Part shown: in pieces, positions 1 to 64,000 of the stretch
Numbering within the stretch: position 1 is the first letter of the stretch
Layout: each line of letters opens with the position of its first letter
Assembly (NCBI RefSeq): GCF_016863295.1
Contig: NZ_BOOP01000030.1
Span: forward strand, 62,001-126,000
Length of the DNA stretch: 64,000 nucleotides
Direction: 5' to 3'
Source of the DNA: Planotetraspora phitsanulokensis
GTDB lineage: Bacteria; Actinomycetota; Actinomycetes; Streptosporangiales; Streptosporangiaceae
Notes under the pieces: model-generated
Database searches by the model: none
What the model was told of the DNA's origin: nothing
The model's input: the letters and a program-made list of their open reading frames with translations, nothing else
Program-made: the position numbers and the translations under genes

Positions 1-2
1 AC

Positions 3-536
3 GCGCTGGACCACGCGGACCGGCTCGCCGGGCTGATCCTGTTCGCGACGTCGCCGGTCACGGGTCCGGAGTTCTGGGCCGACGCGGTGGCCAACGTCAA
101 CCGCTTTCCGGAGCGGCACCCGGGCCGGCGGGAGGCGGCCGAGATCCCCCAGGCGTTCCAGGACGCCGTCGCGGCGACCGACGACAAGTCGTTCACCGAC
201 GGTCTCCGCCGGGTCCTGCCCGCCTACTTCAACGACTACTGGGCGCACGAGCAGATGCTCGAGCCGATGCGCGCCGCGCTGCGGGCATGGATCGACCCGC
301 AGCGCGGGGAGGAACCGGCGCCCTTCGACGTGCGGGACAGGCTCGGCTCGATCGCGCTCCCGACGCTGGTCCTCACCGGCGCGCACGACTTCATCTGCGG
401 GACGCGCTGGGCGTCGATGTTGCACGAGGGAATCCCCGGTTCGCGGCTGACCGTGCTTTCGGAGAGCGGCCACATGGGCCACCTCGAGCAGCCTGAGCTG
501 TTCACCCGCGCGGTCGCCGAGTTCGCTCGCGCCTGA
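3..536 (+). CDS. Alpha/beta-hydrolase fold protein, 5' truncated
   Basis: Only the C-terminal 177 residues are present; the reading frame is open to the window's left edge, so the nucleophile elbow lies outside. Two late catalytic landmarks are visible: the acid-strand segment TGAHDFICG and the histidine loop SGHMGHLEQPELF, both placed as in proline iminopeptidase or epoxide-hydrolase-like alpha/beta hydrolases. The last strand before the acid (IALPTLVLTG) is typical of the fold. The substrate cannot be read from this fragment. No partner gene is obvious. Confidence 0.8.
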   Translation, partial: ALDHADRLAGLILFATSPVTGPEFWADAVANVNRFPERHPGRREAAEIPQAFQDAVAATDDKSFTDGLRRVLPAYFNDYWAHEQMLEPMRAALRAWIDPQRGEEPAPFDVRDRLGSIALPTLVLTGAHDFICGTRWASMLHEGIPGSRLTVLSESGHMGHLEQPELFTRAVAEFARA

Positions 537-550
537 CGATCGCCCGTGGC

Positions 551-584
551 GCCCGGCCGTCGATCTGAGGGGGGACGACCGGGC
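551..584 (+). terminator. Possible terminator after the hydrolase gene
   Basis: An imperfect GC-rich inverted repeat (GCCCGGccGTC against GACgaCCGGGC) lies 15 bases after the hydrolase stop. No T-run follows, so this is a weak call. The rest of 537-821 shows no convincing gene. Confidence 0.3.
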
Positions 585-821
585 CCGGGAGGGGGGACGT
601 CACCATGGCGTCCCTCCGAGATCGTCAAAGATCCGTCTCCCGTGCGTTCGCGACGTGCCCGGGCGGGAGCGCGCGAAGCCCGGTCCCGTCGGCCTTCCCG
701 CCTCGTCCCCGGCCTCCCGGCGGCCGAGACCCCGTACGCCACGCCTTGATCGGGCTTCCTGGCCTGCGGAGACTTCCCGAGCGATCATGACTCGTCGGCT
801 TCACTCAGTCTCGGGGGAAAG

Positions 822-1373
822 ATGATCAGCAAGCTCGTCACGGCCACGGCGGTCGCCGCCCTCGCGGTCGGACTGTCCGCGTCCTCGTCCTGGGCGGCCT
901 CTTCCGGCTCCGCCTCGCGGGCGCACGCGATGTGCGCGCCGGACAGCCCGCCGTCGTGCGCGGCGGTGCTGTGCCCGGCGGGTTACGCCTGCGTGCCGTC
1001 GCCCAAGCAGTGCTTCACCACGCCGTGCCCGCAGGTCGACTGCGTCCCCGTGGCCACCGCGCCCACACCGCAGATCCGGGCCTCGCTGGTTCTCAGCGCC
1101 TTCGCCCAGATCGGCAGCCCGCGCACGGTGTTCGTCCGCACGACGCCCGCTCCCGTGTTCGTCCGGACGACCCGGACGTCCACACCTGTGATCGTCCGCA
1201 CGACGCGGACCACGAGCCAGACCACCGGCCCGGTGATCGTCCGCACGACCCGGACGACGAACCAGACGACCGGTCAGACGACGGTGGTGACACAGACGAC
1301 ACAGACGACCGGCCAGACGACGCAGACGACCAGTCCGGTGATCGTCGGCACGACGGCCTATCACACGCCGTAA
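822..1373 (+). CDS. Secreted protein with Cys-rich head and Thr-rich repeat tail
   Basis: The 183-residue product begins with a Sec signal peptide (MISKLVTATAVAALAVGLSA, cleavage probably after SSSWA). A compact segment with six or seven cysteines follows (residues about 37-75, including LCPAGYACVPSP). From about residue 104 the tail is built from repeats of the type PVIVRTTRTT alternating with QTTGQTT. This suggests an extracellular, possibly O-glycosylated or surface-associated protein. The start is supported by GGGGGAAAG just upstream of ATG. No enzymatic motif was recognised, and it appears monocistronic. Confidence 0.72.
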   Translation: MISKLVTATAVAALAVGLSASSSWAASSGSASRAHAMCAPDSPPSCAAVLCPAGYACVPSPKQCFTTPCPQVDCVPVATAPTPQIRASLVLSAFAQIGSPRTVFVRTTPAPVFVRTTRTSTPVIVRTTRTTSQTTGPVIVRTTRTTNQTTGQTTVVTQTTQTTGQTTQTTSPVIVGTTAYHTP

Positions 1374-1468
1374 CCGGCGCGGACGCCGTTCGGAGAACGG
1401 GGGGCCGCTTCCGATGATCGGGAGCGGCCCTCCGCCCGGCGCGTCGCGGGGCGGAGGCGGTGCCAGGA

Positions 1469-2245
1469 TCAGCCCGAGGCCTGCTCGTAACGGACGAGCC
1501 GGGCCTGCATGTCGGGATACGGCGACGCAGCGGGGACGGCCCGGCCGTCACGGACGGCGACCGCGACCTCGGCGGCGGCGTCGATCGCCGCGCGGTAGGG
1601 CAGGGAGCCCGTGCTCACGCGGCGAACACCGAGTTCGGCGAGTTCGTCGACCGAGAGCGCCGGGACCACGAGCACGTTCAACGGAACCCTGATGCCGGCC
1701 GCCAGCTCACGAAGCACGGAGGGCTCGGTCGCGCCGGGGACGAAGACTCCGTCCGCACCCGCCTCGACGTAACGGGCCGCGCGATCGAGCGTCGCGTCCA
1801 CCTCCGCGTCCTCTCCGAGCCAGTACGTGTCGACGCGGGCGTTGACGAACAGGCCGGGACAGCGGCGTTTGATCGCCGTCACCTTCGCGGCGTGCGCGTC
1901 CGGCGAGATCAGCCTGCCCGCGGAGCTGTCCTCGATGTTGACCCCGGCCACGCCGAGCGCCGCGACATACTCGGCGACCTCGTCGGGTTCGTCGGCGTAG
2001 CCGTCCTCGACGTCCACGCTGATGTGACACGGAAGCCGCGACAGTGCGCGGGCGAGGGTGAGGTTCGCCTCCCGCGTCGAGCGGCCGCCGTCCGGGCGGC
2101 CGAGGCTGGAGGCGACACCGAAGCTGGTGGTGCCGATCGCCGCGAAACCGGCGTCGAGGAACGCCAGCGCGGACGGCACGTCCCAGGCGTTGGGAAGGAC
2201 CAGAGGCCTGTCGCCGTGGTGGAGGTCGCGGAAAGTCGTCGGCAT
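1469..2245 (-). CDS. Isocitrate lyase/PEP phosphomutase superfamily protein
   Basis: The 258-residue protein matches the PEP-mutase/ICL TIM-barrel family. An early LVLPNAWDVPSA segment is followed by the metal- and substrate-site region VDVEDGYADEP (about residues 96-106) and then GVNIEDS. Family members cleave or rearrange C-C or C-P bonds of 2-oxo acids (oxaloacetate, 2-methylisocitrate, phosphonopyruvate). The KKCG-type lyase signature of true isocitrate lyases is absent, so the precise reaction is unknown. It lies downstream of katG on the same strand, separated by a repeat-bearing gap of about 175 bp, and is probably transcribed separately. Confidence 0.85.
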   Translation of the reverse strand: MPTTFRDLHHGDRPLVLPNAWDVPSALAFLDAGFAAIGTTSFGVASSLGRPDGGRSTREANLTLARALSRLPCHISVDVEDGYADEPDEVAEYVAALGVAGVNIEDSSAGRLISPDAHAAKVTAIKRRCPGLFVNARVDTYWLGEDAEVDATLDRAARYVEAGADGVFVPGATEPSVLRELAAGIRVPLNVLVVPALSVDELAELGVRRVSTGSLPYRAAIDAAAEVAVAVRDGRAVPAASPYPDMQARLVRYEQASG

Positions 2246-2378
2246 CCGGCCACGTTAGGCGCTGGTCGTTTCGGCGGCGATGGAAGTGAGGCGGCGTCTT
2301 CCACGCCGCCCCGGGACCGGCTCCGGCTCTGCGGACCGGAACGTCCAGGCCGGCCGCCGCGGGCCGACCTGGACGTCA

Positions 2379-4665
<2,287 letters not shown>

Positions 4666-4671
4666 CTAGCG

Positions 4672-4683
4672 GATCACGTGATC
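4672..4683. promoter_or_regulatory. Perfect 12-bp palindrome in the fur-katG junction
   Basis: GATCACGTGATC is a perfect palindrome overlapping the fur stop codon and preceding the katG ribosome site. It could be a protein-binding site or an mRNA processing hairpin between the two cistrons; furA-katG transcripts are known to be processed in mycobacteria. Function here is inferred only. Confidence 0.3.
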
Positions 4684-5119
4684 AGGAACTGCGGGCAGGG
4701 GAACAGGCGGGGCACAGGCCCCAGTAGATGACATCGGCCTCGTCGATCGAGAAGCCGTGGTCGTCGGACGCGGTGAGGCACGGCGCATGGCCGACCGCGC
4801 AGTCCACGTCGGCGACGGCGCCACACGACCGGCACACGACGTGGTGGTGGTTGTCCCCGACACGCCCCTCGAACCGGGCCGGACTGCCGGCGGGTTCGAT
4901 GCGGCGGACGAGTCCCGCCGCGGTGAGCGCGTGCAGGGCCTCGTACACGGCTTGCAGGGAAACGTGGCCTACGCGATCACGCACCCCGGAGGCGATCGCC
5001 TCGACCCCGAGGTGGTCACCGTCCCGGACGGTCTCGAGCAGAGCGACACGGGCGGCCGTCACCCGCAGGCCTGCCCCGCGTAACTCCTCGGCGCTGGTCG
5101 GAGTCTTGGGTGCGGTCAT
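4682..5119 (-). CDS. furA: Fur-family peroxide-responsive repressor (FurA/CatR type)
   Basis: The 145-residue Fur-fold regulator has an N-terminal winged helix (GLRVTAARVALLETV to GLVRRIEP), the His-rich metal site DNHHHVVCRSC, and a second structural-zinc CxxC motif near the C-terminus (GLCPAC). Position directly upstream of katG marks it as the FurA/CatR type, which senses peroxide and represses its own operon. The start at MTAPKT is preferred over an ORF start nine codons upstream because family members begin close to the first helix. No clear ribosome site is visible, consistent with leaderless translation, which is common for this gene. Confidence 0.92.
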   Translation of the reverse strand: MTAPKTPTSAEELRGAGLRVTAARVALLETVRDGDHLGVEAIASGVRDRVGHVSLQAVYEALHALTAAGLVRRIEPAGSPARFEGRVGDNHHHVVCRSCGAVADVDCAVGHAPCLTASDDHGFSIDEADVIYWGLCPACSPARSS

Positions 5120-5141
5120 GACGCCAAACCTTACAGCCATA

Positions 5142-5176
5142 AACACGAACTATCCAAGAGAACGAATAATCCAAGT
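5142..5176 (-). promoter_or_regulatory. AT-rich putative FurA operator and promoter
   Basis: This is a sharply AT-rich island directly upstream of the fur start. On the minus strand it contains two TTCGT half-sites separated by about one turn and a half. FurA-type repressors autoregulate through AT-rich sites at this position. No exact consensus was matched. Confidence 0.4.
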
Positions 5177-5303
5177 TTGGGGTCGCGACAGACGGAGTGG
5201 TCGGCGATGCGGCATGACGTGCCGTCCGGACCCGGCGTCAGGCCGTATCGGACTGGTAACAACATCTCGCCCTGAAGTAAGGCAATGCGTACTGTCGCGA
5301 TCC

Positions 5304-5714
5304 ATGAGACCCCCCATTGCGCTCATGGCCCTCGTGGCGCTCACCGCACTGTCCGGCTGCGGTTCCGATACGACCGCCGAGGACGCCCCCTCCGGCGCGC
5401 CGTCCGTCGTGGTGGCGAGCATCGCATCGGTCACCGGACTGCCGCCGATGCCGGACGAGTCCACCCAGACGAAGTACATAGAGGCACTCAAGGCGATCGA
5501 CCCCGAGATCGTCGGCGACCAGGACGAGACCGCGATCGTGAATCACGGCCGCGACCAGTGCGTCTCGGTCAGGGACTGGCCGAAGGAGCAGGCGAAGCTC
5601 ATCGGGTTGACCGCCAAGCGGTTCAAGGCGCCCGGACACCCTGACGGGTTCGGCAACACGAAGAACAAGCAGATCCTCGCCGCGGTGCGGAAGTACCTCT
5701 GCCCCTCTTACTAG
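5304..5714 (+). CDS. Small putative lipoprotein, DUF732-like
   Basis: The 136-residue protein starts with a lipoprotein signal peptide (MRPPIALMALVALTALSGC) with lipobox LSGC, so Cys19 is the expected acylated residue. A linker precedes a small helical domain (KYIEALKAIDPEIV to KYLCPSY) with two cysteines likely to be disulphide-bonded, resembling DUF732-type actinobacterial secreted domains. It is expected at the outer face of the membrane. The frame is open far upstream, but only the ATG at this position gives a signal peptide. No function is assigned. Confidence 0.75.
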   Translation: MRPPIALMALVALTALSGCGSDTTAEDAPSGAPSVVVASIASVTGLPPMPDESTQTKYIEALKAIDPEIVGDQDETAIVNHGRDQCVSVRDWPKEQAKLIGLTAKRFKAPGHPDGFGNTKNKQILAAVRKYLCPSY

Positions 5715-5730
5715 TTCCAGACACGCGAAT

Positions 5731-5750
5731 GCCCTGCTCGGGGGCAGGGC
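5731..5750 (+). terminator. Hairpin terminator after the lipoprotein gene
   Basis: GCCCTGC and GCAGGGC form a 7-bp stem with a 6-base loop, 17 bases after the lipoprotein stop codon. No U-tract follows, as is common in actinobacteria. Confidence 0.5.
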
Positions 5751-5970
5751 CGCGCTGCCACCGTGGCCGACGCCGACGAGACGACACTCGCCCGGATGCT
5801 GAGCCGTGTTCGCGTCGCGCGGGCCGGAACGCCCTTGATCGTGTTCTGGCATCCGCCTGACTTCCGGTGATCTTTGAGCCGGCGTGCGGTACTCGATACG
5901 ACCCCACGCGGGCTACAGAAGTACCCGAAACCCGACATCTGGGACGATGGGAAGATCAACGAAGGAGGTG

Positions 5971-6990
5971 ATGACCATCCGTGCCGCTTACGTCGAACAG
6001 TGCGGCCCCGCGTCCTCGATCAGGTACGGCGAGCTCCCCGACCCGGTGCCGGCCCCCGACGAGGTCCTGGTACGGGTGACCGCGACGGCCGTCAACCGGG
6101 TGGACACGTTCGTGCGCTCCGGCGCCTACCGCACGCCGATCCCTCTGCCGCTGGTGCTCGGCCGTGACCTCGTCGGCGAGGTGGCCGACCCCGGCGCCTC
6201 CGGGCTCGCACCCGGCACCCGCGTATGGTCCAACAGCCTCGGGTACGGCGGACGCCAGGGCGCCTCGGCGGAACTCGCGTGCGTGCCCGCCGACCGGCTC
6301 TACTGGCTGCCCGACGGGGTGGATCCGCTCGACGCCGTCGCCGTGCTGCATCCGGCCGCCACCGCCTACACGGGCCTGGTCCACCACGCCCGGATGCGCT
6401 CCGGGGAGACCCTGTTCGTGGCCGGCGGCAACGGGGCCGTCGGCACCTGCCTCATCCGGATGGCCAAGGACCTCGGCGTCCGCGTGATCGCCGCCGCCCG
6501 CGGCCCCCGCAACACGGAGTACTGCGCCGAGCTGGGCGCCGACGAGGTGATCGACTCCACCGCGGCCGACCCGGTCGCCGTCCTGCGCGGACCGGCCCCG
6601 CGGGGCGTGGACGTCTACTGCGACACAAGCGGGCGCGGCTCCCTCGGCTCCGCGGTCGACGCCCTCGCCGACCGGGGGCGCGTCCTGGTGATGGCCGGGC
6701 TGGCGAGCGCAGTGGGCGGGGACTCCCTCGACGTCGGCCGGCTTTATGTCCACGACAGGTCCGTGGCCGGCTTCGTGATCAGCCTGGCCACGACCACTGA
6801 ACTGGCCGAGGCCGCCGCCTGGATCAACCGGCGACTGCCCCGCGACGGCCTCCGCCTGGACACCACGGTCCTCCCGCTGGCACAGGCCCGCGAGGCGCAC
6901 GAGGACATCGAGGCCGCCGCCCGGGGTGAGGCCCGCCGACACCGCGGACGCGTCGTGCTGCGCATCGGCCGATCGGCCACACCAAGGTGA
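5971..6990 (+). CDS. Zinc-independent MDR oxidoreductase (quinone-reductase type)
   Basis: The 339-residue medium-chain reductase has a GroES-like N-terminal half (about 1-130) and a Rossmann half with the nucleotide motif GGNGAVG. The zinc-ligating Cys/His residues of alcohol dehydrogenases are absent, as in NADPH:quinone oxidoreductases and zeta-crystallin relatives. The ATG follows an unusually complete anti-Shine-Dalgarno match (AAGGAGGTGAT) that runs straight into the start codon, leaving only two bases of spacer. An in-frame upstream ORF extension of 29 codons looks non-coding. It appears to stand alone; substrate unknown. Confidence 0.9.
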   Translation: MTIRAAYVEQCGPASSIRYGELPDPVPAPDEVLVRVTATAVNRVDTFVRSGAYRTPIPLPLVLGRDLVGEVADPGASGLAPGTRVWSNSLGYGGRQGASAELACVPADRLYWLPDGVDPLDAVAVLHPAATAYTGLVHHARMRSGETLFVAGGNGAVGTCLIRMAKDLGVRVIAAARGPRNTEYCAELGADEVIDSTAADPVAVLRGPAPRGVDVYCDTSGRGSLGSAVDALADRGRVLVMAGLASAVGGDSLDVGRLYVHDRSVAGFVISLATTTELAEAAAWINRRLPRDGLRLDTTVLPLAQAREAHEDIEAAARGEARRHRGRVVLRIGRSATPR

Positions 6991-7039
6991 GGTTCGTGCG
7001 CATCCCACAGGCAGGTGTACGCGTCAGCGGGGCATCGCC

Positions 7040-7213
7040 TTGAACGACAACAAGAAGCAGTCGCTCGTCTTCTTCGTACTCGGCTGCCTGGCCCTCGTCG
7101 CCGGGACTGTCACCTCCATTCTCGTGAGCAGGTTCCAGGGGGCACCTGTACTCGGGTGTGCAGCGGTGATCTTCGCTGGCGCGTGGATCTTCGAGAGACG
7201 ATCCCGTTCCTAA
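7040..7213 (+). CDS. Small two-helix membrane protein
   Basis: The 57-residue product starts at TTG in a frame that lacks ATG or GTG nearby. It has two hydrophobic segments (about residues 8-28 and 34-50) bracketed by charged ends (MNDNKKQ and FERRSRS). Codon use in the third position is GC-rich. The gene is 49 bases after the MDR stop and may be its distal cistron. The ribosome site is weak, and no function is recognised. Confidence 0.5.
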   Translation: MNDNKKQSLVFFVLGCLALVAGTVTSILVSRFQGAPVLGCAAVIFAGAWIFERRSRS

Positions 7214-7423
7214 GGAACGACCTGCATTGGGGCGGTGGCGCGACCAGTGGCCGGCGGATGGGCGCGGGCAGGGCGCGGCGGGCGTGCGGCGACGGCCCCG
7301 AGTCCTGCGCGCCGCCGGAACCGGCCTCTACGCCGTCCGCCAGACCACCGCATGATCGAACCCCGCAGACCGGAGGCCGAAACGGGCGTTCAAAGACCGC
7401 AGAACCGAGCGCGAACGTCGGCC

Positions 7424-7717
7424 CTATGCGGTCGGCCGGTTGTGCTTTCCGTCGAGCCAAAGCGTGTCGGACTCGTCGCGGTGCGAGCCCGAGGTTCCGA
7501 CATGTTTGGAGTCGATCTTGGCCCCCTTCTTGATGACGTGCACCAGAGCCATCGCGTGCCCGCGGCCCAGGCCATAGTCCTGCTTGAGCCACTCGATGAT
7601 GGGGGTGGCCTTAACCGAGGGATCGTCGAAGCCGCGTTCGTGGGCGAGCGTGATGAACTCGCGCGGTGTCAGCCCGGTCTTGTCTTCGATGCTGTCGAGG
7701 TAAGCCTGGAAGGACAT
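7424..7717 (-). CDS. DUF4287-domain protein
   Basis: The 97-residue protein opens with MSFQAYLDSIEDKTG and contains IIEWLKQDYGLGRGHAMALVHVI, the hallmark of DUF4287. This is a small helical domain of unknown biochemical role, widespread in actinobacteria and proteobacteria and sometimes linked to START/AHSA1-like partners. Here it stands alone. The C-terminal 30 residues are polar and probably disordered. Confidence 0.85.
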   Translation of the reverse strand: MSFQAYLDSIEDKTGLTPREFITLAHERGFDDPSVKATPIIEWLKQDYGLGRGHAMALVHVIKKGAKIDSKHVGTSGSHRDESDTLWLDGKHNRPTA

Positions 7718-7933
7718 GTGCGTTCTCTCTTTCCTCTTAACTGTCTGGTGTCCGCGGTGCGGCCAGCTGATCGGACACTGTGCGGCGTCACGTCGTGCGT
7801 CAGGTGGACTGATAAGTCAGATCCAGCACAGCTGAGGTGGAGGTGGCCGAGCGGGCCATGGTCGGCGGCGTCCGGCTGGTGCCCTCGGGGACGGAACAGC
7901 CGCTGACCGATGCCCGGCACGATCGGGTGCGCT

Positions 7934-7993
7934 CCAGGTCTCCGGAGCCAGCGACATGAACCGCCCAGCCATGATCTTGCGTGCAGCGGTCAT
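7934..7993 (-). pseudogene. Possible CBS-domain gene remnant
   Basis: Directly after a good ribosome site (GAGGAG, 6 bases) the reading starts MTAARKIMAG, which resembles the first residues of actinobacterial two-CBS proteins. The continuation loses similarity, so this would be a broken gene start. The rest of 7718-8305 holds no other feature that I can support. Weak call. Confidence 0.25.
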
Positions 7994-8305
7994 CGGATTC
8001 TCCTCACGATCAGGGGGTCGCCACGACTCGACGCGGTGTCCTTGCTGGTCACCGGGCGAGGTGTGACCCACGATGCCGTTCGGGCGCGGCGCGCATCAAC
8101 GTCCGATCACGCGACGATCGTTTACCTGAGTTCAACGAAGCCGTTTGCCTGTGTGATCTGTGGTTGCGGCCCTCATCCGTCGGAATACCCCTCGATCAAG
8201 GGCCGCGCACGTGGAACCCCTGTCGCCTGATCGATCGAACCGCCGGGCGCCGGTCGTCACCGGAGCTGCGGGCTGGCGCTCCAGACGTGCTCCACGCCGG
8301 ACGTG

Positions 8306-9244
8306 TCAGTCGACGACCGTGAGGACGATCTTCCCGTTCGTACGGCCGGCCTCACCGATCTCGTGGGCCTTGGCGGCCTGATCCAGCGGGAGGACCGTGT
8401 GAATCTCGGGCGTCAGCCGACCGGAGTCCACGAGCGCGGCGATCTCCCGCATCCCTGCCTGGTCAGCCTCGACGATCATGAAGGTCGAGCGGAATCCGAG
8501 GGCGCGTGCCTGAACCGACAGCTGTGCCTCGGCCGGAGACGCGAGCGAGACGACGATGCCCCCCTCGCGCAGGGTGCGCAGCGAGCGCGGGCCGTACTCG
8601 CCGCCGATGGTGTCGACCACGATGTCGATGTCACTGACCGCCGAGGCGAAGTCGGTGCCGGTGTAATCGATGACCTCGTCCGCGCCGAGGCGCCGCACGA
8701 AGTCGTGCTTGGTGCTACTGGCGGTGCCGATGACATGAGCGCCGAACGCCTTGGCGATCTGTACCGTGACATGGCCGACTCCTCCCGCCGCGGCATGGAC
8801 CAGCACGCGGTGGCCGGGGCGCACATGGGCGGTGTCGACCAGCGCCTGCCATCCGGTCAGCGCGACCAACGGCAGCGCGGCGGCCTGAACGTGGGACAGC
8901 GAGGCCGGCTTGCGAACCAGATGCCGCGACGGGGAGACCACGTATTCGGCATAGGTGCCGGCGGGTCGTGGCTGCAATGGCATGCCGAACACCTCCTCGC
9001 CGGGCTCGAACAGGGTCACGCCCAGTCCGACCTGCTCGACCACGCCGGAGACATCCCACCCCAGCCGAATCGGCCCTGCACCCTCCGCCAGCCCGCCGGT
9101 GGCCCTGTGCCAGAAATCGGTCGGGTTGACCGAGGTCGCATGAACCCGGACGAGCACCTCGCCGGGGCCCGGCTCCGGACGTTCCACCTCGACGATCTTC
9201 AACACTTCCGGACCGCCGAGGGAGTCCTGACCGATCGCGCGCAT
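8306..9244 (-). CDS. NADP-dependent MDR oxidoreductase (quinone-reductase type)
   Basis: The 312-residue protein carries the MDR signature: GWDVSGVVEQVG in the GroES-like half, AAAGGVGHVTVQIAK as the nucleotide-binding loop, and GADEVIDYT after it. It lacks the catalytic zinc ligands. Family members reduce quinones or enones with NADPH. The start is set at MRAIGQDSLGG, nine bases after GAGG; another ATG two codons upstream is possible. It is divergent from the GlxA-type AraC regulator, with a 121-bp shared promoter region containing two inverted repeats, so that regulator probably controls it. Confidence 0.9.
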   Translation of the reverse strand: MRAIGQDSLGGPEVLKIVEVERPEPGPGEVLVRVHATSVNPTDFWHRATGGLAEGAGPIRLGWDVSGVVEQVGLGVTLFEPGEEVFGMPLQPRPAGTYAEYVVSPSRHLVRKPASLSHVQAAALPLVALTGWQALVDTAHVRPGHRVLVHAAAGGVGHVTVQIAKAFGAHVIGTASSTKHDFVRRLGADEVIDYTGTDFASAVSDIDIVVDTIGGEYGPRSLRTLREGGIVVSLASPAEAQLSVQARALGFRSTFMIVEADQAGMREIAALVDSGRLTPEIHTVLPLDQAAKAHEIGEAGRTNGKIVLTVVD

Positions 9245-9295
9245 GCTCATCTTCCTCTGCTCTCGAGGGCCTCCCCCTCGTGGGCTGCCCGCGTA

Positions 9296-9346
9296 TGGCA
9301 AGGCTGCCAACGCCGAGGCATCCCCGACGATTGGCCAGACTGCCAA
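9296..9346. promoter_or_regulatory. Twin inverted repeats in the MDR/AraC divergent promoter
   Basis: Two related palindromes lie between the divergent starts: TGGCAAGGCTGCCA at 9296-9309 and TTGGCCAGACTGCCAA at 9331-9346. Both end in TGCCA and have centres about 36 bp apart. This is typical of paired operator sites for a dimeric regulator, here presumably the adjacent AraC/GlxA-type protein. Confidence 0.6.
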
Positions 9347-9365
9347 TAGTTGCAAGAATCTGGCC

Positions 9366-10361
9366 ATGCATCGCGTCGTCGTCCTGGCGCTCGACGGGGT
9401 CTACCCGTTCGAGCTGAGCATTCCGGTGAGGATCTTCGGCACCGCTGCCGGCCCCGATGAGGCGCCGCTGTACGAAGTGCTCACCTGCAGCGTCGACGGC
9501 GGGCCGGTCAGGACCGCTGCCGACTTCAGCGTCACGGTGGAGAACGGCAGCGAGATCCTCGCGACGGCGGACACGCTGGTGATCCCGCCGTTCTCCTGCG
9601 GCCCGCAGGACGAGAGAGTCCGGCTCCCCGATGAGGTCGCCGGGATATTCGACCGTCTCCGGCCCGGCGCTCGCATCGTGTCGATCTGCACCGCCTCCTA
9701 CGTTCTGGCAGCCGCCGGCCTGCTCGACGGGCGGCCAGCGACGACGCACTGGAACGAAGCGGAGCATTTCCAGCGGATGTTCCCCAACGTCAAGGTCAAC
9801 CCTGACGTGCTGTTCGTGGATGACGGTGAGGTGCTCACCGCGGCCGGCGTCGCATCCGGCGTCGACCTGTGCCTGTATCTGGTGCGTCGCGACCACGGCA
9901 GCGAGGTGGCCAACCGTGTCGCCCGGCTCTGCGTCGTCCCGCCCTGGCGGGACGGCGGCCAAGCGCAGTTCATCGAGCGTCCAGTGCCCGAGCCGTCAGC
10001 GGCCACCACCTCTGAGACCCGCGCCTGGGCGCTGGAGCGACTCCATCGACCCATCCCGCTGACCGAGATGGCTGGGCGCGCAAGGATGAGTATCCGCACC
10101 TTCACCCGGCGCTTCCGCGACGAGGTCGGGATGACTCCCGGCAAATGGCTGATCCAGCAGCGCGTCGAGCGCGCACGTCACCTGCTCGAAACCACCGACC
10201 TCCCCGTGGACCGCGTCGCCGAGGAGGCCGGCTTCGGGACCGGCGCATCCATGCGCAAGCACCTGACCACCATCATCGGCGTGTCCCCCACGGCCTATCG
10301 GCACACGTTCCGCGCCGACGCCTCCCTCCGCCGACCGAGCAAGCACTCAGCGGCGCGCTGA
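9366..10361 (+). CDS. GlxA-type AraC-family transcriptional regulator
   Basis: The 331-residue protein has an N-terminal DJ-1/PfpI-like domain (about 1-170, with SICTASYVLAAAGLLDGR around the nucleophile-elbow position) and a C-terminal AraC DNA-binding domain (about 220-315, MSIRTFTRRFRDEVGMTP and VAEEAGFGTGASMRKHL). This is the GlxA/FtrA architecture, generally an activator of an adjacent catabolic or reductive gene. It is divergent from the MDR oxidoreductase. The start at MHRVVVLALDG fits the domain start. Confidence 0.9.
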   Translation: MHRVVVLALDGVYPFELSIPVRIFGTAAGPDEAPLYEVLTCSVDGGPVRTAADFSVTVENGSEILATADTLVIPPFSCGPQDERVRLPDEVAGIFDRLRPGARIVSICTASYVLAAAGLLDGRPATTHWNEAEHFQRMFPNVKVNPDVLFVDDGEVLTAAGVASGVDLCLYLVRRDHGSEVANRVARLCVVPPWRDGGQAQFIERPVPEPSAATTSETRAWALERLHRPIPLTEMAGRARMSIRTFTRRFRDEVGMTPGKWLIQQRVERARHLLETTDLPVDRVAEEAGFGTGASMRKHLTTIIGVSPTAYRHTFRADASLRRPSKHSAAR

Positions 10362-10376
10362 GTGGGCCGAACACGG

Positions 10377-10636
10377 TCTTATCTTTTGAGCTGCGGCACT
10401 CCGGGGCCTCGCTGATGCTCACCCAGGAAACGCCTCGGCACGTGGTCTTCGATGTCCTCGGGCACGCGAGCATCGTGATCACCAAGGACGTCTGTGGGCA
10501 CCTCATGGAGGGCGACGAACGCGCGGCGACTGAGGCCATGTCGAATGCTCTCCTGGGGAAACAGAGGGGGGGCTCCCCAAGGTGGCTCCGAGGGGAGAAG
10601 AGACCGGGTGACCTCCGAGACCAAAAAGACCCCTGA
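10377..10636 (+). pseudogene. Tyrosine integrase C-terminal remnant (copy A)
   Basis: Without a start codon this reads LRHSGASLMLTQE, then VVFDVLGHASIVITKD, then VCGHLMEGDERAATEAM. That is the box II end of a phage/AICE tyrosine recombinase: the LRHS arginine, the LGH histidine and the region of the nucleophile. The catalytic tyrosine position (normally DTYGH) reads DVCGH, so the active site is lost. The N-terminal 300 or so residues are absent. It abuts the first tRNA-Arg att copy, as an integrase would. Confidence 0.78.
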
Positions 10637-10662
10637 TGGCGTATTGCCTGTTCAGGGGCCTT
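10626..10662. terminator. Hairpin between integrase remnant A and att copy 1
   Basis: Arms ending CCCCTGA and TCAGGGG enclose a 15-base loop, with A-rich and T-rich flanks that would let it work in both directions. The same hairpin precedes att copy 2. Confidence 0.6.
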
Positions 10663-10667
10663 CTCTG

Positions 10668-10714
10668 CTGGGTGCGGCCGGAGGTACTCGAAACCCCAAC
10701 CTTCTGATCCGTAG
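10668..10714 (-). repeat. att copy 1: 47-bp tRNA-Arg 3' segment
   Basis: These 47 bases are identical to the 3' part of the tRNA-Arg(ACG) gene at 23251-23297, from the anticodon loop to just past the acceptor end. There is no 5' tRNA half, so this is a displaced attachment site marking the left end of the island. Confidence 0.88.
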
Positions 10715-10729
10715 CGAGGTCAGACCTGT

Positions 10730-10804
10730 CCACAGACGTCTACCGCTGTCACGAACGCCTACTCAGAGAGGCTGTCCGGTTTCCCGCATTCCACAGACGT
10801 CCAC
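10730..10804. repeat. Direct repeat pair beside att copy 1
   Basis: CCACAGACGTCTAC (10730-10743) and CCACAGACGTCCAC (10791-10804) repeat with one mismatch, 61 bp apart. Position beside the att site suggests integrase or excisionase arm-type sites. The rest of 10805-10971 shows nothing I can name. Confidence 0.4.
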
Positions 10805-10971
10805 GGTCGTCCTGGGCTGTAGTCGGCAACGGCGTTAGCAAGATCTGCCGCCCATATCAGCCAGCATGGTCGCCCATGGGGTGCCGGACAGGCACCCGTG
10901 CGCCGATGTGAACCGGACAGCATGGCCCCCGTGGAGGTGCCGCGAGTGGCGGCCCTCTCACGGGTGGCCTG

Positions 10972-12087
10972 TCAGGAGAGGCCGGCGAAGAACGCCCGGA
11001 TGTCTCCGGCGAGCAGGTCGGGCGCCTCCATGGCTGCGAAGTGGCCACCGCGCTCGAACTCCGACCAGTGCACAATGTTGTGGGCCTTGTCGGCGAACAC
11101 CCGGATGGCGTAGTCGGTGACGAAGACGGCGACCCCGGTGGGGACGGTGCCGCGCGGCTTGGGCGCCCACATGGTGTGGTCGTGGAAGCGCTCGTAGTAC
11201 GAGTTGGCCGTCGAGCGCGCCGTCCCCGTCAGCCAGTACAGCATCACGTTGGTCAGCAGTCGGTCCCGGCCGACGGCGTCCTCGGGGAGCTTGGCCACCG
11301 GATCGCTCCACTCCTGGAACTTCTCCACGATCCACGCCAGTTGCCCGACGGGGGAGTCGGTCAGCGCGTAGGCGAGCGTGTCCGGACGGCTGCCCTGCAC
11401 CTGCATGTACGCGGCCCCCTCGTCTTGGAACCGCTTCATCGCCGCCAGACGTGCCTGCTCGGCCTCAGTGAGGCCCGCCATGTCGTCCGGGTCGCCCGTG
11501 GGGAAGGCGAACATCGCGTTGAGGTGCACCCCGATCACCCTCTCGGGCTCGGCCAGCCCCACCAGCGGCGCGATCAGGGCGCCGACGTCGCCGCCCTGCA
11601 CGCCGTAGCGCTCGTACCCCAGCCGGTCCATGAGTTGCGCGAACGCGGCCGCGCGCCCGTCGGTCCAGCCGGCCTCGGTGAGCGGGCTGGAGAACGCGAA
11701 CCCGGGCAGCGAGGGGACGACCAGGTGGAACCGGTCGGCGAGCAGCTCGATGACATCGGCGAACTCCACCACCGACCCCGGCCAGCCGTGCAGCAGCAGA
11801 AGCGGCGTGGCGTCCGGGGCCGCGGAGCGGACGTGCAGGAAGTGGATCACGGCGCCGTCGATCACCGTGGTGTACTGCGGGTGCTCGTTCAGCGCGGCCT
11901 CGTTCGCGCGCCAGTCGTAACCGTCGGCCCAGTAGCCCACGAGGTCCTTCAGGTAGGCCGCGGGCACGCCACGGCTCCAGTCCTCGGCGGGCGAGGTGTC
12001 CGGCCAGCGCGTCTGCGCAAGCCGCCGCCGAAGGTCGTCCAGCTTCTCCTGCGGAACGTCGATCTTGAACGGACGGATGTTGGACAT
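10972..12087 (-). CDS. Epoxide hydrolase with EHN domain
   Basis: The 371-residue protein has the N-terminal EHN segment (about 1-110: [28 protein letters not shown]-like linker) and then an alpha/beta-hydrolase core. The oxyanion motif HGWPGS, the nucleophile Asp in GVQGGDVGA and the C-terminal His in GGHFAAME are all present. Enzymes of this family open epoxides to vicinal diols via an alkyl-enzyme ester; the cap-domain tyrosines lie around [10 protein letters not shown]. It is the first gene inside the tRNA-Arg island, transcribed towards att copy 1. No clear operon partner. Confidence 0.9.
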
Positions 12088-12229
12088 GGCTCTCAGTCCT
12101 TTTCTTGCTGGTGCTTCGGTGGTGAAGGCGACAATGTGCCCGCCAGACGCCCCAGGTCCGGTCCTCGAAGTGAGCGCCGTGCCCGGGGCGCCTGGTGGGC
12201 GACGTAAGCCGTATTGATCGTTTTCCGAC

Positions 12230-12868
12230 TTATCGAGACTTGTCCTGGATCTCCCAAACGTGATCTAGGACATGCCAGGCGAACCGGCGGCCGGCGTAGG
12301 CCGGCGGCCATCCACCTGCGGTGAGTGGGGCGCCGTCGGCGTGGGAACCGAGGATGCCGATCACCGCCTCGCGGTGGGCAGCCACGGCGTCGTGGTCGCG
12401 GCGGGTGAACGGCTTGTGGCGGATGCCGATCTTGCGGGCGTACGCGCGCTCGGTGTCGATGACGTGGGAGACGATCTCGTCGCGGTCACGTCCTCCGCCG
12501 CGGGGCCCTTTGAGGAGGACCGGTGGGGCGGATCGGGCCAGGTCGTCAAGAACGATCCACGCGGCGCGCAGGATCGCGGCCGTCCGGGCGGCGGCCTGGG
12601 CGGTGTAGGGCTGCGCGTCATCGGCGACGGCGACGGCGGGGGCGCCCCAGTCGGTGGTGTTGATGCCTGCGACCCGGTCGACGACTTCCGGGGCGCCGGG
12701 GGCGAAGGACAACCCCGCCTGTTCGGCGATGAGCCTGTAGCGGTGGGCGTAGGCGGTCAGCGTCCCCACCGCGTTGTCCTCGGTGGTGCCGATCCGCGCC
12801 CAGCCGGGCCAGTCCAGCGAACAGGCGACGATCTTCTTGGCGCCCCTCTCCACGTAGATGCGAGTCAT
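12230..12868 (-). CDS. DinB/YfiT-like four-helix protein
   Basis: The 212-residue protein contains spaced histidines suited to the DinB metal site: [12 protein letters not shown] (about 140), HREAV (about 171) and [15 protein letters not shown] near the C-terminus. DinB-superfamily proteins include mycothiol- and bacillithiol-dependent transferases and isomerases. An N-terminal 70 residues ([22 protein letters not shown]) resembles a HicB-like strand-rich lead. It follows the NmrA-like gene by 48 bases on the same strand, so the two are probably cotranscribed under the divergent WYL regulator. Confidence 0.65.
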
Positions 12869-12916
12869 GGGGCTGTCTCCTTGGTTCCAGGTCGGTCGGT
12901 ACGGGTGAAGGGGCGG

Positions 12917-13750
12917 TCAGAATGCGGCGGCGTGGTCGACCACCCATTGGCGGTAGCTCCGCGCGGGGCGGCCGGTGACGTCCTCGACGCCGGTGGTGGT
13001 CGGTGCGGTACGGCCGACGGACGCGGACCAGACTCTGAAGATGCCGTCGAGGACGGGAGCCGGGACATGTGCGCTCATGGCCTGCCGCACCGACTCGGGG
13101 GGAAGATCGGCGAAGCGGATCGGCCGGCCGAGCACCTCGCCGATGATCTGGGCCTGCTCCGCATGGGTCAGTGACTCGGGGCCGGTCAGCTCGTAGACGC
13201 GGCCGGCGTGCCCGTCCTGGGTCAGCGCCGCGACTGCGACGGCGGCGATGTCGATCTCGTGCACCGGCGCGGCCGCCGCCTCGGCGTAGGCACCGCGCAC
13301 CACGTCGCCGGATTTGGTCTGCCCCGTCCACATCAGGGTGTTGGCGGCGAAGACGTCCGGGCGCAGGAAGGTCCACTCCAGTTCGGAGGCGCGCAGGGCC
13401 TGCTCGATCTCGGCGTGGTACGAAGCGATCGGTCCGTCCTGGACCTCCGCGTCGTCATCGACCGCTCCGGAGGACAGCAGCACCACCTTGCGTACTCCGG
13501 CCTGCCGTGCCGCGGTGACGAAACCCGGTCCGCTGCCAGGGACGGCGAACAGGAACACCGCATCGACGCCGTCCAGGGCCGGGCCCAGCGACGCGGCGTC
13601 GGCCAGGTCGCCGGCCACGATGTCGACTTCTGCCGGCCACATCACGCGCTGCGGGTCCCGGGTGAGGGCTCGGACGGCGCAGCCGGTCTCGACCAGCAGG
13701 TCCAGCACGTGGCGGCCGACGTTCCCGGTGGCACCGGTGATGAGGATCAT
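12917..13750 (-). CDS. NmrA-like atypical SDR, NAD(P)-binding
   Basis: The 277-residue protein starts with the dinucleotide motif MILITGATGNVGRHV and continues with the NmrA/SDRa pattern (VRALTRDPQRV, VVLLSSGAV, TFLRPDVFAAN). The catalytic YxxxK of classical SDRs is replaced by SYHAEIEQ, as in NmrA-type redox sensors and quinone reductase-like QOR2 proteins. It is divergent from the WYL regulator, which sits 123 bp away across an operator-like palindrome, and upstream of the DinB-like gene. Confidence 0.9.
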   Translation of the reverse strand: MILITGATGNVGRHVLDLLVETGCAVRALTRDPQRVMWPAEVDIVAGDLADAASLGPALDGVDAVFLFAVPGSGPGFVTAARQAGVRKVVLLSSGAVDDDAEVQDGPIASYHAEIEQALRASELEWTFLRPDVFAANTLMWTGQTKSGDVVRGAYAEAAAAPVHEIDIAAVAVAALTQDGHAGRVYELTGPESLTHAEQAQIIGEVLGRPIRFADLPPESVRQAMSAHVPAPVLDGIFRVWSASVGRTAPTTTGVEDVTGRPARSYRQWVVDHAAAF

Positions 13751-13820
13751 GACGTTCTCCCGTGGATTGCGTGGTTCGACCGTGCCCCGTTCGGGCTGGC
13801 AAGGCAGACACTAGGGACCG

Positions 13821-13843
13821 TTGAGGACAGGTACGGTCCTCAA
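13821..13843. promoter_or_regulatory. 8+7+8 inverted repeat, likely WYL-regulator operator
   Basis: TTGAGGAC and GTCCTCAA flank a 7-base spacer as a perfect inverted repeat in the divergent promoter between the NmrA-like gene and the WYL regulator. YafY-type regulators commonly bind such GGAC/GTCC dyads next to their own gene. Confidence 0.65.
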
Positions 13844-13873
13844 GGAACATCGCCTCTGGAGGAGTTTTCGCGC

Positions 13874-14824
13874 ATGCTGGAGACGTCGGCACGGTTGCTG
13901 CGGCTGTTGTCCCTGATGCAGTCGCGGCCCGACTGGCCGGGGCCGGAACTGGCCGACCGGCTGGGCGTGACCACACGCACGGTCCGGCGTGACATCGATC
14001 GGCTCCGCGACCTGGGCTACCCGGTGGAGTCCGTGACCGGCACGGCCGGTGGTTACCGTCTGGGCGTCGGCGCCGCCCTGCCGCCGCTGCTGCTGGACGA
14101 CGAGGAGGCCGTCGCCGTAGCCGTGGGGCTGCGCGTGGCCGCCGTGGGATCGGTCTCGGGAATGGAGGAGACGTCGTTGCGCGCGCTGGCCAAACTCGAA
14201 CAGGTCCTGCCCTCACGGCTGCGCCACAGGGTGGCGGCGACGCAGTCCGCGATCGTGCCGCTGACCGGCTCCGGACCAGCAGTGGACGCGAACCTGCTAG
14301 CGGCCCTGGCCGCGGCCTGCCGTGCCCACGAGGGAATCCGCTTCGGCTATCAGAAACGCACCCGCCGCGCCGAGCCGTACAGCCTGGTCCACACCGGCCG
14401 CCGCTGGTACCTGCTGGCCTTCGACCTGGACCGCGACGATTGGCGCACCTTCCGCGTCGACCGTATCGACGCCCCACCACAGCCCGGCCCGCGTTTCACT
14501 CCACGGCCGGCGCCGGCGGAAGACCTCCGTGCCTTCATGTCTGACGCGTTGTCCTCGGCGCCGTACCGATTCCAGGCGAAGATCCTGTTCCGCGCTCCGA
14601 TCGAAGTGGTCGCCGAACAGACCTCACCCACTGCCGGAAGGCTGGAGAAGCTCGACGAACAGTCATGCCTGTTCTATGCCGGCGCCGGCTCACTGGATCA
14701 GATCGCCGTGTATATCGCGCTCAAAGGCATCGACTTCCAGGTCGTGGACCCGCCCGAACTCCGAGCCCATGTTCGAGCGCTGGCAGCACGACTGACCCGC
14801 GCCGGCGAAGAGCCGTGTGATTGA
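13874..14824 (+). CDS. YafY-type HTH/WYL transcriptional regulator
   Basis: The 316-residue protein has an N-terminal winged helix of the HTH_11 type (MLETSARLLRLLSLMQ, ELADRLGVTTRTVRRDIDRL) and a WYL domain (RRAEPYSLVHTGRRWYLLAFD) followed by a WCX extension. WYL domains sense nucleic-acid-derived or other small ligands. An upstream in-frame extension of 222 codons is antisense to the NmrA-like gene and is ignored; the ATG chosen follows GGAGG and begins at the first DNA-binding helix. It probably controls the divergent NmrA/DinB-like pair and itself. Confidence 0.9.
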   Translation: MLETSARLLRLLSLMQSRPDWPGPELADRLGVTTRTVRRDIDRLRDLGYPVESVTGTAGGYRLGVGAALPPLLLDDEEAVAVAVGLRVAAVGSVSGMEETSLRALAKLEQVLPSRLRHRVAATQSAIVPLTGSGPAVDANLLAALAAACRAHEGIRFGYQKRTRRAEPYSLVHTGRRWYLLAFDLDRDDWRTFRVDRIDAPPQPGPRFTPRPAPAEDLRAFMSDALSSAPYRFQAKILFRAPIEVVAEQTSPTAGRLEKLDEQSCLFYAGAGSLDQIAVYIALKGIDFQVVDPPELRAHVRALAARLTRAGEEPCD

Positions 14825-15092
14825 CCAACCAGCGGAGTATGAGGCGCCGGCGGTGGATGACCAGCTCTCACCACGCGACCGGACGCGAACCAGGCTGTGG
14901 GTCGGGACCGCGTATATCCCGTGTGCCGTCACGAGGGCCGTGCCATCACGAACCAAGGTGTACGGGACGAGCGGCTTGGAAGTGGTGAGCGAGGGTCAGG
15001 AGCCGGTCCGTATGAACAGATTGCGCATCGATCAGTTTCCTCCGCTCGACTGGCCTAGTCTTCCGAGACCGACTGACGGAAGGCATGGCGCT

Positions 15093-15656
15093 ATGCGGAA
15101 ACTGATCTACGGCATGAACCTGAGCCTAGACGGCTACATTTCCGCGCCCGGCGACGACCTCGGCTGGAGTAGGCCGAGCGATGAGCTGTTCCAGTGGTGG
15201 CTCGATCAGGAGCGGGTGATCAGCCTGTTTCTGTATGGGCGCCAACTGTGGGAGACCATGAGCGCCTACTGGCCGACCGGCGACCAGCAGCCGGGCGCCA
15301 CCCCGGCGCAGATCGAGTTCGCGCGGAACTGGCGGGACACGCCGAAGGTGGTGTTCTCCTCAACGATCGACAAGGTCGACTGGAACACTCGCCTGGTCAC
15401 CGGCGACGCGATCGCCGAGATCACCCGGCTCAAGGCCGAGGACGGCGGGCCGATGAGGGTCGGTGGCGCAACGCTCGCCGGGGCGGTCATGCGGGCCGGG
15501 CTGATCGACGAGTACGAGATCGTCACCCATCCGGTCCTCGTGGGCGGCGGCACACCGTTCTTCACTGCGCTGGAAAGCTGGGTGAACCTGAACCTGGTGG
15601 AGACGCGGACGTTCCCCGGCGGCGTGGTCTTGACCAGGTACGAGACGAGGCGCTGA
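15093..15656 (+). CDS. Dihydrofolate reductase-family (RibD C-terminal) protein
   Basis: The 187-residue protein opens MRKLIYGMNLSLDGYISAPG, the typical first strand of actinobacterial RibD_C/DHFR-like reductases. It continues with SLFLYGRQLWETM, KVVFSSTIDKV and VGGATLAGAVMRAGLIDEYE. These single-domain relatives bind NADPH and probably reduce a pteridine- or pyrimidine-like substrate, but most are uncharacterised. The region 14825-15092 before it holds no feature I can support. Confidence 0.88.
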   Translation: MRKLIYGMNLSLDGYISAPGDDLGWSRPSDELFQWWLDQERVISLFLYGRQLWETMSAYWPTGDQQPGATPAQIEFARNWRDTPKVVFSSTIDKVDWNTRLVTGDAIAEITRLKAEDGGPMRVGGATLAGAVMRAGLIDEYEIVTHPVLVGGGTPFFTALESWVNLNLVETRTFPGGVVLTRYETRR

Positions 15657-15698
15657 GCGCGATTCCTTCGCGAGGGGCTTGTCTGAGGGAGCGGCAGT

Positions 15699-15752
15699 AT
15701 GCCCCGGAGCAAGGTCGAACTGTTCGCTGCGATGAGGTGTGACTTGCGCTAG
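15699..15752 (+). mobile_element. IS21-type istA start fragment
   Basis: After a GGGAG ribosome site the sequence encodes MPRSKVELFAAMRCDLR and then a stop. The first 12 residues match the characteristic opening of IS21-family IstA transposases (MxRSKVELFxxIRRD). Only about 17 codons remain, so it is a vestige. Confidence 0.45.
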
Positions 15753-16001
15753 TGCACCTCAGCCCCGAGCTTCCCGTCCGCCTCGACGGTGCGGGGGAGA
15801 GTCTTCCCGGAGTCGGAGACCCCCGCCGGAGGCATGTTCGAACCTGATCCCTTTGGCGTGCTCCAGCTCGGCGGCGGCGCGTACTCCGTGGCGGCCGTAA
15901 GCCGGGCAGCTGGGCGTGGGCGATGGCTTTCGCGCGGCCGCCTTCGGCCCGCCAGGGTGGGACCGGCCCCAGGCCGCACGCCCGCTCCGGCGTCGCCGCG
16001 C

Positions 16002-16088
16002 GCGGCCACTGAGGCCATTTCGAGTGCTCTCCTGGGGAAACGGAGGCGGGTGGCTCCCAAACTCAAAGAGGGGGAAGAGACCGGGTGA
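16002..16088 (+). pseudogene. Tyrosine integrase C-terminal remnant (copy B)
   Basis: The last 28 codons (AATEAISSALLGKRRR onward) correspond to the tail of integrase remnant A (RAATEAMSNALLGKQR), and DNA similarity continues through the hairpin into the att copy. All catalytic boxes are missing. It shows that a second related element once ended here. Confidence 0.68.
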
Positions 16089-16100
16089 GTCCGAAGATCA

Positions 16101-16143
16101 AAAAGGCCCCTGATGGCGTATTGCCTGTTCAGGGGCCTTCTTT
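16101..16143. terminator. Hairpin between integrase remnant B and att copy 2
   Basis: Perfect 11-bp arms (AAGGCCCCTGA and TCAGGGGCCTT) with A- and T-rich flanks form a bidirectional terminator, nearly identical to the one before att copy 1. Confidence 0.68.
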
Positions 16144-16144
16144 A

Positions 16145-16191
16145 CTGGGTGCGGCCGGAGGTACTCGAAACCCCAACCTTCTGATCCGTAG
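16145..16191 (-). repeat. att copy 2: 47-bp tRNA-Arg 3' segment
   Basis: Identical over 47 bases to copies at 10668 and 23251. It again lacks the 5' half of the tRNA. It divides the island into two compartments. Confidence 0.88.
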
Positions 16192-16275
16192 GGAAGGGCA
16201 GGCCCCTCGTAGACGGCCTGCCACCGTGCTTAAGCGGTAGATGCGGGTTGTTGGGGTGCGATCAGGTGAGGGGCT

Positions 16276-16303
16276 GTTGCTGTACGCGCTGCTGTACAGC
16301 AAC
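16276..16303. repeat. 10-bp-arm inverted repeat beside att copy 2
   Basis: GTTGCTGTAC and GTACAGCAAC form perfect arms around an 8-base spacer, about 85 bases from the att core. A degenerate form lies beside the tRNA-Arg at about 23182-23205. It could be a recombinase arm site or a terminator for the HAD gene. Confidence 0.5.
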
Positions 16304-16332
16304 TGCCGCTAACTGCGGCGGCCCCTCCGCGA

Positions 16333-16992
16333 TCACGCCTCATCGTGCAGAATCCGCATCGCCTCGAGCACGTCTTCAACGACGTGGTCCGCGTTAAGTT
16401 CATGGTCCGGCCATGTCCCCCGGTCGATCCAGACGGTGCGGAGCCCGGCTGCGCGTCCGCCGGCTATGTCGGCAATGAGGTTGTCCCCGATCATCCATCC
16501 CCCAGCGTCGAGACTCATGCCGCACCTACTGGCGGCGATCTCGAATAGGCCTCGGTCCGGCTTGCGAATGCCCTCAATGCCTGAGAGTGCGCAGGCGTCC
16601 ACAGCCTCAGCCAATCCTGTCTGCTGGAGCTTTCCGAGTTGGTTGTCTGCCGTGCCGTTAGTGACGATGGCAACCTTCCAGCCGGACGAGCGAAGTTGCG
16701 ACAGCCCCTCCATCACCTCGGAACGGCAGTAGACGAGGTACGGCATGCGCCGGCGGTAGCGACTCCACAACTCCTCGACCGGTTCCGACAGGGCAAAGTA
16801 GGCACGAATCTTGCCGAAGAACACCTCACGATGCGGGTAGCCAACTCGATCCAGAGCGATCAACCAGTCAACCGCCTCACGGTCCAGGCCATGCTCGTCG
16901 ACGAACTCCTCGGCCCACACCCGAAAGGCTTCCTCCAGATTCACGAGGGTGTGGTCCAGGTCAAAGAGCGCAAGCCGTTGCACAGGGCGCAT
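16333..16992 (-). CDS. HAD-superfamily phosphatase
   Basis: The 219-residue hydrolase carries all four HAD motifs: FDLDHTLV (nucleophile and acid Asp), VTNGT, the lysine in IRKPD, and GDNLIADI. The helical cap lies between motifs I and II, placing it in subfamily I (phosphoglycolate phosphatase / YjjG-like). Substrate unknown; nucleotide or sugar phosphates are likely. It is the first gene right of att copy 2 and is transcribed towards it. Confidence 0.88.
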   Translation of the reverse strand: MRPVQRLALFDLDHTLVNLEEAFRVWAEEFVDEHGLDREAVDWLIALDRVGYPHREVFFGKIRAYFALSEPVEELWSRYRRRMPYLVYCRSEVMEGLSQLRSSGWKVAIVTNGTADNQLGKLQQTGLAEAVDACALSGIEGIRKPDRGLFEIAASRCGMSLDAGGWMIGDNLIADIAGGRAAGLRTVWIDRGTWPDHELNADHVVEDVLEAMRILHDEA

Positions 16993-17380
16993 CTTACGAG
17001 CACCACCAGGTCCTCGCCGCTGGCGACCTAGCGGTTATCAAGAACACTGCGGAACTCACCGACCTATAGCAACTGACCTGCAACTGAGTCCCGAGATGCT
17101 AGGCGAGAAACGGAAGATCCCCCTCACATATCCAGTGCAGCCCACAACTGCGGAGTTCTCATTAGCGACAGCCGCGCTAGGCTTCCGGCCCAAACAAAAT
17201 TGACATACTCGGTCATCGCTGAGGCGGAATCAGTCGGGCGTGGTGCCGGGTTACCGAACGCAGACGCGACCCCAGGCACATGCGCCGCAGCGACGGGACC
17301 AAGAGCGCATCTGACACCTCCGATCATGCCCCTCCTATAAATCACCTCAGGACTGACGTGCTTACCGCTAGGATGCGAAC
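16993..17380. other. Gene-free stretch upstream of the OLD-type nuclease
   Basis: No gene is supported here. The DNA becomes progressively more AT-rich towards the nuclease start. A TTGACA hexamer occurs near 17200 and TAGGAT just before the start codon, but they are too far apart to be one promoter. Confidence 0.4.
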
Positions 17381-18958
17381 ATGAAGATCAACAACGCATC
17401 TATACAGAACTATAAGAGCTTCGAGAAAAGCGGCTGGATCCCACTTCGTCAGATAAATGTACTTGTCGGCAAGAACAACGCAGGTAAATCGGCATTCATT
17501 CGAGCCATAAACCTGATGCAGACCAATGCGGAGATGACGGTAAGTGATATACGCCTCGGAAACACAGAATGCGTTGTTACCTTACAGTTGACCGACGTCG
17601 ACTCTCGGCATTTTCAATTTGACACACCCAACTTGCTGGAAAAAGGGACCCTAACAATTAGGTACGGAAATGTACAGAATGGATCCCTATCCACAACAAG
17701 CCCCTCTCTCTCCTTCGGCGGCGGAGAAATCAATGCCGGATTCATTCCTGCACAAGAGCCGGACAACTTTATCTACACCTATCTCTCCAAGCGGAAGGTC
17801 CGGGCATTCGACCAGGCTGTCGACAGGATGAGAACTCTAGGAGTCGAAAAGGACTTGCGCTTCTTGGTCTCAAAAGTCGCACGACTGGCAAACTCATCCC
17901 ATGAGAGATCGGCAGAGTATGACCGACTCTGCCAAAAGATTCTTGGATTTAGGGTCAGCACTCATGCATCGCCGGAAGGCATGCAGGCAGGCATACCCGT
18001 CGGCCGATTCGATTACATCCCAATCGAATCAATGGGTGAGGGAGTCTCAAGCCTACTTGGACTGATTACCGACCTCTGCATTGCCGAGAATAACCTCTTC
18101 CTCATTGAGGAACTGGAAAATGATATTCACCCAGAAGGACTCAAGACAATTCTTGAGGCGATCATCGACAAGTCCCAGACGAACCAGTTCATTATCTCAA
18201 CTCATTCAAATATAGTGACTAAATATCTTGGGGCAGCCCAGGATAGTACAGTACTTTCTGTGGAATCGACTTACATTCCTCACGCGGTGCCCACCTCAAA
18301 CATCAGCCCAATCGAGGCTACCCGGGAAGCCCGCATGTCGATCCTAAGGCAACTCGGATATGAGCTTTACGATTTCGACCTCTGGGAGGGTTGGCTAATT
18401 CTGGAGGAATCATCAGCGGAAGTCATCATCAAGGACTTCCTCATTCCGTGGTTCACCCCGAAGCTCTCACGCATTCGAACGATCGCTGCCGGCGGCACGA
18501 GTAAGGTTGAGGCGACCTTCGAGGATTTCCGACGCCTTTTCCTGTTCACTCATCTCGAAACACAATATAGAGGCCGCGCCTGGGTCGTTGTTGATGGGGA
18601 TGAGTCAGGTAAATCAATAATTACCAAACTACAGAAAAAATACGGCAACGCATGGCCCACTGATCACTTCCGCGCCTTTAGTGAAGCAGATTTCGAGAGG
18701 TATTATCCGGAACGGTTCGCTTCCAAGATCGATGAAGCGCTCGCCAAATCTCATAACGACAAGCCGGCGGCAAAGAAGAGCCTGCTAGAGGAGGTCAAGC
18801 GGTGGTGTGACGAGGATCCGGCAGCCAAGACGGCCTTCGAGAAGAGCGCACATGAGGTGGTGGAGCTGCTTAAATCTATTGAGTTTGCTTTGTTTGGAAA
18901 GAGCAAGCATGCTCAAAGTAACCCCGGGGAACTTTCTAGCACCGACATTCCCGTGTAG
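17381..18958 (+). CDS. OLD-family ATPase/TOPRIM nuclease, single chain
   Basis: The 525-residue protein joins an ABC-type AAA ATPase to a TOPRIM nuclease. Walker A is GKNNAGKS (residues 30-37), Walker B LFLIEELE, and the switch histidine lies in FIISTHSN. The C-terminal TOPRIM shows LILEESSAEVIIKDF (catalytic glutamate strand) and VVVDGDESG (DxD-like metal site). This is the class of Old phage exclusion proteins and GajA. No UvrD-like GajB partner is adjacent, so it is a standalone OLD-type candidate. Its codon use is markedly AT-richer than its neighbours, and it lies inside a tRNA island, which indicates recent transfer. A defence role is inferred. Confidence 0.85.
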   Translation: MKINNASIQNYKSFEKSGWIPLRQINVLVGKNNAGKSAFIRAINLMQTNAEMTVSDIRLGNTECVVTLQLTDVDSRHFQFDTPNLLEKGTLTIRYGNVQNGSLSTTSPSLSFGGGEINAGFIPAQEPDNFIYTYLSKRKVRAFDQAVDRMRTLGVEKDLRFLVSKVARLANSSHERSAEYDRLCQKILGFRVSTHASPEGMQAGIPVGRFDYIPIESMGEGVSSLLGLITDLCIAENNLFLIEELENDIHPEGLKTILEAIIDKSQTNQFIISTHSNIVTKYLGAAQDSTVLSVESTYIPHAVPTSNISPIEATREARMSILRQLGYELYDFDLWEGWLILEESSAEVIIKDFLIPWFTPKLSRIRTIAAGGTSKVEATFEDFRRLFLFTHLETQYRGRAWVVVDGDESGKSIITKLQKKYGNAWPTDHFRAFSEADFERYYPERFASKIDEALAKSHNDKPAAKKSLLEEVKRWCDEDPAAKTAFEKSAHEVVELLKSIEFALFGKSKHAQSNPGELSSTDIPV

Positions 18959-19127
18959 TCCTCTTCTGAACTACGGTCGAGGCGTGCTGAGTAAGCGGCA
19001 CGCTAATGGCCGACAATCAGGCCATGACATGGTCCTTTCTGAGCGGTGCGCACGCTCCGGCCTGCTGATCATCCCGTCCGCCGTCGACCCGCCCGAAGGG
19101 GAAGCGGGACAGGGCCAGGAGGTCAAG

Positions 19128-19481
19128 GTGGAGCGCCCCACCGGGTTATGGCGCACCTGCTGGGAGCAGTTCACTCCATTCCTGGCCTTCCCTCCAGAGA
19201 TCCGCAAGGTCATCTACACGACCAACGCGATCGAGTCGCTGAATTCCCGTTTCCGCCAGGCGACCCGGCGCAGGGGGCACTTCCCGACTGAGCAGGCCGC
19301 TCTGAAAGTCCTCTACCTGGTCATCCGCAACCCGCGGCCGAACCGGTCTAACGTGACCGGGAAAACCTCCGACTGGAAGGCCGCGCTCAACGCGCTGACC
19401 CTCTACTACGGCGACCGGATCACCATCAACTAAACAGTGATCATCGCCTCACACACAAAGATCCGGACACTCCCCGGCAAA
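19128..19481 (+). mobile_element. IS256-family transposase 3' fragment and right end
   Basis: About 100 C-terminal residues survive: WEQFTPFLAFPPEIRK, VIYTTNAIESLNSRFRQA, RRRGHFPTEQAALKVLYL, and ALNALTLYYGDRITIN. These are typical of IS256/mutator transposases. The DDE Asp residues lie upstream and are missing. The segment CACAAAGATCCGGACACTCC after the stop is likely the terminal inverted repeat. The 5' part was replaced where it meets the OLD gene region. Confidence 0.82.
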
Positions 19482-19684
19482 AACGCGTTACCAGCCGTTG
19501 CCGCCCCTCACGCGGTGGACGATGTCTTCCGGTCGGCGCGATGAATCGGCGAGGGGACTGCGTGGAACTGTTGGCCGGGCTCATCGGAGCCCTTGTAGGG
19601 GTTGCTGCGGGTGGCTAGCCTTGAAGATCAGCATCGTGCTGCGTAGCCGCCGTCCGACGGCTCGTCTTCCGGGGTGGTTAAGGC

Positions 19685-22600
19685 GTGGCAATCCCGACCG
19701 TGGCTCACGAGCGCGCGCTCCGGGTCGAGGTCCTCGGTCCATTGCGGGTCTGGCGGGGCGGCGTCGAGCTGGATACCGGCCCGCGGCAACAGGCCTTCCT
19801 GTTCGCGCTGCTGCTGGCCCACGCCGGCCAGCCCGTCAGCACGAAGCAGTTGATCGACCTCATCTGGGAAGACGACGTGCCGGCCAGCGCGCTCAACATT
19901 CTCCAGAAATACGTGGGTGCGCTCCGCCGGCTCCTCGAACCGTCGCTGCCAGCGCGGGAGAGCGGGTCCTATCTGCAGCGCCGGGGGAACAGCTACCTGT
20001 TCGTGGCCGAGCCCGAGACCCTCGATCTCGTCCTGTTCCGCCGCCGGGTGAGGGCGGCCGAGGCCGCCGTGGCCGAGCGACGGCAGACGGATGCGCTCGC
20101 CTGCTACGTCGACGCCCTCGGGCTGTGGCGCGGGTCCACGGCCGAGGGTTGGAATCACGGGGCTGCCGCCATGTCGACGTTCGTCGCGCTCGACCACGAG
20201 TTCTTCGACGCCTGCACCACGGCGGCCGAGCTCGCGATCTCGCTGGGCCAGCCGGAGCGCACACTCCAGCCCCTGCGCCTCGCCGCGTCGTTGGCCCCCC
20301 TGCACGAGCCGGTCCAGGCCGCCCTCGTCACGGTCCTGGCGGCTGCCGGACACCAGGCCGAGGCGTTGTCCACCTACCTGCAGGTCCGCGGGCGGCTGGT
20401 TGAGGAACTCGGCATCGACCCCGGTGAGGCGCTACGGGCCGCCCACCAGCGGGTGCTGGGTTCCAGCGTCCCGCCACCGCAGGCCGCCGCCGACCCGATT
20501 GACGCCGGGCAGCCACCGCTGGCGGCCGCCGGGCTTGTCGGTCGGGTCGAGGAGCTCGCTGTGGTGTGGCAGGCGGTGGAGTCTGCTCTGGCCGGCCGCA
20601 CCGGGCTCGTCCTGGTGGAGGGCGAGCCGGGAGTCGGCAAGACGCGGCTGGTCGAAGAAGTGACCGATGTTGCCCACGGGCGAGGCGCACACGTCGTGTG
20701 GGGCAACTGCCTGGAGGACGCCGGCGCACCGTCGATGTGGCCGTGGGTGCGGGCCATCGGCACGGTCCTGGACGCCCTGGCGCCGGCGTCGCGCGAGAAG
20801 TGGCTGACCAGCGAGCTCGGCTACCTCGTCGAGTCGGACGACCGGGCACCGGCCGAGCCCGAGCAAGCCGACGCCGGAGGCCAATTCCGCCTGTTCGAAC
20901 GGGTCGTCGCGCTGCTCCGCGAGGTCTCCGCCGCGCGGCCGATCGTGCTCGTTATCGACGATCTCCAGTGGGCCGACGTCGCTTCCCTGCAGCTGTTCGG
21001 TCACTTGGCCGTCCGGCTGCCGAGCGGCGTCGCGATCATCGGCACGCTCCGCGACCGCGCCCCCACGCCGGGGACGGAGTTGTCCCGGCTGCTCGCGGTG
21101 ACCAGCCGGGTGTCCGGTCATCGCCGCATACGCCTCGGCCCGCTGGGACCGGCCGGGGTCGCCGAACTCGCCCGCCGCGAGGCCGGCCGCGACCTCGGGG
21201 ACGGCGTCGTGCGCAGCATCCACGCGCGCACGGCCGGCAACCCGTTCTTCGTCCGAGAGCTGTCCCGGCTACTCGCCGCGGGGGGCGACATCAGCGGGGA
21301 CGCGACCGTGCCGTCGACCGTGCCGTCGACCGTGCGGGACGTCGTGCGCGACCGCGTCTCGCACCTCGACGACAAGGCGCACGACCTGCTCCAAACCGCA
21401 GCCCTCATCGGCCGCGACGTCGACCTCGGCCTGCTCGCCCGCGTTGCCGGGCTCGACACCCAGACCTGTCTCGACCGGCTGGAGCCTGTCGACCACCTCG
21501 GCCTGCTCGGGCCGACTCCCGGGAACCCGTTCTCGCTGCGTTTCGCACACGACCTGGTCCGCGAGTCGGTCGCTACGGCCACGTCACCGCACCGGATGAT
21601 CCGGCTGCATCTCCGCGTGGCGGACGCGCTGGAAGCCACCGAAAGCAGCGTCGAGTCCGTCGCCGAGCGCATCGCCCACCATCTCTGGGCCGCCGGCCCC
21701 CTCGCGGACCCGTCCCGGACCGCGAGCGCGCTCATCGGCGCCGGTCGCCGGGCGGTCGCCAAATCCGCTCTCGACGCGGCCGAGCAGCACCTCCGGTCGG
21801 CGACGCAGGTGGCCCGCTCGGCGGGTCTCGCCGAGCTCGAACTGTCCGCGCTGTCACAGCTCACCGCTGTCATCGGCAAGGGGCCCGGATACGCCGGCTC
21901 CGCGACCGACCTCCTCGAACGCGCCGAGCACCTGGCCCGCGAACTCGGCCGCGAGGAGGAAGCCGTCAACTTCCTGCTGTCCCGCCAGGCGGCCTACTGC
22001 CAGGGAATGCAGCTCGACCGCGCCAAACGGTTGGCGCGGCAGTTCCTCAAACAGACCGAGGCGTCGGCCGATCCCGTCCTACGCGCCTACGGCCTCCACG
22101 CGTGGGCCATCTACCAGTGGGCCATCGGCGAGATCGACAGCGCGTTCGAATACCAGAGGCGGTCGGACCGCACGCTGCTCGAAGACATCGCCGGCTACAG
22201 CGAGTTTCCGCTGCGACGCGATCTCCACCTGATCGCGGCCGGGATGCACGCGATGATCTCCGCGCTGCACGGAGACCTCGACGCGGCCAGGCCGGTGCTC
22301 GACACGTTGGAAGCGGCCGGTACCGACCCGTACGCGATCACACTGTGGGCGACGTTCGCCTCAATGATCGCGGCACTCGCCGACGACCCCGCCCGGGCAC
22401 TGCGCGCCACCGAACGAGGCATCGCCGAGGACCCCGGATTCTCCTTCGCCTTCTTCGGCGCGCACCTCCACATAATCCGGTGCTGGGCGCGCGCCGTGAC
22501 GGGCCTCGACCCGGCCGGAGCCGCGGCCGAGGCCCAAACGCTGCTGACGGCGATGCTGCTCGACTCGCCGCACACCGGCCTCGCCACCTGGTACGGCCTT

Positions 22601-22873
22601 ATCAGCGAGATGTGGCTCGCCGCCGGTAGGCCGGACGCCGCCGCCGTTGCCCTCGACCACGCCGATCAGGTCGTCGAAACCTACGGCGAGCGCTACGCCG
22701 AGGGGTTGCTGTTCCTGCTGCGGGCCCGGTTGCTGATGGCCGAAGGCGCCCGCGTCGAGGTGGCCCGGGCAGCCGCCGAGCGGGCACGTGCGCTGTCCGC
22801 CGAACGGGGAGCTCACCTCTTCACCCGCCGGGCTGAGCAACTGCTGCAAGAGCTTGGCGGACCTGTTCCGTGA
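19685..22873 (+). CDS. SARP/AfsR-type regulator with ATPase and TPR domains
   Basis: The 1062-residue regulator has an OmpR-like DNA-binding domain (about 10-105, LRVEVLGPLRVWRGGVELD), a bacterial transcriptional activation domain (about 110-260), an STAND/AAA ATPase with Walker A GEPGVGKT (residues 313-320) and IVLVIDDLQWAD, and a long helical TPR-like C-terminal half. Such proteins bind direct repeats and activate secondary-metabolite or morphological genes, with the ATPase tuning oligomerisation. The start is a GTG; no biosynthetic cluster is adjacent, so its targets lie elsewhere or were lost. It has high G+C, unlike the OLD gene nearby. Confidence 0.9.
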   Translation: MAIPTVAHERALRVEVLGPLRVWRGGVELDTGPRQQAFLFALLLAHAGQPVSTKQLIDLIWEDDVPASALNILQKYVGALRRLLEPSLPARESGSYLQRRGNSYLFVAEPETLDLVLFRRRVRAAEAAVAERRQTDALACYVDALGLWRGSTAEGWNHGAAAMSTFVALDHEFFDACTTAAELAISLGQPERTLQPLRLAASLAPLHEPVQAALVTVLAAAGHQAEALSTYLQVRGRLVEELGIDPGEALRAAHQRVLGSSVPPPQAAADPIDAGQPPLAAAGLVGRVEELAVVWQAVESALAGRTGLVLVEGEPGVGKTRLVEEVTDVAHGRGAHVVWGNCLEDAGAPSMWPWVRAIGTVLDALAPASREKWLTSELGYLVESDDRAPAEPEQADAGGQFRLFERVVALLREVSAARPIVLVIDDLQWADVASLQLFGHLAVRLPSGVAIIGTLRDRAPTPGTELSRLLAVTSRVSGHRRIRLGPLGPAGVAELARREAGRDLGDGVVRSIHARTAGNPFFVRELSRLLAAGGDISGDATVPSTVPSTVRDVVRDRVSHLDDKAHDLLQTAALIGRDVDLGLLARVAGLDTQTCLDRLEPVDHLGLLGPTPGNPFSLRFAHDLVRESVATATSPHRMIRLHLRVADALEATESSVESVAERIAHHLWAAGPLADPSRTASALIGAGRRAVAKSALDAAEQHLRSATQVARSAGLAELELSALSQLTAVIGKGPGYAGSATDLLERAEHLARELGREEEAVNFLLSRQAAYCQGMQLDRAKRLARQFLKQTEASADPVLRAYGLHAWAIYQWAIGEIDSAFEYQRRSDRTLLEDIAGYSEFPLRRDLHLIAAGMHAMISALHGDLDAARPVLDTLEAAGTDPYAITLWATFASMIAALADDPARALRATERGIAEDPGFSFAFFGAHLHIIRCWARAVTGLDPAGAAAEAQTLLTAMLLDSPHTGLATWYGLISEMWLAAGRPDAAAVALDHADQVVETYGERYAEGLLFLLRARLLMAEGARVEVARAAAERARALSAERGAHLFTRRAEQLLQELGGPVP

Positions 22874-22932
22874 CCTGACGCCGTGCGTCACGCATCGAGA
22901 TCGGCGCAGGCTTCCGTCAGCGGCCCGACCAC

Positions 22933-23170
22933 TTGCCGACGGCGGCCGACCACAGCGATCTTGTCCTGCTCGCCCGAGTCGCCGCCTATGAGGCTGTCTT
23001 TGGGCTGCTATATAGCCTCACAGCCCACAGCCACGGTGGCCAAGAGCCAGACGACTCTCCTGGCTGCCGACTGACGGAGACCGCACCATCGGGCAGCAAT
23101 CCAAGCCCTCCATGAGGACCTGCTCAGTATGGATCCTTCAGGCCGTGGGGGGCAGGACCTCTTCGAGTAG
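22933..23170 (+). pseudogene. Small conserved-looking gene with one frameshift
   Basis: One frame begins DHSDLVLLARVAAYEAVFGLL and ends near 23095. Shifting frame there continues with IQALHEDLLSMDPSGRGGQD to a stop. The joined product of about 78 residues looks like a single acidic small protein with helix-forming termini, so the gene appears disrupted by an indel (or a sequencing error). The proposed start is TTG. Family not recognised with certainty. Confidence 0.45.
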
Positions 23171-23214
23171 CGCTCAGATGCTGTTGCTGTATTTTGCAGC
23201 TGTACAGAGATCAA

Positions 23215-23247
23215 AAAGGCCACTTCCAATGATCGGAAGTGGCCTTT
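23215..23247 (-). terminator. Terminator of the tRNA-Arg gene
   Basis: A 13-bp perfect stem (AAAGGCCACTTCC with GGAAGTGGCCTTT) and a 7-base loop, followed on the minus strand by a T-run, lies just past the tRNA 3' end. Its sequence differs from the hairpins at att copies 1 and 2, as expected for the native site. Confidence 0.78.
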
Positions 23248-23250
23248 GAC

Positions 23251-23297
23251 CTGGGTGCGGCCGGAGGTACTCGAAACCCCAACCTTCTGATCCGTAG
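23251..23297 (-). repeat. att copy 3, embedded in the intact tRNA-Arg
   Basis: This is the 47-bp core shared with copies 1 and 2. It covers the tRNA from the anticodon loop through the T arm, the acceptor 3' strand and five bases beyond. This is the usual target of tyrosine integrases. Confidence 0.88.
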
Positions 23298-23328
23298 TCA
23301 GATGCTCTATCCATTGAGCTACGGCCGC
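23256..23328 (-). tRNA. tRNA-Arg(ACG)
   Basis: The minus strand folds as a complete tRNA. The acceptor stem is GCGGCCG/CGGCCGC, the D arm is GCTCAATGGATAGAGC, the anticodon loop is CTACGGA giving anticodon ACG, and the T arm is GGGGT/ACCTC around TTCGAGT. The terminal CCA is not encoded in full (A then CCC). It is the integration target of the tandem island to its left. Confidence 0.95.
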
Positions 23329-23492
23329 TCGTCTTGATGCTCTGACCTGCAGAGCAGTGCGACGACAAGAACTCTACCAGACCCCGTACCCCTGCCAGAG
23401 CCAATAACTTTGCCGTCCGGCAACCCGCGGAGCCCCCCGGCCCAAGATCGTTCCGGGCTCCGAGGGGCTCTATCAGGCAGGAGACGAAGCGG

Positions 23493-23951
23493 TCAGGAGT
23501 CCGCGACGAGCAGCGAGAGGGTCTCGGCGATACATGCGGGTTTGTCGTAGCCCTCGACCTCGATCACGACCCGGAGGGTCGCCAGTGTTCCGGACGGCGT
23601 GCCCTTCACGTCGACGATCTCCGCGCCCGCCCGGATCCGCGAGCCGACCGGCACCGGCCGGACGAACCTGACCTTGTTCAGGCCGTAGTTGATCCCCATC
23701 TTCAGGCCGTCGACGCGGAACAACTCGCTGTTGAACGACGGGATCAGCGCGAGCGACAGATATCCGTGTGCGATCGTCGATCCGAAGAACCCCTCCTTGG
23801 CCCGGTCGACGTCCACGTGGATCCACTGATGATCGTCGGTGGCGTCGGCGAAGCCGTTCACCCGCTCCTGGGTGATCTCCCGCCAGTCGGTGTATCCCAA
23901 ATGTTCGCCCTTGGCCGCCTTCAGTTCGGCGAGGTCGTTGAAGATCCGCAT
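23493..23951 (-). CDS. MaoC-like (R)-specific enoyl-CoA hydratase
   Basis: The 152-residue single-hotdog protein contains the hydratase motif FADATDDHQWIHVD, in which the Asp and His form the catalytic dyad, followed by FFGSTIAHGYLSLAL. It resembles mycobacterial HtdZ/NodN-type MaoC proteins that hydrate trans-2-enoyl-CoA. It stands alone next to the tRNA-Arg, outside the island, and faces a secreted-protein gene divergently. Confidence 0.9.
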   Translation of the reverse strand: MRIFNDLAELKAAKGEHLGYTDWREITQERVNGFADATDDHQWIHVDVDRAKEGFFGSTIAHGYLSLALIPSFNSELFRVDGLKMGINYGLNKVRFVRPVPVGSRIRAGAEIVDVKGTPSGTLATLRVVIEVEGYDKPACIAETLSLLVADS

Positions 23952-24059
23952 ACTTCTGAACCCTAATTCGAGGGAACCGCGGCGGCCAGGTCACACGATT
24001 CCGCGTCCCGTCGCCTCGTGTTGGACCGCCCGTCATCCGGCCTTTCTAGCGTGCGCCCC

Positions 24060-25253
24060 ATGAAACGAATCTCGATCATGTTTGGCGCCCTCGCGCTGGC
24101 TGCCGGGCTCGCCACCCCCGCCGTGGCGGACTCCGCCCACTCGGCGTACGGCCGGGCCACGCTGACCGGTTTCGCCTCGCTCCCGGCGCAGACCTACGTG
24201 CCCGGCAGCCTCCCCTCCGGCGCCCTCGCCGGACCCGGACCGGTCAACGGCGTCCCCATTCCGTTCCCCGGGCAGCCCGTCCAGGGCTTCAGCGGTGTCA
24301 TCAACAACCACGACGGCACGTACAACGTGCTGTCGGACAACGGCTACGGCAACAAGGCCAACAGCGGCGACTTCCTCCTCCGCGTCCACCACATCAAGCC
24401 CGACACCAAGACCGGCAAGGTCAAGGTCCTCGGCGGCTTCAACCTGACCGACCCCGACCACAGGGTGCCCTTCGCGCTCACCCGCTCCGACCGGGTGCTG
24501 ACCGGCTCCGACTTCGACGTCGAGTCGATCGTGCGCGCCTTCGACGGCACCTACTGGATCGGTGACGAGTTCGGCCCGTGGCTTCTGCACTTCTCGCGGT
24601 CCGGCAAGCTCCTCCAGGCCCCGATCCCCCTCGAGGGTGTGAAGGCTCCGGAGAACCCGTACCTGAACGGCGGGCAGCCGAACCTCAACAGCAGCAAGGG
24701 CTACGAGGGCATGGCCCGCGGGATCGACGGCCGTTACCTCTACCCGCTCCTCGAGGGCACGGTGGCCGGCGACACCCCCGGCGACCTGCGGATGAACCAG
24801 TTCGACACGCGCAAGGGCCGTTACACCGGCAAGCGCTTCATCTACCGCCTCGAGGCTCCCGGCAACTCCATCGGCGACGCCATCTCCATCGACGACCACC
24901 GCTTCCTGATCATCGAGCGGGACAACGAGCAGGGCGACGCCGCCAAGCTCAAGCGCCTCTACCTGGCCGACACCCGTGACCGCGACCACGACGGCGTCAT
25001 GGACAAGACCCTGGTCGCCGACCTGCTCGACCTCGCCAACCCGAAGGGCCTCGGCGGCTTCGGCACGACGTTCCGGTTCCCGTTCCAGACCATCGAGGAC
25101 GTCACCCTGCTCGACGACCAGACCGTGGCGGTCCTGAACGACAACAACTTCCCGTTCTCCTCCGGCCGCACGCCGGGCCAGGCGGACAACGACGAGTTCA
25201 TCACCGTACGGCTCTCGCAGCGCCTGCACGCCGACCACCGCGCGTTCCGGTGA
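24060..25253 (+). CDS. Secreted esterase-like phytase-family protein
   Basis: The 397-residue protein has a Sec signal peptide (MKRISIMFGALALAAGLATP, cleavage near AVADS) and one domain typical of the Phytase-like/esterase-like family PF13449. Landmarks are QGFSGVINNHDGTYNVLSDNG, FDVESIVRAFDGTYWIGDEFG and FLIIERDNEQGD. These are six-bladed propeller proteins with proposed phosphoesterase activity on phytate or nucleotides. Activity is inferred only from the family. Confidence 0.88.
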   Translation: MKRISIMFGALALAAGLATPAVADSAHSAYGRATLTGFASLPAQTYVPGSLPSGALAGPGPVNGVPIPFPGQPVQGFSGVINNHDGTYNVLSDNGYGNKANSGDFLLRVHHIKPDTKTGKVKVLGGFNLTDPDHRVPFALTRSDRVLTGSDFDVESIVRAFDGTYWIGDEFGPWLLHFSRSGKLLQAPIPLEGVKAPENPYLNGGQPNLNSSKGYEGMARGIDGRYLYPLLEGTVAGDTPGDLRMNQFDTRKGRYTGKRFIYRLEAPGNSIGDAISIDDHRFLIIERDNEQGDAAKLKRLYLADTRDRDHDGVMDKTLVADLLDLANPKGLGGFGTTFRFPFQTIEDVTLLDDQTVAVLNDNNFPFSSGRTPGQADNDEFITVRLSQRLHADHRAFR

Positions 25254-25517
25254 GCATCGCCGCATGATCCGGTCCACCTGATACCGGACACGCTTTCCGC
25301 GCCCCCTGGCGTACGGCGTCGCCCGTACGCCAGGGGGCGCCCGTGCATCTGCGAACGCATCTCCGGCAAGAACGTTTCCGCACGTCCAGCGCTTGCTGCG
25401 GCGACCCAGACGTTACCGATACACCTTCATGCCCTTGCGCCCGCGCGCGAAGTCGGGGATTACGGAGGGGTATCAGGCAGTCACACGGATTGACCGACTG
25501 CCTGACGCGGAGCACGA

Positions 25518-25640
25518 GTGAGCGACGAGCCTGAGCCGCCCGGCAAGCGATACCGCCTTCGCGGTCTCGTTGCCGTCACCCTCATGGGGATCGCCTCATG
25601 GGCGTTCATCATCTGGGTCATCGTCAAGCTCTTCAGCTGA
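25518..25640 (+). CDS. Small single-pass membrane protein
   Basis: GTG-initiated 40-residue product with a GGAG ribosome site six bases upstream. It reads MSDEPEPPGKRYRLRG and then one hydrophobic helix (LVAVTLMGIASWAFIIWVIV) ending KLFS. The acidic-basic head and single helix are typical of a conserved actinobacterial micro-membrane protein. Role unknown. It faces the acyl-CoA ligase gene convergently. Confidence 0.7.
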   Translation: MSDEPEPPGKRYRLRGLVAVTLMGIASWAFIIWVIVKLFS

Positions 25641-25677
25641 CCGCCGACTACCGCCCCGGCCGTCGGCTCCGCCGCCC

Positions 25678-27222
<1,545 letters not shown>

Positions 27223-27533
27223 GGGTTTTCCTCATCTCGCTGGCGGCGAACTTCAGCCAGGTTCGGCGCCTGTCCCCCGGCCGGCGCGCGGACCGTGGAT
27301 CACCAGAATGCCAGCGATCATGTCCGGGTTGAAGCCCTCCCTCCGGCGAGATGGGCTCCGGTCCGGAACTCCAGCGCCGCCGACACGTCCGACCCGTACG
27401 GCAGGCGGCGCAACGGCCTGGTGCCGCGAATTGTTCACCGGAGCTTTGGCGATCTTCCCCTTTATCTGACCCGGGTTGACGGCGATCCTGACAACTGTTC
27501 GTCCCCCCGGCAGTCCCCCCACAAGGAGGCTTC

Positions 27534-27947
27534 GTGCACACCCTGCAACGCCCCCGCCTTGCGTGGCCGGCACGGCTCACCGTCATGCTCGCCGCTCTCA
27601 TGTCCCTGATCGGCCTGGTCGGCGTCACCCCCGCCAGTGCGTCGGTCTACAGCTCCTGCACCATCTCCCGCTGCGCCGACGCCCGCTCGGCCGACGCGAT
27701 CTGGGAGTCCAAGGGCTACCCCACCACCGCCGGCTGGTACACGTGGTCGGGCGGCAAGTACAACTACACTGGCGGACGCTTCCAGAACCGTGAGGGCCAG
27801 CTCCCCAGCGGCGGCACCTACTACGAGTACGACGTCTACCCCCGGACCCGGGGCGCGGCGCGTGACGCGTACCGGATCGTCGTCAACCGCAGCACCGGCG
27901 TGACCTGGTTCTCCCCGAACCACTACACCGACTTCTACCGGCTCTAG
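27534..27947 (+). CDS. Secreted guanyl-specific ribonuclease, RNase Sa/barnase type
   Basis: The 137-residue precursor has a signal peptide ending ASA at about residue 37 and a mature microbial RNase of about 100 residues. Catalytic residues align with RNase Sa: Glu98 (YEYDV), Arg106 (TRGA), Arg114 (YRIVV) and His130 (SPNHYTDF). Such enzymes cut single-stranded RNA after G through a 2',3'-cyclic intermediate. The start is GTG behind AGGAGG. The next gene, seven bases downstream, encodes a barstar, confirming the toxin/inhibitor logic. Confidence 0.9.
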   Translation: MHTLQRPRLAWPARLTVMLAALMSLIGLVGVTPASASVYSSCTISRCADARSADAIWESKGYPTTAGWYTWSGGKYNYTGGRFQNREGQLPSGGTYYEYDVYPRTRGAARDAYRIVVNRSTGVTWFSPNHYTDFYRL

Positions 27948-27954
27948 GACCTCC

Positions 27955-28332
27955 ATGACATCCGCCGAACGTCCGCTGCCGCCATGGCTGACGGTGTCCA
28001 CCGGCCCGGCGCCGGCGGTCGTCGACGGGCGCGAGTCACGGACCCGCGCCGCCTTCTTCGAGGAGGCGGCGCGGGCTCTGCGCCTCCCCGGTTACTTCGG
28101 CCGCAACTGGGACGCGCTGACCGACTCCCTGCGCGACGCGACCCGCGCCGGGGACGTCGCCCTGGTCGTGGAGCACGCCGAGGAACTGCTGAACGCCGAA
28201 CCCCCAGAGCAGTTCGCCACCCTGCTGGCGGTCCTCGCTGAAGCGGCCGACGCCGGACTGACCGTCGCGTTGCTCACCGAGCCGGGCCACGAGGAACTAC
28301 TCCGTCGGAGGGTCTCCACAGCCCTGACCTGA
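27955..28332 (+). CDS. Barstar-family ribonuclease inhibitor
   Basis: The 125-residue protein contains the barstar core: an FFEEAARALRLPGYFGRNWDAL helix region and LTDSLRD, with acidic residues placed to block an RNase active site. It has no signal peptide, so it protects the cytoplasm from premature folding of the secreted RNase encoded just upstream. Gap is seven bases, so it is cotranscribed. Confidence 0.9.
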   Translation: MTSAERPLPPWLTVSTGPAPAVVDGRESRTRAAFFEEAARALRLPGYFGRNWDALTDSLRDATRAGDVALVVEHAEELLNAEPPEQFATLLAVLAEAADAGLTVALLTEPGHEELLRRRVSTALT

Positions 28333-28357
28333 CCGCAGCGGCTCGAACGGAGACGAC

Positions 28358-28415
28358 ACGGCCGGCCGTCGGCGTGCCCCGGTTCCTCAACCGGGACACG
28401 CGTAGGGCCGGCCGT
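28358..28415. terminator. Convergent terminator between barstar and the GH87 gene
   Basis: Nested inverted repeats: outer arms ACGGCCGGCC and GGCCGGCCGT, inner arms CCCGGTT and AACCGGG. It is placed between two convergent genes, so it probably terminates both. Confidence 0.62.
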
Positions 28416-28447
28416 CGTTCACGCAGCGGACCGCTCTAGGGCGTCGA

Positions 28448-31400
28448 TCAGCCGCCGGTGATCGTGAACTGCGATCCCGGCTGTTTCACGATGTCGCCCT
28501 TGGCCGAGTTGGTAATGGTCACGTTCGTCAGCGTCGCATTGCCGCGGGCGCCGCTCATGGCCAGGATCCCCGCGCCGTTGTTCGACTTGTCGATCTTCAC
28601 GTTGGTGATCGCGACGTTCGGCATGTTGCCGCCGCCCGTCTTGAACTGGATCCCGTCGTAGGTCGAGTCGTATATATCGGTGTCGCGGATGGTGACCCCG
28701 GTGATGTCCAGGCTCGACGGGAACAGCGTGATGGCGCCGAACTCCTGGTCCTCGTTCCAGAAGACGCCGCCACCGCGGTAGATCGCGTTGTTGGCGATCA
28801 GCGTGGTCCCCGAGAAGGGCAGGGGACTGTGGTCGGTCGCCAGCATGATGCCCGGGTAGTTCATGGTGTCGTAGATCAGGTTGTTCTCGATCGAGTTGTC
28901 GTAGCCGCCGTAGATCGCGATGCCGTTCGCGCGCCAGGGCAGCTGGACGGTGTTGTTGACGAAGTGGTTGTCGTGGGTGTTGTCGACGACCCGGTCCTTC
29001 ACGGCCTGGTTGGCCCACACCGCCAGGGCGTCGTCGCCGGTGGTGCGGAACGACGAGTTGAACACCTTGGAGTTGCGCGTGCCGTTGGTGAAGTTGATGC
29101 CGTCGGCGTAGGTGTCGCGGATGCGCATGCCGCTGAACTCGAGCCCGTCGGCGGGGCCCCACAGGGCGGGGATGTTGTCGTAGTCGCGGCCGACCCAGAC
29201 GCCCACGTTGGCGTGCTCGATCCAGACGTTGGAGATCTTGGTGTTCTTGCCGAACCGCCCGTTCAGTCCGACCCCGCCCTCGTCGTTGCCGTCACCGCCA
29301 CGGATTCGGCCTGAGCCGAAGATGGCGATGTCGGAGATCTGGACGTTGTCGTCGATGTCGAAGCCGAAGTTGCCCTCGTGCGGGTGGTTGATGCCGCCCA
29401 CCACGTCCTGGGGCTCGGTCAGGGTGTACAGCTGGGAGTGCCACATGCCCGCACCGCGGATCGTGACGTTGCTGATGCCCACCTGGTTGTACTGACCCCG
29501 GTTCAGCGGGTCGTCGGTGAGGATCTTCTGCTCCTGGCGCCACTGCCCGGCCGGAATCCACACGCAGCTGATGACGCCGTTCTGGTCGTCCGTCACCGCC
29601 CGCTGGATGGCGGCCGTGTCGTCGAGCCCGTCGCCCGGCACCGCGCCGTAGGCCGTGATCGAGGTGCACCCGGCCGGCTGGCTCGCCGGGGGCGCCACCT
29701 GCTCCAGGTCGATCAGGTCGATGATGTAGAAGGACGCGGTGTCGGTCGCGTCGCGCTGCAACCTGAACTTGGTGCCCGCCGGATATGACTGCGGCAGCAG
29801 CGCGTGCGCCTCGTCGAACAACCGCCGGGCGTCGGCCTGGGGTGTGTTCGTCAGCGCCTCCGGCCCGTCGGTGTTCCCGTACAGCCAGCTGTGCTTGGAC
29901 GAGAGGGTCAGCTTCTGGGCGAAGGCGCCGTTGACGTAGAGGCTGATCGTGGCGTCGATGCCGCCGCCGTTCGGCGCGTCGGGGATCGAGTTGCGCACCA
30001 CGATCGAGTTGGTCGGGTTGGTGGAGGTGAACTCGACGAACTGTCCCGTGCTGTTCAGGCGCACCGACTGCCTGCCGGAGGACTCGGTGGCGAAGTTGGT
30101 GTGCCCGAAGGTGCGCAGCGGGTCGGCCGTGAGCAGGGTGCCCTGGTAGCTGGCGGCCTCCGCCTCGTACTCGACCCACGGGACCGCGGCCCCGCGCCCG
30201 ACCACGATCGCCTGGGAGAACGCGTTGTTGGTCTCGTTGGTCTCGGTGACGACGTTGGTCGCGTCGGCGGTGGCGGTGATGGTCGCGCCGCCGCTGGTGG
30301 CCGTCCACGTGCCGCTGATGGCCACGTTGGCCGTCGCGCCCGCCGCGATCGAGGGGGTGTTGGTGTTGAGCGTGGTGCCGCCGACCGCCACGCGGGTGAC
30401 CGTGGTCGCGCCCGACGCGGTGGTTCCGCGGTTCTTCACCGCCACGGTGAAGGACACCGCCGCACCGACGGCCGGGTTCGGCGGGTTGGAGGTGATGCCG
30501 AGCACCTGCAGGTCGGGGCCGGGAGCCTGCGCGACCACCAGCGGGGAGGCCGCGGTGTAGAGGTTGTTGGTCTCGTTCTGCTCGAAGACCGTGTTGTCCG
30601 CGTCCACTCTGGCGCTGACCGTGTAGGTCCCCTCGCCGCGGGTGCCGATGTTCTGGGTCACCGTGGCGGTGCCGTTGACGGCTAGGCCGGGGATGTTCGC
30701 GGTGCCGACCAGTGCGCCGCCCAGGTAGAAGTTGACGTCGTCGGCGGCGGAGGCGGCCGTGCCCGCGTTCCTGACCGTGGCCGACAGAGTGATCGCGTTG
30801 GTCTCGTTCGGGCCGGCCGGAGTCCACGAGAGGTTCGTGACCGTGAGGTCGGGGTTGGGCGCCGCGGTGCCGATGATCTGGAACTCGGCGACCTGCCCGG
30901 CCGGTGCGCCGGTGTTCGAGGTGATCCGGAGTTGGACGTCGGCGACCCGGCCGCTGACCGGGATCGTCACGCTGTTGCCCGACGACGGGCTGAAGTTGTA
31001 GGCCGTGGCCCCGGACAGGCTGGTGAACGTGGTCGCGCTCTGCTCACGGCCGAGGACCTGGATGGTCTGGGTGCGCGGCCCCCACGCGTTGTCGGGGTTG
31101 AGCTTGACCACGACCTGGTTGACGTCGGCGTTGGCACCCAGCTGGACGGCCAACGTGCTCGGGTAGGAGCCGCTCGCGCCCTCCCAGTAGGTCGCCACGT
31201 TGTCGTCGACGGCGTTGGCCGGCACGAAGGTGAAGACCGAGCCGGACGCGGTGACGGGCTTGCCGACGGCGAGGTTGGAGCCGCCGCCACCGCCGCTGCC
31301 GTTGCGGGTGACGGTGTTGCTGTCGGCCGACTGCTTGCCGGAGGCGTCCTTGGCCCGAACGTAGTACGACACCGTGGCCGTCGTGGGCTGGGTGTCGGTG

Positions 31401-32089
31401 TAGGTCAGGACGTTGCCCGCGACGCTGGCGCGTAGCGCGTTGTTGGCGTAGACGTCGTAGCCGGTGACGCCGACGTCGTCGGTGGAGGCGCCCCAGGTCA
31501 GCCTGATCTGCCCGGAGGCGGGTTCGGTGAACGACAGGTTCGACGGCGCGCTCGGGGGTTGGGTGTCTCCGGTGACCGGGCCGTACACCTCGAACTCGGA
31601 GATCTGGCCGGCCGGCCATCCGGTGTTGCCGGTGATGTTCAGCCGGACGTACCGGGTGGTGGTCGCGGTGAAGTTGATCGTCACCGTGTTGCCGGTCGCC
31701 GGGTTGAAGGTGTAGCCGGCCGAGCCCACCGTCGTGGTCGCCGGCGGATTGGAGGTGCCGGTCAGGACCGACAACGTCTGCGTCCTGGTGGCCCACGCGC
31801 TCGGGGAGGGGACCTTCAGGACGACCTGGTTCACGCTGACGGCCGAGCCGAGGTCCACCTGGATCCACTGCGGGAAGGCGTTGTTGGCGCTTTCCCAGTA
31901 GGTGTTCTGGTTGCCGTCGTTGGCGTTGCCCGCCTGGTAGACGTCCGCGAAACTGCTCGCCGTGACGGTCTTGCCGGCCGCCAGGTTCGGACCCGCGGCC
32001 GAGGCCGGCAACACCGGTCCCGCCAAAACGAGCAGGCCGGCCGCGAGCAACGCCGCGACCAGCCGTAGAACAGGGTGCTTTTTGCTCAT
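28448..32089 (-). CDS. Modular secreted GH87 alpha-1,3-glucanase (mycodextranase)
   Basis: The 1213-residue exoenzyme has a signal peptide, then discoidin-type domain 1 (about 30-173), fibronectin III (about 178-262), discoidin-type domain 2 (about 272-408), two CARDB domains (about 412-630), a beta-sandwich (about 640-790) and a right-handed beta-helix. The helix holds DGINF and TTGDDAL, giving acids Asp996, Asp1019 and Asp1020. This spacing (23 and 24) matches the catalytic triad I recall for GH87 alpha-1,3-glucanases. The substrate would be fungal or bacterial alpha-1,3-glucan. It probably acts outside the cell on fungal walls. Confidence 0.85.
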   Translation of the reverse strand: MSKKHPVLRLVAALLAAGLLVLAGPVLPASAAGPNLAAGKTVTASSFADVYQAGNANDGNQNTYWESANNAFPQWIQVDLGSAVSVNQVVLKVPSPSAWATRTQTLSVLTGTSNPPATTTVGSAGYTFNPATGNTVTINFTATTTRYVRLNITGNTGWPAGQISEFEVYGPVTGDTQPPSAPSNLSFTEPASGQIRLTWGASTDDVGVTGYDVYANNALRASVAGNVLTYTDTQPTTATVSYYVRAKDASGKQSADSNTVTRNGSGGGGGSNLAVGKPVTASGSVFTFVPANAVDDNVATYWEGASGSYPSTLAVQLGANADVNQVVVKLNPDNAWGPRTQTIQVLGREQSATTFTSLSGATAYNFSPSSGNSVTIPVSGRVADVQLRITSNTGAPAGQVAEFQIIGTAAPNPDLTVTNLSWTPAGPNETNAITLSATVRNAGTAASAADDVNFYLGGALVGTANIPGLAVNGTATVTQNIGTRGEGTYTVSARVDADNTVFEQNETNNLYTAASPLVVAQAPGPDLQVLGITSNPPNPAVGAAVSFTVAVKNRGTTASGATTVTRVAVGGTTLNTNTPSIAAGATANVAISGTWTATSGGATITATADATNVVTETNETNNAFSQAIVVGRGAAVPWVEYEAEAASYQGTLLTADPLRTFGHTNFATESSGRQSVRLNSTGQFVEFTSTNPTNSIVVRNSIPDAPNGGGIDATISLYVNGAFAQKLTLSSKHSWLYGNTDGPEALTNTPQADARRLFDEAHALLPQSYPAGTKFRLQRDATDTASFYIIDLIDLEQVAPPASQPAGCTSITAYGAVPGDGLDDTAAIQRAVTDDQNGVISCVWIPAGQWRQEQKILTDDPLNRGQYNQVGISNVTIRGAGMWHSQLYTLTEPQDVVGGINHPHEGNFGFDIDDNVQISDIAIFGSGRIRGGDGNDEGGVGLNGRFGKNTKISNVWIEHANVGVWVGRDYDNIPALWGPADGLEFSGMRIRDTYADGINFTNGTRNSKVFNSSFRTTGDDALAVWANQAVKDRVVDNTHDNHFVNNTVQLPWRANGIAIYGGYDNSIENNLIYDTMNYPGIMLATDHSPLPFSGTTLIANNAIYRGGGVFWNEDQEFGAITLFPSSLDITGVTIRDTDIYDSTYDGIQFKTGGGNMPNVAITNVKIDKSNNGAGILAMSGARGNATLTNVTITNSAKGDIVKQPGSQFTITGG

Positions 32090-32449
32090 CGCGTTCTCTA
32101 TCTCTCGTCAGGGACGCAAGGGTCGGCGCAGAGCCGTGGTGGGAGTGCTGATCTCAACGCGAAGTCGTCAACGCAGAGTCGTCAACGCAGGGTGAGGGAA
32201 GCGCTGGCCGGTGCCGCCTGAGGCGGCGACCGGCCACGCAATGCGGTAGCCGACATCACCGGGGCCTCCATGGGATGGGGGCGGGGCCGGGTGCACGGAC
32301 GCAGTGCGCTCCAACCAGAAGTTGCGGAGAATAGAGAGAAATGAACAGTGATTTGCAAGGATCTTGCAGGACGTTGCCCGTAGATTACTTTTACCCTACG
32401 GTCACGTCAACTGTTAGGAATCGGCTTTCTGCGTCGGTTTCCGGGCCTA

Positions 32450-32509
32450 TTTCTGGGCCGATTTTCTGGGCCTGTCTCTGCACGGGTTTCTGGGCCGATT
32501 TTCTGGGCC
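32450..32509. repeat. 23-bp direct repeat upstream of the glucanase gene
   Basis: A 23-bp unit rich in TTTCTGGGCC is repeated exactly, with a 37-bp period (32450-32472 and 32487-32509), in a stretch holding at least five TCTGGGCC-like words. The whole 32090-32629 gap otherwise contains only upstream DNA of the glucanase gene, with no gene I can support. Confidence 0.6.
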
Positions 32510-32629
32510 GGTTTGCTGCGCCGGGCCTCACTCGCGAGGCCCGGCGCAGAGGGGCTACTCCGCCCCGGTGACGGGAAGGAGACCGCGTTCGCCGAACACC
32601 TTCCTGGCGGGTCTCGGCGGGGGAGGTGG

Positions 32630-33045
32630 TCATGCGTGATCCGTTTCCGGCCGTGGGGACAGCAGCCGTTCGTAGTGGTCGATCTTCTTGTCCAGCGTCC
32701 GCGTTCTCCTGGAGCATCCTGATGCGCTCGTCGAGCTCGCTGCGGTGGTCGCGGAGAAGGGCCAGCCGATCGGCGACGGTGGCATCGCCGACGGCCCGCA
32801 GCCGGGCGAACCGCTGCATGTCGGCGATGGACATCCCCGTCGCGCGCAGCCGCAACAGGAACTCCACCCAGTCGAGGTCGCTCATCGCGTAGCGCCGCTG
32901 GTTGCCGGCACTACGCCCGGTCGGCTCGATCAGCCCGGCCTTCTCGTAGTAGCGCAGAGTGTCGGCCGACAAATCCGGTGCGCTCCGCCATCCGGGCGAT
33001 GGTGAGCGGCTCCCGCTCCTGCGAGAAGGCGTCTTCGCTGTTCAC
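32630..33045 (-). pseudogene. MerR-family regulator with two frameshifts
   Basis: Read with two frame corrections the sequence gives a full MerR-type protein: a GTG start, EPLTIARMAERTG, then LSADTLRYYEKAGLIEPTGR, a helical linker MQRFARLRAVGDATVADRL, and an end reading LDKKIDHYERLLSPRPETDH. Frame breaks lie near 32972 (after ERTG) and near 32695 (after ENA). Two independent indels argue for a decayed gene rather than a sequencing error, though the latter cannot be excluded. Confidence 0.78.
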
Positions 33046-33060
33046 GAAGTGACACTAGAA

Positions 33061-33078
33061 CTTGGAGTGCACTCCAGG
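33061..33078. promoter_or_regulatory. MerR-type operator palindrome
   Basis: CTTGGAGTGCACTCCAGG, a near-perfect dyad, lies just upstream of the broken MerR gene. Dyads of GGAGTGCACTCC type are the classic sites of this MerR subgroup, which usually lie in stretched-spacer promoters. No divergent target gene remains on the other side. Confidence 0.65.
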
Positions 33079-33120
33079 TCAAATGCCACGTTCCCCCGAA
33101 ACTCACCGAACGTGAGCGAC

Positions 33121-34161
33121 CTAAGCCCGCTGGCCCGGTTTGTCGACGACGGCCGCCTTGATCAGGCCGCCCCAGCCGAGAATCTGGCCCTTCTTCGTGT
33201 GCAGACTCATGTCGAGACCCGCGGAGACGTGATTCTTGACCGCGATGAAGCGGAACCCCATGTACTCATAGGTCTTCGGGTTCACGATGATCTCGCTGCG
33301 CAGGTAGCCCTCGACGATGCGGTAGAGGGTGACTCCCGGCCTCCCCTGGATGTCCGCGGCCTTCCCCTCGTATCGCACCCCAGGGATCTTCGCGAGTGCC
33401 CCGTACATCGCGGCCCGCAGCTTGGACGGCAGGGCGCTGTCCCGCATGTAGACCTCGATGATCTGGAACGCCCGGTCCGCGCGCTCCTGCTCGGACTCCT
33501 TCTCACCGCCGCTCTCCTCGTCGACCACCTTGTACACATGGTCGAGGAGCGCGTCGGCGTCGTCGGGCAGCGACAGCAGATACGGATAATCGCTGCGCGG
33601 CGAGGCACTCAGCTCCAGAGAGCCGAGATCGTGTATCTCGAGTTTCCCGTTCTCGATGGCCGCCGACTGCTTGCCGTCCGCGCGGCGCCATTGCTCGACC
33701 GTGAGGCGTCTGTCAGGCGGACCGAACAGTGAGCCGCCCGTTCCCTTCGACGACATGGCCAGGACGGTCTTCGCGTAGGACCACTGGTCCGGGCGGGGGC
33801 GTACGTCGGGCTCGGCGGCGGCCTGCTGCGCCGCCGCCTGCGCGAGGTCCTCCGCGTTCGCGACCGGGCCCAGCAGAAGCGGCCTTCGCGACTCGCCGGG
33901 CGCGGCGTGACCTCCGGTGGGACGGCCGCTCAGATCGATGTTCTGTACGACGGTGATGCCGGCCACGAGCGCGGCCGTGAGCGCACCGACCGCCATGATC
34001 CGGCGTGACACCGTCCAACTCCTGAGCGGACGTGCGTGCGGCACCGCCGTGGACTCTTGGATCAGCCGCGCGCGCAGGCGGGCCCGCGCTCCGGGGTCGT
34101 ACGGCGTGGCCTCCGGCCGGGCCGCGCGGAAGGTCGTGATCTCGTCGGTGCTCATGCCCAT
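33121..34161 (-). CDS. CU044_5270-family membrane protein (sigma-linked)
   Basis: The 346-residue protein has an N-terminal cytoplasmic segment (about 1-52), one transmembrane helix (about 53-72, RIMAVGALTAALVAGITVV) and an extracellular domain (LAQAAAQQAAAEPDVRPRPDQW, YKVVDEESG, IPGVRYEGKA). This is the CU044_5270 arrangement, which in actinobacteria nearly always follows an ECF sigma factor gene. Its start overlaps the sigma gene stop, so the two are translationally coupled. An anti-sigma-like or signal-input role is likely but not shown. Confidence 0.87.
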   Translation of the reverse strand: MGMSTDEITTFRAARPEATPYDPGARARLRARLIQESTAVPHARPLRSWTVSRRIMAVGALTAALVAGITVVQNIDLSGRPTGGHAAPGESRRPLLLGPVANAEDLAQAAAQQAAAEPDVRPRPDQWSYAKTVLAMSSKGTGGSLFGPPDRRLTVEQWRRADGKQSAAIENGKLEIHDLGSLELSASPRSDYPYLLSLPDDADALLDHVYKVVDEESGGEKESEQERADRAFQIIEVYMRDSALPSKLRAAMYGALAKIPGVRYEGKAADIQGRPGVTLYRIVEGYLRSEIIVNPKTYEYMGFRFIAVKNHVSAGLDMSLHTKKGQILGWGGLIKAAVVDKPGQRA

Positions 34162-34769
34162 GATTCCTCGTTCGTCGCCATCGGATCGGTGCCGCCGAGA
34201 GCGCGACGCACCTTCTTACGGATTCGGTGCAACCGGGACCGGACGGTCCCGACGGGCACCCCGAGCGCCTGGGCCGCCTCCTCATAGGTGAGGTCCGCCC
34301 AGGCGATGAGCAGCAGCAGGTCGCGGTCGGCCGCCGACAGCCGGGCCAGCACCGCGGCGAGCCGGGGTTGCAGCCGCTCAGCGGTCACTTTGGAGTCGCT
34401 GCGCTCGGCGAACGACTCGGCCGAGGAATGCGCCTCGCCGCGGGCCAGCGTCCGGTTGCGCCGGATCTCCGCCCGCCGGTGCTCGCGTATGGCATGGGTC
34501 GCGATGCCGTACAGCCACGGGCGGGCGTCCGGGCGCTCCGGATCGTAGGTGCCCCGCTTGCGGAAGGCCGTGAGGAACGTCTCGGCGACGACGTCCTCGG
34601 CCGTCTCCGGCCCGAGCCGCCGGACGGCATAGCGATAGATCTCGTCGTTGTGGCGGTCGAAGACGGCCGCGAACCGCTCCGGCACTTCCAGGGACTGCTC
34701 GAGCAGCGCCGCGTCGGTCATGCCCTCCGCGAAGGCGTACGGTCCCGTGTCAGGCGGGGCGATCAACAT
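34152..34769 (-). CDS. ECF-type RNA polymerase sigma factor
   Basis: The 205-residue sigma-70-family factor has region 2 (DRHNDEIYRYAVRRLG, AEDVVAETFLTAFRK) and region 4 (LTYEEAAQALGVPVGTVRS, LHRIRKKVRR). The linker is short, with no region 3, as in ECF factors. A second start 16 codons in (MTDAALLEQ) is possible. It is coupled to the CU044_5270 gene downstream, the probable regulator of its activity. Promoter targets cannot be deduced from this window. Confidence 0.92.
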   Translation of the reverse strand: MLIAPPDTGPYAFAEGMTDAALLEQSLEVPERFAAVFDRHNDEIYRYAVRRLGPETAEDVVAETFLTAFRKRGTYDPERPDARPWLYGIATHAIREHRRAEIRRNRTLARGEAHSSAESFAERSDSKVTAERLQPRLAAVLARLSAADRDLLLLIAWADLTYEEAAQALGVPVGTVRSRLHRIRKKVRRALGGTDPMATNEESWA

Positions 34770-34965
34770 TCACCACATCCGTTCATGGGCGTCCTTTCCG
34801 AGTGGGTTTCATCCCGTACTCGACACACCTCCGCCCGGCGGTTCCCTCTATTTCGTGAGAGCGGGCCTGCCGGCCTGCCATTGCGGGTGTCGGCCGTGGT
34901 CCCCGGCGTCGGCGCTTCGCACGTGCCCGGGCCGGATTTGCCGAAGCGCCGGTCATGTGGCTTCG

Positions 34966-36063
34966 ATGAATCCCATGCCCCGTCCGCTCCACTCCCTTAT
35001 GCGCCGCTTTCGACTGATCCGCCGAACGACCGTCACCGTCTCGACGATCCTGGTGCTCAGCTCTCTCGCACTGACAGGCTGCACCGGTTCGGCCGAGCCG
35101 CCGTCGTTGCCGCCCGCCGGCGTCTACGACCACGGCCCGGCGGATGAGGACTCATCGGCCAAGCCGGCCCCGACCGACGGCCCAGCCGGCGCCGTCACAC
35201 GGCCGTTGCGGGAGGCCGGTTGGTTCTGCGCGCAGGTCAGAGCCAATGCGGACGGCCGTGCGCTGTGGTGCAGGATCGCTCGTCGCGACGAGACGGACAC
35301 GGCCCATTCGCAGGAGGCGCAGTTCCTGCTCGACCACGACGATCAGCTCGCCTGGGCGTGGTTTCCGCCTCCCCAGTCGTCGGCGGACCGTGAGGAGTGG
35401 GAACAGGTCCCCGCCACCGCGGCACCGGCGCTGACCGGGATCTGGCCCGACTCCGGCGACCGCGTACGGCAGGAGATCGACGACTTCGTTCGCGACCTCC
35501 AGGACCACGAGGGGCGGTTCAGCGACGGGATACCTCACGCTGGATGGCGGGACGCGCACGCGGACTACGACTATTCGGGGATCAACGGACTGATCGTCAC
35601 CGCCAGGGACGCCTCCGTACGGCGCTGGCCGTTCGGCGCCGAGCACTACGCGACCACGATGAGCTCCGCCGTGGACGACCTTCGCGCGGGTGGCTACGAC
35701 TGCGCCTATCCGCCCCAGCAGAACTGCAACCGTCCCCAGTCGAACGGCTACTTCCGGGTCGGCCTCCACGGTGATCAGATCGTCTCGGCCCAGTTCGGCA
35801 TCGGCAGCCTGATCGAGTCGGGACGGCAGACGCATCCGCTCAGCCAGGAGTTCCCGCACGGGCTCACCTTTCTCACCGAGGCGGTTCGCGGGCCGGTCAC
35901 CGAACGGATCGAACAGTCACGGCGGACCGGCACCGGCTTCACCGGCATCGTGGCCGGGACGATTGTGATCATCGACGCGAGCCGGGGCGCCGTCGACGGA
36001 GACGACCTCGTCGCGTACTTCGACATCCAGATCGGCGCGCCGCTGACCGCGACCCGCGGCTGA
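34966..36063 (+). CDS. Putative lipoprotein of unknown function
   Basis: The 365-residue protein begins with an arginine-rich stretch and a hydrophobic core ending in the lipobox LALTGC, so it is predicted to be anchored outside the membrane. The rest is an acidic domain with several aromatic clusters (WFCAQVRAN, LWCRIARRDETD, HADYDYSGINGL) and no recognised family. The long in-frame upstream extension lies over the divergent sigma gene and is not coding. It is divergent from the sigma operon, 196 bp away. Confidence 0.72.
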   Translation: MNPMPRPLHSLMRRFRLIRRTTVTVSTILVLSSLALTGCTGSAEPPSLPPAGVYDHGPADEDSSAKPAPTDGPAGAVTRPLREAGWFCAQVRANADGRALWCRIARRDETDTAHSQEAQFLLDHDDQLAWAWFPPPQSSADREEWEQVPATAAPALTGIWPDSGDRVRQEIDDFVRDLQDHEGRFSDGIPHAGWRDAHADYDYSGINGLIVTARDASVRRWPFGAEHYATTMSSAVDDLRAGGYDCAYPPQQNCNRPQSNGYFRVGLHGDQIVSAQFGIGSLIESGRQTHPLSQEFPHGLTFLTEAVRGPVTERIEQSRRTGTGFTGIVAGTIVIIDASRGAVDGDDLVAYFDIQIGAPLTATRG

Positions 36064-36109
36064 TCACAGGAGGCCTGAGCAGTGCGGACGCCTGACTCGA
36101 AGATCGGAA

Positions 36110-36142
36110 AAGCCCCTTCCCCGATTCGCGGGGAAGGGGCTT
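36110..36142. terminator. Bidirectional terminator between convergent genes
   Basis: Perfect 13-bp arms (AAGCCCCTTCCCC and GGGGAAGGGGCTT) around a 7-base loop, between the lipoprotein gene and the RTX-like gene, which converge here. Confidence 0.82.
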
Positions 36143-36181
36143 CGCCCTGGCGAGGCTCGAGGTTCTGACGAGCACCACCTG

Positions 36182-37042
36182 TCAGTTCTGACGGAGGACG
36201 TTCCTGCCGGGACCGCCGGAGAGCCCGTCCTTGCCGGGCCCGCCGTACAACCTGTCGTTGCCGCTGTTCCCGTACAGCTTGTCGTTGCCGCTGTTGCCGT
36301 ACACGAGGTCGTTGCCCTTGCCTCCGTACAGGAGGTCGTTGCCGATCCCGCCGTAGATCCTGTCGTTGCCGTCGTTGCCGTACAGGATCTGGCCGCCGGT
36401 ACCGCCGCGGAGCACGTCGTTGCCCTTGCCGCCTTCCACGCGGGTGTAGTTGCCGCTGGCGTAGACCGTGTCGTTTCCGTCACCGGCGAAGACCATCGAG
36501 GCCTCGCCCGCCGCGATGGTGTCGTCGCCCGCCTGGCCCCAGACCTGGTTGCCGTCGACCCTGCCGGTGACGGTCAGCCGGTCCTTGCCGGTGCCGAGAT
36601 AGATCATGTTGAAGTAGTAGACCTGGCCGGTGGTGTTGCGTAAGGCGACGGTGTCGTTGCCGTCGCGAAGGTCCATCTTCATGGTGGAGTACGGGTCCTG
36701 GCTGTCCAGGGTGGCGACCTTGCAGGAGACCTGGGTGCGGTCCGCACTGGTGGGGTAGCCGCAGCCGGTTCCCGCCTGGATCGGGACGACGTCGTCGATC
36801 ACATAGACGATGTCCGTGTAGCCGCTGGTGAACGACTCCGTGACGGTCACCTTGTTGGTCTGGCCGGCGGCCGCCGTGTAGAAGAGTCGAAGACCGTTGT
36901 CGCCGACCGCGGCGGTGGCCGGCTGCGTCGCGGCACCGGCCGTGCCGGCCAGGGCGACCGGGACGGCGAGCCCCGTGCCGAGAGCCAGCGTCAGCGCCGA
37001 TGCGGCGCGGAGCACCCGGCGGCTGACGAGGTGAGAGGGCAT
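36182..37042 (-). CDS. Secreted RTX-like calcium-binding repeat protein
   Basis: The 286-residue protein has a signal peptide (about 1-38, ending AGAA), a beta-rich N-terminal domain, and then from about residue 165 a run of nine-residue GGxGNDxLY repeats (GGKGNDVLR, GGIGNDLLY, GGKGNDLVY). These form a parallel beta-roll binding Ca2+ in each turn. The repeats are canonical but short, with no adjacent type I secretion genes, so export is by Sec. Possibly an extracellular calcium-dependent structural or adhesive protein. Confidence 0.85.
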   Translation of the reverse strand: MPSHLVSRRVLRAASALTLALGTGLAVPVALAGTAGAATQPATAAVGDNGLRLFYTAAAGQTNKVTVTESFTSGYTDIVYVIDDVVPIQAGTGCGYPTSADRTQVSCKVATLDSQDPYSTMKMDLRDGNDTVALRNTTGQVYYFNMIYLGTGKDRLTVTGRVDGNQVWGQAGDDTIAAGEASMVFAGDGNDTVYASGNYTRVEGGKGNDVLRGGTGGQILYGNDGNDRIYGGIGNDLLYGGKGNDLVYGNSGNDKLYGNSGNDRLYGGPGKDGLSGGPGRNVLRQN

Positions 37043-37257
37043 TCCGTAACCTCCCTGTGGGCTTTGGCGGATCCTTCACAACATGTGACTCCCGCCGCGT
37101 GCCCCTGGTTCTCCGTCGGCGCGGGAAAGTGAGATGAACACTCGGCCAACGCCCGCGTCAGGACGACCGAGCGTGGCGAGCCTTCAGGTGAAGGACGCGA
37201 ACGCGTGGAAGCCCGCATCGGCGGGCGCTCGTTTCGGCGTCGTCCTGACCCGATCCG

Positions 37258-37641
37258 CTAGGCCGGGCCGGCCACACCGATCAGGTTGCCTTCGGGATCG
37301 GTGAAGTGCCCGACCACGAGTCCGGTTCCCGGGGCTCGGGACGGGCCCATCGTGCGCGTCCCTCCCAGGCTCTCCGCCTTCCGCAGCGCCGCCTCCACGT
37401 CGGGGACGCCGACGTAGAAGACGGTGTGCGCGCCGTACCCCGAGCCGCCGCCGACGCCGCCGGGGATCCCGGGCCCATCGGTCTGCCGCTGCTCGACGAA
37501 CCCGTATTCGCCCTGCTCGGAGACTTCTGCGGCGACGGGGCCGCTCGTGTCGAACTCCCACCCGAACAGTTCGCCGTAGTAGCCGCGGAGCTTCGCCGGG
37601 TCGGTGCCGATGATCTCGAAGTGCACGACGGGCTGTCCCAT
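37258..37641 (-). CDS. VOC-family (glyoxalase-like) protein
   Basis: The 127-residue single-VOC protein starts MGQPVVHFEIIGTDPAKLRGYYGELFGW and ends HFTDPEGNLIGVAGPA, the two beta-alpha-beta-beta halves of the vicinal oxygen chelate fold. Metal ligands would be the His of VVHFEI and the Glu of DPEGN. Function may be resistance or isomerisation; it is unknown. The longer ORF upstream start crosses the divergent promoter and is not used. It is paired with the HxlR-type regulator. Confidence 0.88.
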   Translation of the reverse strand: MGQPVVHFEIIGTDPAKLRGYYGELFGWEFDTSGPVAAEVSEQGEYGFVEQRQTDGPGIPGGVGGGSGYGAHTVFYVGVPDVEAALRKAESLGGTRTMGPSRAPGTGLVVGHFTDPEGNLIGVAGPA

Positions 37642-37764
37642 GGTCCGTCCCTTCCGCGCCGGTCGACCCGGCGCCGACTGTGCTTCGCCGTCCCGTCCCC
37701 TGCTTGCCTGCTCCGGGTTCCGGTCCGGCCGGATGTCCCCAACGTAGCAGCGATGATTGTTAAT

Positions 37765-37779
37765 AACCACTATCTGGTT
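37765..37779. promoter_or_regulatory. AACCA/TGGTT dyad in the VOC-HxlR divergent promoter
   Basis: AACCA and TGGTT, separated by CTATC, lie in an AT-rich island between the two divergent genes (GTTAATAACC before it). This is a likely operator and -10 region for one or both genes. Confidence 0.45.
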
Positions 37780-37807
37780 GTACGGTGAAACCACGAAAGG
37801 GGTGGGC

Positions 37808-38479
37808 ATGCCGACGAGCCGCAGCTACGGGGACGCCTGCGGGATAGCCCGTGCCCTCGACGTCGTCGGGGAACGGTGGGCCCTGCTGGTCGTGCGGGAA
37901 CTCCTGCTCGGGCCGCAGCGGTTCTCCGACCTGCGCCGCGCCCTGCCCGGGGCGAGCTCGAACATCGTCGCCGACCGCCTCCGCGAGCTCGAGGGCCACG
38001 GCGTGATCATGCGCCGTCGGCTGCCACCCCCGGCGGGCTCCCAGGTGTACGAACTCAGCGAACGGGGCCGGGAACTCGAGCCCGCGATCCTCGCGCTGGG
38101 CGTCTGGGGGGTCCGCGTCCCGTTCCCGCCCGGCCCGACGACCCTCAGCGCCACGTCCGTGCTGCTGTACCTGCGGAGCGCGGGACGACCCGACCCCGCG
38201 TCGGCGCCCGCCGTCATCCGTCTCGAACTCTCCGGCAACGTGTGGACGGTCAGGGCGGCCGGTGGCCGCGTGGACGTGACGCCCGGTGAGCCCGCCCAGG
38301 CGGACGCGTCACTCCGTGCCGATCCGAAGACGTTCAACGACCTCCTCGACGACCCGGCCGGGCTCGACGCCGCCGTGACCGGGGGAAGCGTCGACGCCAC
38401 GGGGGACCTTCGGGCGTTGTCCCTGCTCCTGCGGTCGGTCGCCGACCAGGCCTCCGCCGCGTCGCAGGGGGCCTGCTGA
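37808..38479 (+). CDS. HxlR-family regulator with SCP2-like C-terminal domain
   Basis: The 223-residue regulator has an HxlR winged helix (CGIARALDVVGERWALLVVR, RFSDLRRALPGASSNIVADR) with the early cysteine found in redox- or aldehyde-sensing HxlR proteins (CGIARA). The C-terminal 110 residues look like an SCP2-type ligand-binding fold (LRADPKTFNDLLDDPAGLD). It is divergent from the VOC gene and probably controls it. The start follows GGGGTGGGC. Confidence 0.9.
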   Translation: MPTSRSYGDACGIARALDVVGERWALLVVRELLLGPQRFSDLRRALPGASSNIVADRLRELEGHGVIMRRRLPPPAGSQVYELSERGRELEPAILALGVWGVRVPFPPGPTTLSATSVLLYLRSAGRPDPASAPAVIRLELSGNVWTVRAAGGRVDVTPGEPAQADASLRADPKTFNDLLDDPAGLDAAVTGGSVDATGDLRALSLLLRSVADQASAASQGAC

Positions 38480-38570
38480 GGCGGCACGACGTCGTCCGTA
38501 CCGACGGCAGCGAGCGCGCCATCGCCTGACGGCGATCACCGCATGGGGGCGCTGCGGGCGATATCTCCCC

Positions 38571-38590
38571 TTCACGAGGGTGCTCGTGAA
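38571..38590. repeat. Perfect 8-bp-arm inverted repeat upstream of a membrane gene
   Basis: TTCACGAG and CTCGTGAA flank a 4-base loop, about 100 bases before the membrane-protein start and after the HxlR stop. It could be the HxlR terminator or an operator. Confidence 0.35.
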
Positions 38591-38691
38591 ATGCCCCTTC
38601 TTCACGCCGGTCAACGGCCTGATAATCAGCCCGTGCCCGTTTCACGCAGAATGCCTGCCGTTCCCCGCGAAATGACATGACAGGGGAAGCC

Positions 38692-39414
38692 ATGCGCCCG
38701 CACCAGGAGACGTCGGTCCTGCGGGAGCCGTATCGGATCGCGGGCTTGTGGGTGCGGGTGATCCTCCTGGTCGTGCTGCTGTGGGGTGGCCTTCTCACAG
38801 TTCTCAGCGCGAATCCTCGGGAGCGTTCCGCCGCGGACTTCCAGGCGGCGCTGCGCGCGAAACAGGTCACATACGTCCTCTACGAGGGCGACGACAATCA
38901 CGTGCGCGGTTGGCGCTGGTCCACGGGCCCTCTGCTCTGGTACCGGGCGCAAGAGCTGACGCGGCCGACCCCCATGAGGCCTGACCTGACGGTCGAGCTC
39001 GACACGGTGGATCCGCGTCCGGTGGTGCGCTGGGTTTCCGGCCATGACAACACGCTGGGACCGTTTCCCAACTGGCCGTTCCAGGTTCCCGAGCCGACCG
39101 CGAACCTGCTGGTCAAGGTGGCATGGATCGCCACGTTCGTGATCATGATCGGTACGGCGCGGCCCCGCCTGGGCAATCGATGGGCGTGGTTCTGGCTTTT
39201 CACGATCGGTGAGATCGGCGCCATCATGTTCCTGTTCTCCGAGCCCCGTGCGGTGTGGCGCGGGCTCGGACCTCAGGGACCCGACCCTGGCCGGATGGGC
39301 GGCGGCCGAGGCTTCTTGATGGCCATCTGTCTCAACTGGCTGATCTCCATCGTCGCCTTTGTGGGGATCTTCGGCGGGGTGCAGACCCTGCTCGACGTCC
39401 TGGTGCGGCCCTGA
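38692..39414 (+). CDS. Multi-pass membrane protein of unknown function
   Basis: The 240-residue protein has hydrophobic helices near 20-40, 140-160, 170-185 and 212-232, separated by a large extracytoplasmic loop (residues about 45-130). No family is recognised. The chosen ATG has AGGGGAAG just upstream; another ATG five codons earlier is possible. It seems to be a single-gene unit. Confidence 0.62.
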   Translation: MRPHQETSVLREPYRIAGLWVRVILLVVLLWGGLLTVLSANPRERSAADFQAALRAKQVTYVLYEGDDNHVRGWRWSTGPLLWYRAQELTRPTPMRPDLTVELDTVDPRPVVRWVSGHDNTLGPFPNWPFQVPEPTANLLVKVAWIATFVIMIGTARPRLGNRWAWFWLFTIGEIGAIMFLFSEPRAVWRGLGPQGPDPGRMGGGRGFLMAICLNWLISIVAFVGIFGGVQTLLDVLVRP

Positions 39415-39432
39415 CCATGGAAGGCCGATCGG

Positions 39433-39495
39433 CGGAAGCAGTTTTCCCTGCGGGGGCTGGAGCGGGACGGGCTGGTGACGCGGGGGCCGGCGTGA
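39433..39495 (+). pseudogene. HxlR-type recognition-helix remnant
   Basis: A 20-codon stretch reads KQFSLRGLERDGLVTRGPA then stop, very like the L-R-x-LERDGLV segment of HxlR winged helices. Nothing upstream extends it, so it would be a scrap of a second regulator. Weak. Confidence 0.28.
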
Positions 39496-39562
39496 TTGGC
39501 CGCGACCCTTCCGGTGGAGGGACGGCCTTCCGCGGCCTTCGTCTGAACTAGCGTGGCCCCCC

Positions 39563-40121
39563 ATGGCCGACTTCATCTCTCTTCCCCACTATGACCTGCT
39601 TCACGAAAACGGGCACGTGCCAGGCATCCGTGAGAAGCTGCCGCCGGTCCTTGCCGGGGTACACCGAAGCATCCTGGAGATCGGCGCGGGCACCGGCCTG
39701 CGTCGATCTGGACGAGCCGGTTGAGGCCATGGTGATGATCAACGTGATGTACGCCCTGGAACCCGACTACCGCCGGCGGCTCTGGCCGGTCCTGGCGGAA
39801 CAGCTGGAACCCGGCGGTCTGCTGGTCTTCACCTGGAGCGACGGCGGCCCCCCGAAGCCGTGTCCGCTACAGGAGTTGGACGCGCGCCAGGTCGGCCGGC
39901 ACACCTACACGGTGTCGTCCGAGATTCTCGAGTCGGACGAAGAGGCGTTCAAGGCCCGCTACCTTTACCGGATCACACAGGATGACAAGGTGATCGACGA
40001 AGAAGAGATCGTGGGCTACGCCTATCGTCCCCTGTGGGAGCCCCTCCGAGGGGAACTCGTGGGTGCGGGTTTCGTCCAGGCCGACGCACCGGAAGGGCTG
40101 CTTGCCTGGCGACGTGCCTGA
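39563..40121 (+). pseudogene. SAM methyltransferase with internal deletion and frameshift
   Basis: The 5' frame reads MADFISLPHYDLLHENGHVP and SILEIGAGTGL (the SAM-binding motif I), then stops. The other frame resumes with VDLDEPVEAMVMINVMYALEPDYRR and continues through WSDGGPP to a normal end. The part between motif I and motif IV (about 40-50 residues) is missing, and the frame changes at the junction near 39700. It looks like a class I methyltransferase gene broken by an internal deletion. Confidence 0.68.
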
Positions 40122-40123
40122 GG

Positions 40124-40702
40124 TCACCATCTCCGACTGCCCGACAGGTGGGCCAGGAGCAGATCCAGCGGCCGCGGCACGCGATCGAGATCGAGTGCCG
40201 CGACGAGCGGACCGGCGTAGCGGATCTTGCGGCCACTGCCTGCTCCCATGAACCGGCGCAGCTGGGCGTGGGTGGCGCCTCCACGCCATGCGGGTTGCTT
40301 CTGGAGCGTGCGAAATGAACTGAGCTCGCCCTCGGCATCGACAACGCGCTCAACCGTGGTGGTGCCGAGGGCGCGGATCAGCTCGTCTTCCAGGTCGGCG
40401 ACGCACACGAAGAATCCGAGCGCCTCCAGATCACTTCGGCTGAGACTGGAGCCGAAGCCGGCGCGCTCGAGAGCCCTCCGGAAGTCGCCTTCCTCTCCGA
40501 CGTCGCACAGACCGGCCAGCCGGAGATTGCGTCCGGCAGGGCCGAACCTGCCGACATACGTCCCGATGTTCGTGGCACCGCCCATCGCCACCAGGGAGAT
40601 GCCTTCGGCCGCCAGGTTCCGGCCACGGCGCTCGGCCAACGCTTCGATGGCCGACTTATCGCTGGCTCCCTCGACGAGGACCACGGTGTGCGTGTCACTC
40701 AC
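40124..40702 (-). CDS. Standalone TOPRIM-domain protein (OLD-type nuclease domain)
   Basis: The 192-residue protein begins VVLVEGASDKSAIEALAERR, with the TOPRIM glutamate, and has LAGLCDVGEE and FVCVADLEDELIRALG, which supply acidic metal-site positions. It corresponds to the nuclease half of OLD-family proteins without the ATPase. It ends two bases from the methyltransferase remnant on the other strand. No ATPase gene is adjacent; a repair or defence role is inferred. Confidence 0.76.
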   Translation of the reverse strand: MSDTHTVVLVEGASDKSAIEALAERRGRNLAAEGISLVAMGGATNIGTYVGRFGPAGRNLRLAGLCDVGEEGDFRRALERAGFGSSLSRSDLEALGFFVCVADLEDELIRALGTTTVERVVDAEGELSSFRTLQKQPAWRGGATHAQLRRFMGAGSGRKIRYAGPLVAALDLDRVPRPLDLLLAHLSGSRRW

Positions 40703-40911
40703 GGGCCCAGCCTTGCATCGAGCCCGGAGAGGTTCATCTCCTTTTATGCGTGAAGGTCACCAGCCGCAGACCACGCGGCAAGGTCATTCCGCACATGTCC
40801 CGGATCTTGAGCAGTACGACAAGGGATGAATTCGTGCGGGGTGGTGACTTGGTAGCGGTGACCGGGCCAGTGCGGGTCCTCCCAGCAGGCGGGCCGACGA
40901 GTCCGAGCGCG

Positions 40912-41349
40912 TTATTGATCGATCAGGTTCGCCAGGAGAGCACCTTGACCTGACTGCAGTACGTGTCCGTGTTCGAGCGGGATCCAGAAGCACTCGAAGC
41001 GGATGGGCTCTCCGAGCCCATCCTGGTCCTCGTTGCTCTTCCACCGGTCAGGGGTCTCCTGGTGGAGAGCGAGTTGGAAGAAATGCCGGCGTTGGATCTC
41101 AGGGCGGTATGGAGTGATGTCGTAGTGAGCCACTCCGAGCTTACGAACGACAGTGAAGTCTGCGAGACCGGTTTCCTCTCGTGCTTCGCGTAGTGCGGCC
41201 TCTCGGGGGTCCTCTCCGGGTTTGACCGTGCCCCCGGGTACTTGTATGCCGACTTCTTCGTAGCTGTAGTCCAGGTGGCGGAAGACGAGGAGTCGCCCGT
41301 CTCGGACGATGTAGCACAGCGCTTTGTCGCGGGTGATCGTGTCCCGCAT
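40912..41349 (-). CDS. NUDIX hydrolase
   Basis: The 145-residue protein has a complete Nudix box (residues about 39-61, GGTVKPGEDPREAALREA then REETGL) matching GX5EX7REUXEEXGU, so it is expected to hydrolyse a nucleoside diphosphate-X bond with Mg2+. The C-terminal part (HFFQLAL, FECFWIPLEHGH) hints at a substrate pocket but no specific identity. Single gene. Confidence 0.9.
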   Translation of the reverse strand: MRDTITRDKALCYIVRDGRLLVFRHLDYSYEEVGIQVPGGTVKPGEDPREAALREAREETGLADFTVVRKLGVAHYDITPYRPEIQRRHFFQLALHQETPDRWKSNEDQDGLGEPIRFECFWIPLEHGHVLQSGQGALLANLIDQ

Positions 41350-41459
41350 GGCACCCTCCTGCCTCTGGACATGCGGAGGCGTGATCCTAGCGACGGCCCG
41401 AACCGTCCGCGGCTGGGACGCTCCTCGTCGAGCAAGGCGTCCGCCGAAGTGGGCGGTCC

Positions 41460-42866
41460 TCAGCGCACGATGGTGCCGAGCACCTCGTTGAACGCCTCCG
41501 TGGAGCTGGGATGGGTGTAAACGCCGTCGCGCAGTTCGGCCGCCTTGATGCCGTGCCGCATGGCAAGCGCGACCGTGTTGATCAGTTCCTGCGCGTCGAT
41601 GCTCAGCAGCGCCGCCCCGAGAATCTCGTCCGTCTCGGCATCGATCACGAATTTCATGACACCGCGCGTCTCCTCGACGACGTATGCACGAGGCATGGCC
41701 ACGATGTCGGCCACCAGCTCGCTGGCGATCTTCACCCTGCGGCCCGTCTCGCGAGCCTGCCTCTCCGTGATGCCCACGGTCGCCAGCGGCGGGGTCATGA
41801 AGAGGGTGTTGGGGATCGCCACCCGGTCCGCCGTCGAGCGGCGACCCTCCCCGACGAGCTGATCTATCACGATGCGGCTGTCGTCGAGGGAGACGTAGGT
41901 GAACTGCGGCCCGCCGTTGACGTCGCCGAGGGCGAAGATGTGCGGCCGGCTCGTCCGCAGGTGCTCGTCGACCGCGATCGCGCCGCGGTCGGTCGTGCGG
42001 ACACCGGCGGCCTCGAGCCCGAGATCACGGATCGCCGGCGCGCGTCCGGTTGCAGCGAGCACGGCGTCGGCCTCGACGGTCTGCCGCCTGCCGTTCTCTT
42101 CGGAGACGACGGTCGTGGCGCTCTCGCCGTCGCGCACCTCGGTGACCCGCACGCCGGTGACGATCTCTATTCCCTCGCCCATGAGGATGCCCTCAGCCAC
42201 GGCGGCGACGTCGTCATCCAGCCGGCCGAGGATCTTGGGGGCTGATTCGAGCACGGTGACCTGTGAGCCGAAGCGACGGTATATGGAGGCGAACTCGATG
42301 CCGAGGTACCCGCCACCGATGACCACGAGCCGCTCCGGCAGCTCCACCGTCTGGATGAGGTCGGCGCTGGTCACGACCCGCTTGCTGGCGCGCATGCCGG
42401 GAATATCCGGGACGATCGGCTCGGAGCCGGTGTTGATCAGAATGCTCTCGGCGGTGACGGTGAGCCGGTCCTCGCCTGTTCCGACGACCACAGTGTGCGA
42501 GTCGACGAACGCGGCCCGGCCAGTGACGACCGTGATGGTGTCGGCGTCGTTCATCGCGTCGTAGTTGCCGCCGCGGAAGAGCGTGGTGAGCGCCTGGACG
42601 TTGCCGACTGCGCGCTCGTACCACTCCTGCGGAGAGTCGTCGCCACGGCGCTTGCCGGAGTGGTGCACGAGCGCTTTCGTCGGAACGCATCCGACGTTGG
42701 GGCAGGTGCCTCCGTACATGCGGTCCGACTGCTCCACGAGGACGACGTTCCGGCCACGGCGGCCCATCGCGGCAGCCACGGTCTTGCCGCCCTTGCCGAA
42801 GCCGATGACCAGGACATCGGCGTGGAGAACGTGGTTGGGCGTGGTCATGGCATCAGTCTTGGACAC
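41460..42866 (-). CDS. rclA: RclA-like flavoprotein disulphide reductase
   Basis: The 468-residue two-dinucleotide-binding flavoprotein has FAD motif VIGFGKGGKTV, redox cysteines Cys55 and Cys60 in GGTCPNVGCVPTKAL, NAD(P)H motif VIGGGYLGIEFA and second FAD motif FALGDVNGGPQFTYVSLDD. The GFGKxGKT start, FTYVSLDD and FMTPPL segments match E. coli RclA, a hypochlorite-responsive copper(II)/hypothiocyanite reductase. It is divergent from an RclR-like regulator. The start is a GTG. Fitness against reactive chlorine is the predicted role. Confidence 0.9.
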   Translation of the reverse strand: MSKTDAMTTPNHVLHADVLVIGFGKGGKTVAAAMGRRGRNVVLVEQSDRMYGGTCPNVGCVPTKALVHHSGKRRGDDSPQEWYERAVGNVQALTTLFRGGNYDAMNDADTITVVTGRAAFVDSHTVVVGTGEDRLTVTAESILINTGSEPIVPDIPGMRASKRVVTSADLIQTVELPERLVVIGGGYLGIEFASIYRRFGSQVTVLESAPKILGRLDDDVAAVAEGILMGEGIEIVTGVRVTEVRDGESATTVVSEENGRRQTVEADAVLAATGRAPAIRDLGLEAAGVRTTDRGAIAVDEHLRTSRPHIFALGDVNGGPQFTYVSLDDSRIVIDQLVGEGRRSTADRVAIPNTLFMTPPLATVGITERQARETGRRVKIASELVADIVAMPRAYVVEETRGVMKFVIDAETDEILGAALLSIDAQELINTVALAMRHGIKAAELRDGVYTHPSSTEAFNEVLGTIVR

Positions 42867-42921
42867 CTACGATGAGCGCGTAAGGCTGTTTCGTCTCACT
42901 TTTCTTCGCGAGCGTCTCATC

Positions 42922-43827
42922 ATGGACTGGATCAGTGAGATCGTCCGCCTGGCGAGGCTGCAGGCGCACCTGGACAAGCGTTGCCTCTTCGCCGGCGAGA
43001 CGACGATGGACGTGCCCGCGTACGGCACGGGCAAGGCGGTCTTCCACGTACTGCTCGACGGCGCATGCACGATCGAGGTTTCAGGTCGGCACATCGAGCT
43101 GACGGCGGGCGACGTCGTGTTGCTGCCTGGCGGCCAGGCCCACCGCGTCCGGACGGCCGGTGGAGGCGGCCAGGACGCCGTTGAGGAGCCGGGCGAGGCC
43201 TTTTCGATCATGCGTAGCCAGACGGGGGAGATCGTCATGGATCTGCTCTGCGGCTATTACACGTTCGGCTCGGGCGCGGGGGCCATGCTGTTCCGGAGTC
43301 TGCCCGACCCGTTGCAGGTGTCATTCGGGCAAGCCGACGAGATCGTGCGGATGCTCAGCGTTGTCATGCGGCAGGAAGCGCGCCATGACGGGCTCGGCAC
43401 CAGGGCGATCCTTTCGTCCCTGTGCAACGCGCTGCTCGCCATGGTGCTGCGGGCATCGCCGAGTCGGTTCGTCGGAGCGCCCGCGTGGACCGCCGCCGAC
43501 GATCCGCGACTCCGACTGGTCATCGAGGCGGTGCTGCAAGATCCCGGCAATGACTGGACGGTCGCGCGACTGGCTGAGGTGGCGACCATGTCGCGAGCCA
43601 CGCTCGCCCGCAACTTCTCGCGGTCCACGGGACTGACAGCGGGCGATTTCGTCACGCAGGTCCGGATGATGATCGCGGCCGAGCGCCTCATCGAGACCGA
43701 CCTCACCGTCGCCGCGGTCGCGGCCGGGGTGGGGTACGGCTCGGAATCGGCGTTCAACCGGGCCTTCCGCCAGGCCACTGGTTCCACCCCGGCCCGTTTC
43801 CGCCGCAACATCCAACGTTTCTCCTGA
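42922..43827 (+). CDS. rclR: RclR-like AraC-family hypochlorite sensor
   Basis: The 301-residue regulator has an N-terminal cupin (about 1-120) and a C-terminal AraC domain (about 195-298; VARLAEVATMSRATLARNF, VAAGVGYGSESAFNRAFRQ). From memory E. coli RclR senses HOCl through Cys21 and Cys89. This protein has Cys21 at exactly the same place (LDKRC) and a second cysteine, Cys110, in LLCGYYTF at the position of the RclR cysteine in a CGTL segment. The start MDWISEIVRL aligns with the RclR start. It is divergent from rclA, about 55 bp away. Confidence 0.88.
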   Translation: MDWISEIVRLARLQAHLDKRCLFAGETTMDVPAYGTGKAVFHVLLDGACTIEVSGRHIELTAGDVVLLPGGQAHRVRTAGGGGQDAVEEPGEAFSIMRSQTGEIVMDLLCGYYTFGSGAGAMLFRSLPDPLQVSFGQADEIVRMLSVVMRQEARHDGLGTRAILSSLCNALLAMVLRASPSRFVGAPAWTAADDPRLRLVIEAVLQDPGNDWTVARLAEVATMSRATLARNFSRSTGLTAGDFVTQVRMMIAAERLIETDLTVAAVAAGVGYGSESAFNRAFRQATGSTPARFRRNIQRFS

Positions 43828-43830
43828 CAA

Positions 43831-43905
43831 GTCCTCACCCGACCCATCCGCGTCCAGGCGGCCTCCGTCTCCGACCACGACATCCGCGCCATGGTCAGCG
43901 ACTAG
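43831..43905 (+). pseudogene. TraB/FtsK-like C-terminal scar
   Basis: Directly after the regulator stop a 24-codon reading frame ends RVQAASVSDHDIRAMVSD and a stop. The traB product at 59.5-61.0 kb ends RVRAAYVSDTDIRAMVDDF in the same region. Thirteen of the shared residues are identical. It is a leftover of another actinomycete integrative element's translocase gene. Confidence 0.6.
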
Positions 43906-43925
43906 GTCAGCGAGAGGAGGGCGTC

Positions 43926-44120
43926 ATGAGTCGTAGTTCACTTGCCATCGAGGACAAGCCGGTGCAGGCGAACGCGCCGCTTCGTTTGGTCCAGCCGGGT
44001 GGGCTTTACCCTCTTCGCACGACAATTCGGACATCCTCAACTCATGGTCATCTTGAAACAGAAAGGCGGCCATATATGGGTGAGTCGGAGTATTCGACAA
44101 AAGCGGCTGGGTATCGCTGA
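43926..44120 (+). CDS. Small ORF of uncertain reality
   Basis: A 64-codon ORF (MSRSSLAIEDKPVQANAPLR) with an excellent ribosome site (GAGGAGGGCGTC). It follows the TraB scar in the order seen for the next cistron in such elements, so it may be another remnant. No family recognised. Confidence 0.3.
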   Translation: MSRSSLAIEDKPVQANAPLRLVQPGGLYPLRTTIRTSSTHGHLETERRPYMGESEYSTKAAGYR

Positions 44121-44155
44121 TGATGAGTAACCAGCTACGTCTAGAAAGGTCAGCG

Positions 44156-44416
44156 ATGCGAAACTTCACACGCATGGGCTTCATTGCCGTCTCGGCGACG
44201 TTCCTATCGATTGCGGCGGCGTCTGCTGCTTCTGCTTCCGCCCAGGGCAACCCTGTGGCGGACGGGGCGCTAAAGATGGCTGCCCAGAACAACCCCATCG
44301 TGGCAAAGTACGTCCCACAGCTGCAAAAGGAGCCCACGAATACGGAGAAAGCCGTAGGGAAGGCGACGGACGCGGCATCAGAAGCGGAAGACAACGCGGC
44401 GGCAGCGGGTTTCTAA
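44156..44416 (+). CDS. Small secreted protein
   Basis: The 86-residue precursor has a signal peptide (MRNFTRMGFIAVSATFLSIA, cleavage near ASASA) and a mature part of about 55 mostly helical, acidic-polar residues rich in Asn, Ala, Glu and Lys. AAAGG precedes the start by seven bases. Its G+C is a little lower than average. No known family. A strong terminator follows about 90 bases later. Confidence 0.66.
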   Translation: MRNFTRMGFIAVSATFLSIAAASAASASAQGNPVADGALKMAAQNNPIVAKYVPQLQKEPTNTEKAVGKATDAASEAEDNAAAAGF

Positions 44417-44506
44417 ACGACAAGCGCTAACGCCGCCTCATCTTTGGGTTGCCCTGCTTTCTATCGATACGCCGAGTCCGCAGGGATATCCTTTGCGGGA
44501 TCATCC

Positions 44507-44546
44507 AACGCCCGCCCTCCTTACTTCGGCCAGGAGGGCGGGCGTT
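44507..44546. terminator. Strong hairpin terminator
   Basis: 14-bp perfect arms (AACGCCCGCCCTCC and GGAGGGCGGGCGTT) around a 12-base loop, followed by TGTC. It closes the small secreted-protein unit. Confidence 0.82.
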
Positions 44547-45236
44547 GTCATTGTTTACCAGCGGTTTCCATGGCCATTTGCCCCAAAATTCCCCGACTCC
44601 TCCATTCCGCGCTGTGCTTCCCTTGTTCGCCCCCGCGGTGCTACCGGAAGCAGCTCACCAAACAGCTCCTCCACCGATCCATCGCAGCCCTAATGCACGC
44701 ACAGGACTTTCCGCCGTTCCAAGCAGTCGCCAAGATCGTCCCTGTGGCCAGCTCTTTGTCGTTGGAGCTTGTTGACTTATAGAACGAAGGGCGCCTGGCT
44801 TCTATGGGAAAACGGCGCCCTCATGCTCATGCCGGCCAGCCCTTTGCCTCGGCCCGCTCGGCTTGTCCCGGGTCGATGGTGGGCGGGGTGATCAGGCTCC
44901 TACCTCAGCCATTTACGGGCCAGATGGTGATTTGAGCGGGGCGATCACCCCGGAACCGGAGCATGCCGTACGGGATGGTGTGGCGCGGCGATGCGGAGAC
45001 GGACATGATCCGCGCCCTCGCCCGCGTGGTGCGTGAGCTGGGACCACTGCCCGGCTGAGACCCGTCAACCCGGGGGTTAACGACCGTTGCGATAGTCGCC
45101 GTTGATCCTCAGCACTGCCCGGCGTGAGGCTTGATCCGTCCGAAGAACACGCCCGTTGGGAGGTGAGTGGGGATATGTCCTTGTGTGGTGCTGTGACGTG
45201 ACATCGTCTCTTCCGCTGTATCCCTGACTGTCGCTG
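44547..45236. other. Degenerate stretch without an intact gene
   Basis: No intact gene. The frame ATG at 44963 to the stop at 45058 (MPYGMVWRGDAETDMIRALA) resembles the C-terminus of a LysR regulator, and may be a scrap of one. An imperfect dyad GTCAACCCGGGGGTTAAC lies at about 45064. The rest shows nothing. Confidence 0.35.
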
Positions 45237-45389
45237 ACCCGGGTCCTGATGGAGCTCGACGGTGGCGCAGTGAAGGCTGCACCATCATCCGCTCCGGCGG
45301 GAGCCGTGGGGGAGCTGATGATGCGGCTCCCCGACCCCAACGGCGTCGCGATCCAGCTCACCGAGTGGATCTCCCCGATCACGAGCTGA
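45237..45389 (+). pseudogene. VOC-family remnant
   Basis: A 50-codon tail with no start reads GELMMRLPDPNGVAIQLTEW and stops soon after. The LPDPNG-IQLTEW pattern is the last strand and metal-ligand glutamate of VOC/glyoxalase proteins. The upstream half is gone (in-frame stop before 45228). Confidence 0.45.
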
Positions 45390-45673
45390 CTCCGGCCCGG
45401 CATGATCGTGCCGTTCGCCGTCACCGGTATCACCGCCACGGCATGCGCTGCCATGTCAGCGGCCGCGTCAGGACGGCGACGACCCGGTATCAGAGCGGTC
45501 GGCGATGGTGAATGCCATGAACAGTTCAGCGACTGCCGCCCCAAGGCCGGGTGCGATCTCCTCGGGCCACCCGACCTGAGCAATCCGGCTACCTCGGGCA
45601 CCAGCAGGACCGCATTCCCTCATCGGTCCGTTCCAAGTGAATTTCCATCATTGGTTCTAAGGAGCATGCAGTC

Positions 45674-47242
45674 ATGTCCATCACCCTTTCCGAGCAGGAC
45701 CAGCTCACCCTGCGGACCGCCGCGTGGGGCGCGGTCTCGTTGATGGCCGCCGCCGGTGCCGCGGGCTCGGCTCACAAGGCCGCCACCGAGGGTTCCATCG
45801 CCCTGACCTCCGCGACCGGCCTGGTCGGGCACGTGCTCGCCAAGGCGCCCAAGGGCTTGAACGGTAAGACCGTTGCCGCGCTGGCCGACCAGGTGCTGCC
45901 GGCTCTGACGGCGGCCATGAGCCTGCTCAGCAAGCAGGCTCCGGCAGAGGCCGACAACTTCCGCCGCACCGTCATCGTCGCCATCGAAGCAGCCACCCGG
46001 CCCCAGAAGGGCGAACCCAACCCCACCATGGCGGAGATGGCTCGCAAGATCACTGAGGCCCTCGACGCCGCTTTGGCCACGCCCGGGGCGACCGGAGCGG
46101 ACAGCGGTGTGGCCGTGTCGCCAGCCGCTTCCGGGCCGGATCGGCCGGAGTTGCAGCAGGTCATCCAGGAGATGGTCGGTTCCGGTTTCGTCGGGGTGAC
46201 GCTGCGCGTGCACGACGAGCGGGGCGAGTGGGTCGGCAGCGCCGGGGTGGGCGAGCTCGGCGGGACCGAAGCACCGCCGACGGACGGACACGTCCGGATC
46301 GGCAGCAACACCAAGACCTTCACCGCCACCGTGGTCCTGCAACTGGTGGCCGAGGGCAGGATCGGGCTGGACGAGCCGGTGGCCGGCTACCTGCCCGAAT
46401 TCGGGCTGGACGAGCGGATCACGGTGCGGATGCTGCTGCAGCACACCAGCGGGGTGTTCAACTTCACCGGCGATTTCGACCCCGACGGGACGTTCGTGCC
46501 GGGGATCCCCGCCACCCCCGCGGGCAAGGAGTGGGTGGAGGGCCGGTTCACGACCTACCGGCCAGAAGAGCTGGTCCGGCTGGCGCTGTCCAAGCCGGCG
46601 AGGTTCGAGCCGGGCACCGACTGGAGCTACGCCAACACCAACTACGTGCTGGCCCGGCTGCTGATCGAGAAGGTCACCGGCCGCCGGGTCGCCGAGGAGA
46701 TGCAGCGGCTGATCCTGGGGCCGCTCGGCCTGTCGGGCACCATACAGCCGACCACCGAGACGGACATCCCCGAGCCGCACGCCCACGCCTACTACCGCTA
46801 CGAGGAGGACGGCCAGACCCAGACGGTCGACGTCACCCGCCACAACCCCTCGTGGATCTCCAGCGGCGGTGACATGATCTCGACCACCCGGGACCTGCAC
46901 ACGTTCATCTCCGCGCTGGTGGGCGGCAAGCTGCTGCCGGATGCGCTGCTGGCCGAGATGTGCACGCCAGAATCGAAGGCCGGCTACGGCCTGGGCGTGT
47001 TCGTGCAGGAGGCGCCGGGCGGCGCCACCGTCATCACCCACAACGGCGGCGCCGCGGGCCACGCGGCGCTGATGTACAGCACCCCCGACGGCGGCAAGAC
47101 CCTGACCGCCACGCTGAACTATGTCGACGACGCCGACCTGTCCATGGGGGCGGCGTTCCAGCAGGCGACGCAGCGGCTCGTCCAGGAGGTGTTCGGCGGC
47201 GGGCAGACCGGGCCGGCCGACGCGGCCGAGCCGGCTCGGTAG
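45674..47242 (+). CDS. Beta-lactamase-fold serine hydrolase with extra N-terminal domain
   Basis: The 522-residue protein lacks a signal peptide. Residues about 1-140 (MSITLSEQDQLTLRTAAWG, KVATEGSIALTSATGLVGHV-like) look like a standalone small helical protein of actinobacteria. Residues about 160-510 form a class C beta-lactamase/DD-peptidase fold: SxxK in GSNTKTF, YxN in YANTN, and HxG-like HNGGAAGH. With no signal peptide the enzyme part would stay cytoplasmic or use another route. ATG with AAGGAG upstream. The domain junction is an inference. Confidence 0.85.
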   Translation: MSITLSEQDQLTLRTAAWGAVSLMAAAGAAGSAHKAATEGSIALTSATGLVGHVLAKAPKGLNGKTVAALADQVLPALTAAMSLLSKQAPAEADNFRRTVIVAIEAATRPQKGEPNPTMAEMARKITEALDAALATPGATGADSGVAVSPAASGPDRPELQQVIQEMVGSGFVGVTLRVHDERGEWVGSAGVGELGGTEAPPTDGHVRIGSNTKTFTATVVLQLVAEGRIGLDEPVAGYLPEFGLDERITVRMLLQHTSGVFNFTGDFDPDGTFVPGIPATPAGKEWVEGRFTTYRPEELVRLALSKPARFEPGTDWSYANTNYVLARLLIEKVTGRRVAEEMQRLILGPLGLSGTIQPTTETDIPEPHAHAYYRYEEDGQTQTVDVTRHNPSWISSGGDMISTTRDLHTFISALVGGKLLPDALLAEMCTPESKAGYGLGVFVQEAPGGATVITHNGGAAGHAALMYSTPDGGKTLTATLNYVDDADLSMGAAFQQATQRLVQEVFGGGQTGPADAAEPAR

Positions 47243-47481
47243 ACAGCCAGGACCACACCCGTACGCCTGGCGGGTGAGCTCCTTCCGGCCGCGCACCAGG
47301 CAGAGCGCGAAGTGGGCCAGGCCGAGCTCGCTGAGTTCGGCCTGGCCGGTCCACAGGCCTGTACGCCGAGCCGAAGTCGATATAGCCCCCACTTCGCCGC
47401 ACGCACCGACATCTCCGCAGGACCAGTGTTCTCAACAGGTTGATGGACACGTGCGGCTGACGGCGACAGCCGCGGGAGGGG

Positions 47482-47961
47482 TCAGGAGGTGCCGAACCAG
47501 CCGGGCACGTCGAGGCGGAAGACGTCCGGCGGCGTCACCTTGCGCAGGTCGGCCTCCAGCTCCCTGAGCCGCTCCTCGCCGATGACGACGGCCCAGCGCG
47601 CCCGCAACTCGTCGAAGATCCGGGCCGAGCACACCAGCATGTCCACCCCGGACGGCGTCAGCCGTACGATCTTGCGCCGCGTGTCGTGGGGATCCCGCGC
47701 GCGCTCCACGTAGCCCAGGCGCTCCAGCGTCTCGATCGTCTTGCCCGCCGCCTGCTTGGACACGCCGAGCGTACGGCCCAGCTCGACTGCGGTCGTGCCG
47801 TTCACGCCGATCGCCTGCATGGCGAAGCCGTGCATCGGCCGGGCATGCGGATGTCCCTGCCGCGCGAGCTCCGCGTGCAGGTCGTCGATGAGGACGCGGA
47901 ACCCCAGAAAGAGCCGCAGTGGCAGCTCGAAACCGGGCGGGTCGATTGACACGATAGACAA
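47482..47961 (-). CDS. MarR-family transcriptional regulator
   Basis: The 159-residue protein contains a MarR winged helix (VELGRTLGVSKQAAGKTIETLERLG, RDPHDTRRKIVRLTPSG), with the DxRxxxVxLT wing. It is divergent from the tandem cupin genes, with a clear palindrome between the starts, so it is their likely repressor. Effector unknown. Confidence 0.92.
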   Translation of the reverse strand: MSIVSIDPPGFELPLRLFLGFRVLIDDLHAELARQGHPHARPMHGFAMQAIGVNGTTAVELGRTLGVSKQAAGKTIETLERLGYVERARDPHDTRRKIVRLTPSGVDMLVCSARIFDELRARWAVVIGEERLRELEADLRKVTPPDVFRLDVPGWFGTS

Positions 47962-47995
47962 CCAGGTTCACTATTACGGACAACTACGTTGTCTA
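47955..47995. promoter_or_regulatory. MarR operator region with GACAAC/GTTGTC dyads
   Basis: GACAACTACGTTGTC (47979-47993) is a perfect dyad around TAC. A further half-site TAGACAAC lies at 47955-47962, giving a wider symmetrical match with GTTGTCTA (47988-47995). It covers the start region of both divergent genes. Confidence 0.72.
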
Positions 47996-48013
47996 CCTTA
48001 GGAGACGCCGACG

Positions 48014-48391
48014 ATGCCTGTCATCCGCCATGCCCAGTGCCGCCGATCCGAGACCCCCGCTGGGGTCATGACCACCCTCGCCTCGCCCACCCAGGGCGGC
48101 GCCGCGCGGGCCGTGTGGCGCGTTGAGGCGACCCCCGCGACGAGCGGGCCGCTGCATGATTTCGACACCGAGCAGGTGTGGACCTTCCTCACCGGCACCG
48201 CCACCGTCGAACTCGGCGGCGAGACCTTCACGATCGCGCCCGGCGACACCGTGGTCATGCCGCCCGCCACCCCGCGCCGCGTCACGGCGGGCGCCGAGGA
48301 GGGCTTCACCGCCGTCGTCACCGCAGCCGGCGGGGCCACGGCCCTCCTGCCCGACGGCACCGTCCACGGCGTGCCGCCCTGGATCGCCTGA
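48014..48391 (+). CDS. Cupin-domain protein, first of a tandem pair
   Basis: The 125-residue single cupin has motif 1-like LHDFDTEQVWTFLTGTATVE and motif 2-like PGDTVVMPPATPRRVTA. The usual metal-binding His/Glu set is partly replaced, so catalysis is uncertain. It is 60-65 percent identical by eye to the downstream cupin, a recent duplication. The unit is probably controlled by the divergent MarR protein. Confidence 0.88.
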   Translation: MPVIRHAQCRRSETPAGVMTTLASPTQGGAARAVWRVEATPATSGPLHDFDTEQVWTFLTGTATVELGGETFTIAPGDTVVMPPATPRRVTAGAEEGFTAVVTAAGGATALLPDGTVHGVPPWIA

Positions 48392-48424
48392 CCCTCATCA
48401 CCTCACTGCTCCAAGGAGTCACGC

Positions 48425-48838
48425 ATGCCTTTCATCCGTTCCGCCGACAGTCGCAGGAGCACCACTCCCAACGGCGTCATGACCACCCTCGCCTCGCCCA
48501 CCCAAGGGGGCGCCACCCAGGCCGTGTGGCGCGTCGACATGCCGGCCGGCAACAGCGGCCCCTACCACGCCTGCGACGGCGAGCAGGTGTGGACCTTCCT
48601 CACCGGCGCAGCGACCGTCGAACTCGGCGGCGAGACCTTCGCCGTACGGGCGGGAGACACCGTCGTCACGCCGCCGGGCATCGCCCGCCGGGTGACCGGC
48701 GACGAGGAGGGCTTCAGCGCCATCGTGACCGCGCCCGCCGGCATCGAGGTCTACAACCCGGGCGGCGTCTCCGCACCTGACGCGTGCGACCTCGCCCCCA
48801 AGGGAACCGACCGGCTCGTCCCGCCCTGGGTCCGCTGA
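48425..48838 (+). CDS. Cupin-domain protein, second of a tandem pair
   Basis: The 137-residue paralogue shares VMTTLASPTQGGA, EQVWTFLTG and VELGGETF with its neighbour and then differs in the C-terminal tail (YNPGGVSAPDACD). The pair is separated by 33 bases and likely cotranscribed. Duplicated cupins often form heteromers or act on related small ligands; the function here is unknown. Confidence 0.88.
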   Translation: MPFIRSADSRRSTTPNGVMTTLASPTQGGATQAVWRVDMPAGNSGPYHACDGEQVWTFLTGAATVELGGETFAVRAGDTVVTPPGIARRVTGDEEGFSAIVTAPAGIEVYNPGGVSAPDACDLAPKGTDRLVPPWVR

Positions 48839-48960
48839 CGGGAGTCACCGGGTCGGCTGATCGGGCGGATTCGGTGTCTGGCAGCCCGCTGGTGAGTGAG
48901 CACTTTCGTCCGCTGGACCGATCGTGCCGAACTGCAACCAGAGCGCCTTTGAAGATCAGA

Positions 48961-48995
48961 AAAGCCCCTTCCCTGATCAACGGGAAAGGGGCTTT
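48961..48995 (-). terminator. Terminator next to the tRNA-Ser fragment
   Basis: Arms AAAGCCCCTT-CCC and GGGAAAGGGGCTTT, with one bulge and an 8-base loop, lie just beyond the tRNA-Ser 3' end. It would have terminated the original tRNA on the minus strand. Confidence 0.7.
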
Positions 48996-48999
48996 GATC

Positions 49000-49056
49000 T
49001 GGCGGAGGCTGGGAGATTTGAACTCCCGATGGGCGCGAACCCAAACCGCATTAGCA
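49000..49056 (-). other. attL: displaced 3' half of tRNA-Ser(GCU)
   Basis: On the minus strand this reads from the anticodon loop CTGCTAA (anticodon GCU), anticodon-stem 3' strand, long variable arm (GGGttcgcgCCC), T arm GGGAG-TTCAAAT-CTCCC, acceptor 3' strand AGCCTCC, G and CCA. The DNA beyond it cannot form the matching 5' half. It is therefore the displaced tRNA end left by site-specific integration. Confidence 0.88.
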
Positions 49057-49140
49057 GCTCGGCACATGGCCGTCCCGATCAGTCCCACCTGGACCAACAG
49101 GGGTAGCTGGTTCGCCTAGGACGAGGCTGTACGACGGTGA

Positions 49141-49162
49141 ACTGCAACCCAAACTGCAACCC
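49141..49162. repeat. ACTGCAACCC direct repeats near attL
   Basis: ACTGCAACCC occurs at 49141-49150 and 49153-49162, with a related ACTGCAACCA at 48931 on the other side of attL. These are possible integrase arm-type sites. Confidence 0.35.
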
Positions 49163-49439
49163 GGGCAGCGTTCGAGCTAGCGCCGCGCGCGCCTCCCCCT
49201 GCCTGATCATCCGTCTGCCTCGACCCACCGCGAAGCGGCAGCGAGCCGGCGACGGAGGGGCAAGCCCGTCTTCGCCTGTCCGTTCGCCGGTCGCCGTTCC
49301 TCGGCCGTGAGATGCCAACCGTCACAGACGGGCTTGAGCCGGAGGACTTGGCCTGCTGGCATGCCTGGGTCGAGGAAGACGGGATGATCAGGTCCATCTC
49401 AGCCATGTCGGGAGCTGGGGCGCCGCTTCCCCCCGAGGG

Positions 49440-49613
49440 ATGTCGCGGGAGCAGAACGAGGAGGTCTGCGCCGAGGCGGGGGTGTTGCCGACGCCGGATG
49501 AGTCCATCCGTCACATGGCCGCCGACTACCTTGCCCGGAAGGAATTCGAGGGCCTCCCCAACCTGGGCCTGTTCCTCGCGAACATCCGGGACATGAGTTT
49601 CCGCGATCGTTAG
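49440..49613 (+). CDS. Short conserved-looking ORF
   Basis: A 57-codon frame MSREQNEEVCAEAGVLPTPD through HMAADYLARKEFEGLPNLG to DMSFRDR has strong GC3 bias and no upstream interruption in the coding part. GAGGG touches the start codon, which is close for a ribosome site, so it may be the tail of a decayed gene. Function unknown. Confidence 0.4.
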   Translation: MSREQNEEVCAEAGVLPTPDESIRHMAADYLARKEFEGLPNLGLFLANIRDMSFRDR

Positions 49614-49701
49614 GACGACCTCTAGCGTGCCTGGACGGCGTCGGTAACCTGCCTGGAACCCTCGCAAGGAATTGTCACACCTACCGGTCACACTTCAGCC
49701 C

Positions 49702-50904
49702 ATGGGCGTTAGATCAGACTTCTCATTGGACCTGCAGCTTGAGTACGTTCACAAGCAGGCGGCGAGCGACGAGGTGAAGCGAGCGGTCACCTCCGTGCTC
49801 CAGCACATGCGAACTGGACGCGGCGGCCACCGCAGGGGCGGGAAGACGCTCGTGCAACTCTTGACAGAGGCGCGCGGGCGCGCAGCCTCGGTCGGCGAGT
49901 GGGAGGTTGTGCGGCTGCTGCAGGACTCCCTGGATTACGCCCAGGAACGGATCTTGCAACCGGAGTTCGACGAGAGATACCGACTTTTTCAAGACGGCAT
50001 ACGCAATCAACGGCTGCGGCGGTTTGTGGCGAACACGCTTGAGATCAATTTCAAGTACGTCGCCGAGGCGGGGCGCGAGTTCCTGGACGAACACCCCGGT
50101 GCAGATGTGGATGATCTGCTGGCCCATATCAACTCGCTCAGCCATGACGCTCGGTATCTCGTAGCACCAGCAGATCGGCCAGGGCGATACTCGCTCTTCC
50201 GTGGCCGGAGGGAGACGATGGTGTGGCTGGAGCGTGTGCTCCAGGAGCGGGTCGATATCGAAGACCCGGAGGAAGCCGCTCAACGGATTGCCGCGTCACC
50301 AGAGGCATGGGCTCTCCTAGCCGCTGATTCAGATGGTCAGATGATCCTCCGGGCATCCCAACTTCAGCAGCGCTCGGCCCGCCTGGCAAGCCTGCGCAAA
50401 GTGGTGGAGGACAGGACCGCCACCGAGCTGGACCTACAACGGGCGTTGGAAGGGCAGCACTGGATCTTCGGTGGGCGTTTCGTCGGGGAAGCTGCGCAGC
50501 GCAGGTTGGTGTCGGGTGACGAGGTAGACATTCCTCTGATCCGCGGCGATGGAAGTCTTCACATCGTCGAGTTAAAGCGGGCCATGAGCATGAAGGGTTC
50601 TCTGGTGAAACGACATCGCGGAGCCTGGGTGCCTACTGCTGAGGTGCACGATGCCGTCGGCCAAGCAGTCAACTACCTCGTCGGGCTAGATGAGAACCGT
50701 CAGCAGATCTTCGAAGACTTCGGCATCGAGACACGGCGAGCAAGCGCCGTCGTTTTGATCGGCCATCCAACTGTCCAGCCGAGCGTGCCAGAGCGGGAGA
50801 TCAACGAAGCGCTTCGGACGTTCAACACTCACGTGAACCGTGTTGAGGTCATCACGTACAAGGAACTCATCGACAACGCCAGACGCTCCCTCGGGGACCT
50901 CTGA
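49702..50904 (+). CDS. sduA: Shedu-family anti-phage nuclease
   Basis: The 400-residue protein carries a C-terminal DUF4263 nuclease fold with a PD-(D/E)xK core: Asp276 (GDEVDIPL), Glu290 and Lys292 (IVELKRA). Residues about 200-260 (LASLRKVVEDRTATELDLQR, LEGQHWIFGG) match the approach to that fold in Shedu proteins. The N-terminal about 190 residues are helical and probably form the sensing part, variable among family members. Shedu is a single-gene defence system known to act as a nuclease. It is the first cargo gene of the AICE. The start is uncertain by ten codons. Confidence 0.87.
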   Translation: MGVRSDFSLDLQLEYVHKQAASDEVKRAVTSVLQHMRTGRGGHRRGGKTLVQLLTEARGRAASVGEWEVVRLLQDSLDYAQERILQPEFDERYRLFQDGIRNQRLRRFVANTLEINFKYVAEAGREFLDEHPGADVDDLLAHINSLSHDARYLVAPADRPGRYSLFRGRRETMVWLERVLQERVDIEDPEEAAQRIAASPEAWALLAADSDGQMILRASQLQQRSARLASLRKVVEDRTATELDLQRALEGQHWIFGGRFVGEAAQRRLVSGDEVDIPLIRGDGSLHIVELKRAMSMKGSLVKRHRGAWVPTAEVHDAVGQAVNYLVGLDENRQQIFEDFGIETRRASAVVLIGHPTVQPSVPEREINEALRTFNTHVNRVEVITYKELIDNARRSLGDL

Positions 50905-51547
50905 GACATAGTGGCTGCGTCGTGGCGGTATTCAGCGAGATCCCAGGCCGAGGGGCCGCCCCATGTCCTGTTCACCTGGAATGAGGCAACGGTGATCAAG
51001 CGTCCGGCTCGGTGAGCCAGGGTGAGGAACGAACCCTGGCTCTTCGATCGCCCCCGACCACGACACGACCTCGGACACCCCGTGGCGATCGTCGTGCGGC
51101 ATGACTGCGGCGGTTTGACCAGGTGCCGGCCTCTCGGATCGGTCAACGCTCGCGCTTCGGCGCGGCCCGAGCTGCTGGCGGCCGGGACCGGCCCCCAGGC
51201 CGCATGCCCGGCCGCCGAGCGGGCGCAGGGCCGCGAGGCGGCGCGGAGCGCCGCCCTTGATTCCTACTAGCCCAATTCGGCAACAGTCGAGCACTTACAC
51301 GACTTTGAAGACGACCGAAATATGCCGAACTGGGCACGTCGCCGTAAATGGGTTGTAGCAGATCACACCAGAGTGGATGCATGGCGATGCCTCCGGCGAC
51401 ACGTTCTAACAGTTGCATCTCAGCTTCTGAGCCATCGGCTTAGCTTCTGGCCAATCCGCATGCCTCTGAGTAGGATGCACGTTCTTGTCCAATACCAGGG
51501 TTGGACCACATTCTTCCATCCAAAGTGAACTTGGAGGCGAAGGAAGA
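50905..51547. other. Gene-free stretch between Shedu and the AAA gene
   Basis: No gene is supported. The DNA shifts from GC-rich to clearly AT-richer near 51280, marking the boundary of a separate cargo insertion. GGAGG with AAGGAAG before 51548 supports the AAA gene start. Confidence 0.4.
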
Positions 51548-52858
51548 ATGCAAATCACCTCGCTACGCGTTAGTCGATTCAAATCACTCTATGACGTATC
51601 GATGGAACTGGAGCCATTCAGTGTCATAACCGGTCCAAACGGTTCGGGGAAGAGTAACCTCGTAGATGCTCTGGCATTCCTGGGCGAGGTTTATCGGTTC
51701 GGCTTCGAATTTGCAGTTGGCCGCGCAGGCGGGATGGACGCCATCAGCTTCCGCGATAAGCGCCGCACGACCATTGGTGTGAAATATACAGCAAAGGCAC
51801 TGCTTAAGCTGTCCGAGATACGAAACATCGGATACGCACGAAAGAAGCTTCAGGAGGAATATGGCGAGGTGGATCTGGAACTGGAACACCACTTCGTCTT
51901 GAAGGCTGCACCATCCGCAACCGGCCTCGATTACATCGTAGAGGCCGAGAGCCTGGAACTCTCTGCGTACCTGCTCGGAGAGTGGATACTACTCCTACAT
52001 GTTAAAGCCGGGTCGGCTGGATCATCTATAGAAGTAACCGCATCTTATCTTAGTCATGAACGACAAGATGTCTCCGATGTAGCAGTAGCCGCGTTGGGGA
52101 ATATAACAAAATACCTAAACAGCATATCCGAGGACTCCGCCGGGCTCGGGCAAAGCCTTTTCGAAATCTTCCGTTTGGCGCCCGTAGTGCGCGAATATCA
52201 GATCAGAATGGGCTTGATACGAGCCTATCGATTGAGCCCTGATTCTTCACGGCAACCAGCAGTTCTCACACCAAACGCCACCTTGGACAGCCACGGCGGG
52301 AACCTCCCAGCGGTAGTTGCCCGAATCAGCAGACAACAGCCAAGCGTATGGCAAAGCATACTTGCTGGGATGCGCCAACTGCTTCCGGATCTTGTCACCA
52401 TCACCACAGAGCCAAGCGCCGAACGCGGTCTCATACTTCAATTCAATGAGACCAATCGTGGTCGCCCTTGGTCCTCTCATGAAGTATCCGATGGAACGAT
52501 TCAAGCACTGGCCCTACTAGTACTCCTACACGACTCCCGGCCTCCACTTATTTTGATAGAAGAACCAGAAAATGCTGTCCACCCTTGGGTTCTTCGTCGT
52601 TTCTTGGAGACATGCAGGTCGCTACTAAACAAGCAGATAGTCCTCACCACGCACTCTCCGATCTTGCTCAAGCTTGTACGCCCGGAAGAAGTCTTCTTGA
52701 TGTGGCGAACCCAAGGTCGTTCTAAATTGCGGCCGTTGCTAACGACCAGCCCTGAGGTTAGAGGGCTTTACTACGAGAAGGGCTTCGACGTTTTCGAGCT
52801 GTACGACAGCGGGCTAATCGCTCAGGCGATCCCTGGCGCTGATGAGGGGTCGGTGTAA
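51548..52858 (+). CDS. ABC-type AAA ATPase of a two-gene defence module
   Basis: The 436-residue ATPase has Walker A GPNGSGKS (residues 29-36), the signature region VSDGTIQALALL, Walker B LILIEEPENAVHP (EEPEN at 338-342) and the switch histidine in LTTHSPILL. It belongs with AAA_21/RloA-like ATPases. Its stop codon overlaps the start of the TOPRIM gene (TAATG), so the two are translationally coupled. Codon use is AT-richer than the element core, suggesting the pair was acquired together. A phage-sensing role is inferred. Confidence 0.9.
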   Translation: MQITSLRVSRFKSLYDVSMELEPFSVITGPNGSGKSNLVDALAFLGEVYRFGFEFAVGRAGGMDAISFRDKRRTTIGVKYTAKALLKLSEIRNIGYARKKLQEEYGEVDLELEHHFVLKAAPSATGLDYIVEAESLELSAYLLGEWILLLHVKAGSAGSSIEVTASYLSHERQDVSDVAVAALGNITKYLNSISEDSAGLGQSLFEIFRLAPVVREYQIRMGLIRAYRLSPDSSRQPAVLTPNATLDSHGGNLPAVVARISRQQPSVWQSILAGMRQLLPDLVTITTEPSAERGLILQFNETNRGRPWSSHEVSDGTIQALALLVLLHDSRPPLILIEEPENAVHPWVLRRFLETCRSLLNKQIVLTTHSPILLKLVRPEEVFLMWRTQGRSKLRPLLTTSPEVRGLYYEKGFDVFELYDSGLIAQAIPGADEGSV

Positions 52859-53505
52859 TGGTCGCAAGAAAGAAGCCGTTAAAAGTCGGTATCGTAGTTG
52901 AAGGCGAATCGGAGATCGCAGGACTACCTAAGCTATACACACAACTTGGCCAGAGGACCGGTAAGCAGTTCTTGCGGCCCCTCCGAGCCACAGCCGACCC
53001 ATGCGCCCCCATACCGGTGCTCGTACAAGCGCTCCGTGATCGAGTTCGCCTTGCGATCGCCAAAGGCGCTGACATGGTCGTTATTTTACTTGACCGTGAA
53101 CAACAGAATCACTCAGCATCCGCACGCGCGAGAGCAATCGAAAACGCCATCGCACCGAATTTTAGCGTATCGGTGAGAGTTGTCTTAAAAGATCGAACCT
53201 TCGAGAACTGGCTTATCTCATGTCCCTCTGCATTTATAAAGCAGAGATCGCGATTCCCGCATTTCGAGCGCATATCGAGAGTGGTAGAGCCGGGCAGGGC
53301 AGATAAGATCGACAAGCCTCACCGGCTACTTAACGATGCAATGAACAATCAGGCCTACGATAAAACTAAGGACGCCCCGAAGATTCTACATCATGCAAAT
53401 ATCGCGGAGATGGCTAGGAATAGCAGGAGTTTCCGCAGATTCCTTGCAGTGACTGGAGATGCCCTCTATCAGGGTGGTAGCTGCACATCTCGAGAAGTTG
53501 CCTGA
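52858..53505 (+). CDS. DUF4276/TOPRIM-like partner of the AAA ATPase
   Basis: The 215-residue protein opens with VGIVVEGESEIAGLPKLYTQL, with the TOPRIM glutamate, then MVVILLDREQQNHSA, the D-x-E-type strand, and a later conserved FENWLIS. This matches DUF4276/RloB-like TOPRIM proteins that accompany an AAA ATPase. Such pairs (AbiL-, RloAB- or PARIS-like) act in abortive infection or nuclease defence. Which of these it belongs to cannot be settled here. It is coupled to the ATPase gene by a one-base overlap. Confidence 0.78.
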   Translation: MVARKKPLKVGIVVEGESEIAGLPKLYTQLGQRTGKQFLRPLRATADPCAPIPVLVQALRDRVRLAIAKGADMVVILLDREQQNHSASARARAIENAIAPNFSVSVRVVLKDRTFENWLISCPSAFIKQRSRFPHFERISRVVEPGRADKIDKPHRLLNDAMNNQAYDKTKDAPKILHHANIAEMARNSRSFRRFLAVTGDALYQGGSCTSREVA

Positions 53506-53612
53506 GCATCTCAGTCCGATGCTTGTTCGTGCACGCTAAGCAGGCTCGAAGGAGTTCTCAAGGACTTGTCACCGACGATTCGACTATCTGTCGATGGACG
53601 TGGCATCCCAAC

Positions 53613-54473
53613 ATGATAAGAAAGCATATTGTGGAGGATCGTCGAGATCGACTGCGGGCGCTAGGTGAGCTGTTTCGGCAGTTACGCAAGGACGCCGGGC
53701 TGACAGGTAAGGAGCTTGCGCAGCGTGCAGGGGTGGCTCAGCCATCGATCTCGCGGATAGAGACTGGGCAGCTTCTTCCGACTCCGGAAACTGTTGATCG
53801 GCTTTGTGTCGCACTTGGGCTCAACGACACGGACCACGGCCGACTGGATGCGCTGCTCCTGCGCCTTCGCGACGAGGTGGCGCGCCTCAAGGATGGGCTC
53901 GCCGGACGCGAGGCGGCTGATGCTGCGCGGGTTCGCTCGGCTCAACGTGTGGTGTCGTTTCAGCCGGCGATGATCCCGGCCCTCCTCCAAACAGCCGAGT
54001 ACGCGCGGCTTGCCTTGGTGGTCGGCCGAGATGTCGACGAGGATGACGCGGCAAGTGCGGCGGCCTCGCGGGTGAGTGCTCAGGCGGTTCTGTTCGATGC
54101 CGGCCGTGAGTTCGCGTTCGTGCTAACCGAGGGTGCGGTACGGACTTGGCCGGGATCTCCATCGTTGATGCTGGCCCAGCTCGACAGGTTGGTCCAGGTG
54201 TCGACGCTGCCCCATGTCCGGCTTGGTGTGGTGCCCTGGACGGTGCCGGCTCCGGGTTTCCCGTTGCACGGATTCACGATCTATGACGGGACGACCAGCG
54301 TTGTAGAGGCGCTCACGGGCGATGTGACTCACCTCGACCCTGGCGACATCACCATGCACATGGAGACCTTCGACGCGTTCGCTGCCGCGGCCGTGTACGG
54401 CGATGAGCTGCGGGATCTCCTCGGTGAGATCGCGGCCGACTTCAGGGAGCTGGCAACTAAGCTCGACGTCTGA
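53613..54473 (+). CDS. XRE-family regulator with DUF5753-type domain
   Basis: The 286-residue protein has an XRE helix-turn-helix (about 14-70; LRKDAGLTGKELAQRAGVAQ, PSISRIETGQLLPTPET) and a C-terminal domain of the DUF5753 type (PAMIPALLQTAEYARL, FDAGREFAFVLTEGAVRT, LGVVPWTVPAP). Such regulators usually occur with a DUF397 protein; none is adjacent. Here the next gene is an RsbW-like ATPase. It is a candidate reader of the CTAGGGGG motif of this element. Confidence 0.9.
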   Translation: MIRKHIVEDRRDRLRALGELFRQLRKDAGLTGKELAQRAGVAQPSISRIETGQLLPTPETVDRLCVALGLNDTDHGRLDALLLRLRDEVARLKDGLAGREAADAARVRSAQRVVSFQPAMIPALLQTAEYARLALVVGRDVDEDDAASAAASRVSAQAVLFDAGREFAFVLTEGAVRTWPGSPSLMLAQLDRLVQVSTLPHVRLGVVPWTVPAPGFPLHGFTIYDGTTSVVEALTGDVTHLDPGDITMHMETFDAFAAAAVYGDELRDLLGEIAADFRELATKLDV

Positions 54474-54537
54474 CGCATTTATACGTGGAATAGCTTGAAC
54501 GCCTTCTAGGGTGACTCATACGCTGAGCATGTGGATG

Positions 54538-54553
54538 TATAGCCCCCTAGACA
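54538..54553. promoter_or_regulatory. CTAG-motif copy 1 (before the HATPase gene)
   Basis: TATAGCCCCCTAGACA lies 13 bases upstream of the HATPase start. It is the inverse orientation of the TGTCTAGGGGG motif at four other places in the element. Confidence 0.7.
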
Positions 54554-54565
54554 TCGGAGCTGCCC

Positions 54566-54970
54566 ATGCCGGCCTGGCGCATGTCCCGCTTCTTCCTCGG
54601 CTCCCCTGCCTCGGTGACCGAAGCCCGCCGGTTCGTTACCGGCTTCCTGCGCGACTGGCCGTGTCTGGAGGCGGCGGAACTCGTCGTGAGCGAACTAGCC
54701 ACCAACGCCGTACGGCACTCGGCAAGTGGCCGGTTCGGAGGCCGCTTCATGGTGACCATCCGGGTAGCGTCCAACGGGCTATGGCTCGGCGTCCTCGACG
54801 AGGGCGGCCCACACTCTCCGCAGCTCTCGACAGATTCCGATGATGAAGGCGGCCGGGGCCTGCTACTGGTCTCCACCCTGGCGGCGCAGTGGGGCGTGTG
54901 CGGGGACGAGCATGGCCGCACCGTCTGGGCCGTCCTGTCCACAGCGCCGGCACTGGTCACCGCGGAGTGA
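54566..54970 (+). CDS. RsbW-like HATPase (anti-sigma/serine kinase type)
   Basis: The 134-residue protein has the GHKL boxes: N box SELATNAVRHS, G1 DEGGPHSPQ, G2 GGRGLLLVSTLA. The lack of a histidine-kinase dimerisation part and the length place it with RsbW/SpoIIAB anti-sigma kinases. In actinobacteria many such stand-alone ATPases regulate an HTH partner or a sigma factor. It overlaps the next gene by four bases. Confidence 0.88.
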   Translation: MPAWRMSRFFLGSPASVTEARRFVTGFLRDWPCLEAAELVVSELATNAVRHSASGRFGGRFMVTIRVASNGLWLGVLDEGGPHSPQLSTDSDDEGGRGLLLVSTLAAQWGVCGDEHGRTVWAVLSTAPALVTAE

Positions 54971-55239
54971 CCGACTGCCTGGCCCCGCACGTGCCGGTGC
55001 CGCAGTCGGGATACGTGCGGCTGACCTGGCTTGATCCTCGGGGCGACGTCCGATGCCGAGTGGTGGCGTGGACGTGTGACTGCAAGGCTCTGATCTATGA
55101 GCTGTGTGAATTGGGCGGGCTCGGCTTCATCCGCCGCACCGTCCAGGGCGACACGATCACCGTCACCGAGACGCATCGGATGCCGATCTGGCAGGTACGA
55201 CAACTGTGGGCGGCCGTCCTCGTCGGGATGGCACGATGA
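54967..55239 (+). CDS. 90-residue protein of unknown function
   Basis: GTG-initiated product that overlaps the ATPase stop (GTGA). It reads VPQSGYVRLTWLDPRGDVRC, CDCKALIYELCELGG and MPIWQVRQLWAAVLVG. It contains four cysteines close together (RCRVVAWTCDC), which might bind a metal. It is in the same unit as the ATPase. The gene is probably conserved among similar elements but no family was recognised. Confidence 0.7.
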   Translation: MTDCLAPHVPVPQSGYVRLTWLDPRGDVRCRVVAWTCDCKALIYELCELGGLGFIRRTVQGDTITVTETHRMPIWQVRQLWAAVLVGMAR

Positions 55240-55342
55240 GTCCGCGGGGCGTGCCGAACCGCCGTTCTGCGATCCGGGCCGTGGACCCAAAAAGCGGCAA
55301 ACCCCTTAAAACCGTACCGTCAAGGGGGATGGACGGCATTTC

Positions 55343-55358
55343 GTCTAGGGGCCTAGAC
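55343..55358. promoter_or_regulatory. CTAG-motif copy 2, a perfect 7-bp-arm dyad
   Basis: GTCTAGGGGCCTAGAC has perfect GTCTAGG/CCTAGAC arms. It lies 28 bases upstream of the HTH gene start at 55386 and is the only copy that is a full palindrome. Confidence 0.72.
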
Positions 55359-55385
55359 TCGGTCGAGCACCACCAAGGAGGAAAC

Positions 55386-56228
55386 GTGCCACCGAGCGAC
55401 CTGGACCGCATTGCCGCGATCGATGACCCTTACCGGCTGCTCCGGGTCGCCACCGAACGACTCAACGCCGCACAGCAAGAAGTCACCGAACTGGCCCGGC
55501 TCCGTCGCCGCGTCATTCAAGAACTCCACGCTCAGGGCATGTCGTATGCGCAGATCGCCGAAAAGGCCGGCCTTTCCCGCGGACGTATCCATCAGATCCG
55601 CCACACCGGCCCCGCCCCGGAAGGCGCGTTCCTCGGTACCGGGATGGTCACCGTCGTCACGCCGCTGCGACACGACGCCGAAACCGGCCGTTCCATGGTC
55701 GCCTTGGACGACATGCGATCCGGCAAGCGCCTGGAAGACCTCGCTCGCAGCTTCGGCCTGAACGTCGCCACCGACAACGTCACCGTTGACGGCCGGATCG
55801 ATCTCAACCGGGACGGCCTGCTCGTCATCTGCGGCCCCCGCATGTCCGACGCCATGCGAGCGGCCTACGACATCGATCCGGTCATCCGCTGGGACCGCGA
55901 TGACAAGGGTTGGATGCTCATTGACACCCGGACACAGCAGGTGTTCCGCTCCGGCACCCAGACCGACCCCCGGCAGCCCACCGACTCGGCATTCCTCGGC
56001 CGACTCCCTCGCCCAGACGGCAACGGTTCGTTCCTCGCCATCGCCGGTATCCGCCCCAACGGCTCCCTCGGCGTCGTCCACTTCCTCACGAACGAGATCG
56101 CCACCCTGTGGGGCCAGGTCGACGACAAGCGGTTCTCCTGCGTCGTCGCCGTCGAATACGACCCTGCGACCGGGGAACCAGTGCGGGCGGAACTGGCCAG
56201 CCCGCTCTACCGGCACGAGGAGACCTGA
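55386..56228 (+). CDS. HTH protein with C-terminal ligand-sensor-like domain
   Basis: The 280-residue protein begins at GTG behind AAGGAGG. Residues about 5-65 hold a helix-turn-helix of the sigma-70 region 4/RNA-polymerase type (AQGMSYAQIAEKAGLSRGRI). The remaining about 200 residues form an alpha/beta domain (MVTVVTPLR, LLVICGPRMSD, LAIAGIRPNGSLGVVHFL) that looks like a ligand-binding or enzyme-derived sensor common in actinobacteria. The longer upstream frame crosses motif copy 2 and is not used. It is three bases from the PP2C gene, so both are one unit. Confidence 0.8.
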   Translation: MPPSDLDRIAAIDDPYRLLRVATERLNAAQQEVTELARLRRRVIQELHAQGMSYAQIAEKAGLSRGRIHQIRHTGPAPEGAFLGTGMVTVVTPLRHDAETGRSMVALDDMRSGKRLEDLARSFGLNVATDNVTVDGRIDLNRDGLLVICGPRMSDAMRAAYDIDPVIRWDRDDKGWMLIDTRTQQVFRSGTQTDPRQPTDSAFLGRLPRPDGNGSFLAIAGIRPNGSLGVVHFLTNEIATLWGQVDDKRFSCVVAVEYDPATGEPVRAELASPLYRHEET

Positions 56229-56231
56229 GCC

Positions 56232-57059
56232 GTGCGCGTCACCTTCGCGAGCGAACCCGCCTACGCGGGCCGGCCCAATGAGGACTTCATCGGCGCCACA
56301 CCGGACGCGGTCGTCCTCCTCGACGGTGCCAGCGTCCCGCCCGGGATCGAATCCGGCTGCACGCACAGCGTGCGCTGGTACTCCCACACCCTCGGCTCCA
56401 CCCTGCTCACCGAGATGACCCAAAGCGCCGGCCCTCTGCCCGAACTGCTCGCCAAGGGCATCAAGCACGTGACCTCACTTCACGACTTCACCTGCGACCT
56501 TTCTCACGGCGGATCTCCCTCGGCCACCGTCGTCATGCTCCGGCAAGCCGGCGACCAACTCGACTGGCTCGTCCTCGGCGACTCCACGCTCATCCTCGAC
56601 ACCGGTACGGCGGAACCGATGGTGGTGCGCGACGACCGGCTGGATCGGGTTGCTGCACCTCGCCGCACCCGGCTCGACGCCCTATTCGGTGGCACCCCCG
56701 AGCACGCCACAGCGCTACGCGGGTACGTGGAAGGCCTGGCCGACTACCGCAACCGCGACGGCGGATTCTGGGTTGCCGCTACTGATCCCCTCGCCGCCGA
56801 CCAGGCGCTCACCGGCTCCGTCCCCGCTGACTCTGTGTATGCCGCCGCGCTTCTCTCAGACGGAGCATCCGACGCCGTCGACCGCTACCACCTCGTCACC
56901 TGGCGGCAACTCCTGGATACCCTCGCCCAGGACGGCCCAGCCGAACTGATCCGCCAAGTCCGTGCCGCCGAGCAGTCAGACCCGCACGGCGAACGATGGC
57001 GACGGAGCAAGACCCACGACGACTCTACTGCTGTATTTTGCCGGACATACTTTCGATGA
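56232..57059 (+). CDS. PP2C-like (PPM-family) serine/threonine phosphatase
   Basis: The 275-residue protein starts with GTG and retains the PPM metal-site motifs: NEDFIG, VVLLDGAS, SDGASD and HDDSTAV. All four acidic positions are present, so activity is plausible. It has no extra sensory domain. In partner-switching systems a PPM phosphatase reverses phosphorylation by an RsbW-like kinase; the kinase-like gene lies 1.3 kb upstream in the same cassette, which fits such a pair, but no anti-anti-sigma (STAS) protein is seen. Confidence 0.82.
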   Translation: MRVTFASEPAYAGRPNEDFIGATPDAVVLLDGASVPPGIESGCTHSVRWYSHTLGSTLLTEMTQSAGPLPELLAKGIKHVTSLHDFTCDLSHGGSPSATVVMLRQAGDQLDWLVLGDSTLILDTGTAEPMVVRDDRLDRVAAPRRTRLDALFGGTPEHATALRGYVEGLADYRNRDGGFWVAATDPLAADQALTGSVPADSVYAAALLSDGASDAVDRYHLVTWRQLLDTLAQDGPAELIRQVRAAEQSDPHGERWRRSKTHDDSTAVFCRTYFR

Positions 57060-57109
57060 GAAAGCCCGGAATGATGCATCGGTTTATAGGAAATCGCTAA
57101 ACAATAAAA

Positions 57110-57135
57110 TGGCCGCCCCTCTAAAGGGGCGGCCA
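57110..57135. terminator. Terminator between the cassette and a convergent gene
   Basis: TGGCCGCCCCT and AGGGGCGGCCA form a perfect 11-bp stem with a CTAA loop, between the PP2C gene and the convergent membrane gene. Confidence 0.8.
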
Positions 57136-57151
57136 CCGGGAATTGCGTGTA

Positions 57152-57484
57152 CTAGCGTTTGGGTCGGCCGGTCTTCTTGTGCATCCCTAGCGTGGCGCCA
57201 GCAAGTGCGCCTAGTTGGCAAATGGCCACTGAAATTACCACCCAGGGTTGAAACCCGGATGCCGCTTTGAATGTCACCAGAGGCCCCGACACGATCCCCC
57301 CTATACAGGAAATATCTACGATGACTTCAAGAAGGTGCCGAGTCTGAGAGGGAGGCACGGCTACCTCCACTCTTAGATCCTCCTTCTGGAAGGTCACCGT
57401 AGAGAAGCGACGGCTTGGTTCGTCGGGTCCCTGTACATCTTCCGGAGATAGAGTTCTGTCTGCATCTCCTTGTAGTGCAGCCAT
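57152..57484 (-). CDS. Small two-helix membrane protein
   Basis: The 110-residue product (start MAALQGDADRTLSPEDVQ) has a soluble N-terminal 45 residues and two hydrophobic helices (LLEVIVDISCIGGIVSGPLV and VVISVAICQLGALAGATLG), ending MHKKTGRPKR. A longer in-frame extension is doubtful. It has weak ribosome-site support (GGAAGGAAG at about 13 bases). It is convergent with the PP2C gene. Confidence 0.52.
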   Translation of the reverse strand: MAALQGDADRTLSPEDVQGPDEPSRRFSTVTFQKEDLRVEVAVPPSQTRHLLEVIVDISCIGGIVSGPLVTFKAASGFQPWVVISVAICQLGALAGATLGMHKKTGRPKR

Positions 57485-57983
57485 AGGGCCGCTTCTTCCT
57501 TCCCCCCTTGAAGAAGCGGCCCGCATACTTTGCGGGCCTGTCATCTCAAGGGCAACCACGGGTCCGACTCCATATCGGAGTGGCCTATGCCCCACCACTC
57601 CAAGGGTCGGATTTCGGGAGCACTTCTGCTCCTTCGGGTATTGATCCCGAGGGAATTGGGATTTGTAGCCCGAGTGCCCCTTCAACATTGATTGAGCGAC
57701 GGTGGTTGACGTCGACTCGCGTGCATCAAGGCACGCGCACACCTATTAAGGCGACGGACCGATGTTCAATACCTCCACCCCTTTCTGTTGGGAACGGGGG
57801 CCAGTCGCACTGACCCGTCTCGGCAACGCCCGAGCGGCGCTGCCGCGACAAGATGCTACACGGAGCGACAGGTATCGCAACCAAATCCACACAGATTCGG
57901 TGTCTACTCGGTGGCCAACACACACGTGAGCTGGCATGATGGTCTGTCGAGGTACCCGCTGACATGAGAGGCGAGACTGAGTC
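57485..57983. other. Gene-free stretch between convergent-divergent units
   Basis: Nothing intact is supported. A hairpin-like word GCGTGCATCAAGGCACGC occurs near 57719, and the DNA is moderately AT-richer than the core. Probably promoter DNA for the RHH-like gene and the small membrane gene. Confidence 0.35.
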
Positions 57984-58226
57984 ATGGCTGATGGAGCACG
58001 TGAGAAGAAGGATCAACCAGCGGTGGAGCGCATCAATGCGGCCTTGGTCCCGGAATCAGCTCAGGCCTTGGATGAGCTTCAGCGGCGCACAGGACTGAAG
58101 AAGGTTGATCTTGTTAACCGAGCGTTGATGATCTACGAGTTCATCGATAGCGAGCTACGAAACGGAAAGCAGATCGTGTTGCGCGACAAGGAAGGCAGCG
58201 ACCAGCTGGTAAAGATCATTTTCTAG
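57984..58226 (+). CDS. Small ribbon-helix-helix-like protein
   Basis: The 80-residue protein has a short strand-like start (VERINAALVPESAQALDEL), helix RRTGLKKVDLVNRALMIYEFI and a C-terminal basic-acidic strand (VLRDKEGSDQLVKIIF). It resembles RHH-type DNA-binding or antitoxin proteins. It lies 223 bp upstream of pra, with three CTAG-motif copies in between. It may repress pra, but this is only inferred from place. Confidence 0.68.
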   Translation: MADGAREKKDQPAVERINAALVPESAQALDELQRRTGLKKVDLVNRALMIYEFIDSELRNGKQIVLRDKEGSDQLVKIIF

Positions 58227-58331
58227 AGGCTTGTCGCGTTTCCCCGTTGCCAAACCCCTGTCACTGCCGGACGCGAAGCACCCCCAATCCGATCTGCGCG
58301 TGAAGCAACCGGTCGCGATCGACGATTGGCG

Positions 58332-58431
58332 TACACCCCCCTAGACAACATCGATGGGCGTAGCTATGGTGGTGTTGCATAGCCCCCTAGACAGTTAGTA
58401 TCGCTTCAAACCGGAGTGTCTAGGGGGGTCG
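58332..58431. promoter_or_regulatory. CTAG-motif cluster before pra (copies 3-5)
   Basis: TACACCCCCCTAGACA (58332-58347), CATAGCCCCCTAGACA (58378-58393) and TGTCTAGGGGGGTCGA (58417-58432 region) lie within 100 bp before pra. The first two share one orientation and the third is inverted. This clustered arrangement suggests cooperative binding of a regulator. Confidence 0.78.
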
Positions 58432-58449
58432 ACAGGAGGGAGGAGTGAC

Positions 58450-58860
58450 ATGGCACTACAGGGACCGATTCCGGTGACCTTCGACATGGTCTTTCCGCAC
58501 GGCTGCTACGTCGTGGGGGAGGTCGAGCAGGTCAAGGACTTCGATGCCTCGACCAACGGGCGGTTCGTCCAGGCGCGAGACAAGCAGACCAGAGAGCTCG
58601 TCTGGCAGGTCGCGGTGATGGACGCGGACCCGACGCTCAAGCCGGCCCAGAAGACGGTGGCGGTGAAGATCCTGGCTCCGGTTCAGCCGGCTCCCCCGGC
58701 ACCGATGGCGGGGCTGCCGTTCACGCCGGTCGAGTTCGACGGGGTCAGCGTCACGCCCTACGTCAACCAGTCGGGGCGGTTGGCTTACTCGATCCGGGTG
58801 CGCGAGATGCGTGCTCCCCGCTCAGGCGGTTCCCGCTCGGCTGCGAAGGACGCGGCGTGA
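58450..58860 (+). CDS. pra: Pra-like activator of AICE replication, integration and excision
   Basis: The 136-residue protein begins MALQGPIPVTFDMVFPHGCY and continues VGEVEQVKDFDASTNGRFVQ, WQVAVMDADPTLKPAQK and MAGLPFTPVEFDGVSVTPY. This is the pattern of Pra-type plasmid replication, integration and excision activators of pSAM2-like elements. In pSAM2 Pra switches on the rep-xis-int operon. Here pra precedes that operon and is itself preceded by the CTAG-motif cluster, so control of pra would set element activity. The ribosome site is GGAGGGAGGAG. Confidence 0.88.
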   Translation: MALQGPIPVTFDMVFPHGCYVVGEVEQVKDFDASTNGRFVQARDKQTRELVWQVAVMDADPTLKPAQKTVAVKILAPVQPAPPAPMAGLPFTPVEFDGVSVTPYVNQSGRLAYSIRVREMRAPRSGGSRSAAKDAA

Positions 58861-59132
58861 TGGGCCGGTCCAAGGCTCGCCCAGCGAGCGTGATCAACCT
58901 GAACAGCAGCTCGGGCGCGGTGGCGGAGAACCATTCCTACCCGGTGCGGACTCCGGTGCTGGAGCTGCGCTTCGGCTCGGTTCAGGTGCTGGTGACCACG
59001 TCGGCGGCCGACGAGGTGACGGCGGCTGACGTGGAGTTCGCCCGGTGCCTGGCTCGTGAGGCGGCCACGTTCGCCCGGTCGGTCGAGCGGGCCTTTCACG
59101 GGCTGCCGGACGGCCGCGGGGTGGCTGCCTGA
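58860..59132 (+). CDS. Small AICE protein of unknown function
   Basis: The 90-residue product (start MGRSKARPASVINLNSSSGA) overlaps the pra stop (TGATG). The mid part LELRFGSVQVLVTTSAADEV, FARCLAREAATFARSVERAF is a strand-rich then helical fold. A similar overlapping gene follows. Possible transfer- or replication-accessory protein; unknown. Confidence 0.75.
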   Translation: MGRSKARPASVINLNSSSGAVAENHSYPVRTPVLELRFGSVQVLVTTSAADEVTAADVEFARCLAREAATFARSVERAFHGLPDGRGVAA

Positions 59133-59458
59133 TGACCCTCGCCCCCTACACCCACGTCACGATGTCGATCCAGCCGGGCGAGGCTCCACACATCGGGGTC
59201 TCGTTCCACACGCCCGACCTTCGAGCGAGTGCCTCGGTGCTGAACACCGGCCGGCCGTACCTGGGCCTGGATTCCAACGAGGCGCGGGTGTCGGTCTCGA
59301 CCACTGGGGCCGGTCCGGTCACTACGAAGGATCTCGACGTCGCCCGGCAGATCTTCAACGCTGCCGCGCGCTATCTGGCCGACTGCGAGCGACTGCACAC
59401 CCAGCAGCCGGCTACCCCCGCACGCTTCGACGCCCCTGGCGACGAGGTGGCGGCCTGA
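59132..59458 (+). CDS. Small AICE protein, possibly related to its upstream neighbour
   Basis: The 108-residue product starts MTLAPYTHVTMSIQPGEAPH and has the same strand-rich then helical build as the gene before it (VSFHTPDLRASASVLNTGRP, QIFNAAARYLADCERL). It overlaps the previous stop (TGATG) and is one base from the traB frame, so the genes form one tightly packed operon. Confidence 0.75.
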   Translation: MTLAPYTHVTMSIQPGEAPHIGVSFHTPDLRASASVLNTGRPYLGLDSNEARVSVSTTGAGPVTTKDLDVARQIFNAAARYLADCERLHTQQPATPARFDAPGDEVAA

Positions 59459-59459
59459 C

Positions 59460-60974
59460 ATGCAGGTGGGGCCGCTGGAACTGGCATTCCGGCGGCCCCC
59501 AGGTCTCCCGCACACAGCAATGTTCGAGAGGAGTACAAGCCTAGTGTTCAAGAAACTGCCTGGTGACGAGACACGCAGCCTCGTCTCCACCACCCCTGAC
59601 ACCGCCGTGGTGTTCCGCCCGGCCGTCGTCCACACTCCCGCGATCATCAGCCTCGTCCTCTGGCTGTGCCGTCTGGTCGCGGGTCTGGTTCGGCTGGTGT
59701 GCTGGCATCCGATCGCCGTCGCCGTTCCCGTCCTGATCTGCGTCGTCTCGGTCCGGTACGGGTACGGTCTGGCCCTGGTCGTCCTCGGCCTCGTCCTGGC
59801 GGCGGGACTGTCCTGGTTCTCGCTGGATCGGGCATCGTTCCTGCGCTGGGTGGGCTGGCGGCTGCTGGCCTTCGTCCGCTGGTTCTGGATCTACCGGCGC
59901 CACTGGCAACCCGTCGTGACGGTGTCCGGGCTTGCCCGGCATCTGCGCGGGCGTGACTACCTGCCCCGGCTGGTGCAGGTCGAATGCAACCAGTGGGCCG
60001 ACCGGGTCACCGTCCGCATGCTCGGAGGGCAGGCGGTCAAGGACTGGGCCGACCGGACCGACAACCTCGCCCATGGGTTCGGCTCCCCGTCTTGCCGGGT
60101 GGCGGTCGAACGTGCCGGGCGGCTGGTGCTGACCTTCCCTCGGCGTGACCCGCTCGCCGACCCGTTGCCGGCCGTCCCCGTCCCCGCTGCGGCGTCGGTC
60201 GGGCCGGTCGAGATCGGACAGCAGGAGGACGGCCGTCCGCTCCGGCTCAAAGTCCACGGCACGCACGTCCTGGTCGCGGGGGCGACGGGTGCAGGCAAGG
60301 GGTCGTTCCTGTGGAGCACCATCCGTGGGCTCATTCCCGCGATGCGGGCGGGCCTGGTCCAGGTGTGGGCGCTCGACCCCAAACGCATGGAACTGTCCTT
60401 CGGCCGTCCCCTGTTCGGTGAGCATTACGCGGCCGACCCCAAACAGTGCGCCGACCTACTAGACGAGGCGGTCTGCGTCATGCAGGAACGAGCCGACCGG
60501 TTCGCCGGCCTCCAACGCAACCACACCCCGACCGCTCAAGACCCGTTCGTCCTGGTGATCGTCGATGAGGTCGCGTTCCTCACCGCCTACCAGTCCGACC
60601 GGCAACTCAAGCACCAGATCAGCGCGGCACTGGCGACCCTGACCACACAAGGTCGAGCGGTCGGCGTCGGCGTCCTCGCGGCACTTCAAGACCCGCGCAA
60701 AGAGGTCATGAACATCCGCAACCTGTTCCCCGACAAGATCGCACTCCGGCTCGACGAGTCCGAACAGGTCGACATGGTCCTCGGCGACGGCGCACGCGAC
60801 CGGGGCGCACTGGCCGACCACATCTCACCCATCCCGCAGCTCGGCGCGGGCGTCGGCTACGTCCGACTCGAAACGAGCCCTGACCCGGTCAGGGTGCGGG
60901 CGGCCTACGTCTCCGACACCGACATCCGCGCCATGGTCGACGACTTCACGACGGTCACGGGGGAGAGCCGATGA
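59460..60974 (+). CDS. traB: TraB/TraSA-like FtsK-HerA DNA translocase
   Basis: The 504-residue protein has two or three membrane helices in the first about 130 residues (LVLWLCRLVAGLVRLVCW, AVAVPVLICVVS, GLALVVLGLVLAAGLSW) and an FtsK/SpoIIIE motor. Walker A is GATGAGKGS (residues 274-282), Walker B FVLVIVDEVAFL. These motors move double-stranded element DNA between mycelial compartments during AICE transfer. The start may be the GTG at 59544 behind GAGAGGAG instead of 59460. A decayed copy of its end occurs at 43831. Confidence 0.9.
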   Translation: MQVGPLELAFRRPPGLPHTAMFERSTSLVFKKLPGDETRSLVSTTPDTAVVFRPAVVHTPAIISLVLWLCRLVAGLVRLVCWHPIAVAVPVLICVVSVRYGYGLALVVLGLVLAAGLSWFSLDRASFLRWVGWRLLAFVRWFWIYRRHWQPVVTVSGLARHLRGRDYLPRLVQVECNQWADRVTVRMLGGQAVKDWADRTDNLAHGFGSPSCRVAVERAGRLVLTFPRRDPLADPLPAVPVPAAASVGPVEIGQQEDGRPLRLKVHGTHVLVAGATGAGKGSFLWSTIRGLIPAMRAGLVQVWALDPKRMELSFGRPLFGEHYAADPKQCADLLDEAVCVMQERADRFAGLQRNHTPTAQDPFVLVIVDEVAFLTAYQSDRQLKHQISAALATLTTQGRAVGVGVLAALQDPRKEVMNIRNLFPDKIALRLDESEQVDMVLGDGARDRGALADHISPIPQLGAGVGYVRLETSPDPVRVRAAYVSDTDIRAMVDDFTTVTGESR

Positions 60975-61123
60975 CGCTCACCCACTTCCTCGACGGGCTG
61001 CGCTGTGCCTGCTGCGGCGCGCTCAACATGCTCTGGCTCGACCCCGTCCGCGGCCTGGTCGAGTGCCACGAATGCGGCCAGATCGCACTCACCTTGCCTG
61101 ACACCGGAAAGGAGGACAGTTGA
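60971..61123 (+). CDS. Tiny zinc-ribbon protein
   Basis: The 50-residue product (MTLTHFLDGLRCACCGALNM, GLVECHECGQIALTLPD) has two CxxC pairs (CACC and CHEC), a four-cysteine zinc ribbon. It overlaps the traB stop (ATGA) and the rep start (TTGA), so it is a coupled middle cistron. A role as a DNA- or Rep-binding adaptor is plausible but unproven. Confidence 0.72.
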   Translation: MTLTHFLDGLRCACCGALNMLWLDPVRGLVECHECGQIALTLPDTGKEDS

Positions 61124-62793
61124 TCAACCGTGACGACTCGAACCCGGCCGGGGGAGACGCCGACGACTCCCCCGCACCGGGCCGTCGCGCCGACCGGGCA
61201 ACGCCTCGCGCGATCCGGATGGCCCAACCTCTTGCCCGCGATGTCATCGAAGTCCTGGCCGTTCAGAACGGCGTGTGCATCCGGCCCGTCCCACTGCGCA
61301 GGATCGACACCCTGACCGGCGCCAACACGGTCCTCAACGTTCCCTGCGGGACCACGATGGAAGCCAAGTGTCCCTCCTGCGCCAAGCGGAACCGGCAACT
61401 GCGGATGGCGCAATGCCGGGAGGGCTGGCATCTCGACCACGAACCCGTCAACACCCCCGACGAACCCGACGACTACCAGCGGTATCTCGTCGAACTGCGG
61501 GCCGACGCCCAAGCCTGGCGCGACCAAGCCGAAGGCGCCGGGACCGATACCGCCGACCTGGACGCGGCCATCGCCGATCTCGACGCGGAGATCAACGACG
61601 CGGGCATGCGCGGCAACGTCCTCGGCCGACCATCGCCAAAGCGGTCCCGGTCCACCCGGCGGCGACAGGACGCGCCCGACCTGCCCAAGCGGAAGATGAC
61701 GCCCAGCACGCTCGGGCGGACCTTCACCAGCTCGAACGGCAGAACCTTCCGGCCGTCGATGTTCGTCACGCTCACGCTGCCGTCCTACGGGCGCGTCAAT
61801 GCCGGTGTCCCGGTCGACCCGTCGACGTACGACTACGCGCGGGCGGCTCGCGACGCATTGCACTTCTCCAAGCTGGTCGATCGGTTCGTGCAGAACCTTC
61901 GCCGTGTGGCCGGCTTCGACGTCCAATACTTCGCGGCTGTCGAACCGCAAAAGCGGCTGGCTCCGCATCTGCACATGGCGATCCGGGGCCACATGCCGCG
62001 CGCGGAGATCCGGCAGATCGTGGCGGCCACGTATCACCAGGTGTGGTGGCCACCAACCGACGTGATCCGCTTCGAGGGTGACCGGCTGCCGGTCTGGTCG
62101 GATGAGGCCGGCTACCTCGACCCGGAAACCGGGGAAGTCCTGCCCACCTGGGACGAGGCACTCGACCAGCTCGGCCAGGACAACGACGCCGAACCGCTGC
62201 ACGTCGTCCGCTTCGGCGATCAGGTCGACGTCCAGGGCGTGCTCGCCGGTACCACCGACGCCGACACCTGCATCCAATACCTGTCCAAGTACCTCACCAA
62301 GTCCATCGGCGACGCACTCGACCCCGACAACCTGGCTCAACGGGCGCACGCCGAACGCTTCGCCAATGCGCTGCGCTTCGAACCCTGCTCACCCACCTGC
62401 CCGAACTGGCTGCGCTACGGCGTGCAGCCCAAGCAGGCGAAAGCCGGGATGGCTCCGGGTCGATGCAAGGGCAAGGCGCACAAGCCCGACCACCTCGGCT
62501 ACGCGGGGCGCCGCGTGCTCGTCTCCCGCAAGTGGTCCAACAAAACCCTCACCGAGCACAAGCACGATCGGCGTACCTGGGTCCTGGAAGCTCTCGGTCT
62601 CCCGGACGAGCCGACCGATCCCCACCGCTACACCTGGCGGCCCGTCAAACCCGGAGACCCCGACCTCGAACCCATCGGCGTGCGACTCCTGCGCGACATC
62701 GCCGAACGCCAACGCTGGCGCAACCACATGAACCAACTACAGGCGGAGGCAGACGGACAAGATTTTTCGGCAACAGAAGGGAGGGCGGCGTGA
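61120..62793 (+). CDS. repSA: RepSA-like rolling-circle replication initiator
   Basis: The 557-residue protein starts with TTG behind GGAAAGGAGG. It has the HUH metal motif LAPHLHMAIRG (His283 and His285) and candidate nucleophile tyrosines Tyr387 and Tyr391 in IQYLSKYLTKS. A zinc-site-like KCPSC appears early (residues about 84-90). This is the pSAM2 RepSA arrangement: nicking at the element origin to start rolling-circle replication after excision. It is in one unit with traB and xis. Confidence 0.9.
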   Translation: MINRDDSNPAGGDADDSPAPGRRADRATPRAIRMAQPLARDVIEVLAVQNGVCIRPVPLRRIDTLTGANTVLNVPCGTTMEAKCPSCAKRNRQLRMAQCREGWHLDHEPVNTPDEPDDYQRYLVELRADAQAWRDQAEGAGTDTADLDAAIADLDAEINDAGMRGNVLGRPSPKRSRSTRRRQDAPDLPKRKMTPSTLGRTFTSSNGRTFRPSMFVTLTLPSYGRVNAGVPVDPSTYDYARAARDALHFSKLVDRFVQNLRRVAGFDVQYFAAVEPQKRLAPHLHMAIRGHMPRAEIRQIVAATYHQVWWPPTDVIRFEGDRLPVWSDEAGYLDPETGEVLPTWDEALDQLGQDNDAEPLHVVRFGDQVDVQGVLAGTTDADTCIQYLSKYLTKSIGDALDPDNLAQRAHAERFANALRFEPCSPTCPNWLRYGVQPKQAKAGMAPGRCKGKAHKPDHLGYAGRRVLVSRKWSNKTLTEHKHDRRTWVLEALGLPDEPTDPHRYTWRPVKPGDPDLEPIGVRLLRDIAERQRWRNHMNQLQAEADGQDFSATEGRAA

Positions 62794-62969
62794 TGGACAG
62801 ACTCTTCTACCGGCCCAAGGACGCGGCGGTCGTGCTCGGCATGAGCCGTACGGCGGTCTTTCGTCTGATCAAGTCGGGGGAGTTGCACTCGATCAAGTAC
62901 GAGGGCTATCGACTCGTCCCGGCCCGCGCGCTCCTGGAATTCGCGCGCCACCTGGAAGAGGCTGCGTGA
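62793..62969 (+). CDS. xis: Xis-type excisionase
   Basis: The 58-residue protein (MDRLFYRPKDAAVVLGMSRT, FRLIKSGELHSIKYEGYRLV) has a MerR-like winged helix of the small AICE/phage excisionases. It overlaps the rep stop (TGATG) and the int start (TGATG), consistent with one operon. It bends DNA at attL and attR for excision with Int. Confidence 0.9.
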   Translation: MDRLFYRPKDAAVVLGMSRTAVFRLIKSGELHSIKYEGYRLVPARALLEFARHLEEAA

Positions 62970-64000
62970 TGGGGGCCCGTAAGCCGAACGGTCGCTCCAC
63001 CATCTACCTGGGCAAAGACGGCCTCTGGCATGGTTACGTCACCGTCGGCGTCAAGCCCGACGGCTCTCCCGATCGCCGGCACCGCAAGGCGAAGACGGAA
63101 GCGGAGGTCACGCGGAGAGTTCGCGAACTGGAGCGTCAGCGGGAGGCGGGACAGGTCGCCAAGCCGGGCAAGGCTCCCACCGTCGCCGAGTGGATGACCG
63201 AATACCTCGACGTCATCTGCGAACGCCTCGTCGCCTCCGGCAAGATGGCGCCTCGAACGCTCGACGACTACCGCTCCAAGACCCGTCACTGGATCACTCC
63301 GCTGCTTGGCCGACACCGCCTCGACAGGCTCGCCCCTGAGCACCTGGACAAGGCATACGCGACGATGCTTGAGCAGGGTCGGTCGTCGAGCACGGTACTC
63401 AAGGTCCATCGCATTCTGTCGCGGGCCTTGAAGATCGCGATGCGGCGGAACAAGGTCACGCGGAACGTCGCCACGCTGATTGACGCGCCCGTGGCAAACG
63501 ACCCTGACCTGGAACCGCTGACTCGGAACGAAGCGCGGAAGATCCTCGAAGCGGCCAAACCTCGTAGGAATGCCGCGCGCTGGTCGGTGGCCCTGGCTCT
63601 CGGCATCCGCCAGGGCGAAGCGCTCGGCCTGCGCTGGCCATTCGTCGACCTGGAGACCGGGGTGATCAAAGCCTGGTATCAGGCGCAGCGCTCCCCCTGG
63701 CGACACGGCTGCGACGGCCCTCACGAATGTGGCGCCGAGTGGCACCGGGTGCCATGTAAGCCGCGGTGCAAGGAGCACAAGCACCACCCCGACTGTCCAC
63801 AGGACTGCAAGCGACGCGGGCACGCGTGCCCGACGAGGACGTGCCCGAAGGACTGCACGGGCCACGCGGACCGCTGTCCGAAGCGCACAGGCGGCGGGAT
63901 CATCTTTCGGCAACGCAAGGGCCGCAGCCGTCTCACCCTCCAGTGCCCGTCCGAGCTGCTGCCGATCCTCCGCGAGCACAAGAAGATCCAGGACGCCGAA
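62969..64000 (+). CDS. int: Tyrosine site-specific integrase, 3' end outside window
   Basis: The frame is open for 344 codons to the right edge. It has an AP2-like arm-binding start (STIYLGKDGLWHGYVTVG), a SAM-like core-binding domain (VAEWMTEYLDVICERL, HLDKAYATMLEQG) and the start of the catalytic domain with Arg214 in GIRQGEALGLRW. A Cys/His-rich insert of about 60 residues (about 250-310) with CxxxC pairs interrupts the domain. The His, Arg and Tyr of box II are beyond the window. It is expected to act on the tRNA-Ser(GCU) att. Confidence 0.93.
   Translation, partial: MGARKPNGRSTIYLGKDGLWHGYVTVGVKPDGSPDRRHRKAKTEAEVTRRVRELERQREAGQVAKPGKAPTVAEWMTEYLDVICERLVASGKMAPRTLDDYRSKTRHWITPLLGRHRLDRLAPEHLDKAYATMLEQGRSSSTVLKVHRILSRALKIAMRRNKVTRNVATLIDAPVANDPDLEPLTRNEARKILEAAKPRRNAARWSVALALGIRQGEALGLRWPFVDLETGVIKAWYQAQRSPWRHGCDGPHECGAEWHRVPCKPRCKEHKHHPDCPQDCKRRGHACPTRTCPKDCTGHADRCPKRTGGGIIFRQRKGRSRLTLQCPSELLPILREHKKIQDAE

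Follow-up and report, generated by a model that had tools for sequence, protein, structure and literature searches.

A CTAG-rich motif recurs in a mobile element of Planotetraspora phitsanulokensis, which raises the question of which protein reads it and which genes it may control. The first-pass annotation of the stretch of DNA analysed here (64,000 nucleotides, referred to as the window) had counted five copies, before a HATPase gene, before a pair of HTH and PP2C genes and before pra. It had argued from the rarity of CTAG that the motif is a regulon signal, and had proposed that one regulator, an XRE, HTH or RHH-like protein, couples the signalling cassette to pra; a motif scan of the genome and of related elements was suggested as a check.

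Results

The element is about 15.9 kb long, measured between two exact copies of a 57-bp direct repeat, of which the left one is attL (48945..49001 of the window) and the right one (contig C30:126754-126810) adjoins tRNA-Ser(gct). A direct-repeat scan for att sites in one flank gave none of use, and the repeat was obtained by comparison of the two flanks. The hallmarks of an AICE of the pSAM2 type are present, namely a RepSA-type initiator, an FtsK-like transfer protein, a tyrosine integrase and a tRNA att site. All genes discussed below are on the plus strand. The first encodes an XRE regulator with DUF5753 in a WhiJ-like context (53523..54473, putative start; DUF5753 E 7.8e-33, HTH_31 E 2.2e-17), and is followed by those for an RsbW/AbaA-like HATPase_c_2 protein (54566..54970; E 6.6e-14) and a small protein with no assigned family (54967..55239), which overlaps the HATPase stop in GTGA. 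Relatives of the latter were found by tblastn mainly in the cassette group closest to the window, and, scanned as window:54889-55239 with a BldB/DUF397 partner in question, this small ORF had no Pfam or NCBIfam match. An HTH regulator of 330 aa with a Sigma70_r4-like HTH in Pfam, the candidate binder of the motif, comes next (55236..56228; ATGA overlap with the preceding stop), its start being unassigned in 6 of the 63 relatives compared, and is paired with a PP2C-like phosphatase (56232..57059; PP2C_2 E 0.00044, under the Pfam cut-off). Four regular expressions for the metal-binding aspartate motifs of PP2C match 65, 62, 59 and 41 of 65 relatives, and a fifth, for the last aspartate motif, matches as written 0 of 65. 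Profile scans of ten window proteins yielded no STAS antagonist and no true sigma factor.

Further downstream, a small RHH-like protein (57984..58226; RHH_3 E 0.18, weak) has no counterpart in the other loci compared and lies outside the conserved system. The gene at 58450..58860 is presumably pra, a name taken from the first-pass annotation, from recall and from its position before an FtsK/SpoIIIE-type transfer gene (59460..60974) and a RepSA-family initiator gene (61120..62793; PF20199 E 2.2e-104). Relatives of this proposed switch target were found; its product matched nothing in Pfam, NCBIfam or PHROGs, and its predicted structure has a pLDDT of 80.3. A phage sequence search returned no match, a viral-contig search one weak 32-residue match and nothing useful, and a PDB search no close sequence relative.

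The motif is a real signal. In the 9.17 Mb genome exact TGTCTAGGGGG occurs 4 times, and all 4 copies lie within 3.9 kb of this element (54543-54553, 58337-58347 and 58383-58393 on the minus strand, 58417-58427 on the plus strand); the start positions first given for the three minus-strand copies were about 5 bases too low. The fifth copy formerly counted (CGTCTAGGGGC, at 55342) departs from the 11-mer at two positions. Its surroundings do form the perfect dyad that had been described at 55343 (GTCTAG-GGGC-CTAGAC, 55343-55358), which is the sole perfect one and contains the 9-mer GTCTAGGGG. A sixth, weaker site at 55319-55334 (GTCAAGGGGGATGGAC) had been overlooked. The functional unit is a 16-bp dyad, GTCTAG-N4-CTAGAC, found at six places in the element, one 3' of the HATPase promoter, two within the HTH gene and three across the pra promoter, and GTMTAGNNNNCTAKRC is found at 3 places genome-wide, every one in this element. 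Likewise, 12 further genomes, picked because the HTH cassette is present in them, contain 35 exact copies, 32 of which are no more than about 5 kb from the HTH gene, as derived from coordinates; the reversed motif, taken as control, has 27 matches in these genomes. There was no excess in a 2-mismatch scan of the window (15 observed, 15.9 expected), in a 1-mismatch scan of the genome (38 matches, with 116 for the reversed motif) or in a relaxed dyad scan (5 matches, with 6 for the reversed form), so the signal resides in the exact form and its clustering. CTAG is rare in the part of the window that is chromosomal (27 observed against 48.8 expected) and not inside the element (23 against 24.7), where rarity fails as an argument for the motif.

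At pra, the right arm of putative operator 1 (GTACACCCCCCTAGAC, 58331..58346) supplies the -35 hexamer TAGACA (58342-58347) of the proposed promoter, with the -10 hexamer TATGGT (58365..58370, plus strand) 17 bp away. Putative operator 2 (GCATAGCCCCCTAGAC, 58377..58392) is placed at the predicted +1, and putative operator 3 (GTCTAGGGGGGTCGAC, 58418..58433) directly 5' of the ribosome-binding site. From 50 loci with both kinds of site 3' of the HTH gene, six with an incomplete pair (L130, L137, L140, L154, L167 and L190) were dropped. In the 44 complete triads kept, the right arm of operator 1 is the -35 hexamer, and TANNNT follows 17 or 18 bp downstream in 43 and is absent at every other spacer from 10 to 25. 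This overlap of operator 1 with the -35/-10 promoter is the layout expected of a repressor.

The proposed promoter of the HATPase operon (54495..54524, plus strand) consists of -35 TTGAAC (54495-54500) and, after 18 bp, -10 TACGCT (54519-54524), and TTGANN and TANNNT spaced 17 or 18 bp are found at this place in 62 of 63 loci. The putative operator GTATAGCCCCCTAGAC (54537..54552) lies directly downstream of the predicted transcription start, and the palindrome ACGCATTTATACGT (54473..54486), a candidate XRE site with a single copy in the genome when up to one mismatch is allowed, lies upstream of the -35. The palindrome at this promoter varies with the type of XRE protein, whereas the CTAG dyad does not: an ATTTAT-centred palindrome is found in 32 of 32 loci of the near XRE type and in 0 of 31 of the far type, and a TTCA-N6-12-TTGAAT palindrome in 24 of 31 far-type and 0 of 32 near-type loci. 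Since in the far type the palindrome extends into the -35, the XRE protein could also repress the HATPase promoter there.

The sites assigned to the HTH/PP2C pair, which had been placed before it, are both intragenic, the likely start of the HTH gene being ATG 55236. The weaker putative operator (55319..55334), 24 bp from the next site, is kept in 7 cassette loci but occurs only in the cassette group closest to the window. The perfect one, GTCTAGGGGCCTAGAC (55343..55358), reads in frame as S-R-G-L-D, the in-frame count across loci omitting L156 and L168. When the peptide SRxL, and not the dyad, is used as anchor, Leu is encoded by CTA in 62 of 62 loci (background 2.3%) and Arg by AGG or AGA in 62 of 62 (background 3.1%), 3 of the 65 loci being without the peptide, and the amino acid of the middle codon varies freely among relatives.

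Conservation was followed in 65 loci, each retrieved with an HTH relative of at least 59% identity. The site in the HTH gene is kept in 64 of 65, that at the HATPase gene in 63 of the 64 loci with this gene, and two or three sites precede pra in 39 of the 40 loci that have this gene, counts that overstate independence, as the loci are related. Related elements thus have the motif at the corresponding genes, and the dyads persist while the sequence around them drifts; some changes are compensatory, for example in L042 and L072 (GTATAG..CTATAC). Of the exceptions, L156 has an HTH gene without any dyad, a differing upstream part and no XRE or HATPase match, L149 has pra with no dyad above threshold and degenerate dyads by eye, and no downstream sites are found in 10 of the 25 HTH loci in which pra was not matched. 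Near the HTH gene, L215 (53% identity) has two dyads above threshold and L216 one, with no site of the HATPase or pra class. Every site class recurs in L210-L213, four loci from outside the order that were retrieved once the rule had been formulated, and each has an additional site 57-85 bp upstream of the start of rep, a start that in L211 was read by eye. The motif accompanies the cassette in different genera and also in a second order.

In 15 more loci with low-identity HTH relatives no XRE match was found; PP2C matched in 12, HATPase in two (L181 and L187) and Pra in one (L176). Repeats upstream of the HTH gene were significant in 9 of these 15 (p up to 0.03) and not significant in the other 6, nor in four cassette loci tried. 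In controls inside the HTH gene, L181 equals its upstream stretch (9 and 9) and L178 scores 6. By eye, the low-identity loci have dyads of similar layout with other arms, and L183 and L186, whose helix reads KGR[IV], have TAG-type arms, also noted by eye and after the fact.

A point that the first-pass annotation had missed concerns the neighbours of pra in other elements. Among 79 pra-bearing loci, 7 have both the cassette and the motif before pra, at least 6 of these 7 also being among the 65 HTH loci, and 72 have neither. A KorSA-like GntR gene is present in 71 of the 79, that is, in 71 of the 72 without the cassette, and the 8 that lack it are the 7 motif loci and L081. The GntR query found no match in the 65 HTH loci, and its best match in the window (E 0.16) lies outside the element. 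Judging from these gene contents, GntR and cassette are mutually exclusive, and the cassette occupies the position of the KorSA-type GntR found in most related elements. The pra genes of two elements of Microtetraspora fusca NBRC 13915 share 96.9% DNA identity, whereas an alignment of the 200 bp upstream gives only 39%, which indicates unrelated upstream regions and exchange of the regulator as a block; comparison of the loci points to repeated exchange.

Discussion

The proposal that one regulator links the signalling cassette to pra is supported by these data, the motif being neither common elsewhere in the genome nor missing in relatives. Of the three candidates named at the outset, the HTH protein is the most likely binder of the CTAG dyads. 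Its recognition helix contains [ST]RGRIH in 65 of 65 loci and in 0 of 15 low-identity relatives, and this common helix favours it over the XRE protein, together with the behaviour of the palindrome described above and with L167, whose dyads are kept on a contig with no DUF5753 gene. We consider it probable, by comparison of the loci, that the dyads are operators of the HTH protein, which would be the master repressor of pra and of its own operon. The AlphaFold model of this protein is poor (mean pLDDT 43.9). The RHH protein is unlikely as common binder, with no tblastn relative in 79 and 80 loci.

That the XRE/DUF5753 protein binds the dyads, with the HTH protein as accessory partner, is improbable in our judgement. 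XRE proteins can bind DNA, e.g. WhiJ9 in the parts of PMC10294661 consulted, and an XRE match accompanies the HTH gene in 63 of 65 loci; but besides L167 and the palindromes, the element's own genome, with 8 DUF5753 genes, has one motif locus, and low-identity HTH loci without an XRE match have repeats of their own. Three pra loci (L060, L078 and L080) have an XRE relative of 43-44% identity, no HTH match and no motif. The recognition helices of the two XRE types, aligned for 17 loci (L135, L159 and L200 were without a usable HTH region), are fairly alike, VAQPSISR and VPQPTVSR, a point in favour of an XRE binder, and the swap argument therefore rests on the palindromes and L167. It is equally doubtful that the HTH protein binds the dyads to activate pra or works as a sigma-like factor, as might be suspected from its plasmid relatives (35-42% identity), mostly annotated as sigma-70 family factors, and from its Pfam and NCBIfam matches to sigma region 4. 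These matches span only a short HTH stretch, that to NCBIfam is under the cut-off, and a core of sigma-70 regions 2 and 4 was not found. Moreover, the pra promoter has normal spacing, and its -35, predicted start and leader are each overlaid by a putative operator; that of the HATPase operon lies downstream of the predicted start. All these are positions of repression.

A reader encoded by the host, which shares the cell with the element, is very unlikely: the exact motif is confined to one locus of the genome and goes with the cassette in other genera and another order, and none of the 79 pra loci has motif or cassette alone. We give even less credence to a motif without regulatory role, as replication iterons, a repeat or a codon accident. 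The sites of the HTH gene do fall in coding sequence, yet rare codons are fixed at both SRxL-anchored positions while the amino acid between them is free, and three sites lie on a promoter.

Returning to the HTH protein as repressor, we hypothesize that a dimer recognises sites like GTCTAG-GGGG-CTAGAC, with half-sites one helical turn apart. At pra, the protein bound at operators 1, 2 and 3 would cover the -35, the start point and the leader, respectively, and keep pra off, and with it Pra-dependent replication, excision and transfer, the switching of excision and transfer by Pra being taken over by analogy from pSAM2. The HTH protein would repress its own operon as well, by way of the operator that follows the HATPase start and, probably, of one or two more within its own coding sequence. 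The separate XRE protein probably controls the HATPase operon, most likely as an activator, from the palindrome adjoining the -35. The HATPase and the PP2C phosphatase would probably set the activity of the repressor, and a host signal could in this way release pra.

More tentatively, and with somewhat more doubt than belief, HTH-PP2C pairs may form a widespread and so far undescribed family of repressors in actinobacteria, with a readable helix-to-operator code. One branch of it would, in some AICEs, have repeatedly replaced KorSA, have an operator in its own coding sequence and, by recruiting a WhiJ/AbaA-type module, have tied excision and transfer to host development. Proteins mostly annotated as sigma factors would thereby gain a candidate role, and a short list of directly testable putative operators is at hand. 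The block exchange of the pra regulator, in turn, is a natural experiment on the rewiring of a switch.

KorSA control of pra is the worked-out case for AICEs, and here the same target appears under an unrelated regulator. According to the parts of PMC8584621 consulted, KorSA of pSAM2 and SCO3932, both GntR/HutC proteins, repress pra and thereby rep-xis-int, and bind their own promoter and that of pra, the SCO3932 consensus being AC[TC]T[AG]TT[GC][TG][GT]ACG. The control sites predicted here from sequence are likewise divided between the pra promoter and the transcription unit of the regulator itself, but the HTH protein is unrelated to the GntR/HutC family and the SCO3932 site is unlike the CTAG dyad. 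The available sections of a study of Frankia AICEs (PMC3218068) discuss GntR/KorSA, XRE and Pra and leave a phosphatase unmentioned, those of PMC9513070 mention no KorSA, GntR, XRE or phosphatase, and the abstract openings and paper passages searched contain no report of the CTAG motif or of the cassette.

The three spaced operators over one promoter region resemble lambda OR, although here one promoter and one repressor are seen and no Cro-like competitor was identified. The three-operator phage switch of lambda is not the only parallel. Partner-switching modules of the RsbW/RsbU type combine a HATPase with a PP2C phosphatase, as does the cassette, in which, however, a DNA-binding protein replaces the STAS antagonist or sigma factor, neither being found among the ten window proteins scanned. 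In the WhiJ-BldB-AbaA loci of Streptomyces, an XRE gene likewise adjoins a HATPase gene, and WhiJ, like the XRE protein of the element, carries DUF5753. In the passages of PMC10294661 consulted, WhiJ9 activates its neighbouring gene from upstream repeats, which are direct repeats, in contrast to the palindrome found here. A further difference from the WhiJ-BldB-AbaA loci is that the cassette of the element is joined to an HTH-PP2C pair and to the pra switch.

Results

The end of the window cuts an element of about 15.9 kb that belongs to the actinomycete integrative and conjugative elements (AICEs). A 57-bp direct repeat with identical copies, at window 48945-49001 and at contig position 126754-126810, marks its two ends and adjoins a tRNA-Ser gene. 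The AICE gene set is present, with a RepSA-type initiator, an FtsK-like transfer gene and a tyrosine integrase, and the closest named relative by Pra is found in Planotetraspora silvatica (locus L011, 96% identical). The gene that we take to be pra (58450..58860), on the basis of the first-pass annotation and gene order, encodes a product without a match in Pfam, NCBIfam or PHROGs. The regulatory cassette comprises an XRE/DUF5753 gene, a HATPase gene, a small ORF, an HTH gene (55236..56228, 330 aa) and a PP2C gene, whose product gives a weak PP2C_2 match (E 0.00044, under the Pfam cut-off). An RHH-like gene with a weak Pfam match (57984-58226) lies between the PP2C gene and pra. The element also encodes the Shedu defence protein SduA (49672-50904; PADLOC E 5.9e-186), and its AAA_21 ATPase (51485-52858) and DUF4276 protein (52858-53505) match the candidate defence system HEC-01.

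The 9.17-Mb genome contains the exact motif TGTCTAGGGGG four times, each time in the window. With one mismatch allowed the whole genome holds 38 places versus 116 for the reversed control, and thus only the exact form is informative. Alignment of the sites defined the unit as a 16-bp imperfect dyad, GTCTAG-N4-CTAGAC, with N4 mostly GGGG, present at 54537-54552, 55319-55334, 55343-55358, 58331-58346, 58377-58392 and 58418-58433. The form GTMTAGNNNNCTAKRC was found at three genome places, all in this locus (five matches over two strands, versus six for the reversed control).

Among 154 confirmed relatives of Pra, the best 80 were kept, corresponding to 79 distinct loci, chiefly from Nonomuraea, Microbispora and other Streptosporangiaceae. 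GTCTAGGGG precedes pra in seven of these loci, exactly those that carry the XRE-HATPase-ORF-HTH-PP2C cassette in full. Motif and cassette are both missing from the other 72, apart from one distant GGTCTAGGGG, 9.9 kb off, in each of L034, L041 and L058. A KorSA-like GntR protein with a UTRA domain (Pfam) is encoded in 71 of the 79 loci. The eight in which none was found are the seven with the cassette plus L081; an upstream reading frame of L081, judged by eye, resembles a diverged GntR. Fisher's test gave 2.8e-9, for loci that are not independent of each other. On the pra tree (80 rows, L081 scored as GntR) the distribution of regulator types requires five or more changes, three of them forced by well-supported branches. 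Microtetraspora fusca NBRC 13915 carries two elements of unlike regulator type, L055 and L072, that share 96.9% DNA identity in pra, 90.9% over 2.1 kb downstream and 39% over 200 bp upstream. In alignments of the cassette loci the operators are constant while the intervening bases drift, and in L042 and L072 paired changes at the HATPase site bring symmetry back.

When 297 genomes of the order were searched with the HTH protein, 150 had a match (E up to 0.001). Eighty loci were fetched from long matches, 65 at 59% identity or above and 15 at 34-40%, a set that overlaps the pra-based one, since at least six of its seven cassette loci recur. In the former group the dyad inside the HTH gene is present in 64 of 65 loci (absent in L156), and that at the HATPase site in 63 of the 64 having the HATPase gene (absent in L131). 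Before pra, the 40 loci with a pra match display three dyads in 35 cases, two in four and none above threshold in one (L149). Downstream dyads are found in 15 of the 25 loci without a pra match and not in the remaining ten. The next gene, viewed in 12 pra-less loci, is small (114-134 aa) and of a different sequence type in seven; four show a longer frame, under a crude choice of start, and one no frame. In L124, L125, L128, L141, L142 and L202 the operator triad is followed, where pra would stand, by a gene encoding about 119-134 aa (MRxIPVDxS...), possibly a distant Pra.

Dyad counts were 314 in the interval from -2 to +5 kb around the HTH gene and 14 in the roughly 468,500 bp outside it. Twelve other genomes, picked for holding the cassette, contain 35 exact 11-mers, 32 of them no more than about 5 kb from an HTH gene; the reversed control gave 27 matches. 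Seven further loci from outside the order were fetched afterwards. Every site class is present in all four of those at 63-67% identity (L210-L213), together with an extra CTAG site before rep, 57-85 bp from the start codon; a script placed it at 85 bp in L210, 64 bp in L212 and 67 bp in L213, and reading by eye at 57 bp in L211. The three at 44-53% identity have zero (L214), two (L215) and one (L216) dyads above threshold near the HTH gene, and lack the HATPase and pra site classes.

The dyad that the first-pass annotation had placed before the HTH gene lies inside it. Its distance to the HTH domain is constant modulo three in 63 of the 64 loci with the dyad (exception, L168), a start codon was assignable in 57 of 63 loci and in 56 of these shares bases with the preceding stop (NTGA), and variation in the first 20 codons is highest at third positions. 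Read in frame, the dyad encodes S-R-x-L-D, with a variable middle codon (Val, Gly, Ala, Asp or Pro). A codon test anchored on the peptide SRxL, and blind to the dyad, was readable in 62 of 65 loci: leucine is CTA in 62/62 versus 2.3% of leucine codons in the HTH and PP2C genes, arginine is AGG or AGA in 62/62 versus a background of 3.1%, and serine is TCT in 58 (background 3.8%) and TCC in four. This skew indicates that the DNA itself is preserved, beyond the peptide alone.

Spacers from 10 to 25 bp between the TAGACN of operator 1 and a downstream TANNNT were compared in 44 complete triads, six loci without a complete upstream site pair being excluded: 18 triads have TANNNT at 17 bp, 25 have it at 18 bp, and it stands at no other spacer in that range. 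This spacing suggests that operator 1 contains the -35 of the pra promoter and that operator 2 lies over the predicted start point; operator 3 is located just before the ribosome-binding site. For the HATPase operon a TTGANN-TANNNT spacer of 18 bp (54) or 17 bp (8) was found in 62 of 63 loci (exception, L133), with the operator downstream of the predicted start point. At both promoters a protein bound at these positions would block transcription. The intragenic operator, about 100 bp into the HTH gene, may act as a roadblock, through looping or in simple autoregulation.

Discussion

Three proteins of the locus could be considered as readers of the dyads. By tblastn, no relative of the RHH gene was found in the other loci of the pra-based and HTH-based sets, which leaves XRE and HTH as candidates. 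A second conserved palindrome, in the HATPase promoter region (54473-54486), tracks the XRE type in three versions. An ATTTAT-centred palindrome is found in all 32 loci whose XRE is at least 66% identical to that of the window (as ACGYATTTATRCGT in 21), versus none of the 31 with an XRE at 31-43%; conversely, TTCA-N6-12-TTGAAT, which extends into the -35, is found in 24 of these 31 versus none of the 32. In the other order (L210-L213) the palindrome reads GAGGAATAATTCCTC, and in L150 the same with one base pair altered. The CTAG dyad is unchanged across all XRE types, and L167 has the dyads without the palindrome, in a genome with 41 DUF5753 genes, none on its contig (C29).

The recognition helix [ST]RGRIH of the HTH protein is present in all 65 loci at 59% or above versus none of the 15 low-identity relatives (L174-L188), which have an XRE match in none, a PP2C match in 12 and a HATPase match in two. 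Repeats upstream of these low-identity HTH genes are significant in nine of 15, and intragenic control stretches scored 0-2 in 13 of 15, the others being L178 (6) and L181 (9, equal to its upstream). By eye, the upstream repeats are dyads alike in layout with differing arms, a possible helix-to-operator code. Taken together, the palindrome, the constant dyad, L167, the helix and the low-identity repeats suggest that the HTH protein is the likely binder of the CTAG dyads and XRE a likely regulator of the operon, most simply an activator. The predicted structure of the HTH protein is of low confidence. Judged by the company of the genes, HATPase and PP2C may act on the HTH protein, and a signal may be involved. 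On a plasmid of Streptomyces sp. NBC_01102 (L218, 4935-7766), annotation assigns an HTH relative to the sigma-70 family factors, and the genes after it encode a UTRA protein and an ATP-binding protein.

WhiJ9 of Streptomyces venezuelae, described as an XRE activator whose family of loci also includes HATPase (abaA) genes (PMC10294661), is a precedent for the activator role proposed here. Pra, XRE and GntR regulators have been described in Frankia AICEs (PMC3218068). In pSAM2 the GntR protein KorSA is reported to repress pra and its own gene, and its homologue SCO3932 to bind at two sites upstream of a pra homologue (PMC8584621). Judged from sequence, the cassette appears to exert control in the manner of KorSA without belonging to the KorSA type, having another regulator and another site; neither the cassette loci nor the window gave a GntR match.
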